The notes under the pieces: model-generated
What the model saw: the letters and a program-made list of their open reading frames with translations, nothing else
What the model was told of the DNA's origin: nothing
The model's database searches: none
Assembly: GCA_021787985.1 (NCBI GenBank)
Contig: JAJYLG010000023.1
Span: forward strand, 1-42,112
DNA from: Chloroflexota bacterium
GTDB lineage: Bacteria > Chloroflexota > Dehalococcoidia > DSGV01
Reading direction: 5' to 3'
DNA length: 42,112 nucleotides
Made by a program: the position numbers and the translations under genes
Part shown: positions 1 to 42,112 of the stretch, piece by piece
Layout: each line of letters opens with the position of its first letter
How positions within the stretch are numbered: the stretch's first letter is position 1

Positions 1-500
1 TTGGCCGCCCAGTCGCGGTGGCCACGCACGGGCACAGGCCGGCCGCGGGCCCGTCGCAGCGCCGCGCAGGCCGCCGCCGCGGCACGGAGCTGCGCCTCGG
101 GCGGCGGCTCGGCCGAGAAGTCGCCGGCCAGGCACAGGCCGATCAGCTCGCGGTTGTGGCGCGCCACGTGCGCGCGGACCGACTCGATCGCGCCGACCAG
201 GTAGACGCGACCGGACGGGAAGACGTAGCAGTGATAGCCGATACCCGGCCAGTCCCAGCGCCCGCCGCGGCCCAGGTCGGGCGGGGGCGTACCGGAGCCG
301 GCGTGACCGTAGTAGGCCGTGTGCAGCCGGTAGACCGTTGCCAGCCGCTCCTGCTCGGCCGCGGCATCCCCGTCCCGAGGGAAGGCCGCCGCGTCGTGGT
401 GGATGGCGATCCCGGTCACCTCGTCCAGCGTCCGAGTTGCGAAGCCCGGTCCACGGTCGGGGATCTGGTCACGCACGTCGATGAAGTCGCTCAGCTCCAT
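1..500 (-). CDS. N-acetylmuramoyl-L-alanine amidase (endolysin-type), 3' part outside window
   Basis: The frame is open from the ATG at 500-498 to the window edge, giving 166 codons without a stop. The protein looks like a zinc-dependent Amidase_2/PGRP-type peptidoglycan amidase, which cleaves the bond between muramic acid and L-alanine. Visible marks are IAIHHDA (residues 31-37, first zinc ligand His34), the fold-core stretch GIGYHCYVFPSGRVYLVG (87-103), CLAGDF (123-128) and GHRDW (160-164, second zinc histidine His161). The third ligand, usually a Cys or Asp some residues later, would lie outside the window. The start overlaps the upstream adaptor gene by 10 bp, so the two are probably translated together. 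Position after capsid and adaptor genes suggests a phage endolysin or a host amidase captured by that cassette. No signal peptide is visible. Confidence 0.82.
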   Translation of the reverse strand, partial: MELSDFIDVRDQIPDRGPGFATRTLDEVTGIAIHHDAAAFPRDGDAAAEQERLATVYRLHTAYYGHAGSGTPPPDLGRGGRWDWPGIGYHCYVFPSGRVYLVGAIESVRAHVARHNRELIGLCLAGDFSAEPPPEAQLRAAAAACAALRRARGRPVPVRGHRDWAA

Positions 501-1114
501 GGGGCCGTCACCTCCGCTTCGGCGAGCGCGGGTCGTTGCAGCCGCCGGACGCCAACCCGCCGTCGGCCGAGCGCGAGCACCAGCCGGCGGAAGGCGGCGA
601 GCCGCCGCTCGGCCTCGGCCGCGAACCGCTGCGGCGTGTCCGAGCCGCCCAGGTTGACGCGGTCGGTCGACGCCAGGGCGAGCTGCTGCGCCGCGTAGCC
701 GGCCGCCCCGAGCAGCACGACCTCTTGCTGCGCCGCGTCGAGCGTGGTGCCGGAGGCGTCGAGCTGGTGGAGCGCGTCCCAGTACACGGCGGCCGGGTCG
801 CCGGTCGGCGGCTCGTCCGTCAGCAGCAGGAGCTCGCCGGCGCGGCGCTGGAAGCGGACGAGCTCGGGTGGCTCCGCCGCGAGCGGGTATTCGACCGCCG
901 CGACGCGCAGCAGGTCGGCCAGCGATGCCAGCGCGAGCACGCGGTCGCCGGACGTCGTCGGCAGCTCGGTGCGTCGGCGCATGGGCAGCGCGAGGCTAAG
1001 CTCGCGCGCCGCCCGCAGCAGGTGCCGGTCGAGGTCCGCGTCCGCCCAGCGCAGCGCGCTCGAGTCGGACAGCTCGACCCGCAGCATCGCCCGCAGATCA
1101 ACGATCGTTGTCAT
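491..1114 (-). CDS. phage head-tail adaptor/connector-like protein
   Basis: This 207-residue soluble, helix-rich protein has the usual look of small phage neck or head-tail connector proteins (gp6-like): an N-terminal helix, then WADADLDRHLLRAARELSLALP, then a long helical tail ending in Arg-rich sequence. The match is by general pattern and by position between a capsid gene and an amidase gene; there is no diagnostic catalytic motif. The ATG at 1114-1112 follows a purine-rich AAAGGAC/GGTGGGAG leader. The stop overlaps the amidase start by 10 bp. A hairpin-bearing repeat lies just upstream (1141-1222). The function is inferred; a conserved hypothetical protein of another kind remains possible. 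Confidence 0.5.
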   Translation of the reverse strand: MTTIVDLRAMLRVELSDSSALRWADADLDRHLLRAARELSLALPMRRRTELPTTSGDRVLALASLADLLRVAAVEYPLAAEPPELVRFQRRAGELLLLTDEPPTGDPAAVYWDALHQLDASGTTLDAAQQEVVLLGAAGYAAQQLALASTDRVNLGGSDTPQRFAAEAERRLAAFRRLVLALGRRRVGVRRLQRPALAEAEVTAPWS

Positions 1115-1140
1115 CTCCCACCGTCCTTTCTGTCGTCACC

Positions 1141-1222
1141 CCGCATTCCCCCTCTCCCTCGTTGTGGGAGGGAGAGGGGGCGCGGGAGTGAGGACCTACC
1201 CCCGGGAGGGGGCCAGGGGTGA
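1141..1222. repeat. interspersed GC-rich repeat with 13-bp perfect hairpin
   Basis: The segment contains a perfect 13-bp inverted repeat (CCCCCTCTCCCTC at 1148-1160 and its complement at 1168-1180, loop GTTGTGG). A second CCCCC/GGGGG dyad follows around 1200-1212, then CAGGGGTGAGGG. Read on the minus strand in one frame it gives LTPGPLPGVGPHSRAPSPS, the kind of spurious peptide produced by a repeat class common in environmental bacterial genomes. It separates the capsid gene from the adaptor gene and could act as an attenuator in their transcript. Only this copy was seen in the window. Confidence 0.65.
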
Positions 1223-1225
1223 GGG

Positions 1226-2116
1226 CTACGGCCGCACGCCGTTGAGGCGGGCGCAGGACAGCTCGGAGAAGAGCGCCAGGCCGACGTACCACTTCACCCG
1301 CCAGCGGACCGCGTCCTTCGTCTCGAGCTCGCCGACGCGCTCGACCTGCAGCCCGCCCGGACCCTGCAGTCCGGCCAGCCGCCCCTCGCCGAGCTGCAGC
1401 GCATAGACGCTGGAGCAGTCGGTGCTGGTGCCGACCGTCTCGGCGTCGCCGACGAAGTCTGACACGGCCAGGGGGATGCCGTTCCAGTACTCGACATAGC
1501 GGCCGAGGTCGTCGCGGTGCGTCTCGAGGAAGGCGGAGCCGGCGCCGCGCACCAGGCCCATCAGCGAGCGGCGGGTGCGCTTCGACAGCAGCAGGAGGTC
1601 AGGCCGGCCGGGGCGGACGAGGTCCACCAGCTCGTCCAGCTTGGCCAGGGTGAGGCTGGCGCCGTTGACCCCCATCGAGGTCGTCCGGGCGCCGAGGAGC
1701 AGCGTGTTGAGGCCGTCGAACTGCTTCGGGTCCAACGACGAGTCGCCGGTGACGAACGCCTGCTCGAAGGCCTGGGCGACATCGCGCGCCTTGAGCTGGA
1801 TGACGGCCGCCTCCAGGTCCTGCACGTTGTTGCGCGTGCTCGCCAGGTAGCGGTCGACGTCGGCGTCGCCGCCGAGGATGGTGAGGCCGGTGCTGACCTG
1901 GGTGAAGGTGGGCGTCCCTTCGGTCCAGGCGTCACCGACCGCGTAGAAGGCGGCGCCACCCTGCGTGCTCTCGCGGTTGTACTTGAGCGAGTTGCCGACC
2001 AGCTCGATGAAGGGGAGCCGGTCGAGGATGGGCGACTCCTTGACGACGGTCTCGACGACGCCCTGCAGGACGACGTCGTTGGAGAGCTTGGCCGCCTCGG
2101 CCAGGGTGAGGGCCAT
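1226..2116 (-). CDS. HK97-fold-like phage major capsid protein
   Basis: The 296-residue product resembles short major capsid proteins: N-terminal helix (MALTLAEAAKLSNDVVLQGV), a glycine-rich loop (ESTQGGAAFYAVGDAW), a spine-helix-like stretch (DLEAAVIQLKARDVAQAFEQAF) followed by a short GDSS segment, a P-domain-like region (KLDELVDLVRPGRPDLLLLSKRTRRSL) and a closing beta-rich part ending in VKWYVGLALFSELSCARLNGV. The ATG at 2116 is preferred over the GTG three bases upstream because GGAGG sits 7 nt before it. No prohead protease, portal or terminase is visible upstream; the next upstream gene is a chromosomal GNAT protein, so this is the 5' end of the phage-like block. An encapsulin is a less likely alternative. 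Confidence 0.7.
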   Translation of the reverse strand: MALTLAEAAKLSNDVVLQGVVETVVKESPILDRLPFIELVGNSLKYNRESTQGGAAFYAVGDAWTEGTPTFTQVSTGLTILGGDADVDRYLASTRNNVQDLEAAVIQLKARDVAQAFEQAFVTGDSSLDPKQFDGLNTLLLGARTTSMGVNGASLTLAKLDELVDLVRPGRPDLLLLSKRTRRSLMGLVRGAGSAFLETHRDDLGRYVEYWNGIPLAVSDFVGDAETVGTSTDCSSVYALQLGEGRLAGLQGPGGLQVERVGELETKDAVRWRVKWYVGLALFSELSCARLNGVRP

Positions 2117-2151
2117 CACGTCACCTCCCGTGCGCGTATGGCCCGAGCATC

Positions 2152-2165
2152 AGAACGTATGTGCT
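2152..2165. promoter_or_regulatory. possible LexA/SOS-like operator upstream of capsid gene
   Basis: AGAACGTATGTGCT matches the dyad AGAAC-N4-GTTCT at 9 of 10 positions, the pattern of Gram-positive-type LexA boxes. On the minus strand it lies about 35 bp upstream of the capsid start, inside the spacer of a weak promoter-like pair (TTGCAG, 17-18 nt, then TGATGCT). A LexA site would suit a phage cassette, but one mismatch and a single copy make this tentative. Confidence 0.3.
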
Positions 2166-2287
2166 ATTCCTGCAAGCGCGGGTGTCAGGGGCAGGCGAAG
2201 CCGAGGATCACGCGGCCGGGGGCAGGTGGCCGCCCTTGGCGGCTGCGTCGCCCGCGGGTGGGGACTGGGAGCAGGCGTGCGCGCCGC

Positions 2288-2741
2288 TCAGAGATACCAG
2301 GTGTAGCCGCGGTGGGTGTGGCGAAAGCCGAGCCGCTCGTAGAAGCGGTGGGCGTCCGCGCGCCTGAGGTGGGAGGTGAGACCGACGCGGAAGCAGCCGG
2401 CCGCGCGCGCCCGCTCGACGGCGTCGCGCATCATCGCGTCGCCGACGCCGCGGCTGCGGTAGCGCTCGTCCACCACCACGTTCTCGACGATGGCCCGCGG
2501 TCGCGCGCCGTGGGCGATGCCCGGGAGGATGCAGATCTCGTACGTGCCGACGATCTGCCCGTCGGCCTCGGCCACCAGCAGGCGGTACCAAGGGCTGGCG
2601 GTGAGCTCGCGCAGCGCACGCTGGTGGTGCTCGCGAGGCTGCTCCGGCAGCTCGTTGGGTTGCTCCCCGCCTTGGCTGAGCTGGTGGTAGAGCTCGAGCA
2701 GGCTTGGCAGGTCGGCCGCGGCGACGTCGCGGATGCGCGGC

Positions 2742-2761
<20 letters not shown>
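2288..2761 (-). CDS. GNAT family N-acetyltransferase
   Basis: The 157-residue product is a single GNAT domain that would transfer acetyl from acetyl-CoA to an amine. Acetyl-CoA binding motif A is visible as [20 protein letters not shown] (RxxGxG/A type). Motif B follows as the closing [18 protein letters not shown], typical of stand-alone GNATs. The ATG at 2761 follows GAGGAGG closely. It overlaps the 3' end of gyrA by 20 bp, so it is the third gene of the minus-strand operon. The substrate cannot be deduced. Family assignment is secure. Confidence 0.88.
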
Positions 2762-5329
<2,568 letters not shown>

Positions 5330-5330
<1 letters not shown>

Positions 5331-6064
5331 TAGCTCACCCCTGTCTCGGTGCGGACGGCTGCCGCCTCGACGAGCCGCCGGAAGAGCGCACGCGACGCGG
5401 CGCGGAAGGCGTCGGCGTCGGGGCCCGGCAGATGCTCCTCGTCGCGCTCGGGGTGCCACTGCACGCCGCAGACCCACCGCCGGCCTGGAACGAAGCCGGC
5501 CTCGACGAGCTCACCATCGCCGCTCCACGCCCAGGGCACGACGGCGGACGCCAGCCGCGCGGGCGTGACCGCCTGGTGGTGGCGGTGGTTCACCCACGGC
5601 CGCTCGCCGGTGATGGCGGCCAGCGGGCTGGCCGCGTCCACGTGCACCGTCGCCCAGGCAGAGCGCCCGTCCACGTCGCGGTGCGCGCCGCCGGGGATGT
5701 CCTGCAGCAACGACCCGCCGAGCGCCACATTGAGCAACTGGAAGCCGCGGCAGATGGCGAAGACCGCCAGGTCACGCGCCAGCGCGTCCTCGACCAGCGC
5801 CCGCTCGAGCGCGTCCCGTTCGAAGGCGTCGACCTCCGTCGCAGGTTCGCGTGCGTCGCCGTAGAACGCGGGGTCGACGTCGGCTCCGCCCGTGAGCACG
5901 AGGCCGGCGGCGTCCGCCAGGCGAGCGAGGGCCTCGGCCGGGGGCGTCTCGCCGGCGAGCACGGCAAGCGGCGCCGCTCCAGCCGCCTCGACGGCGGCCA
6001 AGTAGCGCCGCAGCGAGCGTGGCGCGGCGAGAGAACCGGTGACGAGGATCGTGGGCGCTTCCAA
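5330..6064 (-). CDS. class I glutamine amidotransferase-like (gamma-glutamyl-GABA hydrolase, peptidase C26) family protein
   Basis: The 244-residue product belongs to the PuuD-like C26 hydrolases that cut gamma-glutamyl amide bonds. The catalytic triad is visible: nucleophile Cys105 in [11 protein letters not shown], His204 and Glu206 in VQWHPE. The fold also shows [15 protein letters not shown] (56-69), the region shaping the oxyanion pocket. The start must be the TTG at 6064-6062 because an in-frame TAA lies eight codons upstream; GGAAAGG precedes it closely. It is first in the operon with gyrA and GNAT, whose start overlaps its stop. No puu polyamine genes are nearby, so the exact substrate is unknown. 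Confidence 0.85.
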
Positions 6065-6082
6065 GTGCCTTTCCGCTCGATC

Positions 6083-6111
6083 ATCTTACCATTTAGTGCG
6101 CTCGGAGTCAA
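6083..6111 (-). promoter_or_regulatory. promoter of the amidotransferase-gyrA-GNAT operon
   Basis: On the minus strand the -35 box TTGACT (6111-6106) and -10 box TAAGAT (6088-6083) are separated by exactly 17 nt. The predicted start of transcription falls about 12-15 nt before the TTG start codon, leaving room only for the ribosome binding site. It is one of the best consensus matches in the window. Confidence 0.8.
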
Positions 6112-6193
6112 ACAGCCCGCGCCCGTGATGCCCGCCCTGGCTATGCTGGCCAGAGAGGGGCGCGGCCTGCCATGGGTACGCGCGGGGTGATGG

Positions 6194-7411
6194 GTGCGGG
6201 TGAGTCAGACGCGGGTAAGACGACCGAGGGGGCGATTCGTAGCGTTGGTGTTCGCCGCGCTGGTGCTGGCGGCGTGTGGTAGCGGCCCCGCCGAAACAGG
6301 GCCCGCTGGGTCGCCCTCCCCGTCGCTCGCTACGCCGACGGCCACGGCTGGCGCCGCGGCGACCCCGGCCGCGCCCCGGGTCTACGCCCTGCAGATGGTC
6401 GACGTCTCGGTCGGCTGGGCGCTCACCACGGATGGACGTGTGCTGCGGACCGCCGACGGCGGCCAGCGCTGGTCGGACGTCTCGCCCGACGACCCCGCCT
6501 GGCGCGCGGTGACGTTCGACGAGGTCGCGTGGGACGTGCTCGACGCGGCGAACGCATGGCTCCTGGTGCCGGCGGCGGGCGGCGCGTCTGGTATCCTCTT
6601 GCGCACGCAGGACGGCGGACGCTCGTGGTTGCGCGAACTGGCGCCATCGGCGAGCGGCTTCCTCTCGTTCGCCGATCCGGCGCACGGCTGGCTGCTGCAC
6701 ATGAACCCGGGCGCGGCCGGCGGCGAGGCCGCGGTCCTGTGGGCGACGGCCGACGGCGGCGCGCACTGGGCGGAGGCAGCGATCACCGCCGGGAAGTCCG
6801 GCGGCCTGCCAGCGCAGGGCGACAAGCGCGGCATCACGTTGCGTGACGCCTCGGCCGGTTGGTTGGCCTGCTTCGCGCCGGCGCCCGGGCGCGCGTGCCT
6901 GTACCGCAGCCAGGACGGCGGCCGGACCTGGCGCCCTGAGCTGGTGCGGGCTCCGGCGAGGTACGGCATGGCCGAAGTCGCAACCGCCCCGCCGATCTTC
7001 TTCACCGGCGAGACGGGCGTGCTGCCGCTCGCGTTCAACGGAGGCAAGCCGCCCGCGGGAGCCGTGGCGTTCTACGTCACGCGTGACGGTGGCGCGACCT
7101 GGAGCGCGACCACGCCCGTGTCCTCACTCGGCCCAACGTCGCTCATCGACGCGCAGCACTGGCGGACGATCGGCGCGCCGGCGAACCCCAAGGAGCAGCC
7201 GTCGCTGCTGGTCACCGACGACGCCGGCGCGCACTGGCGCTCGGTGACGGCGAACATCGGCCTGGGGCCCGTCGTGCAGCTCGACTTCGTGTCGCCGGAC
7301 GTGGGCTGGGCGGTCGACCCGGCAGTGGCGTCGGGGCTGATCGTCACGCGCGATGGTGGGCGCACCTGGTCGGCCGTGGACGTGGAGGTCGGCGCGGCGG
7401 GCGCACGCTAG
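6194..7411 (+). CDS. Asp-box (BNR/Ycf48-like) beta-propeller lipoprotein
   Basis: The 405-residue product starts with a basic n-region, a hydrophobic core (FVALVFAALVLAAC) and lipobox Cys28, so it should be lipidated and displayed on the outer face of the membrane. A Pro/Ser/Thr/Ala-rich linker (30-62) follows. The rest is a beta-propeller with at least seven Asp-box-type loops (ADGGQRW, QDGGRSW, ADGGAHW, QDGGRTW, RDGGATW, DDAGAHW, RDGGRTW). Such repeats occur in sialidases and in the photosystem assembly factor Ycf48; here no catalytic residues mark it as a glycosidase. The GTG at 6194 is preferred because it gives the full signal peptide. It is divergent from the gyrA operon and converges on osmC with a 4-bp overlap. 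Confidence 0.8.
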   Translation: MRVSQTRVRRPRGRFVALVFAALVLAACGSGPAETGPAGSPSPSLATPTATAGAAATPAAPRVYALQMVDVSVGWALTTDGRVLRTADGGQRWSDVSPDDPAWRAVTFDEVAWDVLDAANAWLLVPAAGGASGILLRTQDGGRSWLRELAPSASGFLSFADPAHGWLLHMNPGAAGGEAAVLWATADGGAHWAEAAITAGKSGGLPAQGDKRGITLRDASAGWLACFAPAPGRACLYRSQDGGRTWRPELVRAPARYGMAEVATAPPIFFTGETGVLPLAFNGGKPPAGAVAFYVTRDGGATWSATTPVSSLGPTSLIDAQHWRTIGAPANPKEQPSLLVTDDAGAHWRSVTANIGLGPVVQLDFVSPDVGWAVDPAVASGLIVTRDGGRTWSAVDVEVGAAGAR

Positions 7412-7818
7412 GCGGTGCCGGCAGCGACGGTGATGCGCAGCTCCGGTGGGTTGCGCAGCGTGTTCGCCACGGTGCAGCCACGCTCGGCGACCTCGATCAG
7501 GTGGCGCGCCACCTCTGGCGCCACGTCCGGAAGCTCGGCATCGATCGCGATCCGTGCCACACGAGAGGGCCCGTCGGCCGTCTCGCCGCGCACGCGCACG
7601 CGGCAGCGACCGAGCTCGATGCCGCGCGACTGGGCGGCGGCCGCGATGGTGATCGCCAGACAGGCGCCGGTCGCCAGCAACAGGCCCTCCGCCGCGCGCA
7701 TCCCCTCGTCCGCGCCGCCGCGCTGGACCGCGCGGTCGAACGTGACGGTACGGGGGCCGGCCGTGCCGAGGACCTTGTAGCCGCCCAGCCAGTCGAGCGC
7801 GACTTCGAGGGTCGCCAT
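7408..7818 (-). CDS. OsmC/Ohr family protein
   Basis: The 136-residue product has the two cysteines of OsmC-type peroxiredoxins: Cys53 in LLATGACLAITI and Cys115 in AERGCTVANTLRNPPEL. The family reduces organic hydroperoxides with this pair, though some members act on other substrates. The ATG at 7818 follows GGGGAGG with good spacing and matches the family's N-terminus (MATLEVALDWLGGYK). Readings further upstream run through the palindrome at 7857-7905 and are rejected. Its stop overlaps that of the convergent lipoprotein gene through the shared CTAG. Confidence 0.85.
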   Translation of the reverse strand: MATLEVALDWLGGYKVLGTAGPRTVTFDRAVQRGGADEGMRAAEGLLLATGACLAITIAAAAQSRGIELGRCRVRVRGETADGPSRVARIAIDAELPDVAPEVARHLIEVAERGCTVANTLRNPPELRITVAAGTA

Positions 7819-7856
7819 GTGAGCCTCCCCGGTCACGGTGTCGAGCGGTCCGCGCT

Positions 7857-7905
7857 GCCTGCCCCCGCCTGCCTGGCGGGCAGACAGGCGCAGGCGGGGG
7901 GCCGC
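7857..7905. repeat. nested palindromic element, full-length copy
   Basis: A perfect 10-bp outer inverted repeat (CCCCCGCCTG at 7862-7871 and CAGGCGGGGG at 7891-7900) is flanked by GCCTG on the left and GCCGC on the right. Its interior carries a 23-nt module at 7867-7889 (begins GCCTGCCTGG, ends GACAGGC). The outer module recurs at 13540 and 41404, and the inner module at 17793 and 31994. It lies between osmC and the padR promoter and could also end transcripts. Confidence 0.75.
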
Positions 7906-7966
7906 CCCGCACCACCCTAACCGGCGCGACCTACTCGGAGAAGAACCCCGTGATCGCTGCGCCGCG

Positions 7967-7995
7967 TTGACGCGCTTCGGGGGGCGGTCTAGGCT
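7967..7995 (+). promoter_or_regulatory. promoter of padR and its membrane partner
   Basis: The -35 box TTGACG (7967-7972) and -10 box TAGGCT (7990-7995) are spaced by 17 nt. The start of transcription would be near 8002, about 24 nt before the padR ATG, which has GGAGG six nt upstream. PadR proteins often repress their own promoters; no clear operator dyad was resolved here. Confidence 0.75.
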
Positions 7996-8025
7996 CGGGC
8001 TGACGGATGCGCGCGGAGGTGGCCG

Positions 8026-8361
8026 ATGGCGGATCAGGCAGAGCTGCTCAAAGGAAGCACCGATACCCTCCTGCTCGCGTTGCTCCGCGAAGAGGCGAAG
8101 TACGGATATCAGGTCATCCGCGAGCTGCGAGAGCGGAGCGACGGCTACTTCCGGCTGCAGGAGGGCACCATCTATCCGGCGCTCCACCGGCTGGAGCAGG
8201 ACGGGCTGGTGCAGGCGAGCTGGCAGGCGATGCCCTCGGGTCCCATGCGCCGCTACTACCGCATCACCGAGAACGGTATCGCCGTGCTCGAGGCGCGAGT
8301 GCGCGAGTGGCAGCAGTACGCCATTGCCGTGCGCTCGGTGCTGGTGACCGCCAGGCTCTAG
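8026..8361 (+). CDS. PadR family transcriptional regulator
   Basis: The 111-residue product is a PadR-type winged-helix repressor. It shows the typical LKGSTDTLLLALLREEAKYGYQVI opening, the recognition region FRLQEGTIYPALHRLEQDGLVQASW and the wing MRRYYRITENGIAVLE, then a short dimerisation helix. The ATG at 8026 has a strong GGAGG. The next gene begins 12 bp after its stop and encodes a membrane protein with a short N-terminal helical domain, the usual PadR pairing in which the regulator controls its membrane partner. The inducer is unknown. Confidence 0.92.
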   Translation: MADQAELLKGSTDTLLLALLREEAKYGYQVIRELRERSDGYFRLQEGTIYPALHRLEQDGLVQASWQAMPSGPMRRYYRITENGIAVLEARVREWQQYAIAVRSVLVTARL

Positions 8362-8373
8362 GACAAGCGGGCG

Positions 8374-9357
8374 ATGCGCACTCGCGCCGAGCTGCTGGCC
8401 GAGACGGAGCGACGCCTACTCGTCGATCCGCGCAGACAGCGTGAGATCATGCTTGAGCTGCGCTCCTCCTTGGACGACGCCTACGAGGAGTACCTGGCGG
8501 CGGGCTGCTCTCCCGCCGAGGCGGAGACGCTGGCCGTCCAGTCGTTTGGGCGGCCGGCGGCCGTCGCCGGTGCCCTGAACGACGCCTGGGGCCGCGCGTC
8601 GTGGGCCAGCGCGCTCGCCTGCGCGCTGCCGCATCTGCTCGCTGCGGCGGTCTTCCTGACGGTGGGATGGGCGTCGCCGGCGGCCGCGGCCGTCCTGGCC
8701 GGTGCGGCCGGCGTCGCGCTGCTCGGCCATCGGCTCGGCACGCCGCTGTGGACGTACACCTGGGCGGGGTACGCGCTCTTCGCCGTGTTCGGCGCCGGCT
8801 ACCTGGCGCTTCGGCTCGCTGAGCGCCAGGCGAGCAATACGCTCACCGGCGGTGGTGCGCTGTCCTTTGGCTTGGCGGTGCTCGGCCTGGGGTTCGTGCT
8901 GCTGGCGGTGCTGTTCCTGATGCACACGGTGCACCGGCTGGCGGAGCGCGACTGGCTGCCCGGAGCGCTGGTGCTGCTGCCCGCGGGGCCGCTGCTGAGT
9001 TGGCTGGTAGCCACGGACCGCAGCGGCGGGCTGGTGCAGCTCGGCCGGACGGCGCACCAGTACGACGGGGCGATGGCCGCGGCCCTCCTGGCGCTCGGCG
9101 CGGGAGCGGCGGTGGCGCTGCGGCCACGACGCAGACAGCTCAAGCTCGCCGCGTTCAGCGCGCTCGCGCTTGCGACGGAGGCGCTGGTCATCCACGCGTT
9201 CGACCCGTCGGCCCGGCCGCTGGCGCTGGCGCTGCGTACCGTGGCCGTGACGGCGGTCGTCTTCCTGCCGCTGGCGTTCGTGGCGCGCTCCGGACTGGAG
9301 GCCGAGGCGGAGGGGTCGATCGTCGGCTGGTTCTGGCGTGGGCTGCGGCCACACTGA
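8374..9357 (+). CDS. HAAS-domain-like integral membrane protein
   Basis: The 327-residue product has an N-terminal cytosolic helical domain (residues 1-65, ETERRLLVDPRRQREIMLEL, EEYLAAGCSPAEAETLAVQSFG) resembling the HAAS/permease-prefix domains found next to PadR regulators. About eight hydrophobic segments follow, for example LLAAAVFLTVGWASPAAAAVL and LVLLPAGPLLSWLVA. No catalytic motif is visible. Context points to a PadR-controlled membrane stress or signalling module; the function is otherwise unknown. The ATG 12 bp after padR is the first plausible start. Confidence 0.7.
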   Translation: MRTRAELLAETERRLLVDPRRQREIMLELRSSLDDAYEEYLAAGCSPAEAETLAVQSFGRPAAVAGALNDAWGRASWASALACALPHLLAAAVFLTVGWASPAAAAVLAGAAGVALLGHRLGTPLWTYTWAGYALFAVFGAGYLALRLAERQASNTLTGGGALSFGLAVLGLGFVLLAVLFLMHTVHRLAERDWLPGALVLLPAGPLLSWLVATDRSGGLVQLGRTAHQYDGAMAAALLALGAGAAVALRPRRRQLKLAAFSALALATEALVIHAFDPSARPLALALRTVAVTAVVFLPLAFVARSGLEAEAEGSIVGWFWRGLRPH

Positions 9358-9387
9358 CGGCTCGCGTTCGGCTGGGCTCGGGCTGGC

Positions 9388-9416
9388 TTGACGCGCGATT
9401 GAGCCCCGAATACGCT
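9388..9416 (+). promoter_or_regulatory. promoter of the isoprenoid-hopanoid operon
   Basis: TTGACG (9388-9393), a 17-nt spacer and TACGCT (9411-9416) form a clear housekeeping-type promoter. Transcription would begin near 9423 and leave a leader of about 64 nt before the first gene. Genes to 17785 are closely spaced or overlapping, so this may drive all seven. Confidence 0.78.
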
Positions 9417-9486
9417 ACCTAGCGATCCGATGTAGCCTCGTCCGCTCGGGGCCGCATCTGGTCGCCCCCGGCGGAAGGAGCCGCGC

Positions 9487-10491
9487 ATGGCCGAACCCCC
9501 CGTGCTGCTCCGTTACCGCGCGCGGGTCGAGTCGGCGCTCGACGCGGCGGCTCCGCGCGAGCCTGCCGGCCTGGCGACCATGGTCCGCTACCACCTGGGT
9601 CTGGCCGACGTGGAGGGCCGGGTGGTGGGTGGCGACCCCGGCAAGCTGCTGCGTTCCTCGCTCTGCTGCGCGTTGGCTGAAGCCGCCGGCGCCGCGGTCG
9701 AGGATGCACTCCCCTTCGCTGTCGCCGTCGAGCTGGTTCACGCCTTCTCCCTGGTGCACGACGACATCCAGGACCACGACCGTCGCCGCCGTCACCGGCC
9801 GACGGTGTGGGCGGTGTGGGGCGTCGGCCAAGCGATCAACGCCGGCGACCTGCTGTGGGCGCTCGCCCAGCGCACGCTGCTGCGGTCGCCGCTGCCGGCC
9901 GAGGTTCGCGCCGCGGCCGCGTCCGAGCTTGCCGAGGCGTGCATGCGCATGATCGAGGGCCAGTACCTGGACCTCTACTTCGAGGCGCACGGTCATGTCA
10001 CCCCTACCGAGTACCTGGACATGATCGGACGCAAGACCGGCGCACTGCTGGGGGCGGCCGCGGCGCTCGGCCTGCTCGCCGCCCGCCGCGGGCCGGAGGA
10101 GGCCGACGCGGCGCGCGAGTTCGGGCGGCGCCTCGGTGTGGCGTTTCAGGTGCAGGACGACTATCTGGGCGTGTGGGGCGAGCCGGACGAGCTGGGCAAG
10201 CCGGTAGCGGCCGACATCGCCCGGCGGAAGAAGAGCTACCCGGTGGTGTTCGGCCTGGCCCACGCGCAGGGGTCTGACCGCGAGGCGCTCGAGCGCCACT
10301 ACGGCGGCAGCGGCGATGTCGCCGCCGCGCTGGCGGCGCTGGAATCGTGTGGCGCGCGCGCCGCCAGCCAGGCGCTGGTCGCACGGGCGACGGCGGAGGC
10401 GGAGACCGCGCTCGACGCCTTGCCGCTGCGGCCGGAGCACCGCGCGGCGGTGCGCGAGCTGGTCGCCTTCCTGGCGACCCGGACGCGGTAG
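9487..10491 (+). CDS. polyprenyl diphosphate synthase (probably farnesyl-type)
   Basis: The 334-residue product is a trans-isoprenyl diphosphate synthase, which condenses IPP onto allylic diphosphates. The first aspartate-rich motif is DDIQD (92-96) in HAFSLVHDDIQDHDRRRRHRP; the second is QVQDDYLGVWG (221-231), where the usual last Asp is Gly. The lysine region GRKTGALLG and the late ARRKKSYPV are also present. Phe and Ser at positions -5 and -4 before the first motif suggest a short product, and the operon needs farnesyl diphosphate for squalene, but chain length is inferred. The ATG has GGAAGGAG upstream. It heads the hopanoid operon. Confidence 0.9.
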   Translation: MAEPPVLLRYRARVESALDAAAPREPAGLATMVRYHLGLADVEGRVVGGDPGKLLRSSLCCALAEAAGAAVEDALPFAVAVELVHAFSLVHDDIQDHDRRRRHRPTVWAVWGVGQAINAGDLLWALAQRTLLRSPLPAEVRAAAASELAEACMRMIEGQYLDLYFEAHGHVTPTEYLDMIGRKTGALLGAAAALGLLAARRGPEEADAAREFGRRLGVAFQVQDDYLGVWGEPDELGKPVAADIARRKKSYPVVFGLAHAQGSDREALERHYGGSGDVAAALAALESCGARAASQALVARATAEAETALDALPLRPEHRAAVRELVAFLATRTR

Positions 10492-10502
10492 GAGGCGCGG
10501 GC

Positions 10503-11588
10503 GTGCGGCTGACCGATGAGGCGACCGGCGTCTCTCAGGGACGGACGGCCCTGCGCAAGGCCGAGCACCTCCAGATCAACCTCAGCGCGGACGTGCAGGC
10601 GAAAGGCGTCACGGCTGGGTTCGAGCGCTACCGGCTTGCGCACAACGCGCTGCCGCAGCTTGCGTTCGATGATGTGGACACCGGGGTAGAGGCGCTGGGG
10701 CAGCGGCTCGGCGCGCCGCTCCTCATCTCCTGCATGACGGGCGGCGCGGGCACGAGCGGACCGATCAATCGCACCCTGGCGCTCGTCGCGCAGGAGCACC
10801 GGCTGGCGATGGGACTCGGCTCCATGCGCGTGGTGCTGGATGACCCGACGACCATCGAGGACTTCCGCGTTCGCGGCGTCGCGCCGGACGTGCTGCTGCT
10901 GGCGAACGTCGGTGCGGTGCAGCTCAACTACGGCGTCACGGCCGAGGACTGTCGCCGCCTGGTGGAAGCGGTCGAGGCGAACGCGCTGGTGCTGCACTTG
11001 AACGCGTTGCAGGAGGCGCTTCAGCCGGAGGGGGACGCGGACTTCCGTGGGCTGGAGGAGCGCATCGGCGAGGTATGCGCCGCGTTGCCGGTGCCGGTGA
11101 TCGTCAAAGAGGTCGGCTGGGGGATCTCGGCCGACGTCGCCCGGCGGCTGTTCGCGGTCGGCGTCGCCGGCGTCGACGTGGCGGGTTCCGGCGGCACGAG
11201 CTGGAGCGAGGTTGAGCGGCATCGGCTGCGCGACGAGGTCGCACGCGAGGCCGCGGCCGCGTTCCGCGGCTGGGGCAACCCCACGGCGGAGTGCGTCCGC
11301 GAGGTCCGCGCCATCGCCGGCGACCGACTCGTCATCGGCTCGGGCGGCGTGCGCGACCCGCTGGACGTGGCGCTCGCCCTCGCCCTCGGCGCCGATCTCG
11401 TGGGCGCGGCGCGGCCGTTCCTGCTGGCGGCCTCCGAGTCGCTCGCCGCGCTCGATGTGCTGATTCGCACCTGGATCGCGGTGCTGCGCCTGGTGATGTT
11501 CTCCACGGGCAGCCGCACGCCGCGGGAACTGCGCCGGGCGGGTCTGCGGGACCTCGAGACCACGGCGGAGCTGCGACCCCGTGGCTGA
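10503..11588 (+). CDS. fni: type 2 isopentenyl-diphosphate delta-isomerase
   Basis: The 361-residue product is an FMN-dependent TIM-barrel isomerase interconverting IPP and DMAPP. Marks include RKAEHLQINL near the N-terminus, LISCMTGG (FMN site), LGSMRVVL, LHLNALQEALQPEGD, VIVKEVGWGIS, GVDVAGSGGTSW and the phosphate-binding SGGVRDPLDVALALALGADLVGAARPF. The start is the GTG at 10503, seven nt after AGGAGG; a longer upstream reading overlaps the previous gene and is not family-like. It follows the prenyl synthase by 11 bp and overlaps shc by 8 bp. Supplying DMAPP inside this operon links C5 supply to hopanoid output. Confidence 0.95.
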   Translation: MRLTDEATGVSQGRTALRKAEHLQINLSADVQAKGVTAGFERYRLAHNALPQLAFDDVDTGVEALGQRLGAPLLISCMTGGAGTSGPINRTLALVAQEHRLAMGLGSMRVVLDDPTTIEDFRVRGVAPDVLLLANVGAVQLNYGVTAEDCRRLVEAVEANALVLHLNALQEALQPEGDADFRGLEERIGEVCAALPVPVIVKEVGWGISADVARRLFAVGVAGVDVAGSGGTSWSEVERHRLRDEVAREAAAAFRGWGNPTAECVREVRAIAGDRLVIGSGGVRDPLDVALALALGADLVGAARPFLLAASESLAALDVLIRTWIAVLRLVMFSTGSRTPRELRRAGLRDLETTAELRPRG

Positions 11589-13521
11589 TGGCATGGTCCT
11601 GCTCGAGGACTCTGCGGTGGCCGGCGTCCCTTCCGACCTGGCGAGCGCCCTCGAGCGCGCGGTCCGCTACCTGCGTTCGCTGCAGCGCGCCGATGGCTAC
11701 TGGTGGGGCGAGCTCGAGTCGAACGTCACGATCACCGCCGAGCATCTGCTGCTGATGCGCTTCCTCGGCGAGGACGACCCCGGGCGCGAGCAGCGGATCG
11801 CGACCTATCTGCTCGACCGACAGCGCGCGGACGGCGCCTGGGCGGTCTGGTACGGCGGCCCGGGCGACCTGAACTGCACCGTCGAGGCGTATTGGGCGTT
11901 GAAGTGGGCCGGCGTCTCGGCCGACGACCCGCGCATGGTGCGCGCGCGGCGGTTCATCCTGGAGCGCGGCGGCGTGGCGAAGACTCGCTTCTTCACTCGG
12001 CTGTGGATGGCCCTCTTCGGCCAGTATCCATGGGAGCTGCTGCCGGCGATGCCGCCCGAGGTTGTGCTCTTCCCGAGCCGCTTCCCATTCAACATCTACG
12101 AGTTCGGATCCTGGGCGCGGGCGACGATCGTGCCCGTCTTGCTCGTCTGGCATCAGCGGCCGGTGCGGGCGTGCCCGGAGCACGCCCGCGTCGACGAGCT
12201 GTGGCGCCATCCTGCCGAGCGGGCGCGCTGGCCGCTGCGCTTCACTCGCCCGTGGGCCTCGTGGCGGAACTTCTTCCTCGTGGCCGACGCCGCGGTGCGC
12301 GCGCTCGAGCGGGCGGGCGTCCGGCCGCTGCGGCGGGTGGCAGTCCGGCAAGCCGAGCGCTGGATCCTGGCGCGCCAGGAGCGCGATGGGGCGTGGGGCG
12401 GCATCCAGCCGCCCTGGGCCTACTCACTGATCGCGCTGAGCAGCTTGGGCTACCGCAACGACCACCCGGTCGTGCGGCGCGGCATCGACGCGTTCGAGGG
12501 GTTCGCGGTGGACGCGGGCGACTCGTGGCACGTCCAGTCCTGCATCTCGCCCGTCTGGGACACCGCGCTGGCCGCGATCGCGCTCCGCGACGCGGGCGTG
12601 CCGGCCGACGACCCGGCCCTGGTGCGCGCGGGGCGCTGGTTGCTGTCGAAGCAGGTACGCGGCGGGGGCGACTGGCAGGTAAAGAACCGTCGCGGGCGTC
12701 CGGCCGGATGGGCGTTCGAGTTCGAGAACGAACGGTATCCGGACGTCGACGACGCGGCGATCGTGCTGATCGCGCTCGACCTGCTGGCGGATGGGCTGCC
12801 CGGCAGCGAGGGCGCGCGGCGCGATGGCCTGCGCTGGCTGCTCTCGATGCAGGACCGCAACGGCGGCTGGGCCGCCTTCGACGTCGATAACAAGAAGCGC
12901 TTCGTGACTCAGATCCCGTTCGCGGACTTCGGCGAGACGATCGACCCGCCCACCGAGGACGTCACCGCGCACGTCCTGGAGCTGCTCGGCCGGCTGGGGA
13001 TGAACGAGCACGATCCGGCGGCACGGCGCGGGCTCGACTTCCTCTGGCGGCTGCAGGATGCGGACGGGAGCTGGTGGGGCCGCTGGGGCGTCAACTACGT
13101 CTACGGCATCGGCGCGGTGCTGCCGGCCCTGCGGGCGCTGGGGGCCGACGTGTCCCGGGTCGAGGTGCGGCGCGCGGTGCGCTGGCTCGAGGAGCATCAG
13201 AACGAGGACGGCGGCTGGGGCGAGGGCTGCGAGAGCTACGCCGACCCGTCGCTGCGCGGCCGGGGCTCCAGCACGGCCAGCCAGACGGCCTGGGCGCTGC
13301 TGGCGCTCGAGGCCGCCGGCGAGGCGCGCGGCGCTTCCGCCCGGCGCGGCGTCGAGTATCTGGCGCGCACGCAGCGCGAGGACGGGAGCTGGGACGAGCC
13401 GCAGTTCACCGGGACGGGCTTCCCGCGTGACTTCATGATCAACTACCACCTCTACCGGCAGTACTTCCCGCTGATGGCGCTTGGCCGCATCCGCGGCGCG
13501 TTGGAGAGGGTGGGGTCATGA
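11581..13521 (+). CDS. shc: squalene-hopene cyclase
   Basis: The 646-residue product cyclises squalene to hopene/hopanol as a monotopic membrane enzyme. It carries about eight QW-type repeats (for example QRADGYWWG, QERDGAWGG, QDRNGGWAAF, QDADGSWWG, QNEDGGWGEG, QREDGSWDEP), the LLLMRFLG and LWMALFGQYPW regions and the VQSCISPVWDT stretch. The catalytic acid motif reads DVDDAA at residues 388-393, where the family usually has DxDDTA: the three Asp are intact but Thr is Ala. The GTG at 11581 has GGAG upstream; an ATG four codons later is an alternative. Its stop overlaps the hpnC start (ATGA). Length is normal for bacterial SHC. Confidence 0.96.
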   Translation: MADGMVLLEDSAVAGVPSDLASALERAVRYLRSLQRADGYWWGELESNVTITAEHLLLMRFLGEDDPGREQRIATYLLDRQRADGAWAVWYGGPGDLNCTVEAYWALKWAGVSADDPRMVRARRFILERGGVAKTRFFTRLWMALFGQYPWELLPAMPPEVVLFPSRFPFNIYEFGSWARATIVPVLLVWHQRPVRACPEHARVDELWRHPAERARWPLRFTRPWASWRNFFLVADAAVRALERAGVRPLRRVAVRQAERWILARQERDGAWGGIQPPWAYSLIALSSLGYRNDHPVVRRGIDAFEGFAVDAGDSWHVQSCISPVWDTALAAIALRDAGVPADDPALVRAGRWLLSKQVRGGGDWQVKNRRGRPAGWAFEFENERYPDVDDAAIVLIALDLLADGLPGSEGARRDGLRWLLSMQDRNGGWAAFDVDNKKRFVTQIPFADFGETIDPPTEDVTAHVLELLGRLGMNEHDPAARRGLDFLWRLQDADGSWWGRWGVNYVYGIGAVLPALRALGADVSRVEVRRAVRWLEEHQNEDGGWGEGCESYADPSLRGRGSSTASQTAWALLALEAAGEARGASARRGVEYLARTQREDGSWDEPQFTGTGFPRDFMINYHLYRQYFPLMALGRIRGALERVGS

Positions 13522-14462
13522 CCGCCGCCGGCGCTGGGCGAGCCTGCCCCCGCGGAGGCGGGGGAGCCGCGACCGGCCGCGGCTGGGATGCGGCCGAGGC
13601 GTACGCCTGGTGTGACCGCTTCGCCCGCACGACGTACGAGAACTTCACCAAGGTCTCCTGGTTCCTCTCGCCGGTTCGTAGACGGCACATCCTGGCCGTG
13701 TACGCCTTCTGCCGCCGCACGGACGACATCGGCGACGCGGCCGCGGGCGACCGGCTGGCACTGCTGGACGAGTGGGAGGCCGCCCTCGACCGCGCGCTGT
13801 CCGGCGAGCGCGGCGATGCCGGGCTCACCGCCCTCGCGGAGACCACTCGCGCCTGCGCCATCGACCCGCGCTGGTATCGCAAGCTGATCGAGGCGAACCG
13901 CATGGACCAGCGGCAGCAGCGCTGGCCCGCCTACGCGGACCTGCTGCGCTACTGCGACCACTCGGCCAACCCGGTCGGCCGCATGGTGCTGGCGGTCTTC
14001 GGATACCGGGACGAGGAGCGCGGCGCCCGCTCCGACGCCGTCTGCACGGGATTGCAGCTCGCCAACTTCTGGCAGGATGTGCGGCGGGACCGGGAGCTAG
14101 GTCGCGTCTACCTGCCGCTGGAGGACCGGGAGCGGTTCGGCTGCCGCGAAGCGGACCTCGACGCCGGCTCGGCCGGGGAGCGCTTGCGCGCCTTGCTGGC
14201 GTTCGAGGTCGGCCGGGCAGAGGAGTGCTTCCGCCGCGGCCGCGAGCTGCTGCCCGTGCTCGACTCCGAGTCGCGCTTCGAGGTAGAGCTGTTCATCAAG
14301 GGAGGGGAGCACGTGCTGCGCGCCATCCGCAAGCAGCGATTCGATGTGCTGTCGCGGCGGCCGGAGGTCTCGCGTGCCGCCAAGCTGCGCATGGTCGCGG
14401 GCACGGCGGTGCGGCTCGGGTCCGCCAGAAGCGGATTGTGGCCAGGGAGGAGGCACAGGTGA
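13518..14462 (+). CDS. hpnC: squalene synthase-like protein HpnC (hydroxysqualene synthase)
   Basis: The 314-residue product belongs to the trans-isoprenyl head-to-head synthases. In the HpnCDE route it converts presqualene diphosphate to hydroxysqualene. Visible motifs are CRRTDDIGD (first Asp motif, 69-73), the YCDHSANPVGRMVLAVFGY helix, LQLANFWQDVRRDRELGRVYLP (second Asp motif) and KQRFDVLSRRPEVS near the end. The ATG overlaps the shc stop by 4 bp. Residues 8-18 (ACPRGGGGA region) are encoded by a palindromic repeat inserted in frame before the conserved domain, so the N-terminal tail is probably a late addition. Confidence 0.93.
   Translation: MTAAGAGRACPRGGGGAATGRGWDAAEAYAWCDRFARTTYENFTKVSWFLSPVRRRHILAVYAFCRRTDDIGDAAAGDRLALLDEWEAALDRALSGERGDAGLTALAETTRACAIDPRWYRKLIEANRMDQRQQRWPAYADLLRYCDHSANPVGRMVLAVFGYRDEERGARSDAVCTGLQLANFWQDVRRDRELGRVYLPLEDRERFGCREADLDAGSAGERLRALLAFEVGRAEECFRRGRELLPVLDSESRFEVELFIKGGEHVLRAIRKQRFDVLSRRPEVSRAAKLRMVAGTAVRLGSARSGLWPGRRHR
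13540..13570. repeat. palindromic repeat module inside hpnC
   Basis: A perfect 7-bp stem (CCCCCGC at 13547-13553, loop GGAG, GCGGGGG at 13558-13564) has 5' flank GAGCCTG and 3' flank AGCCGC. It has the same geometry as the copy at 41404-41433, where one stem pair is changed on both sides. It lies in frame within the N-terminal codons of hpnC. Confidence 0.72.
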
Positions 14463-15364
14463 CAGCAGTCGCGATCCCGGAGTCATCTCCGTCCGTCGAC
14501 GCGGCGTACCAGTGGTGCCGGCGGTACACGCGCGACCGCGCCCAGAGCTTCTATGTCGCGTTCCGCGTCCTCCCAACGGCGAAGCGGAACGCGATCTACG
14601 CGGCCTACGCGTTCGCGGGCAGCGCGGACGACATTGCCGACCAGGACGGGCCGGCCGACGGGAAGCGCGCGCGGCTCGAGGCCGTGCGACGGGACCTGGC
14701 GGCCTGCTACGCGGGCGAGCGCTCCGGCCCGCCCTGGATTGCGCTCGGCCACGCCGTCGAGCGATTCCGTGTGCCGCAGCGGTACTTCGATGAGCTCCTG
14801 AATGGCATCGAGATGGACCTGACCTTCGACCGCTACCAGACGTGGGACGACCTCCACCGGTATTGCTACCGCGTCGCCAGCATGGTCGGGCTGATCTGCA
14901 TCCGCATCTTCGGTCATCGCCCGGATCCGTACGCCGAGGACCATGCGGTGGATGTGGGCATCGCGATGCAGCTCACGAACATCATGCGCGACGTGAAGGA
15001 AGATGCCGCCCGCGGGCGCATCTACCTGCCGCGGGAAGACCTGGCGCGCTTCGGCCTGACCGACGCGGACATCCTCGCCGGTCGCTACGACGACCGGTTC
15101 GTGGCGCTGATGCGGTTCGAGGGCGCGCGCGCCCGCGACCACTACGCCCGCGGACGGCGATTGCTGCCGCTGATGTACCCCGCCGGCCGCATGTGCGTGA
15201 ACACGCTGCAGGGCGTCTACTTCGAGTTGCTGCAGCGCATCGAGGCACGCCGCTACGATGTCTTCAGCGGACGCGTGCGCCTGTCGGGGCGTGAGAAGCT
15301 GCTCACCGTCGGGCGGCTGTGGATGGAGGCGCTGCTCCCGTGGTCGGTGCGCCGCCGGGGGTGA
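14459..15364 (+). CDS. hpnD: presqualene diphosphate synthase HpnD
   Basis: The 301-residue product condenses two farnesyl diphosphates to presqualene diphosphate. Motifs: YAFAGSADDIAD (DDIAD at 57-61), LNGIEMDL, YCYRVASMVGLICIRIFG, QLTNIMRDVKEDAARGRIYLP (second Asp motif) and ARRYDVFSGRVRLS at the C-terminus. The start is the GTG at 14459, whose last bases form the hpnC stop (GTGA); GGGAGGAGG lies five nt upstream. A much longer reading through hpnC in another frame is not real. HpnD is distinguished from HpnC by the RDVKEDAARGRIY form of the second motif and by its position. Confidence 0.94.
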   Translation: MTAVAIPESSPSVDAAYQWCRRYTRDRAQSFYVAFRVLPTAKRNAIYAAYAFAGSADDIADQDGPADGKRARLEAVRRDLAACYAGERSGPPWIALGHAVERFRVPQRYFDELLNGIEMDLTFDRYQTWDDLHRYCYRVASMVGLICIRIFGHRPDPYAEDHAVDVGIAMQLTNIMRDVKEDAARGRIYLPREDLARFGLTDADILAGRYDDRFVALMRFEGARARDHYARGRRLLPLMYPAGRMCVNTLQGVYFELLQRIEARRYDVFSGRVRLSGREKLLTVGRLWMEALLPWSVRRRG

Positions 15365-16764
15365 TCGTCGTCGGGGCGGGGCTCGCCGGGCTGGCCGCCG
15401 CGGTGGAGCTGGCGGGCGAGGGCCTGCCGGTGACCGTGCTCGAGGCGCGTCCGCACGCAGGCGGTGCCACGTACTCGGCCGCTGACGGCCGGCTCGACCT
15501 GCCGGTGGACAACGGGCAGCATGTGGTCCTGCGCTGTTGCAGCTACTACCTGGACTTCCTGCGGCGCATCGGCGCCCGTGATGCGGTCTGGATGCAGCGG
15601 TCGCTCGATGTGCCGGTGCTCGACGAGGTGGGCCGCGAGGCGCGCCTGCGCGCGGCGCCGCTTCCCGCCCCGCTGCACCTGGTCCCGTCGCTGCTGGCTT
15701 ACCGCCACTGCTCGCGACCGGCGCGCCTGCGGATCCTCCGCGCGGCGGCGGCCATCCAGCGGCTGGGCGAGACGGAGCGGCTCCAGGCGGACGCAGTCAC
15801 GTTCGCCCAATGGCTGCACGACCGCGGCCAGCAGGACGAGGAGGTCGCGCGCTTCTGGGAGCTGATCCTCCTGCCGACCTGCAACGCGTACGCCGGCGAG
15901 GTCAGCGCTGCGCTCGCGCTGAATGTGCTGCGCATGGGCTTCTTCGAGGATCGCCGCGCGGCCGATATCGGCGCGCCCGTGCTGGGGCTGAGCGAGGCGC
16001 ACGTGGACCCGGCGGTGGCATGGCTGCGGGCGCGGCGCGCCCAGGTGCGCCTGCGGGCGCGCGTCGCGACCGTCGAGCCGGGCGAGGGCGGCGCGTTGGT
16101 GCGGCTGGCGGACGGCGAGACGCTCGTGGGACTGGCGGTGCTGGCGGTGCCGCACGACCGGCTCGCCGGCCTGCTGCCGCCCGCCTGGGCGCAAGAGCGC
16201 TGGCTGGCGCCCGCGCTGGGGCTGCCCACCGCGCCGATCGTCAACGTGACGCTGCGCTTCGACCGGCCGGTGACGGAGACGGACTTCCTTGCTTGCCTCG
16301 ACCCGGAGACGCAGTGGGTGTTCAACACCGGGCGGTTGCGCGACGATCCCGTGCTCGACGGCCGCGTGCTCACCGTGTCGCTGAGCGCGGCCCGCGACGC
16401 GCTCGAGCTGCCGGAGCGCGCCCTGGTAGAGCGTACCGTCGCGGCGCTGCGACGCGTCCTGCTGTCCGCGCGCGAAGCGAGGCTGGTGACGTGGCGCGTG
16501 CGCAAGGAGCCGCACGCGACGTTCGTGGGACGGCCGGGCTGCGAGCACGCCCGGCCGGGGCCGGTCACGCCGGCGCCCGGTGTGTATTTGGCCGGCGCGT
16601 GGACGGCCACCGGCTGGCCGGCGACGATGGAGTCCGCGGTGCGCAGCGGCGTGGCCGCGGCGCGACAATTGCTGCGCGACCTGCGCGTGCAGGGCGCGCC
16701 CATGCGGGAGCGGGAACGTGGCGGCGGTCGCAGGGGAACGCGTCCGCAGGCCCGGAGGGAGTGA
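15340..16764 (+). CDS. hpnE: hydroxysqualene dehydroxylase HpnE
   Basis: The 474-residue flavoprotein completes squalene formation by reducing hydroxysqualene. It opens with an FAD-binding Rossmann motif ([17 protein letters not shown]) and the following acidic turn ([16 protein letters not shown]). The middle carries the HpnE-like [18 protein letters not shown] region, and the C-terminus has the FAD-closing [24 protein letters not shown]. The start is uncertain: GTG codons at 15319, 15340 and 15361 are all in frame. I chose 15340 because GGAGG lies 10 nt before it; 15361 would give a 4-bp overlap with hpnD. hpnH follows after 7 bp. Confidence 0.92.
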
Positions 16765-16771
16765 GGGGACC

Positions 16772-17785
16772 ATGTCGGTGCCGATGCGCCAGTCCGTGAT
16801 GGTGGGCGCGTACGTCAGCAAGCAGAAGCTGCTGCGGCGAGCGCGCTATCCTTTGGTGCTGATGCTCGAGCCGCTCTACCGCTGCAACCTGGAATGCGCG
16901 GGCTGCGGCAAGATCCAGCAGCCGGAGCCGGTGCTCAGCTTGCGGCTCTCGCCCGAGCGCTGCTGGGCGGCGGCCGAGGAGTGCGGCGCGCCCGTCGTCT
17001 CGATCGCCGGTGGTGAGCCGCTCATCCATCCGGAGATCGACCGCGTGGTCGGCGGCCTGGTGAAGCGGCGGAAGTTCGTGTACCTCTGCACGAACGCCAT
17101 TCTGCTGGAGAAGAAGCTCGACCTGTTCCGCCCCAGCCCGTACCTGACCTTCTCCATCCACGTCGACGGGCTCAGGGAGCGTCACGACGCGATGGTCTGT
17201 CGCGAGGGCGTCTTCGACAAGGCGGTGGCGGCCATCCGGCTCCTGAAAGAGCGGGGCTTCCGCGTCACCACCAATACCACGCTCTTCTTGGGGGAGGAGT
17301 CGGCGAAGGTGGCCGAGCTGTTCGACTTTCTGATGGACCTGGGCGTAGACGGGATGATCGTCTCGCCCGGCTACGCCTACGAGAAGGCGCCCGACCAGCA
17401 GCACTTCCTGCGGCGCGAGCAGACGCGGGAGCTGTTCCGCGGCATCTTCCGCCACCAGCGGCGCAAGTGGCGCTTCAACGAGTCGCCGGCCTTCCTCGAC
17501 TTCCTGGTCGGCAACCGCGAATACCACTGCACGCCTTGGGGAAACCCGACCTACTCGGTGCTCGGTTGGCAGCGCCCGTGCTACCTGCTCGGCGATGGCT
17601 ACGTGGCGACGTTCAAGGAGCTGATGGAGACGACGCCCTGGGAGAACTACGGCACAGGGCGGCACGAGCGCTGCGCGCAGTGCATGGTGCACAGCGGCTA
17701 CGAGGCCTCGGCCGTGATCGACATGACGAGCCACCCGCTCGAGGCGGTGCGCGTCGCACGCTCGCTGGCGCACGCGGGAACCTGA
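16772..17785 (+). CDS. hpnH: adenosylhopane synthase, radical SAM protein HpnH
   Basis: The 337-residue product attaches the 5'-deoxyadenosyl group of SAM to hopene, the first step to extended C35 hopanoids. The [4Fe-4S] cluster motif is CNLECAGC (Cys38, Cys42, Cys45), followed by [16 protein letters not shown], the GGE SAM-binding segment. Family-specific stretches include [29 protein letters not shown], a C-terminal [10 protein letters not shown] and [15 protein letters not shown] (a possible second cysteine cluster). The ATG at 16772 is preceded by GAGGGG. hpnG is not seen downstream; the operon ends here and a palindromic element follows. Confidence 0.95.
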
Positions 17786-17792
17786 GCGGGGC

Positions 17793-17815
17793 GCCTGCCT
17801 GGCGGGCGGACAGGC
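17793..17815. repeat. 23-nt palindromic module between convergent hpnH and nitrilase
   Basis: The 23-nt module (begins GCCTGCCTGG, ends GACAGGC) differs from the copy at 7867-7889 at a single position. It has GCCTG/CAGGC outer arms and sits 8 bp after the hpnH stop, in the gap between convergent genes, where it could serve as a bidirectional terminator. Confidence 0.7.
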
Positions 17816-17833
17816 GGGACCGCGGTGCCCGCC

Positions 17834-18802
17834 TCAGTGGCCGCTTTCGGCGGCGGCGTCGGCGAGCTGGCCGGAGCGGGCGGAGACCACCGGCGGAGTC
17901 GGTCGCTCGTTGACGACGAGCTGGAAGATATCCGGCCGGGCATAGTGGCCCACGACGTCGAAGTCGAACTTGCCGCGGGCGATCTCGTCCAGATCGAGGT
18001 CCGCGGTCAAGATGCGCTCTCCGTCGAAGCTGGGTCCGGCGAGGACTTCGCCCAGCGGACTGACGATGCAGCTCCCGCCGCGCATCAGCACGATGCCGGG
18101 GTCATCGCCCTGGATCGCCCGGTACGGCTCGGGGCAGTCACCGCGCCTCAGGTATTGGCAGCAGGAAAGCACGAAGCAGCGGCCTTCCAGTGCGATGGTC
18201 TGCATGGTCGGCAGCCAGGTGTCGCGGTCGTCGGCGGTGGGAGCGCAGTAGAGCTGAATGCCCTGCGAGTACATGTGCATGCGCAGCATGGGCATGTAGT
18301 TCTCCCAGCAGATGACCGCGCCCAACCTGCCGATCTCCGTGTCCAGGACGGGCATCGTGGACCCGTCGCCGAAGCCCCACACCAGCCGCTCCATGGCGGT
18401 GGGCATCAGCTTGCGGTGCTTTCCCAGCAGGCTGCCGTCGGGAGCGAAGAACAGCGCGGTGCAGTAGAGTGTGCCGATCTCGCGCTCGATCACTCCAATG
18501 ACGAGGTGGACCGCGTTCTCGCGAGCAGCTTCGCCGAGCGCATCCACCGCCGGGCCCGGCACATCGACCGCGCTCGCGAAGTAGCGACGGAAGTCCTCGC
18601 GCCCCTCCGGCAAGCGCATGCCCAGGCGGGCGCCGAAGTCGAGGCCCTTGGGGTAGCCCGAGACAAACGCCTCTGGAAAGACGATCAGCTTCGCGCCCTG
18701 TCGGGCAGCCTCACGGGTCAGCTCGCGCACCTTGGCGATGGTGCGTTCGCGGTCGAAGACGAGCGGGGTGGCCTGCACGACGGCCGCGCGGAAGATGGTC
18801 AT
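17834..18802 (-). CDS. nitrilase (carbon-nitrogen hydrolase)
   Basis: The 322-residue product is a branch-1 nitrilase, expected to hydrolyse an organic nitrile to acid and ammonia. The Glu-Lys-Cys triad is visible: Glu44 in IVFPEAFVSGYP, Lys131 in GKHRKLMPT and Cys165 in VICWENYMP; ERLVWGFGDGS is also typical of true nitrilases. The ATG at 18802 has AAGGAG at good spacing and fits the family N-terminus (FRAAVVQATP). A longer in-frame reading adds a low-complexity tail and is rejected. It stands alone, facing hpnH, so no pathway is suggested. The natural substrate is unknown. Confidence 0.92.
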   Translation of the reverse strand: MTIFRAAVVQATPLVFDRERTIAKVRELTREAARQGAKLIVFPEAFVSGYPKGLDFGARLGMRLPEGREDFRRYFASAVDVPGPAVDALGEAARENAVHLVIGVIEREIGTLYCTALFFAPDGSLLGKHRKLMPTAMERLVWGFGDGSTMPVLDTEIGRLGAVICWENYMPMLRMHMYSQGIQLYCAPTADDRDTWLPTMQTIALEGRCFVLSCCQYLRRGDCPEPYRAIQGDDPGIVLMRGGSCIVSPLGEVLAGPSFDGERILTADLDLDEIARGKFDFDVVGHYARPDIFQLVVNERPTPPVVSARSGQLADAAAESGH

Positions 18803-18934
18803 GCGTGGCTGCTCCTTCCCCTGATGGGTATGTGCCACCCCGCGCGGGGCAGCGCTGCCGGGCGGCGCTCGGAAGGCCGCGTTCGTCATGGCCGGTCGGT
18901 CGCGCCGTCGTCGAGCGACATGAAGCGCGGTCCC

Positions 18935-18958
18935 GCACCTGGTGGCGGGCAGACGGGC
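18935..18958. repeat. decayed copy of the 23-nt palindromic module
   Basis: The right part (18944-18958) matches the copy at 7867-7889 at 14 of 15 positions (GGCGGGCAGAC then GGGC), while the left part has diverged. It is located between the nitrilase start and the next minus-strand gene's end. It is listed with low confidence because GC-rich sequence yields chance matches. Confidence 0.35.
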
Positions 18959-18967
18959 TCGGGGCGA

Positions 18968-19756
18968 TCAGCCCTCGCCGGTCGGCGGCGCGACCAGCGT
19001 GTCACGTGTCGCCGGACCGTCTCCGGAGCCGGCGGCCGGGCGGCGGGGTGTTCCGCGGCCGGCCCCCGTCAGGACGAGGAACCGCTCCTCGACGTAGCCG
19101 AGCTCATGCTCCCCCCAGCGGACCTCGAGCATGGTGCCGACGCGCGCCAGTACCTGCACCGGGTCGTCCTGTCGCAAGGTGCCGACCGCTGGCGCGAGCG
19201 GCGACGGCTGGCCGTAGACGAGCATGTCGGCGGCGGCGCGGTACGCACGCGGGCTGGCGTATCGTACTCGGTCGTGGACGCTCCGGGCGACCAGCCGCGG
19301 TCCCCGTGCGGGAGCAATGCCGAGCGCGTCGCGTCCCTCCAGCTCGGGCAGCCAGAGCACGGCCAGCGCGCCAGCCGCGAGCAGGTAGGCGACCACGCCG
19401 AGCCAGTAGCCGACGTCGTCCAGGCCGCCGCGGAGCAGGTCGGACCCCCAGAGGAAGAGCCAGGTCGCCAGGCCCACGGCCTGGGCCGACCAGAGGCCGG
19501 CGGCGATGCCGCGGCGCCGCTCCAGCGGCATGGGGCGCACCCACTCGACCGCCAGCGTGACGAGGCCGGCGAGCACGGCCCAGGGGAAAATGAGCCACGA
19601 GCCCTCGATGTCGGCCAGCGTGCGCGGCCGGCCAGCCGCCGGGCCGCCGGTCAGCTCCAGGAACATGGCGCCGACGGCGCACACGATCGCGGCCGCCGCC
19701 AGGCCCAGCCCCCACAACAGCCGTCGCTGCCCGGTGGTCAGCTCGCCGTAGGCCAC
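18968..19756 (-). CDS. integral membrane protein with C-terminal SH3-like domain
   Basis: The 262-residue product has four hydrophobic helices (LLWGLGLAAAAIVCAVGAMFL; WLIFPWAVLAGLVTLAV; GLWSAQAVGLATWLFLW; YWLGVVAYLLAAGALAVLWL), then a soluble domain. Residues about 195-240 (PAVGTLRQDDPVQVLARVGTMLEVRWGEHELGYVEERFLVL) look like a bacterial SH3 domain, a fold often binding peptidoglycan or peptides. No enzyme motif is visible. The start is the GTG at 19756 with a weak GGGAAG upstream. It lies 45 bp after the small membrane protein on the same strand, so the two likely share the promoter at 20028-20056. Function unknown. Confidence 0.7.
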   Translation of the reverse strand: MAYGELTTGQRRLLWGLGLAAAAIVCAVGAMFLELTGGPAAGRPRTLADIEGSWLIFPWAVLAGLVTLAVEWVRPMPLERRRGIAAGLWSAQAVGLATWLFLWGSDLLRGGLDDVGYWLGVVAYLLAAGALAVLWLPELEGRDALGIAPARGPRLVARSVHDRVRYASPRAYRAAADMLVYGQPSPLAPAVGTLRQDDPVQVLARVGTMLEVRWGEHELGYVEERFLVLTGAGRGTPRRPAAGSGDGPATRDTLVAPPTGEG

Positions 19757-19801
19757 CGTCCACTTCCCGCCCGTTGATGGTGTGGTCCGCCGCTGTCCGT
19801 C

Positions 19802-19963
19802 CTAGGTGCCCTGCTCGTGGGGCGCCGTCTCGCCGGGGCCCGGGGTGAGCGTGGGTTCGATCTGCTCCTCCGGCTCCTCGCACGACTTCATGCGGCGCCG
19901 GATGCCGATAGCAGCCGCGACCGCGGCGGCGACCGCGGTCAAGAAGAGGATGAACCGCTTCAT
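19802..19963 (-). CDS. small single-pass membrane protein (53 aa)
   Basis: The ATG at 19963 is preceded by a strong GAGGAGG, eight nt away. The product is MKRFILFLTAVAAAVAAAIG, a basic stop-transfer patch (IRRRMK), then a short acidic, proline-rich tail (CEEPEEQIEP, ending in GETAPHEQGT). The layout predicts one membrane helix with a cytosolic tail; it resembles small YtxH-like anchors in shape only. It is first in the minus-strand unit with the SH3-like membrane protein, and divergent from the TPR gene. I do not recognise a family. Confidence 0.65.
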   Translation of the reverse strand: MKRFILFLTAVAAAVAAAIGIRRRMKSCEEPEEQIEPTLTPGPGETAPHEQGT

Positions 19964-20027
19964 GGCAGAGCCTCCTCGGGGAACGGGTCCGTCCGCCCAC
20001 CGCGGGCAAGCGGCCCGCAGTGTCCGC

Positions 20028-20056
20028 ATGCTACGCTTCCGCCTCCCCCTCGTCAA
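20028..20056 (-). promoter_or_regulatory. promoter of the small membrane protein gene
   Basis: Minus-strand TTGACG (20056-20051), 17-nt spacer, TAGCAT (20033-20028). The leader of about 60 nt contains a GC hairpin (GCGGGC at 20002-20007 with GCCCGC at 20013-20018) and then the GAGGAGG. It is back-to-back with the promoter at 20076-20104. Confidence 0.75.
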
Positions 20057-20075
20057 CGCCGCATGAACTACCCCA

Positions 20076-20104
20076 TTGCGTCGCGGGGTGGGGTCTCCTA
20101 CAAT
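20076..20104 (+). promoter_or_regulatory. promoter of the TPR protein gene
   Basis: TTGCGT (20076-20081), 17-nt spacer, TACAAT (20099-20104). The start of transcription would be near 20111, about 22 nt before the ATG at 20133. Its -35 box is only 19 bp from the -35 box of the divergent promoter. Confidence 0.72.
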
Positions 20105-20132
20105 CACTCGGCATTGCGAGGTGCTGCAAGAC

Positions 20133-20975
20133 ATGACTACAGATGAGACGACCCGGGGCCGGTCGCTTCGCCAGTTGCGCGAGCAGGCGATCCAGCTCGC
20201 GACGCGCGGGCGCTGGGAGGAAGCGGTCCAGTGGAACCGGGCCATCCTTCAGGTCGCGCCGCGCGACGTCGACGCGCTCAACCGCCTCGGCAAGGCGCTA
20301 GCCGAGCTGGGCCAGTACGAGGCAGGGCGCGAGGCGTACCGCATGGCGCTGGAGGCCGAGCCGGCCAACACGATCGCCCGCAAGAACCTGCAGCGGCTCG
20401 AGCAGCTCGCCGGCGCCGGCGCCGTCTCCGAGGTGCGCGAGGGCGTCGAGAAGGTGGACCCACGCCTGTTCATCGAGGACACAGGACGCACCGGGATGGC
20501 GCAGCTCGCGCGCCCGAACCTGGAGGCGCTCAAGGCGATGGTGCCGGGCGACGTGGTCCGGCTGCGCGAGTCCGAGACCGGGCTGGTGGTCGACACGCCC
20601 GCGGGCGTGCTGTTGGGCGAGATCGAACCGAAGATCGGGCTGCGGCTCGCCAGCCTGATCCGCGGCGGCAACACGTACATGGCGGCGATCGCCGCGGTGG
20701 ACGAGCGCGGCGCACGGGTGTTCATCAAGGAGACGTACCAGTCGCCGGAGAACGAGGGGAAGGTCTCCTTCTCGGTGACTCCCGGTGAGATGACGCGCGG
20801 CTACGTGCGCGGCGACCTGCTGCACTACGAGGAGGACGAGGAGTACGAGGAAGAGCAGTACGCCGAGGCGCACGAGTTCGGCGAGGAAGAGCCGCCGGCC
20901 GAGGAATCGGAGCTGCCCTTCTCTCAGTACCAGCGGGCGGTCGAACGCGGTGAGGAGGAGGAGGAGACGGAGTGA
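20133..20975 (+). CDS. TPR-repeat protein with HIRAN-like middle domain and acidic tail
   Basis: The 280-residue product has two or three TPR helices (residues 14-90, with WEEAVQWNRAILQVAPRD and GQYEAGREAYRMALEAEP). A beta-rich domain (about 137-203) follows, reading GDVVRLR, then LGEIEPKIGLRLASLIRGGNTY, then VFIKETYQ. That part resembles HIRAN-type small beta-barrels in rhythm; this is my inference. The tail (231-280) is extremely acidic (EEDEEYEEEQ, RGEEEEETE), often a sign of nucleic-acid mimicry or binding to basic partners. The ATG at 20133 follows AGGTG. No signal peptide, so cytosolic. Function unknown. Confidence 0.75.
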   Translation: MTTDETTRGRSLRQLREQAIQLATRGRWEEAVQWNRAILQVAPRDVDALNRLGKALAELGQYEAGREAYRMALEAEPANTIARKNLQRLEQLAGAGAVSEVREGVEKVDPRLFIEDTGRTGMAQLARPNLEALKAMVPGDVVRLRESETGLVVDTPAGVLLGEIEPKIGLRLASLIRGGNTYMAAIAAVDERGARVFIKETYQSPENEGKVSFSVTPGEMTRGYVRGDLLHYEEDEEYEEEQYAEAHEFGEEEPPAEESELPFSQYQRAVERGEEEEETE

Positions 20976-21262
20976 GCCGATGGGGTGGTAAATGAAAAGT
21001 GAACGGTTCACGATGGCAAACATAGACGCTGGCAGGAGGCGCTGAGGGGCCCGCCGTCTCCGTGGCGGCAAGACGAGGAGATCCGCCCCGGGCCGTGTCG
21101 AGGGCGCGATCGCCCGGTGGGATGGCCGCACCGGGCTGGCGGTCGAAAGCAGCGAGGCGCGCTCGTTCGCGGTCGCGCCGCGGGGGCATCCGTAGCCGAA
21201 GAGAACGGAAGGCACGACAGGCCGGCGCATTGCGCGGGCGCCCGCTGCGCCCGGTCGGCCGG
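20976..21262. other. 287-bp gap between convergent genes
   Basis: It lies between the TPR gene stop and the mutase stop. It holds a locally AT-richer patch with a near-perfect dyad GTGAAC-G-GTTCAC at about 21000-21012, and the dyads GGGCGCCC and GGGCG/CGCCC near 21236-21252. There is no clear terminator with a T tract and no supported reading frame. Confidence 0.5.
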
Positions 21263-22933
<1,671 letters not shown>

Positions 22934-23052
22934 CCCGTTCCCTCCCGCTGCGGCGATCCTAGCACGCGTTCGCGCCGAGCGGTGTGCGGCCTGTCGGTCC
23001 GCCCGGCCGGGGCGCCGGCGCGCGTAGGGAGAGCGCTCGTTATGCTCAGACC

Positions 23053-23991
23053 ATGCGTGGACCACAGGCGCCATCGGGGGTGGCGATACGACTGGGAATC
23101 ACGGTCACCGTCTGGGGGGGCTACTTCGTCGTCGCGCGCAAGGCGGTGGCGACGACTTCGCCCGAGGCGCTGGCGTTCGGCCGTTACTTCGTCGGTGGTG
23201 TCGTGCTTGTGGTGCTGGTGGCGCTGCGCCGGCAGCTCCGCCTTGGTCGGAGGAGCGACTACGCGGCCGTCGGCTTCATGGCCGCGATGATGGCCGTGTT
23301 CAACATCTTCGGCTTCGTGGGGATGAAGCACGCACCGGCCACGGACGCGGCGATGATCATGCCGGCCATGCCGACGCTGTTCACCGCCGTCGTGGCCGCG
23401 GCCCTGCTGCGAGAACGGCTGACCGGCCGCCAGTTGGCCGGGCTGCTGGCGGCGCTGTGCGGCGAGCTGCTGGTGTTCCGTGAGCAGATGCTGGGGGGCG
23501 GCGCCGGCGGCGCGCGTCTCGTCGGCGACCTGATGTTCGTGGGCGCAGCCGCCTCATGGTCGGGGTACACGATCGTGAGCAAGCTGCTCGCGGGGCGCGT
23601 CAAGCCGGTGGTGGCGACGGCCTGGGCAGCCGGGCTCACGGCCGTGTTCACCGCTCCCTTCGGGCTGGCTCCGGCCATGAGCACGGTGCGCGGCGGTGTC
23701 ACCAGCGCGTTACTCTTTCAGCTCGCCTATCTCGGGTTGCTGCAGACCGTGTTCACCCTCATCTGGTGGTACGACGCCGTGGCGCGGATCGGGGCAACGC
23801 GGGCGGCGCTCGTGAACACGCTGGTGCCGGTGATCGCCATCGCGATGGCGTGGCTGATCCTGGGCGAGCGGCTCACGGGCGAGCAGGCCGTCGGCGCAGC
23901 GCTGGTGGTGCTCGGCGTGGCGGTGGCCGCCATATTCACGGGGCGGCGGCCGTCTGCGGCGGCGCTGGCCGAGGCACCGGCCGAGCCGTAG
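23053..23991 (+). CDS. EamA/DMT-superfamily transporter
   Basis: The 312-residue product has about ten hydrophobic helices arranged as two EamA repeats; each shows the typical beginnings ([17 protein letters not shown] and [22 protein letters not shown]) and the fourth-helix signature ([57 protein letters not shown]). Such proteins export metabolites such as amino acids or nucleosides; substrate unknown. The ATG at 23053 has no good ribosome binding site, but TATGCT (23041-23046) ends seven nt before it, so the mRNA may be leaderless. It is divergent from the mutase gene. Confidence 0.9.
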
Positions 23992-24023
23992 AGCGCCGCT
24001 GCCATGCCACGAGCGTCACGCGG

Positions 24024-24269
24024 TCAGTAGATGATCCGCGGGCCGTCGCCGCGATCGTCTTCCGCCCCGGCGTCCTGCGCGGGGGGCCGGCGCCGCGGGT
24101 GCCGCTCCCAGCGCCAGACGGCGAAGATCGGGAGCACGAAGATGACGGGCACGAAGGCGAAGCCGTCACCGCGCAAGGCGAGACTCAGGGCGAAGAGCAG
24201 GAGACCGACCGCAATCGGCAGCAACGCGATCCGCAGGCCGGGGCGATCGTCTCGCGGGAGGATCGGCAT
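24024..24269 (-). CDS. small membrane protein (81 aa)
   Basis: The product has two hydrophobic segments (IALLPIAVGLLLFALSLAL and FVPVIFVLPIFAVW) and a charged tail rich in Arg, Pro and Asp. It begins 10 bp after tatA on the same strand and is probably co-transcribed with it. No strong ribosome binding site precedes the ATG at 24269, so it may depend on translation of tatA. No family recognised. Confidence 0.6.
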   Translation of the reverse strand: MPILPRDDRPGLRIALLPIAVGLLLFALSLALRGDGFAFVPVIFVLPIFAVWRWERHPRRRPPAQDAGAEDDRGDGPRIIY

Positions 24270-24279
24270 CAGCCGCGAG

Positions 24280-24630
24280 CTAGTCGACGTACGAGCCGCA
24301 GCGAGCGCAGAACCCGGGTCCGCCGGCCGGTGTGCCGCAGCGCCCGCACGATCGCGGACCGGCCGCGGGGGCGGGGCCGCTCGCAGGCGTGTATGCCGGC
24401 GGGGCGGCGGGCGTCTGGCCCTGGTAACCGCTGGCGGTCAGCGCCGGCAACTGCGGCTGGCTCACGGTGGTGTTCTCGGGCGTCTCGTCGCTCACGCTCT
24501 TGCGGAACTCGCGGATGCTCTTGCCCAAGGCGGATCCTGCCTGAGGCAGCTTGCCGGGGCCGAAGAGGATCAGCACCACCACAAGGGCGATGATCCAGTG
24601 AAGCGGGTTGGAGAAAAGTCCATCAAGCAT
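24280..24630 (-). CDS. tatA: TatA/TatE-type translocase subunit with C-terminal zinc ribbon
   Basis: The 116-residue product starts as a normal TatA: short N-terminus, one membrane helix (WIIALVVVLILF), the FGPGKLPQAGSALGKSIREFRKSV hinge and amphipathic helix that line the twin-arginine pore. After a Pro/Ala/Gln-rich linker (50-92) it ends with two CxxC knuckles (CGRCGTPAGGPGFCARCGSYVD), a zinc-ribbon tail not found in standard TatA. The ATG at 24630 follows GGAAGG by 12 nt, within a dyad (24631-24644). TATGCT at minus 24660-24655 may be the -10 box. No tatC nearby. Confidence 0.88.
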   Translation of the reverse strand: MLDGLFSNPLHWIIALVVVLILFGPGKLPQAGSALGKSIREFRKSVSDETPENTTVSQPQLPALTASGYQGQTPAAPPAYTPASGPAPAAGPRSCGRCGTPAGGPGFCARCGSYVD

Positions 24631-24644
24631 GGTGACGTGTCACC
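24631..24644. promoter_or_regulatory. GGTGAC/GTCACC dyad at the tatA translation start
   Basis: GGTGAC-GT-GTCACC directly abuts the tatA ATG and includes its ribosome binding site. As RNA, a 5-bp stem (GGTGA with TCACC, 4-nt loop) would cover the AAGGTGA site. As DNA it could be an operator for the divergent regulator that begins at 24723. Confidence 0.4.
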
Positions 24645-24722
24645 TTCCGAGGTAAGCATAGCGCACCAGCGCGCCGAAGATCTCACCGAGAAGTCAACAG
24701 GGACCGCGCGCGGCCGGAGAGA

Positions 24723-25547
24723 ATGCGACTGATCGGAGACCTTGGTTCCACCCCTCCTTCCCGCCAGCGGCGCACGGCGTACCGTGGGCTGTTGACGAGC
24801 CACGGCCGCGTGTTGTGTGCTCTCGCCTCGGACCCCGAGCCGACCTTGCGGGCGATCGCGACGCAGGTGAACCTGACGGTGCGCCAAGTACAAAACGTCC
24901 TCGATGAGCTGTACGCCGACGGGCTGGTGCGCCGTACGCGCGCTGAGCGCCGCTACCGCTATGAGGTGATTCCGGCGCTACGGGCTGACGTCGAGCCGCT
25001 GCTCGGGCACGCCTGGCCGCTGCTGATCTACTTCGCGCCGGCGGTCGACTTGGGACGGTCGCTCGGCCGGGAATGCGAGTGGGCGCGGACGTCGATCGGC
25101 GCCGATTCGGCCGCGGTCTATGCAGTGGAGCCTGGGCATGGACCGCGACGGGTGGCGAGCGCCGAGGACGCCGGCTCCGGAGAGCTGCCGGACTACCTGG
25201 CCCCGGGCGAGGGGCCGGTCGGCCGCGCGCTGGCGAGCGGGGCTCCTGAGCTGGCCGACGACTCCGCGCCGGCACCTGGCGTCGGTCCGCCAACCGGTGG
25301 ATCGGCCGACCGGGTGCGGGCGTTCCGGCGGCGTGCGGCGGTCGCCGTGCCACTCGGCGATGGCTCGGCGCCGCTCGGTGCGCTGCTGCTCGAACGGCGC
25401 TGGCGCCCGCCGTTTCGACGCGAGGATGTCTATCGGCTCGCCCCGTGCATCGACCGGCTGGCAACGGTGTTGCGGCGCGCGCAGGCGCTCCGCGAGCTGC
25501 TGGGCGAGATGGCGGCCGACGGAGGTTTGCGGTCCGACGTAGCGTGA
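24723..25547 (+). CDS. winged-helix DNA-binding protein with GAF-like sensor domain
   Basis: The 274-residue product has a helix-turn-helix in residues 41-75 (TLRAIATQVNLTVRQVQNVLDELYADGLVRRTR) with a short wing (RRYRYEVIP). Residues about 115-265 read like a GAF sensor domain (SIGADSAAVYAVEP, LAPGEGPVGRALASGAPELADD, AVAVPLGDGSAPLGALLLERRW, FRREDVYRLAPCIDRLATVL). GAF domains bind small ligands or cofactors, so this is a probable ligand-sensing regulator. The ATG at 24723 has GGAG just upstream. It is divergent from tatA and convergent with tRNA-Pro. The ligand and targets are unknown. Confidence 0.75.
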   Translation: MRLIGDLGSTPPSRQRRTAYRGLLTSHGRVLCALASDPEPTLRAIATQVNLTVRQVQNVLDELYADGLVRRTRAERRYRYEVIPALRADVEPLLGHAWPLLIYFAPAVDLGRSLGRECEWARTSIGADSAAVYAVEPGHGPRRVASAEDAGSGELPDYLAPGEGPVGRALASGAPELADDSAPAPGVGPPTGGSADRVRAFRRRAAVAVPLGDGSAPLGALLLERRWRPPFRREDVYRLAPCIDRLATVLRRAQALRELLGEMAADGGLRSDVA

Positions 25548-25598
25548 CGCGCGCCGGGCTGCTCCAGGCGGTCCCGCTCGACGTGGTTGAAGGGGCGG

Positions 25599-25676
25599 TG
25601 GTCGGGGAGAGAGGATTCGAACCTCCGGCCTCAGCGTCCCGAACGCTGCGCGCTAACCAGGCTGCGCTACTCCCCG
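25599..25676 (-). tRNA. tRNA-Pro (anticodon CGG)
   Basis: The minus strand folds into a full cloverleaf. Acceptor stem CGGGGAG pairs with CTCCCCG, followed by discriminator A and an encoded CCA (25601-25599). The D arm contains GCGCAGCCTGGTTAGCGC, the anticodon stem-loop is CAGCG-TTCGGGA-CGCTG with anticodon CGG and G37, and the T arm has GGTTCGAATCC. G37 and the CGG anticodon identify proline. Confidence 0.97.
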
Positions 25677-26030
25677 ACGAAGACCCGTGAAACGTGGCGC
25701 ATAGATAGCCTAGCAGAGGCATCGCTGGCCGCCAACGCCGTGTGGCCGCTGGTCGTGGCAGCGACCGCGGCCGTCCGTCATTCCGGCCAAGCGAGCGGGT
25801 GCGCGGAGCGAACCGCCGTGTACCGATACCATGATGTTGTTGGCCGGCGACCCGCGGACGGCGTGTCCGGGTGGCGCCGGTTACACGGGAGACGCCTGAT
25901 GGATGGAAGTGGCGGCGCATGACCGGGACGCGCGTCGGGGCCCCGCGACAGGGCGGTCGCACGTGGGCGGCGTAGTCGGGCAGCACCGGGTCCGCCCGCG
26001 GAAGGCGGGCGTCTTGGCGCAGGGGCGCGG
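25677..26030. other. 354-bp gap: tRNA promoter, then mostly uncharacterised sequence
   Basis: Near the left end is the tRNA-Pro promoter. The middle shows no convincing gene on either strand. At 25993-26011 a perfect 7-bp stem (CGCCCGC, loop GGAAG, GCGGGCG) ends about 20 bp before the next start codon; its core CCCGCGGAAGGCGGG resembles the palindromic module in hpnC. No promoter for the following glycosyltransferase was recognised. Confidence 0.5.
25707..25735 (-). promoter_or_regulatory. promoter of tRNA-Pro
   Basis: Minus-strand TTGGCG (25735-25730), 17-nt spacer and TAGGCT (25712-25707). Transcription would begin near 25700, leaving a leader of about 24 nt before the mature tRNA 5' end. 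Confidence 0.72.
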
Positions 26031-27590
26031 ATGAGCGCGACGGCCGAGGCCGCCGCCGCCCGGTCCGAAGGCGCCGCGGGCCTCCTCAGCCGGATGCTGG
26101 AGGCGGACTTGGCGCGTCCGCTGCCGCTCGCCATCCTTTCGGCCGTCTACCTGGCGAGCCGCGTTCCGCTGCTCAACCTTGGCTATGGCGCCGACCCCGA
26201 CACCTACCGCGTGGCGCTCTCCGCCCGCTATCTCCGGGACCACGCGAGCTACCTCCCCAGTCGGCTGCCGGGCTACCCGGTGCACGAGCTGGTCACGGCT
26301 CTCCTCTTCCCGCTCGGCCCGGTGGCGACCAACGCCGCGACGATGGTCGTGAGCCTGCTGGCGGTGTGGTGGTTCGCGCTGCTGGTCCGCGACCTGCGCC
26401 TGCCGATGCGCGCGCTGCTGGTGGTGGCGTTCGCCTTTGCTCCGTTGACGTGGATCAACTCCACCGTCACGCACGACTTCCTCTGGGCGATCAGCTTCAT
26501 GCTGGCCGGGTACCTGGCGGCCACGCGCGGCCGCTGGCGGCTCGCCGGCCTGCTGCTCGGCCTGGCGGCGGGCTGCAGGCTCACGAGCGCGGCGCTTGTC
26601 ATCGCGTTGTTGCCGCTTGCCTGGCGGAGCGGCCGGCGCGCGGCCGTGACGCTGGCGGTGACGGCGGCGATCACTGCGCTGGTCGTCTACTCTCCGGTCT
26701 GGGTGCGGTACGGCATCCACACCTTCGCCTACTCGGCGTATCGGCCGCCGATCCGCGAGGTGATGCGGGCCGTGACGAGCCAGTTCCTTGGCCTGCCGGC
26801 CTTTGTCGTCCTCGTCGCCGCGCTGCTGTGGGGCTGGCGGCGCCTGGGTGCGCTGCCCGGCCGCCTGCGCGACGACCCGCACCTGCTGGCGTGGACGATC
26901 GAGATCGGCGTCGTGGTATTGATGTACTCGCGGTTGCCGGTCAAAGAGGACTACCTGCTGCCGGTCATCCCCTTCGGATTGATGTGGCTGGCGCGCGTCA
27001 TGCCGCGCGGCTGGACGGGCGCCATCGCCGGGCTGATGCTGCTGGCCAACGGAGTCACCGTGTACACCGCCAGCCCGCAGGGATGGCTCGCGCCCACTTC
27101 GCTGCTGGACCTGCGGCCACGGCAGGGGCTGTTGCTGCAGGACCGCCAGTTGCGGGTGGACCGGATGCAGACGGTGGAGCGGGTCGGCACCTTTTGCGTC
27201 CCCGACCACTCTGTCGTGACGATCGGCTTCTACTTCCCCTACTTCGCCGAGATCCAGCGCGACCGGTTGCAGTGGCACGTTCCGCCGCTGGACCGCGGCG
27301 TGGTCGGCCCGCTGACGGACAAGGCGACGCTGACGCCCGCGGGGCACGACATCAAGTACGTCTGGCTGCTCGACAAGAAGCAGGCGCTCGCCTACCTGGC
27401 GCGGGGCTACACGATCTATTCGACGAACTTCCTGCTCGAGGACCGCGCGGTGGAGGTCTTCGATGCGTTTCCACGCGGGGTGCAGGACGTGCTGGCGAAG
27501 TACGGGAAGGGGGCCGACCATCCCGGGCCGCGGATGCTCTGTCACCCGGATGGCACCCTGACCCCCGCCCCGCCGTCGGCAGACGGATAG
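26031..27590 (+). CDS. GT-C type membrane glycosyltransferase (GT39/ArnT-like), first of tandem pair
   Basis: The 519-residue product has about ten membrane helices in the first 350 residues, then a soluble C-terminal part. The first large outer loop follows helix 1 and has acidic residues in GYGADPDTYRVALSARYL, as expected for polyprenyl-phosphate-sugar-dependent transferases. It would move a sugar from a lipid carrier to an acceptor on the outer membrane face. It shares many blocks with the next gene (for example YLPSRLPGYP, ELVTAL, PLGPVATN), so they arose by duplication. The ATG at 26031 has a weak AGGGG upstream; the following gene starts 4 bp after its stop. Confidence 0.78.
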   Translation: MSATAEAAAARSEGAAGLLSRMLEADLARPLPLAILSAVYLASRVPLLNLGYGADPDTYRVALSARYLRDHASYLPSRLPGYPVHELVTALLFPLGPVATNAATMVVSLLAVWWFALLVRDLRLPMRALLVVAFAFAPLTWINSTVTHDFLWAISFMLAGYLAATRGRWRLAGLLLGLAAGCRLTSAALVIALLPLAWRSGRRAAVTLAVTAAITALVVYSPVWVRYGIHTFAYSAYRPPIREVMRAVTSQFLGLPAFVVLVAALLWGWRRLGALPGRLRDDPHLLAWTIEIGVVVLMYSRLPVKEDYLLPVIPFGLMWLARVMPRGWTGAIAGLMLLANGVTVYTASPQGWLAPTSLLDLRPRQGLLLQDRQLRVDRMQTVERVGTFCVPDHSVVTIGFYFPYFAEIQRDRLQWHVPPLDRGVVGPLTDKATLTPAGHDIKYVWLLDKKQALAYLARGYTIYSTNFLLEDRAVEVFDAFPRGVQDVLAKYGKGADHPGPRMLCHPDGTLTPAPPSADG

Positions 27591-27594
27591 CGGA

Positions 27595-29052
27595 GTGGAG
27601 GCGCGCCCGCTCGCCTTGCCGACGCGCGCCTCGGCCTTGCGCCGCTGGTGGCCGTGGCTGCTGAGCCTCGACCTGACGGAGTGGCGGGTCGCCGCCGCCT
27701 TCTCCGCCGTGTTCGTCTTGTCCCGGCTGCCCTACGTCCTCCTTGGCTACGGCGCCTTCACCGACGCGTACCGCGTCGCGCTGTCAGGCCTGCACCTGTG
27801 GCAGGCGGGCCAGTACCTGCCCAGCCGCCTGCCGGGTTACCCGCTGCAGGAGCTCGTCACCGCGCTGTTCGTGCCGCTCGGCCCCGTGGCCACCAACCTG
27901 CTCACGGTCTTCATCTCCCTGGCCGGAGTGTTCCTGTTCGATCGCGTCGTGCGCGAGCTGCGGCTGCCGGCGCGGGGGCTGCTGGTGCTGCTCTTCGCCT
28001 TCACGCCCTTCCTGTGGGTGGTCAGCGCGACCACGCTCGACTACCAGTGGGCGCTCACCGCCCTGCTGGCGACCTACCTGGCCGTGCTGAAGCGGCAGCC
28101 GTGGCTCGCCGGCTTCCTGCTCGGCCTGGCGGGCGGCATCCGGCTGACCAGCCTCGCCTTCGGCCTGCCGGTTGCCTGGATCCTGTGGCGCGAGGGACGT
28201 CGGCGCGAGATCCCGCGCGTGGCGTTCCCGGCGGTCGTGACCTGGCTGGCCTGTTTCAGCCCGGTGCTGGCGCGCTACGGCGCTCACTTCCTCAACTACG
28301 CCGCCAGCTACCCGTCGCTCGACCTGATCCTGCGCCCCATCGGCCAGTACTCGATCGGTGCCTTGGGCATCGTGGCCGTGGTGGGCGTGCTCGCCTGGAG
28401 CTGGCGCGGCGTCGGTCGGCTGCTGGCCCAGGCCCGCTCGGACGCGCACGTGCAGGCCTGGCTGATGGTCGTGGTCATCTGGGCGTTCGTCTTCGCGCAG
28501 CTTCCCGTGAACATCGCCTACCTACTGCCGATCTACCCGTTCGCGTTCTTCCTGCTGGCGCGCGCGGTGCGGCCGATTGGCCTCGCGGTCGTGCTGGCGG
28601 CGGTGGTGTTCGCGGGCGTATTCGACATCAACCTGGCGCGCGTGCATGGCTGGTCGACGCTGACCGACCTGGGCGTGACTCGCAGCGGCGCGGGTCTCTG
28701 GCACGACCGTTCCACCCGGCTGCTCTACCGCCACTATGCGGCCACGCTGGCGGGCATCCCCGTGCCGCGCCATACCGTGGTGCTGACGGGCGGCGTCTTC
28801 CCGGTGTTCGCGGTGATGGAGTGGGACCGCTTCCACTACGAGGTGGCGCGCTACGAGATCTCCGCCGTCAGCGAGCTGAGCGACAACGGGGCGATGGTCG
28901 ACCGGGCGCACGACGTGATCTATCTGGCGGCCCCCGACCAGCCGATCCTCGACCAGTACCTGCGCGAGGGCTACACGTTCCTGCGCGCCGAGCCGCGGGA
29001 GCCCGACTGGACGGCCGAGCTGCACGTGGAGATGCCGCCGCACTCGCGGTGA
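27595..29052 (+). CDS. GT-C type membrane glycosyltransferase, second of tandem pair
   Basis: The 485-residue product is a paralogue of the preceding gene, with the same opening loop (GYGAFTDAYRVALSGLHLW), the shared YLPSRLPGYP and PLGPVATN blocks, about ten helices and a C-terminal soluble region ending in VEMPPHSR. The acidic position ADPD of the first copy is AFTD here, so only the Asp before TYR/AYR is shared; that Asp is a candidate catalytic base. The GTG at 27595 overlaps a GGAG-containing stretch four bp after the previous stop, implying coupling. The acceptor and donor are unknown. Confidence 0.77.
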   Translation: MEARPLALPTRASALRRWWPWLLSLDLTEWRVAAAFSAVFVLSRLPYVLLGYGAFTDAYRVALSGLHLWQAGQYLPSRLPGYPLQELVTALFVPLGPVATNLLTVFISLAGVFLFDRVVRELRLPARGLLVLLFAFTPFLWVVSATTLDYQWALTALLATYLAVLKRQPWLAGFLLGLAGGIRLTSLAFGLPVAWILWREGRRREIPRVAFPAVVTWLACFSPVLARYGAHFLNYAASYPSLDLILRPIGQYSIGALGIVAVVGVLAWSWRGVGRLLAQARSDAHVQAWLMVVVIWAFVFAQLPVNIAYLLPIYPFAFFLLARAVRPIGLAVVLAAVVFAGVFDINLARVHGWSTLTDLGVTRSGAGLWHDRSTRLLYRHYAATLAGIPVPRHTVVLTGGVFPVFAVMEWDRFHYEVARYEISAVSELSDNGAMVDRAHDVIYLAAPDQPILDQYLREGYTFLRAEPREPDWTAELHVEMPPHSR

Positions 29053-29058
29053 CGGGAA

Positions 29059-29082
29059 CCGCGCATGGACACCGATGCGCGG
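29059..29082. terminator. stem-loop after the tandem glycosyltransferases
   Basis: A perfect 8-bp stem (CCGCGCAT at 29059-29066, ATGCGCGG at 29075-29082) with an 8-nt loop lies 6 bp after the stop and faces the convergent esterase gene. There is no T tract, so its role as a terminator is tentative. Confidence 0.4.
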
Positions 29083-29187
29083 GGATGGGCATCGAGCGGT
29101 GCCGCGGCGCGTTCCTTCCGGCCGGCTCTGGGCTCACCCGCGGTCGTTGGCGCTCGTGTGCGGCCAGAACGCGTCGCCGCCGGGCGC

Positions 29188-30192
29188 CTATTGGCTCCTG
29201 CCCAGCAGGGCTGCCACGAGCAGCGGCAGGGAGCGGCGGAAGCGGTAGAGCAGATCGGAGTGCGTGCCGTCGTGCTCCTCGTGCAGGAAGGGGACGTCTA
29301 GCGCGCGCAGTCGTGATGCCAGCACGCGCGCCCCGTACTGCAGGCTGTACTCGTCGCGCTTGCCGGCATCGAAGTAGAGCAGCCGCAGCGAGCGCAACGC
29401 CTGGTGTTGACGGGGCGCCATCTCGACGGGGTCCCACTCGAGCCAGCGTGCCCAGGTCGCCGGCACGAGCTCGCCGCTGGTCGTGTCGAACGGCAGCGCC
29501 AGGCCGAGTGGCTGCGTCGGGTCGGGCGAGTAGCAGGCGGCCATCGCGATGATGTTCATGAAGGGGATGTCTGCGCCGCGGTACGGGTTCGCTTCGGACT
29601 GGCGGACGAGCTCTTCGATCCCGCCGGCCGCCTCCATCTTGCCGAGCAGCTTCAGCAGGTCCGGCTTATAGCACCACTCGAAGTAGCAGTCGCCGGAGTG
29701 GCTGGCCACGGCCGTGAAGCGGTCGGGCCGCAGCATGCCGAGGACCAGCGCTCCGTAGCCGCCGCTGCTGATGCCCACGGCCGCGCAGCCGGACCCATCG
29801 ATGGTGGTGCGGAACGTGCGGTCGGCGAAGTCGACGAGGTCGTCCGCCAGATAGTCCATGTAGCGGCCCGTCCCCGCGGAGTTCAGGTACTGCGACCCGC
29901 CCCAGCGCGTGAAGCAGTCGGGCATCACGACGATGCACTCCTCGCATTCGCCGACGGCGATCATCTGGTCGAGCAGGGCGGGCAGGGTTGGCTGCCACGG
30001 GTGGCGATTGAGGTAGTGCTCGCCGGTGGCGCTATAGCCGGCCAGGGCGAAGAGGACCGGGTAGCGGCGCGCCGGCTCGCTGTCGTAGGACGGCGGCAGG
30101 TAGACGGGCGTGCGGCGGGCGGTCGGGTCGCCCAGCGGGTTGTCCTCGAGGGAACGGCCCGGCGGTTCGACGAAGATCACCCGGCCGGCCAC
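29188..30192 (-). CDS. esterase, alpha/beta hydrolase (putative esterase/enterochelin esterase-like family)
   Basis: The 334-residue product is a serine hydrolase of the Esterase/Esterase-D type. The nucleophile is Ser142 in AVGISSGGYGALV; a later acidic DAGKRDEYSL and EEHDGTHSDLLYRF supply the probable Asp and His. The opening PVYLPPSYDSEPARRYPVLFALAGY is typical. GTG at 30192 is chosen because GGGAGG lies seven nt upstream; GTG at 30198 would overlap the preceding stop but is too close to that site. It is last in the sugar operon, so it may remove acyl groups from a glycan or sugar intermediate (inference). No signal peptide. Confidence 0.85.
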   Translation of the reverse strand: MAGRVIFVEPPGRSLEDNPLGDPTARRTPVYLPPSYDSEPARRYPVLFALAGYSATGEHYLNRHPWQPTLPALLDQMIAVGECEECIVVMPDCFTRWGGSQYLNSAGTGRYMDYLADDLVDFADRTFRTTIDGSGCAAVGISSGGYGALVLGMLRPDRFTAVASHSGDCYFEWCYKPDLLKLLGKMEAAGGIEELVRQSEANPYRGADIPFMNIIAMAACYSPDPTQPLGLALPFDTTSGELVPATWARWLEWDPVEMAPRQHQALRSLRLLYFDAGKRDEYSLQYGARVLASRLRALDVPFLHEEHDGTHSDLLYRFRRSLPLLVAALLGRSQ

Positions 30193-30194
30193 GG

Positions 30195-31313
30195 TCACGC
30201 CTCCCGGTAGAAGGCGCGGACGCGTTCCGCGACGTACTCCTGCTGCTCGTCGGTCAGCTCGGGATAGAGTGGCAGGCTGACGGTCTCCGCGGCCACGCGC
30301 TCGGCGACCGGCAGCGAGCCCTCGCGATAGCCGAGGTCGGCGAAGACGGGCTGCAAGTGCACCGGAACGGGGTAGTGGATACCCGCGCCCACGCCGTGCT
30401 CCTGCAGGTAGGCGAGCAGACGGTCGCGCTCTGGGGCGAGCGGCGCGAAGTGATGGTAGACGTGGCCGGCGCGGTCGAGCTCGGCCGGCAGCTCCAGAGG
30501 CGTGCCGGAAAGCAGCGCGCGGTAACGGTCGGCGAGCTCGCGGCGGCGCTCGTTCCAGCGCTCGAGGTGGGGCAGCTTCACCCGCAGCACCGCGGCCTGC
30601 AGCTCGTCGAGGCGGGCGTTCATCCCCAGCTCGTCGTGGCGGTAGCGTCGCGACGAGCCGTGGTCGCGGATCTGGCGGACGCGCTCGGCGAGGTGGGGGT
30701 CGTTGGTGGTGATGGCGCCGGCCTCGCCGTAGGCGCCGAGGTTCTTCGAGTAGTAGAAGGAGAAGCAGGCGATCCGTCCCAGGGATCCGGCGCGCCGGTC
30801 CGGCCGGCCGGCGCCCTGCGCTTGGGCCGCGTCCTCGACCAGCGGCACGCCGGCGCGCTCGCAAGCCCGCCGTAGCGCGTCCATGTCGGCGAGCTGGCCA
30901 TGGATGTGCACGGCGATCACCGCGCGCGTGCGCGGCGTGACCGCCTCGGCGACCTCGGCCGGGTCGATCGAGCGCCGCGCCGGCTCGACATCGACGATCA
31001 CCGGTCGTGCGCCGCAGAGCGCCACCGCCTCGGCGGTAGCGATGAAGGTGTGCGCGGGCAGCACCACCTCATCGCCCGGTCCGACGTCCAGGGCGCGGAG
31101 CGCCACGTGCAGCGCGTCGGTGCCGCTGCCCACACCGACGCACTCGGCCGCGCCGCAGTAGGCCGCGAACTCCTGCTCGAACGCGCGCACGTTCGGCCCG
31201 AGGTTCAGGTGCATGTGCTCGAAGACGTCCAGCACCGCGGCGCGGATCTGGTCGCGCAGGCTGTCGTATTGGGCGCGGAGGTCGACGAGCGGCACGCTCA
31301 TGACGGTGGTCAC
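30195..31313 (-). CDS. DegT/DnrJ/EryC1/StrS-family sugar aminotransferase
   Basis: The 372-residue PLP enzyme would transaminate a keto-sugar nucleotide. Marks: VGVGSGTDALHVALRAL (cofactor phosphate), LPAHTFIATAEAV, VEDAAQAQGA, and SFYYSKNLGAYGEAGAI with PLP lysine Lys190; HYPVPVHLQPVF near the end binds the substrate. The GTG at 31313 is seven nt after GGAG; the ATG four codons later also matches the family start (SVPLVDLRAQY). It follows the methyltransferase by 4 bp. With the upstream dehydrogenase and Gfo/Idh gene it resembles the WbpA-WbpB-WbpE set that makes 3-amino-3-deoxy-uronic acid nucleotides. Confidence 0.93.
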   Translation of the reverse strand: MTTVMSVPLVDLRAQYDSLRDQIRAAVLDVFEHMHLNLGPNVRAFEQEFAAYCGAAECVGVGSGTDALHVALRALDVGPGDEVVLPAHTFIATAEAVALCGARPVIVDVEPARRSIDPAEVAEAVTPRTRAVIAVHIHGQLADMDALRRACERAGVPLVEDAAQAQGAGRPDRRAGSLGRIACFSFYYSKNLGAYGEAGAITTNDPHLAERVRQIRDHGSSRRYRHDELGMNARLDELQAAVLRVKLPHLERWNERRRELADRYRALLSGTPLELPAELDRAGHVYHHFAPLAPERDRLLAYLQEHGVGAGIHYPVPVHLQPVFADLGYREGSLPVAERVAAETVSLPLYPELTDEQQEYVAERVRAFYREA

Positions 31314-31317
31314 GGGG

Positions 31318-32169
31318 TCACTCCTTTCCGGGTCGAGGGCGGCGAAAGGCGAAGGCGCGTTCGCCCGATCCGAGCGCTCCGGCGGCAAGCAGCGCGCGGT
31401 CCGCCCGCTCCAATACGGGGGCCGTGGGGCGGGCCAGCACGGGCAGCCGCTCGCAGCCGCCCGCGGCGAGGCGCCAGAGCGCGCGCTGCGTTGCCAGCCG
31501 CCAGCGATCGCGCCCCGCCAGAGGCTGGTTCGCCAGCACGCAGACCGGGCGCTCGCCGGCCGGCTCGAGCCCAGCCGCGATGAAGGCGGCGCGATACGTC
31601 TCGGCGTCGCGCACGACGTTGTGCCGCGCGCGCTCGTCAATCGCGGCGCGATGCGCGGGCAGCCGGACCGGGTCGACGGTGAGCAGCAAGCCGCCCGGTG
31701 CCAGGGCCGCGGCGAGGCTGCCGGCGGCGCGGCGGAACGCCGAGTCGTCCACGATGTGCAGCAGCACGGAGACGCAGCTCACGGCGGCGAACGGGCCTCC
31801 CGGGGGTGGGCCGTCGGCCAGGTCCCAGCGGACGAACGTGTCGTCGGGAAAGCGGGCGGCAAGCTCGCGGACCGACGTCTCGGTCAGGTCGATGCCGCAC
31901 ACGGGGGAGGCGCCGCGGCGGTGCCACCACGCGACCCAGTAGCCCGTGCCGCAGCCGGCGTCGAGCGCGGGGCCGCGCGCGTGCGGCGGGCGAGCCTGTC
32001 TGCCGGCCAGGCAGGCCTGGGCCAGCAGGCCGTCCAGGGCGCGGGCGCGGAGGCGGTAGAGGGCGGCGTTGAGCGGCGCGGGCAGACCGGCGAACCCGGC
32101 GCCCGAGAGGTCGAAGTGCTCGCCGAGCCGGCGCTCCCAGTAGGCACGCGGCTCGTAGCCGGCAATCAC
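31318..32169 (-). CDS. class I SAM-dependent methyltransferase
   Basis: The 283-residue product shows SAM-binding motif I ALDAGCGTGYWVAWW, an acidic residue after the second strand (CGIDLTETSV), and the later motifs FVRWDLAD, AVSCVSVLLHIVDD and ALAPGGLLLTVDPV. It would methylate a small molecule, plausibly a sugar of this operon. The GTG at 32169 overlaps the Gfo/Idh stop (GTGA). Residues encoded at 31994-32016 (CLAGRQA) come from a palindromic repeat inserted in frame just before motif I. The acceptor is unknown. Confidence 0.85.
   Translation of the reverse strand: MIAGYEPRAYWERRLGEHFDLSGAGFAGLPAPLNAALYRLRARALDGLLAQACLAGRQARPPHARGPALDAGCGTGYWVAWWHRRGASPVCGIDLTETSVRELAARFPDDTFVRWDLADGPPPGGPFAAVSCVSVLLHIVDDSAFRRAAGSLAAALAPGGLLLTVDPVRLPAHRAAIDERARHNVVRDAETYRAAFIAAGLEPAGERPVCVLANQPLAGRDRWRLATQRALWRLAAGGCERLPVLARPTAPVLERADRALLAAGALGSGERAFAFRRPRPGKE
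31994..32016. repeat. 23-nt palindromic module inside the methyltransferase gene
   Basis: On the minus strand it begins GCCTGCCTGG and ends GACAGGC, differing by one base from the copy at 7867-7889. The module is in frame and adds about eight residues between an N-terminal helix and SAM motif I. Confidence 0.72.
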
Positions 32170-33182
32170 GGGCGCATGGCCACGGGTACGCCGCCCGCGC
32201 GACGCGAGCGGTCGCACGCGTCGAGCACTCGCACGACCTCGATCCCGAGGCGGCCGTCGCTCACCGGGCGGATGCGGTCGCGGATCGCGCGCACGAACTC
32301 TTCGCACTCGAGGCGCAGCGGCTCGGCCGGGTCGATGGCGGGCGCGGTGATCTCGCCGTTGCGATAGGAGAGGTGGAAGTCGCCGAAGGTATCGGCGTAG
32401 GGCAGGCGGTCAACGCCGCGGTCGTAGATGCGCAGCTTCTCGGTCGGCTCCACGTCGTCGAAGACGGCCATGCGGCGCGCGCCAACGACGGTCATGCGCC
32501 GGACCTTGACCGGGAAGAGCCAGGACGCGTGCACTTGCGCGACGACGCCGCCCGGGAACCGCATGCCCAGGTAGGCGAGCTCGGCCGTGCCGGCGCGGTT
32601 GAAATCGCCCGTCAGCGCCGTCACCTGCGCGGGCGACTCGCCGAGCAGGTAGAGGAGGATGGAGATGTCGTGCGCGGCCAGGTCCCAGGCCACATCCACG
32701 TCCTTGCGGTGCAGCCCCAGGTTGGCGCGCACCGAGTCCACGTAGCGCACCTCGCCCAGCTCACCCGACGCGAGGATCTCGCGCAGCTTTCGCACGGCCG
32801 GGTTGTAGAGGAACGTGTGTCCCGACGCGAGCACCAACCCACGGGACTCCGCCAGGGCGACCAGGCCCTCGGCGTCGGCAACAGTGGTGGTCAGCGGCTT
32901 CTCGACCAGGACATGCCGGCCCGATTCGAGCGCGGCGCGCGCGATGGCGTAATGCGAGCCGGCCGGTGTGGCGACCACGACCGCATCGACGTCGTCCTGG
33001 GCGAGGAGCACGTCGGCGTCGTCCAGCACGCGGGTGGCCGGGTAGAGGCCGGCGATGTGCGCCCGGCGCTGCGGATCGCGGTCGGCAACCACGGTGACGC
33101 GCACGCCGTCGAGCTGGTTGAAGTTGCGGACGTGGTGCGGGCCCCAGTAGCCGACGCCCGCGATGCCGACGCGGAGGCTCAC
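32166..33182 (-). CDS. Gfo/Idh/MocA-family sugar oxidoreductase (WbpB-like)
   Basis: The 338-residue product opens with a Rossmann NAD(P)-binding motif (VGIAGVGYWGPHHVRNF) and has the catalytic-domain hallmark HVLVEKPLTTTVADAEGL, where the Lys of EKP is conserved. HTFLYNPAVRKL and DVAWDLAAHDISILLYLL follow. WbpB-type enzymes oxidise C3 of UDP-GlcNAc-uronic acid. The GTG at 33182 overlaps the preceding stop (GTGA) and has GGGAG eight nt upstream. Position between a nucleotide-sugar dehydrogenase and a DegT aminotransferase supports this role. Substrate is inferred. Confidence 0.9.
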   Translation of the reverse strand: MSLRVGIAGVGYWGPHHVRNFNQLDGVRVTVVADRDPQRRAHIAGLYPATRVLDDADVLLAQDDVDAVVVATPAGSHYAIARAALESGRHVLVEKPLTTTVADAEGLVALAESRGLVLASGHTFLYNPAVRKLREILASGELGEVRYVDSVRANLGLHRKDVDVAWDLAAHDISILLYLLGESPAQVTALTGDFNRAGTAELAYLGMRFPGGVVAQVHASWLFPVKVRRMTVVGARRMAVFDDVEPTEKLRIYDRGVDRLPYADTFGDFHLSYRNGEITAPAIDPAEPLRLECEEFVRAIRDRIRPVSDGRLGIEVVRVLDACDRSRRAGGVPVAMRP

Positions 33183-34501
33183 CGCGCGCGCTCCCGTGCG
33201 CCGCTGCCGATGGCGACGTAGGTCAGGCCGGCGGCGCGCACGGCGGCGGCGTCGAGTCCGCGGCGGCCGTCGAGCACCATCGGCTGGCCGGGAACGCTGG
33301 GCCAGTCGATCGCGCGGTACTCGGGGTGAGCCGTCTGCAGGATGATGCCCGCCAGCGGCGGCAGCGCGGCCAGATCGGCCGGCTCGGCGGCGGTCCAGTC
33401 GCGCAGCTCCTCGGGGCTGAAGAGCGGGTCGTGCACCAGCGGCCGCGCACCGCGCTCGCGCAGCAGGCGGCTGAGGGCGATCGCCGGCGAATGCGCCGCC
33501 TGGCGGACGCCGGGCCGGTAGCCGAGCCCGAGGATGAGAACCGGCCGGTCGCGCAACGGGCCGGCGTGCCGCTCGAGCAGGTCGACCGCATAGGCCGGCA
33601 TGGCGTCGTTGATGCGTCGTGCGGCGCGGGCGAGTCGCCCGTGCTCGGTGTCGCCGATCAGGAACCACGGGTACACGGGGATACAGTGCCCGCCCACGCC
33701 GATGCCGGGCACGTGGACCATCGACTGCGGCTGCGAGTTCGCGGCCGCACGTACCTCCTCGAAGTCGATGCCGAGCTCGTCGGCGTACATCGCGAGCTCG
33801 TTGGCGAGGGCGATGTTGACGTCGCGGAAGATGGACTCGGCGAGCTTGCACAGCTCGGCGGCCTCGGCCGAGGCGAGCAGCCGGACCTCCACGTCCAGGC
33901 TCTCGCGGTAGAACTCCGCGGCGCGCTGGCCGCCTTCCGCGTCGAGCGCGCCGACGATACGCGGGTAGGTGCGCAGGTCGCGCAGCAGGGTGCGCGACTG
34001 CACCCGCTCGGGGCTGAACGCCAGCCAGAAGTCGCGGCCGTGCTGCAGGCCGCTCCGTGCCTCGAGCAGTGGCAGGAAACGCCGGCGCGTGTCGCCGGCG
34101 GGCACGGTCGTCTCGAGGATGACGAGGCTGCCGGGCTGGAGACCATCTCCCACGGCCAGGAACGCGGCGTCCATGGCGCGGTAGTCACGGCCGCCCTCGG
34201 GCGAGGCGAGCATCGGCGGCACGACGATGACGACGTCGCTGGCATGGACGGCCGCCGCGGTGTCGGTGGTCGCGCGCAGGCGGCCGGCCGCGACGGCGTC
34301 GGCGACGAGCGCCGGCAGCTCCGGCTCCTCGTGCAGCGGCGACTCGCCGCGGTTGATGGCATCGACGACGCGGGCGTCGACGTCGCAGCCGATGACGGTG
34401 TGGCCGAGCGAGGCATAGTAGGCCGCGACGGGGAGGCCGATGTGGCCGAGGGCGACGACGGCGATGCGGTGGAGGTTCAACGGGCGAGGTGCGGGCTGCA
34501 C
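33179..34501 (-). CDS. nucleotide-sugar 6-dehydrogenase (UDP-GlcNAc/ManNAc dehydrogenase-like)
   Basis: The 440-residue product belongs to the UDP-glucose/GDP-mannose dehydrogenase family, which oxidises the sugar C6 to a carboxylate with NAD. Marks: IAVVALGHIGLPVAAYY (Rossmann), acidic CDVD, ILETTVPAGDTRR, FSPERV, the lysine region ELCKLAESIFRDVNIALANE, and catalytic Cys273 in GIGVGGHCIPVYPWFL. The C-terminal domain has LILGLGYRPGVRQAAHSPA. Sequence type is nearer WbpA/WecC than Ugd. I chose the GTG at 34501 because a promoter ends seven nt before it, implying a leaderless mRNA; a TTG at 34537 falls inside the -35 box. First gene of the sugar operon. Confidence 0.92.
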   Translation of the reverse strand: MQPAPRPLNLHRIAVVALGHIGLPVAAYYASLGHTVIGCDVDARVVDAINRGESPLHEEPELPALVADAVAAGRLRATTDTAAAVHASDVVIVVPPMLASPEGGRDYRAMDAAFLAVGDGLQPGSLVILETTVPAGDTRRRFLPLLEARSGLQHGRDFWLAFSPERVQSRTLLRDLRTYPRIVGALDAEGGQRAAEFYRESLDVEVRLLASAEAAELCKLAESIFRDVNIALANELAMYADELGIDFEEVRAAANSQPQSMVHVPGIGVGGHCIPVYPWFLIGDTEHGRLARAARRINDAMPAYAVDLLERHAGPLRDRPVLILGLGYRPGVRQAAHSPAIALSRLLRERGARPLVHDPLFSPEELRDWTAAEPADLAALPPLAGIILQTAHPEYRAIDWPSVPGQPMVLDGRRGLDAAAVRAAGLTYVAIGSGARERAR

Positions 34502-34508
34502 AAGATCG

Positions 34509-34537
34509 AGTGTACGGGCGGCAAGGGCGGCGGGCAA
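34509..34537 (-). promoter_or_regulatory. promoter of the sugar-nucleotide operon, likely giving a leaderless mRNA
   Basis: Minus-strand TTGCCC (34537-34532), 17-nt spacer, TACACT (34514-34509). The predicted transcription start coincides with the GTG at 34501, and no ribosome binding site precedes that codon. Confidence 0.62.
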
Positions 34538-34604
34538 AAGGACGGTCGCGAACCCCGGCGATGCTGGAGGAGAGACGACAGCGGAAGGGACAGGCGCCCT
34601 CCCT

Positions 34605-34632
34605 CCCCGTCATTCCCGCGAATGCGGGAACC
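34605..34632. repeat. REP-like palindrome of the ATTCCCGC/GCGGGAAT class
   Basis: GTCATTCCCGC-GAAT-GCGGGAACC forms a 7-bp stem (TTCCCGC/GCGGGAA) with a 4-nt loop. Elements with the core TCATTCCCGCGAA...GCGGGAA are spread through many bacterial genomes and translate as VIPANAG or RIRGNDG-like peptides, as here. It sits between two divergent genes. Confidence 0.7.
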
Positions 34633-34713
34633 GAGCGGTCTGCCAACCGGAAGGTCCGCCACGTGCGCGAAACGCCCCACCGCCCGCGTCGCGCTCCGGT
34701 TACGCTGGTGGAC

Positions 34714-36387
34714 GTGAGCGCTTCCACCGGGTCGTCGTCGCCGACGGCGGGCGCCGTGCGACCATCGCCCGCCGGCCGCATCGCCGCGGCGCTCCGTTCG
34801 CCCGCGGTTCCTCCGGCGATGGCGCTGCTCGCGGCCGCCGGCTTCATGGGAACCGCGCTGGCGACGGTCGCGAGCGGCTCGGCGAACCTGGAGATCGCCG
34901 GCCTGTTCTCGTCAGACGAGGAGCTATCGGGCCACATCGTGCTTCACATGCTGCGGGCCGGCACGCTCAGCCCGTCGCACTTCTTCTCCTATGGCGCGCT
35001 CTACCACGAGCTGTGCGCCCTCGCCCTGCTGCCGTGGCAGCTTCTGGGAGGCGTGAGCGAGCGCGAGGTCGTGCTGGGGATGCGCGCCGTGGCGCTCGCC
35101 GGCGGTGTGGCCACGGTGCTGCTGGCGTACCTGCTCGGCGCGCGAATCGCCGGGCGCTGGGGCGGCGCGCTGGCCGCCGCGGTCGTCGCTACGGGGGGTG
35201 AGCTCGCCAAGTGGGGCGTCACGGCGCACCCGGACACCGTCCAGGTGGCGCTGCTCGCCGCTGGCCTGTACGCGGCCGTGCGCCGGGCGGAGGGCGGCGA
35301 CCGACGCTGGCTGATCGCGTCGGCTCTGCTTGCTGGGCTCGCGTTCTCGACGAAGTACGCCGGGGTGTTCCTGCTCCCGATCATCGTGGCCGCTGACTTC
35401 TTCGTCGTTGGACGCAGCCGACGGTGGCGGGAGCTGGCGCTCGACACGGCCGCCGTGGGGGCGGTGTTCGCGGTGGTCTTCGTCGTCACGAACCCGTACG
35501 CGCTGGTGGAGTGGCGGCGGCTCCTGACCCAGGTGCGCGAGGAGAGTGACCTGGCGCAAGCCGGGCACGTCTTCCGTGCGGGCGGCGGAGCGCTCGACTG
35601 GCTGCGGGTCGTCGGCGGTGGCGGTCTGGCCGGTCCGCTGACGGCGCTGCTGGCGGGCGCCGGACTCGTGGCGGCCCTGTGGACGGCCCGTCGCGGGAAG
35701 GGGCGGAACGGACCGCCGGCCGGTTACTGGACGGTGACAGGGTTCGCGGCTCTCTACCTCGGCTATCTGATGGTGGATACGAACTTCCGCGTCGGACGGT
35801 ACGCGCTTCCTCTGGTGCCGGCGCTCGCCGCCCTGGGGGCGTGGACGGCGGTCCGCGGCGCGCGCTGGCTGTGGCGCGAGGCCGACGGCCGAGCCGTCGT
35901 CGGACGCGCCGCCGTCGCGGCTGTCGGCCTGCTGGCGCTGGCGCTCGCGGTCCTGCCGGGGGCGCTGGCGACGGCCGACGTGGTACGCCTTCGTGACGGG
36001 CGGATGGACGAGCCGGCCGTGCGCGCCACGTTGGAGGCCGGCGCATGGCTCGAGGCGCATGCCGAGCCCGCCGCGCGCGTGCTGTACGACCAGTACTCCT
36101 ATGTTCCGCCCCGGTTCACGCACCGGCTGGCCACCTTCGGTCTGACGCGGGCACAGGTCGAGGCGTTCCGACCGGACATCATCGTCACGGACGAGGCGAT
36201 CCGTGGACGTTTCCGCGACCCGGCGGCGGCGAGCTCATACGTGGACGGCCCGCAGGCGTATGGCGAGCGTGCGCTGGCGTACCGGTTGCTGGAGCAGGGC
36301 GAGTTGAGCTGCTTCGTGGTGGCGGCGCGGTTTGGGCCGGTCACCATCTACGCGCGTGAGCTGCCGGGGTGCGTGCGCGCGTCGTGA
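34714..36387 (+). CDS. GT-C type membrane glycosyltransferase (GT39/PMT-like)
   Basis: The 557-residue product has about eleven hydrophobic helices followed by a soluble tail. After helix 1 it has the acidic SSDEELSGHIVLHML (Asp68, Glu69), the usual position of the catalytic acid in dolichyl/polyprenyl-phosphate-sugar transferases. Other family-like segments are FFSYGALYHELCALALLPWQLL, GGELAKWGVTAHPDTVQVALLAAGLY and FSTKYAGVFLLPII. It differs from the tandem pair at 26031-29052. The start is uncertain: the GTG at 34714 lies seven nt after TACGCT (34701-34706), suggesting a leaderless message, but 34708 is also possible. Longer readings enter the REP-like repeat. Confidence 0.78.
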   Translation: MSASTGSSSPTAGAVRPSPAGRIAAALRSPAVPPAMALLAAAGFMGTALATVASGSANLEIAGLFSSDEELSGHIVLHMLRAGTLSPSHFFSYGALYHELCALALLPWQLLGGVSEREVVLGMRAVALAGGVATVLLAYLLGARIAGRWGGALAAAVVATGGELAKWGVTAHPDTVQVALLAAGLYAAVRRAEGGDRRWLIASALLAGLAFSTKYAGVFLLPIIVAADFFVVGRSRRWRELALDTAAVGAVFAVVFVVTNPYALVEWRRLLTQVREESDLAQAGHVFRAGGGALDWLRVVGGGGLAGPLTALLAGAGLVAALWTARRGKGRNGPPAGYWTVTGFAALYLGYLMVDTNFRVGRYALPLVPALAALGAWTAVRGARWLWREADGRAVVGRAAVAAVGLLALALAVLPGALATADVVRLRDGRMDEPAVRATLEAGAWLEAHAEPAARVLYDQYSYVPPRFTHRLATFGLTRAQVEAFRPDIIVTDEAIRGRFRDPAAASSYVDGPQAYGERALAYRLLEQGELSCFVVAARFGPVTIYARELPGCVRAS

Positions 36388-36436
36388 GGCGCAGGCGAAG
36401 CTCCAGGGAGTGAGGCGTTCGTTGGCGCCGATGGTG

Positions 36437-36561
36437 ATTGGATGGCTCGCAGCCGTCCGGATTGGCCGTTGACGCGCCAGTGGTGTGGTCCGACGCTGGT
36501 TCCACGGAGGGGTGCCACGGGCGATGACCGCGCGACGTACCAGCCAATCTGACCATCCAAT
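36437..36561. promoter_or_regulatory. promoter and ATTGGATGG dyad before the MocR gene
   Basis: A 9-bp inverted repeat has arms ATTGGATGG (36437-36445) and CCATCCAAT (36553-36561), with further ATTGG at 36461-36464 region and CCAAT at 36544-36548. Between the arms lie TTGACG (36469-36474), a 17-nt spacer and GACGCT (36492-36497). Such a layout would suit autoregulation by looping. The right arm overlaps the second candidate start codon. Confidence 0.45.
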
Positions 36562-38077
36562 GCGGCCGCTCGATCCGTCGACGATCGCGCTCGAACGCGC
36601 GTCTGGCACGCCGCTCTACCGCCAGATCGCCGACGCGCTGCGGCGGCAGGTGCTCGACGGAACGCTGCGGTCGGGCGACCGCTTGCCGCCGGAGCGACGG
36701 CTCGCGCAGGCGCTCGGCGTCAACCGGACGACGGTGGTCAGCGCCTACAACGAGCTGCTGGCCGAGGGGCTGGTCGAGCGCCATGTGGGGCGCGGAACGA
36801 GCGTGGCGGGTCAGCGGCGGACCGGCGCTTCGACCAACGATGAGCCGGTCGAGTGGCGGCGGCTGTTTGTCCGGGGCGTGGAGGAGCTGGCGCCCTGGCA
36901 GTACTCGGTGGCGGACGCGCTGGCAGCGCCCGGCATCGTCGGCACGACCTGCGCTGAGCCGCTGCCGGACCTGCTGCCCGTGCGTGAGCTTGGGCGCTTC
37001 GCGACGGAGCTCTTGGAGGAGCGCGGCAGCGAGGTCCTGCGTGTGGCCCCGGTGGAAGGCGTCCCGCGGCTGCGTGCGGCGGTGGCGCGGCGGCTGGCGC
37101 AGCGCGGGGCGGAGCTCGATGCCACCAACGTGCTGGTCACGGCGGGAGGCCAGCAGGCGATCGACCTGCTCGCCCGGGCGCTGGTCGAAGCGGGCGATGT
37201 GGTCGCCATCGAGTCCCCGACCTACATGGGAGCGGTCCGCGCATTCCAGCAGCGCGGCGCGCGGCTCGTCGGCGTGCCGATGGACGAGAACGGGATGCGC
37301 GTGGACGTGCTCGAGCAGGTCCTTGCCCGCTGGCCGGTGAAGCTGGTGTTCGTGACGCCCAACTTCAGCAATCCCACCGGTGCCGTGCTCTCCGCGGACC
37401 GTCGCCGGCAGCTCCTGGCGGTGACGCGCCGGTACCAGGTGCCGGTGGTGGAAGACGACGTGTTCGGCGAGCTCCAGTTCGAGGGTGACACGCCTCCCTG
37501 TCTTATCAGTGCGGCGCCGTCGGACCACGTGATCCACCTCAGCGGGATGTCGAAGACGCTGTCCGCCGGGCTGCGCGTGGGCTGGATCGCCGCTGCCGGA
37601 GCGGTGATCGAGCGTGTGGCCGGGTTGAAGCAGGTGTCCGATCTGTTCACCGGGACGCTCAACCAGTGGCTCGCGCTGCGCGCCATCGAGAGCGGGCTGG
37701 TGGAGCGGCATCTGATCGCCATGCGCCCGCTCTACCGCGAACGTCGCGACGCCCTGATCGGGGCGCTCGGGCGACATTGCGGCGCCTGGCTGGCGACCAA
37801 CCGGCCGCCGGGGGGAATCGTGTTGTGGTGCCGCCTGGCGGAAGGGCTGCGCGCCTCTGACCTGCTGACCGAGGCGTACCGAGCGGGGGTGACGTTCGTG
37901 CCGGGCGAGGCGTTCTCCGCGGACGGAGGGTGGCGATCGTACCTGCGGTTCAGCTACGGTCCGCTCTCTCACGAGGAGATCGAGGTTCTCGCGCGGCGGC
38001 TGGCAACGGCGATGGAGAGCGTGCACGCGCGACAGAGTCCGGCGCGCACGACCGCCGGCGCGACGCCACTGGTGTAG
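36524..38077 (+). CDS. MocR-type regulator (GntR winged helix fused to aminotransferase domain)
   Basis: The 517-residue product has an N-terminal GntR helix-turn-helix (about 26-95: GTPLYRQIADALRRQVLDGTLRSGDRLPPERRLAQALGVNRTTV) followed by a class I aminotransferase fold. The PLP lysine is Lys344 in GMSKTLSAGLRVGW, and VTPNFSNPTG and VEDDVFGELQFEG are present. MocR proteins sense vitamin B6 or amino compounds through PLP and regulate transport or metabolic genes. The ATG at 36524 has GAGGGG 11 nt upstream; ATG at 36560 is an alternative. The CBS-like gene follows after 23 bp. Target genes are unknown. Confidence 0.92.
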   Translation: MTARRTSQSDHPMRPLDPSTIALERASGTPLYRQIADALRRQVLDGTLRSGDRLPPERRLAQALGVNRTTVVSAYNELLAEGLVERHVGRGTSVAGQRRTGASTNDEPVEWRRLFVRGVEELAPWQYSVADALAAPGIVGTTCAEPLPDLLPVRELGRFATELLEERGSEVLRVAPVEGVPRLRAAVARRLAQRGAELDATNVLVTAGGQQAIDLLARALVEAGDVVAIESPTYMGAVRAFQQRGARLVGVPMDENGMRVDVLEQVLARWPVKLVFVTPNFSNPTGAVLSADRRRQLLAVTRRYQVPVVEDDVFGELQFEGDTPPCLISAAPSDHVIHLSGMSKTLSAGLRVGWIAAAGAVIERVAGLKQVSDLFTGTLNQWLALRAIESGLVERHLIAMRPLYRERRDALIGALGRHCGAWLATNRPPGGIVLWCRLAEGLRASDLLTEAYRAGVTFVPGEAFSADGGWRSYLRFSYGPLSHEEIEVLARRLATAMESVHARQSPARTTAGATPLV

Positions 38078-38100
38078 ACGTCGCGGAGGGGAGGGAACCG

Positions 38101-38706
38101 ATGTTGGCGTGGTCCAGCGTGCGAGGGTTCTGGCGGGCACGGCGTCGTACGCCTGTCACGTCGCGAGACTTGGGGGCAGGCAGCCCTCTGGACGCACAGC
38201 CGGCCGTGTGGCGCATGACGGGTCCCGAGCAGTCGCCGGCCGCGCCTCGGGCGGAATTCATGGAGCCACGCCGCGGAGCGGATGCGATGCGCGTGCGCGA
38301 TCTGCCGCTGTTGCTGCCGCAGTTCATGGAAGAGCGGGAGAGCATCGTGGAGGCGATCCGGTTGCTGGACGCCTCCGGCGCACGCCTGCTGCTGACCGCG
38401 TGTGGTGGCTGCCCGGCCGTGGTGCAGCGTAGCGACCTGGAAGCCGTGCTGCCGTCACCCGCGACGCTGCTGGCTCGCTACGAGATCCCGGCGCTCCTCG
38501 AGCGGATCAGGCTGTGCGAGGCAGTGCGCGGGCCGGCGCCGCTGGTCCACCCGGACGAGGGTCTGCGGCGCGCCGTCGCGATCATGCGGGAGTGGGAATG
38601 GCGGCCGCTCGTCGTGGTGGAAGGCAGCGCGTTGCGCGGCGTGGTCAGCGTTGAGTTGCTGGTAGCCGCGCTGGCAGACGCGCAAGCCGGGCTGGGCCCG
38701 TGCTGA
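38101..38706 (+). CDS. protein with tandem CBS-like domains
   Basis: The 201-residue product has a disordered start (1-60), then two CBS-like units: 63-118 (MRVRDLPLLLPQ...SIVEAIRLLDASGARLLL, PAVVQRSDLEAVL) and about 136-192 (LVHPDEGLRRAVAIMREWEWRPLVVVEGSALRGVVSVELLVAAL). CBS pairs bind adenosyl nucleotides. The first unit contains CGGCP, not typical of the family, which might bind metal or be redox-active (speculative). The ATG at 38101 has GGAGGG upstream. It probably shares a transcript with the MocR gene. The domain call is by pattern and is moderately sure. Confidence 0.65.
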   Translation: MLAWSSVRGFWRARRRTPVTSRDLGAGSPLDAQPAVWRMTGPEQSPAAPRAEFMEPRRGADAMRVRDLPLLLPQFMEERESIVEAIRLLDASGARLLLTACGGCPAVVQRSDLEAVLPSPATLLARYEIPALLERIRLCEAVRGPAPLVHPDEGLRRAVAIMREWEWRPLVVVEGSALRGVVSVELLVAALADAQAGLGPC

Positions 38707-39099
38707 CCTAGCCGTGCGCTGGGAGCGTGTCGACCGCTCCCCACAGACGCGCGGCAGGATGGCTTTCACTGCAGCTACGGGGTTGCGGCAGCAGTGCCTC
38801 CGGCGACGAAGGCGGTGGACGGGCTCAGGACGGCCGGCGGAAGTGGACGCGGTCCACGACCCGGGGCTGTGGAGCCTGCCGGCGGCGGCGGATGAGGAGC
38901 GCACGGAATACTCGGACCAGCATGACGGTCTCCCTGAGTTCGCCTGCTGTCATCAGTGTGGGTGGATGACGCGGTGCGTGCACTAGGTCGTTCGGCGTAA
39001 TCCTGGGTGATTCGCCGGAAGATCGCGCGATCTTTGAGGTTTCGGCACGAGCTCCGCCGCGCCGGCAGCGGGCGGGCGGGGAGGACGATAGCGGCACGT
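38707..39099. other. 393-bp gap with a 16-bp perfect palindrome
   Basis: No gene is supported; short readings on both strands lack ribosome binding sites and family-like sequence. At 39019-39034 lies AAGATCGCGCGATCTT, a perfect 16-bp palindrome about 65 bp before the flippase start. TAATCC near 38998 is a poor -10 candidate. An operator role is possible. Confidence 0.5.
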
Positions 39100-40461
39100 A
39101 TGATGGTGGGGCGACGCCGTCGCGAGGTGCCTCGGGTGCACATCGCCCTCAACAGCCTGCGCACGTTCGTTTTCCGCGTCTTGACGGTCGGTTCGCTGCT
39201 CGGCATCACGGTGCTGACGGCGCGAGCGCTGGGCGAGGCGGGACGGGGCGTCTACACGCTCGTGGTGCTGGTCAGCACCGTCGCCACCACGGGGCTGTCC
39301 GGTCTTGGCTCGGCGATCGCCTACCAGGTGTCGAACGAGGGCCGTGACCTGCGCGCGGTGATCGGCAATGCGCTCGCCATCGGCACGCTGGTGGGCGGCG
39401 GACTGTTCCTCCTGTCGGTGCTGATATGGATGCTGCCGCCGGCCCATGGCGCCTGGTGGCTGCCGATCGCCGGCGCTGCGCAGCCGGTGCTCTTCGCCAC
39501 CACGGCGCTGGTCTGGGCGTTCCTGGCGGTGGACGACAACCGCAACTACTCGTATTCGCTGCTGGCGCCGTCGCTCGCCATCCTGGGGTTCCTTCTGCTG
39601 TTCCTGGCGGTGTTCCCGCATACCGCCGAGACGGCGGTGGTCGCGTGGCTGTGTGGGCAGGCGGTGACCTTGCTCTGGGTGCTGTCGCGCGGGTGGTCGT
39701 CGTGGACGCCGGTGCCATGGCGAGCCGTCCGCTGGAGCGCGATGACCGGCCTCGGGCTCTTCGGGCTGACGAGCGGCGTTGCCAACCTGGTGTCGTTCTT
39801 CAACTACCGCGCCGATGTCTTCCTCACTGCCGCCTACCTGGGCGACGCGAAGACGGGCGTCTACTCCGTCGCCGTCCAGACCGGCGAAGGGCTGTGGTTC
39901 ATCTCGTCGGCCGTCGGCGTCGCCATCTATGCGCACGTGGGGATGCGGACGAAGGAGGAGGCCGCCGAGCTGACCGCGCGCGCGATGCGCTACTCGCTGG
40001 CGATCATCGGCATGCTGGGGCTGGCCCTGGTCTTGCTGGCCAACCCGCTCATCCCGTGGCTCTACGGCGGCGCGTACCGCGGTGCGGTCCCGGTCTTCCG
40101 GGTGTTCATCCCCGGCATCGCGATCTTCGGGCTGGGCACGCTCTTCTCGACCTTCTACACCAACCAGCTTGGCAGGCCACGGGTGCCGTTGTTGATCGCG
40201 GCCGTGTCGCTGGCGATCAATGTGCTGGTGTGCCTGGTCCTGATCCCCACCATCGGGCTGAGCGGCGGCGCGTGGGCGAGCACGCTGTCGTACGGTGTCT
40301 CGATGGCGCTCGCGCTGACGCTCTTCCGCCGTGAGACCGGCTTGCCGTGGCGGAGGTTCCTCGTGCTCACCGGGTACGACGTGCGTCAAGCGATGGCCTT
40401 GGCGAGGCGCGTCGCGGGGGGCATGGCCGGCGCGCGAGGGGGCGATGTCCCGACGACCTGA
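39100..40461 (+). CDS. polysaccharide flippase (MOP/Wzx-like)
   Basis: The 453-residue product has about twelve to fourteen membrane helices and the layout of lipid-linked oligosaccharide flippases: FRVLTVGSLLGITVLTARALGEAGRGVYTLVVL at the start, SGVANLVSFFNYRADVFLTAAYLGDAKTGVYSVAV in the middle, and the late NQLGRPRVPLLIAAVSLAINVLVCLVLIPTIGLSGGAWASTLSYG. It should move undecaprenyl-linked sugar units across the membrane. ATG 39100 (or 39103) follows GGGGAGGA at 14 nt; GTG 39127 is another option. Its 3' end overlaps the next gene by 17 bp, beginning a surface polysaccharide unit. Confidence 0.88.
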   Translation: MMVGRRRREVPRVHIALNSLRTFVFRVLTVGSLLGITVLTARALGEAGRGVYTLVVLVSTVATTGLSGLGSAIAYQVSNEGRDLRAVIGNALAIGTLVGGGLFLLSVLIWMLPPAHGAWWLPIAGAAQPVLFATTALVWAFLAVDDNRNYSYSLLAPSLAILGFLLLFLAVFPHTAETAVVAWLCGQAVTLLWVLSRGWSSWTPVPWRAVRWSAMTGLGLFGLTSGVANLVSFFNYRADVFLTAAYLGDAKTGVYSVAVQTGEGLWFISSAVGVAIYAHVGMRTKEEAAELTARAMRYSLAIIGMLGLALVLLANPLIPWLYGGAYRGAVPVFRVFIPGIAIFGLGTLFSTFYTNQLGRPRVPLLIAAVSLAINVLVCLVLIPTIGLSGGAWASTLSYGVSMALALTLFRRETGLPWRRFLVLTGYDVRQAMALARRVAGGMAGARGGDVPTT

Positions 40462-41383
40462 GCGGCGGGTGCTGGTGGCCGGCCTGCCGCACTTCGGCCG
40501 GCAGATGGCGGAGCTGATCGCGGGCGACGGCTGGGCGGCCGCGTATGTCGAGACCGGCGAGCGGCCGTGGCGCCATCTCGCGACGCTCGCGCGCGAGACG
40601 CTGCGCGCCGATCTGGTCTACCTCTACGGCGGACAGGTAGAGCGCGGCAGCCGGCCGGAGTGGCTGCTGCGGGCGACGCGCCTGCCGGCGGTGATGCACT
40701 GGTGCGGCACGGATGTCCTCTACGCAAGACGCGCGCAGCAGGCAGGCCGCGCGTCACGGTTCCTGCGCGAGCGCGTGGTGCACCTGGCGGCCGCGCCCTG
40801 GCTGGCCGACGAGCTGCGGCCGGTGGTCGAGGCGGAGTACCTGCCCGTGGCCAGCCCGGCGGTCCCGCGTGACGAGCCGGCGCCGCCGTTCCCCTCGCGG
40901 TTCACCGTGCTGGCGTACCTACCGGACCAGCGCGCCGAGTTCTACGGGCGCGACGTGGCGATGTTCGTCGCCCGCAACCTGCCACAGGCCCGCGTGCTGG
41001 TGGTGGGAGGCAGCGGCGGGCTGGCCCTCGCCTTGTCCAACGTCGAGGCGCTCGGCTGGCAGCGCGACCTGCGCCCGCTCTGGGCCGAGACCACCGTGCT
41101 GCTGCGCACTCCCGCGCACGACGGGCTGTCGTTCATGGTGCAGGAGGCGCTTGGCTGGGGGCGGCATGTGGTGTGGATCCACGGCTTGCCCGGCGTCACG
41201 GAGGTGCGCGACGCCGAGGAGGCGGTGCGGGCGGTTCAAGATCTGTTCGCTCGGCACCAGCGCGGCGCATTGGGCCTGAACGAGGAGGGGATGGACCACG
41301 CCCGGGCCGTCTTCCGGCCCGAGCTGGTGCGCGCGGCCCTGCGGACCCGGTTCGCGGCGCTGCTGGAGCGGGCGGCGCCGTGA
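40445..41383 (+). CDS. GT-B glycosyltransferase (family 4-like)
   Basis: The 312-residue product looks like a compact GT-B enzyme transferring a sugar from a nucleotide donor. The N-terminal half opens with RRVLVAGLPHFGRQMAEL and has ADLVYLYGG and HWCGTDVL. The C-terminal half carries FTVLAYLPDQRAEFYGRDVAMFVARNL, VLVVGGSGG and the donor-binding region LLRTPAHDGLSFMVQEALGWGRHVVW, similar to the GT4 E-x7-E motif. The ATG at 40445 overlaps the flippase by 17 bp; its stop overlaps the next start (GTGA). Short for GT4 (usually 350-400 residues). Donor and acceptor unknown. Confidence 0.75.
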   Translation: MSRRPERRVLVAGLPHFGRQMAELIAGDGWAAAYVETGERPWRHLATLARETLRADLVYLYGGQVERGSRPEWLLRATRLPAVMHWCGTDVLYARRAQQAGRASRFLRERVVHLAAAPWLADELRPVVEAEYLPVASPAVPRDEPAPPFPSRFTVLAYLPDQRAEFYGRDVAMFVARNLPQARVLVVGGSGGLALALSNVEALGWQRDLRPLWAETTVLLRTPAHDGLSFMVQEALGWGRHVVWIHGLPGVTEVRDAEEAVRAVQDLFARHQRGALGLNEEGMDHARAVFRPELVRAALRTRFAALLERAAP

Positions 41384-42112
41384 CCGTGGCGCCACGTCCC
41401 GCGGAGCCTGCCCCCGTGCAGACGGGGGGCCGCACGGCGGTGCTCGCGTCTGCACGCAGGTGGGCCATCCCGCTGCTGGCGTTCTTCGCGGCGGCAACGC
41501 CCCCGATCGCCCTGCCCGGTGGCCTGCCGTCCGTCCGCGCGGAGCAGCTCCTGCTGCCCCTGGCGATCCTCATCTGCTGGCCGGTGCTGCGCGCGGGCTG
41601 GGACCGCTGGACCGCGGTCGATAGCGCGCTGCTGGCGCTGGCCGGTGTCACCGTCGCCTCGCTGATCAACGCTCGGCTGGTGCTGGGCGAGACGGTGCTG
41701 CTGCGCGACTGGTACGAGCTGCTGAAGCCGGCCGAATATTGGCTGCTCTACCGGCTGGCGACCGCCCAGGATGGGGTGGGCGGTCGGCGCGCGCTGCGGG
41801 CGCTGGCGGCCGGCCTGGCGGTCTCGGCGTTCTTCGCGGTCTGGCAGTTCAGCGGCTGGCTCAGGGTCAACGATTGGATGACGCCGCACCTGACGACCGG
41901 GGCGCACCTGCGCGACCTCGTGAACGCCGGCCGCGCCGTCGGGCTGGCGGTGAACCCGAACTACCTGGGCTTCGAGTGCGCTGGCCTGCTGGCGCTGATA
42001 GCAGGCGGCGTGTTCGCCGGCGGGGGCCTGCCCCCGCGCGCAGGCGGGTGGCGAGTCGCGGGGGTCGTCGCGGCGCTGCTCGCCGGCGGCGGGCTGGCCG
42101 CAAGCGGCTCGC
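41380..42112 (+). CDS. O-antigen ligase/polymerase-like membrane protein, 3' end outside window
   Basis: The frame is open from the GTG at 41380 to the window end (244 codons). The GTG overlaps the stop of the glycosyltransferase gene (GTGA). At least five hydrophobic helices are visible, for example WAIPLLAFFAAATPPIAL, LLLPLAILICWPVL and ALLALAGVTVASLI. The segment GRAVGLAVNPNYLGFECAGLLALIAGG matches the G-x-NPN-x-x-G pattern of WaaL/Wzy-like proteins, which join or polymerise glycan chains. Residues 9-18 and a stretch near 217-224 are encoded by palindromic repeat copies. The catalytic His/Arg loop would lie beyond the window. Confidence 0.75.
   Translation, partial: MTVAPRPAEPAPVQTGGRTAVLASARRWAIPLLAFFAAATPPIALPGGLPSVRAEQLLLPLAILICWPVLRAGWDRWTAVDSALLALAGVTVASLINARLVLGETVLLRDWYELLKPAEYWLLYRLATAQDGVGGRRALRALAAGLAVSAFFAVWQFSGWLRVNDWMTPHLTTGAHLRDLVNAGRAVGLAVNPNYLGFECAGLLALIAGGVFAGGGLPPRAGGWRVAGVVAALLAGGGLAASGS
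41404..41433. repeat. palindromic repeat module inside the ligase-like gene
   Basis: A perfect 7-bp stem (CCCCCGT at 41411-41417, loop GCAG, ACGGGGG at 41422-41428) with 5' flank GAGCCTG and 3' flank GCCGC. Compared with the hpnC copy, the last stem pair is T:A instead of C:G on both sides, so pairing is kept. Confidence 0.72.
42025..42052. repeat. degenerate palindromic repeat module near window end
   Basis: GGGCCTG-CCCCCGCGCG-CAGGCGGG-TGGCG shares the GCCTGCCCCCG left part and a CAGGCGGG right part with the copies at 7857, 13540 and 41404. Its right flank differs. It is in frame in the ligase-like gene. Confidence 0.5.

Follow-up and report, generated by a model that had tools for sequence, protein, structure and literature searches.

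Results

A phage-type cassette at the end of a chromosomal contig

What are genes for a phage head doing directly beside gyrA in the chromosome of a Chloroflexota bacterium? The window analyzed here, 42,112 bases in length, is the entire contig C26 of the source genome (G000), and at its left end the minus strand reads, leftward, capsid, adaptor and amidase (Table 1), the last two genes overlapping by 10 bp. The capsid ATG is separated from the neighboring GNAT gene by 171 bp (2117-2287), so that the sharp boundary of the original prediction holds on the chromosomal side, but the left edge (base 1) is merely the contig end and hence no biological boundary. The capsid, GNAT and gyrA genes share one strand, and the GNAT and gyrA open reading frames overlap (2742-2761); the longest frame of the latter gene, which we take to be gyrA from its sequence and its earlier naming, extends to 5477. 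The minus-strand RNA at 1110-1230 has a predicted folding energy of -71.5 kcal/mol (z -4.4), and each of the two hairpin motifs occurs once within the window; the inverted repeat between the capsid and adaptor genes may form a hairpin that serves processing or attenuation, or may belong to a repeat element.

Table 1. Features of the locus in the window and particle genes on other contigs of the source genome.
Feature	Position	Strand	Remarks
N-acetylmuramoyl-L-alanine amidase (Amidase_2)	3..500	-	at least 166 aa, runs off contig end; PF01510
Head-to-tail adaptor gene (SU10 adaptor-like)	491..1114	-	207 aa; PF24175, PHROG_399
Perfect 13-bp inverted repeat between capsid and adaptor genes	1148..1180	.	
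Major capsid protein gene (HK97 fold, epsilon15 gp7 / PHROG_212 type)	1226..2116	-	296 aa; ATG at 2116; profile matches
Alternative GTG start of capsid gene	2119	-	
Ribosome-binding site GGGAGGTGA upstream of capsid ATG	2121..2129	-	read off the sequence
GNAT acetyltransferase	2288..2761	-	PF00583, E 7.2e-19; chromosomal neighbor, outside the system
gyrA	2742..5330	-	chromosomal neighbor, outside the system; start from codon-usage gene call
Portal	G000:C80:17835-19109		E 1.4e-199 (family profile)
Large terminase (TerL)	G000:C158:2258-3553		E 6.3e-158 (family profile)
Tail-hub fragment	G000:C23		E 4.9e-18

Profile searches confirmed that the capsid-like, adaptor-like and endolysin-type amidase genes named in the original prediction are real. 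The capsid matches the PHROG_212 major head protein (E 5.2e-71) and NCBIfam NF045672, the epsilon15 gp7 capsid (E 6.2e-61), and with 206.5 bits against a curated cut-off of 75 it is a member of the latter family. The adaptor matches PF24175 (SU10_adaptor; E 1.1e-5) with 26.5 bits against a cut-off of 27, which is borderline alone, and PHROG_399 at E 0.0014; the amidase matches PF01510 (E 4.4e-14). Against PDB sequences, the capsid profile found nothing at 1e-3, and the adaptor profile found the gp12 adaptor of 7wmp at E 0.035 only. The closest phage capsid, from Streptomyces phage Rowa, is 40.5% identical, while homologues in relatives are full-length with 54-65% identity, and in a capsid tree the 73 Chloroflexota-type sequences form one clade (support 0.923) separate from 13 outside ones. 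An encapsulin, the other identity for which the capsid was to be searched, was rejected: phage capsids were matched, the Pfam matches listed contain no encapsulin model, and portal and TerL co-occur with the capsid. The likeness to encapsulins is that of an HK97-fold shell protein in host service; unlike them, the Chloroflexota capsid is accompanied by a portal, a packaging ATPase, an adaptor and a hub.

The remainder of the particle set lies elsewhere in the genome

The absence of a portal or terminase from the locus, as originally predicted, is genuine, since both profiles match the source genome on other contigs only. The particle genes of this genome are spread over four contigs (C26, C80, C158 and C23) amid housekeeping genes, their neighbors including acyl-CoA dehydrogenase, epimerase, HIT, RuvB and AMP-ligase genes. 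Both portal and TerL are intact. A Cys/HTH gene adjoins TerL and a small OB-like gene adjoins the hub, of which just the C-terminal part, lying where the contig ends, is seen; this fragment has a weak match to a PHROG tail family (phrog_1887, E 0.0008). The four contig stretches yielded no scaffold gene. The amidase profile contains the window's own protein and is therefore circular, and we set it aside as evidence; in the relative G018, an Amidase_2 gene immediately follows the hub and OB-like genes.

Of 148 genomes of the class Dehalococcoidia, 54 have all five marker genes, 18 have four, 25 have one to three and 51 have none, and some of the genomes in the last two groups may be incomplete assemblies. 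The family profile of the capsid matches 69 of the 148 genomes and that of the adaptor 78. TerL, portal, capsid, adaptor, a propeller-bearing hub, the OB-like protein and the Cys/HTH protein are retained together in many of these genomes. TerL was found in 89, a number that includes, as do the co-occurrence counts, five genomes with weak matches (G029, G057, G089, G098 and G104; E 1e-12 to 1e-36) that are probably to other terminases. The markers are mostly single-copy; the exceptions (two divergent capsids in G112, two TerL genes each in G067, G134 and G011) show that some exchange or duplication of particle genes occurs. At least one cultured Dehalogenimonas strain has all five markers. In Dehalococcoides-like genomes, portal and hub pieces are run together and the family profiles found neither capsid nor adaptor; here the set has decayed to a true remnant.

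The arrangement of the set varies widely. In clustered genomes such as G031 the whole set lies within about 7-8 kb, and some lineages have additional genes between capsid and adaptor. In the closed genomes G145 and G123, TerL lies ∼0.6 Mb away from the other four markers, and in the closed genome G059 the particle genes occupy four places over 203 kb, a span that is probably far beyond heads of this type. G128 and G140, from the same genus, have the same separate places with the same neighbors, each holding one or two genes. Genes scattered in this way are unlikely to fit one head, so the set would persist through the host, as gene transfer agents (GTAs) do. An intact prophage was rejected as an explanation, because the set is non-contiguous, on separate contigs (G000) or at separate places (G059) amid housekeeping genes; no lysogeny or replication genes were recognized beside it.

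The set is inherited with the host and constrained

To compare the history of these genes with that of their hosts, we chose 45 genomes and retained the 39 in which RpoB, TerL, portal and capsid reach at least 70% coverage (G058, G076, G088, G106, G117 and G128 were omitted). The concatenated TerL, portal and capsid tree has 22 of 36 splits in common with RpoB and 0 conflicts at ≥95, and seven of the common splits unite different families. The trees of single genes agree with RpoB in 19-21 of 36 splits, against at most 2 after label shuffles, with 4 (TerL) and 3 (capsid) conflicting split pairs at ≥95, and 8 or 9 of 9 families are monophyletic. The path-length correlation between capsid and RpoB (0.334; best of 999 permutations 0.37) is not significant alone by the Mantel test. 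In up to 12 pairs, dN/dS is 0.055-0.24 for capsid, 0.065-0.27 for portal and 0.10-0.57 for TerL, all below 1, with certain dS values near saturation; in 9 of 11 pairs (ties included), no more than one particle protein exceeds the portal in identity. Particle-gene GC3 tracks that of host rpoB (r 0.74-0.87) and lies a little above it (mean difference +0.02 to +0.07). The G+C of the cluster relative to its flanks is a mixed comparison to which we give little weight: the difference is +0.06-0.07 in G067 and G123 and +0.03 in G071, and in three further genomes the cluster is close to its flanks or a little below them. In the class genomes examined, the trees and dN/dS values thus show vertical inheritance and purifying selection of the particle set, which supports the earlier suggestion of a capsid-based structure put to host use.

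Could the same trees arise from host-specific phages or satellites that integrate repeatedly, family-level agreement reflecting host range only? The family clades could be obtained from host range alone, and the extra genes between capsid and adaptor would fit as well. However, the splits that unite different families speak against this explanation, as do the same separate places and neighbors in G059, G128 and G140. Moreover, the IMG/VR contigs retained for their portal, 80 in number and each with at least 57% portal identity, are short, from 4.6 to 27.2 kb, and the ordinary portal family PF04860 is sporadic, in 11 of 148 class genomes (this control is a general Pfam model, unlike the marker profiles, which were trained on class members). 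We therefore regard repeated integration as very improbable.

The same observations bear on the defective prophage of the original prediction, a remnant retained by chance beside gyrA. There are just three phage genes locally, and such remnants do exist in Dehalococcoides-like genomes, but in the source genome the portal, terminase, hub fragment and a regulator-like gene are found elsewhere, and in the genomes examined the set is intact, under constraint and in agreement with the host tree. We give this explanation hardly any credence for the present locus, and for the class as a whole a simple prophage remnant is ruled out by congruence, selection and the conserved separate loci. Of the GTA-like remnant that had also been proposed, the GTA-like character is supported, whereas a remnant is not for this lineage.

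Packaging and tail proteins

The Walker-type and nuclease acidic residues of TerL are conserved in 49 of 49 sequences; at one motif position the source genome alone has V, with T in the other 48. The intact residues are consistent with DNA packaging. For portal and TerL of G031, the best full-length matches among phages show only about 23% and 29% identity. The 659-aa hub protein of this genome matches nothing in Pfam or PHROG up to E 0.1 and has no phage match by sequence, and the best result of a PDB profile search (E 0.039) is unrelated. Its identity was resolved by fold comparison (VIA Z 24.7, Foldseek E 4.4e-18): the modeled protein is a tail hub into which a β-propeller of ∼300 residues (about 31-335; propeller Z about 16) is inserted. 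The fold is that of contractile-tail hubs (Mu gp44, T4 gp27, VgrG, PVC/AFP spike; VIA Z about 19-25), from which the predicted protein differs in its propeller. The OB-like protein has a weak OB match (E 2.2e-3), and the order of hub and then small OB-like protein resembles that of gp27 followed by gp5/gpV.

These likenesses raise a different possibility, that the domesticated particle has another job, such as lectin-targeted killing of relatives or the export of non-chromosomal cargo in a container. The hub resembles those of pyocin R2, diffocin, PVC and AFP, and a lectin-like propeller fits targeting. However, a DNA-free killer would need neither the TerL ATPase and nuclease residues kept throughout nor a portal that is, in most pairs, among the most conserved particle proteins, and no tail-tube, sheath or toxin gene was recognized among the proteins examined. 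We consider such a job unlikely, though less so than either a chance remnant or repeated integration.

Discussion

The explanation that we consider probable is that the Chloroflexota particle genes encode a domesticated, vertically inherited tailed-phage particle that is GTA-like and lies at several chromosomal places, and for which we infer DNA packaging and delivery. In this mechanism, the dispersed genes would be switched on jointly in some cells, and TerL would thread chromosomal DNA via the portal into epsilon15/SU10-like heads. The adaptor would connect each head with a short tail, itself composed of the hub and the OB-like tip, and the amidase (a transglycosylase in another lineage) could aid release or entry. 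The propeller would bind surface sugars of recipients, to which host DNA would be delivered.

GTAs have been defined by a Caudoviricete-derived particle that encapsidates mostly random host DNA, a genome that is fully endogenised, often at multiple loci, an own element that is not fully packageable, vertical inheritance with co-diversification, and DNA delivery to other cells (PMC9662315). At the sequence level, the capsid, portal, TerL and adaptor profiles and the hub fold point to Caudoviricete-derived proteins; the genes are endogenised at multiple loci (G000, G059, and TerL apart in G145 and G123); and trees and conserved neighbors indicate vertical inheritance and co-diversification. Like the viriforms RcGTA, BaGTA and BhGTA, the set consists of head and tail genes of phage origin that have become endogenised at several loci and are vertically inherited. 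In contrast to them, it belongs to another phylum, has an epsilon15 gp7-like capsid, an SU10-like adaptor and a propeller hub, and in one genus lies at separate places of one or two genes. The slightly elevated GC3 may be compared with the GC and amino-acid bias reported for GTAs (PMC7360931). Capsid (NF045672) and adaptor (PF24175) resemble those of epsilon15/SU10-like podoviruses, but the G031 portal and TerL are far diverged from phage and the predicted hub fold is of contractile-tail type. Together, these features look like a new kind of GTA, and no earlier description of the Chloroflexota system was found in those open-licence papers that were searched.

How old might such a system be? 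We see about even chances that domestication happened once, in the stem of Chloroflexota and before its classes diverged, the GTA being inherited since, split into loci in some families while still functional, with just the adaptor, a hub bearing a lectin and an OB tip as its minimal tail, and lost in Dehalococcoides. If so, few GTAs would be older or more widely inherited; it would apparently be the first in Chloroflexota, and would offer a gene-exchange route in largely uncultured bacteria, extending to Dehalogenimonas, a dechlorinator of pollutants, in which a cultured strain with all five markers makes the idea testable now. The results also suggest that scattered particle genes can still be maintained, and that certain short 'viral' contigs in IMG/VR derive from bacterial chromosomes.

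A gene set interrupted by the contig edge

Sequence comparison establishes that the window holds a piece of an old, vertically inherited, constrained and phage-derived gene set. The prediction of capsid-, adaptor- and amidase-like genes near gyrA was borne out by profile searches: the capsid is a phage major capsid protein of the epsilon15 gp7 type (PHROG_212, E 5.2e-71; NF045672, E 6.2e-61), the amidase matches Amidase_2 (E 4.4e-14), and the adaptor has a borderline match, slightly below the cut-off, to PF24175 (SU10 adaptor, E 1.1e-5). The adaptor and amidase genes overlap by 10 bp, and 171 bp separate the capsid gene from a GNAT gene that itself overlaps gyrA. A strong G+C-rich hairpin lies between the capsid and adaptor genes at 1148-1180 (z -4.4 for 1110-1230).

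Particle genes in the window
Feature	Coordinates	Strand	Evidence
Capsid gene	2116-1226	minus	Profile searches
Adaptor gene	1114-491	minus	Profile search, borderline
Amidase gene	500-3	minus	Amidase_2 profile match

The original prediction also saw no portal or terminase on the capsid side. This is correct for the window but does not stand as a boundary: the window and contig C26 (42,112 bases) are one and the same, so the absence of genes at the left reflects an assembly edge. Using profiles built from relatives, we located further members of the set elsewhere in this genome (3.50 Mb, 189 contigs, 95.6% complete). The portal gene lies on contig C80 (E 1.4e-199), preceded by FAD oxidase and AMP-binding ligase genes. 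The large terminase (TerL) gene lies on C158 (E 6.3e-158), with a Cys-rich/HTH gene directly 3' and epimerase, acyl-CoA dehydrogenase and HIT genes nearby. The extreme end of C23 carries the C-terminal third of the tail hub gene and a 69-aa OB-like gene, near SnoaL and RuvB genes. All these neighbours are ordinary chromosomal genes. The cut hub (C23) and cut amidase (C26) are oriented in a way that would fit a single cluster broken between them. A scaffold gene was looked for on the stretches of this genome that carry particle genes and was not found.

Among the HTH families matched by the Cys-rich/HTH protein, whose usual place is between TerL and portal, is PHROG_836 (late transcriptional activator, E 1.1e-7); the protein is a candidate late regulator or small terminase. 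The conserved protein combines the Cys-rich motif GCD..SCL.CPLPRC.YDEPGG with an HTH (L151 3587-3916, alignment A6).

Cluster organization in relatives

The cluster of a relative, G031, runs from TerL through Cys/HTH, portal, a coiled-coil (scaffold-like) gene, capsid, adaptor and a 659-aa protein (the tail hub) to a 71-aa protein, after which the host genes MeaB and DUF166 border the cluster. Its portal matches PHROG_64 (E 2.5e-28) and SPP1_portal (E 6.6e-17), and its TerL matches Terminase_6C (E 5.9e-5). Which peptidoglycan enzyme lies close to the hub or adaptor depends on the lineage: Amidase_2 in G018 and the window, a transglycosylase in G003.

A portal scan of IMG/VR yielded 392 stretches encoding a portal relative. 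Gene order is mostly conserved among the best 80 of these (L170-L249), which come from contigs 4.6-27.2 kb long and encode scaffold-like and capsid proteins in 80/80, adaptor in 71/80, Cys/HTH in 54/80, hub in 45/80, OB-like in 24/80 and TerL in 23/80. It may be that these 80 contigs are bacterial chromosome fragments catalogued as viral. Of the capsid relatives kept from IMG/VR, those on large phage genomes show just 33-40% identity.

Capsid and adaptor are separated in L049 (7897-10046) and L043 (10858-13356) by two additional genes, of about 170-210 and 570-610 aa, and many IMG/VR loci have a capsid-adaptor gap of similar size. Only the first gene of the L049 pair has a match, to PHROG_23653 (E 5.3e-43, unknown function). 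The capsid-profile match falls in two parts ~150-210 bp apart in L198, L202, L223, L224, L228 and others and in L166 (genome G126), which suggests an insertion; G126 has the two parts in a single 370-aa frame. The capsid of L084 (G043, 10304-11214; assembly of 10 contigs) is in three pieces, possibly through sequencing error.

Distribution, dispersal and decay

Across the class surveyed, Dehalococcoidia (148 genomes), we found TerL in 89 (5 of these matches being weak and probably unrelated), portal in 82, adaptor in 78, hub in 76 and capsid in 69. By number of markers, 54 genomes have all five, 18 have four, 10 three, 7 two and 8 one, and 51 have none. The HK97-type portal PF04860, taken as a rough gauge of ordinary prophages, was found in 11/148 genomes, scattered, an inexact comparison because it sets a general model against class-trained profiles. 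Of 301 genomes sampled across the phylum, 34 have the capsid, including 15 from other classes; among these 15, a portal match is seen in 13 and a TerL match in 12, the TerL match of G234 being fragmentary with stops. TerL is usually single-copy; it occurs twice in G067 (C1, 189263 and 351272), G134 (C19 and C2) and G011 (C62 and C52).

The markers need not be adjacent. In the closed genome G059 they occupy four places (adaptor at ~1.202 Mb, hub 1.213, portal 1.288, capsid 1.401, TerL 1.404), and two genomes of its genus, G128 and G140, have the same neighbour proteins at each, except for an apparent small local inversion beside the portal. In the Dehalogenimonas-like G145 and G123, TerL lies ~0.6 Mb from the other markers. 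Repeated prophage insertion would hardly explain this arrangement, because the separate genes hold their positions and remain constrained.

Five markers are present in the Dehalogenimonas-like G067, G082, G123, G134 and G145. Unlike these, the closed Dehalococcoides-like genomes G013, G048 and G097 hold a remnant, in which profile searches did not find capsid or adaptor. G013 and G097 retain TerL, and the first 265-284 positions of their portal continue into the last ~410 of the hub, with one stop codon inside in G013 (L156 7715-11818); a truncated TerL is the sole remainder in G048. For members of this family (f14) other than G145, both genus-like labels are tentative and follow grouping and genome size.

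Inheritance and selection

Of 45 set-carrying genomes that we chose, 39 reached ≥70% coverage for RpoB and for three particle genes. Maximum-likelihood single-gene trees (LG+F+G4) for TerL, portal and capsid have 20, 21 and 19 of 36 splits in common with RpoB, compared with at most 2 after label shuffling. Conflicting split pairs (both supports ≥95) number 4, 0 and 3, and 9/9, 9/9 and 8/9 families are monophyletic. The concatenated particle tree shares 22/36 splits with RpoB, 15 with support 95 in both and 7 uniting different families, with zero conflicts at 95. Agreement with RpoB is weaker by path-length correlation (0.376 for TerL, 0.64 for portal and 0.334 for capsid), and for capsid it falls inside the permutation range. 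With FastTree, 73 Chloroflexota-type capsids form one clade apart from 13 outside capsids (support 0.923); the tree took in three of the 15 out-of-class genomes, all from one other class, and these branch early within the clade.

Over 12 pairs, with not all genes in every pair and some dS near saturation, dN/dS was 0.055-0.24 for capsid, 0.065-0.27 for portal, 0.10-0.57 for TerL, 0.04-0.72 for adaptor, 0.13-0.70 for hub and 0.02-0.19 for RpoB; the top value, 0.99, comes from a 57-residue overlap of OB-like proteins in one pair. Full-length TerL sequences keep the presumed Walker A and Walker B residues and nuclease aspartates in 49/49 cases, and the histidine preceding the last two aspartates in 45/49; solely in the window's genome is a motif threonine replaced by valine. 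In lower-GC genomes (G082, G145, G081 and others), particle-gene GC3 is far above that of rpoB (0.81-0.90 vs 0.51 in G082).

Relation to gene transfer agents

Among the open-licence papers, preprints excluded, that literature searches listed, no title or abstract opening describes a gene transfer agent (GTA) in Chloroflexota; one may be described elsewhere. None is described in passages of PMC12946183, where "Chloroflex" is absent, or PMC12507015, where the term occurs in a reference only; a term search of the main text of the D. alkenigignens genome paper (PMC4918011) gave no mention of phage, capsid or terminase. PMC9662315 defines GTAs by six features. Three are found here, as far as sequence tells; a fourth, that the element exceeds its own head, gives a mixed picture (loci over 203 kb in G059, about 7-8 kb in G031); and the last two, the packaging and the delivery of host DNA, are inferred. 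We therefore class the set as working like a GTA, short of proven.

Predicted structures of the hub and OB-like proteins

The hub was modelled from a 667-aa protein on an IMG/VR contig (23-row alignment, mean pLDDT 72.7). Its fold matches central hubs of contractile tails, those of PVC (Foldseek E 4.4e-18) and phage Milano (VIA, Z 24.7 across 307 residues). Inserted past the first strands of the hub is a beta-propeller (~31-335) that matches fucose lectins and sialidases (Z ~16) and may bind sugar; its last part is uncertain because residues 249-328 have pLDDT <50. The 69-aa protein is predicted to be of OB type (pLDDT 91.4). Its best matches, weak ones, are the spike proteins of Mu and P2 (E 2.2e-3 and 3.8e-3), with many other OB folds nearly as close; position and fold together suggest a spike-like protein.
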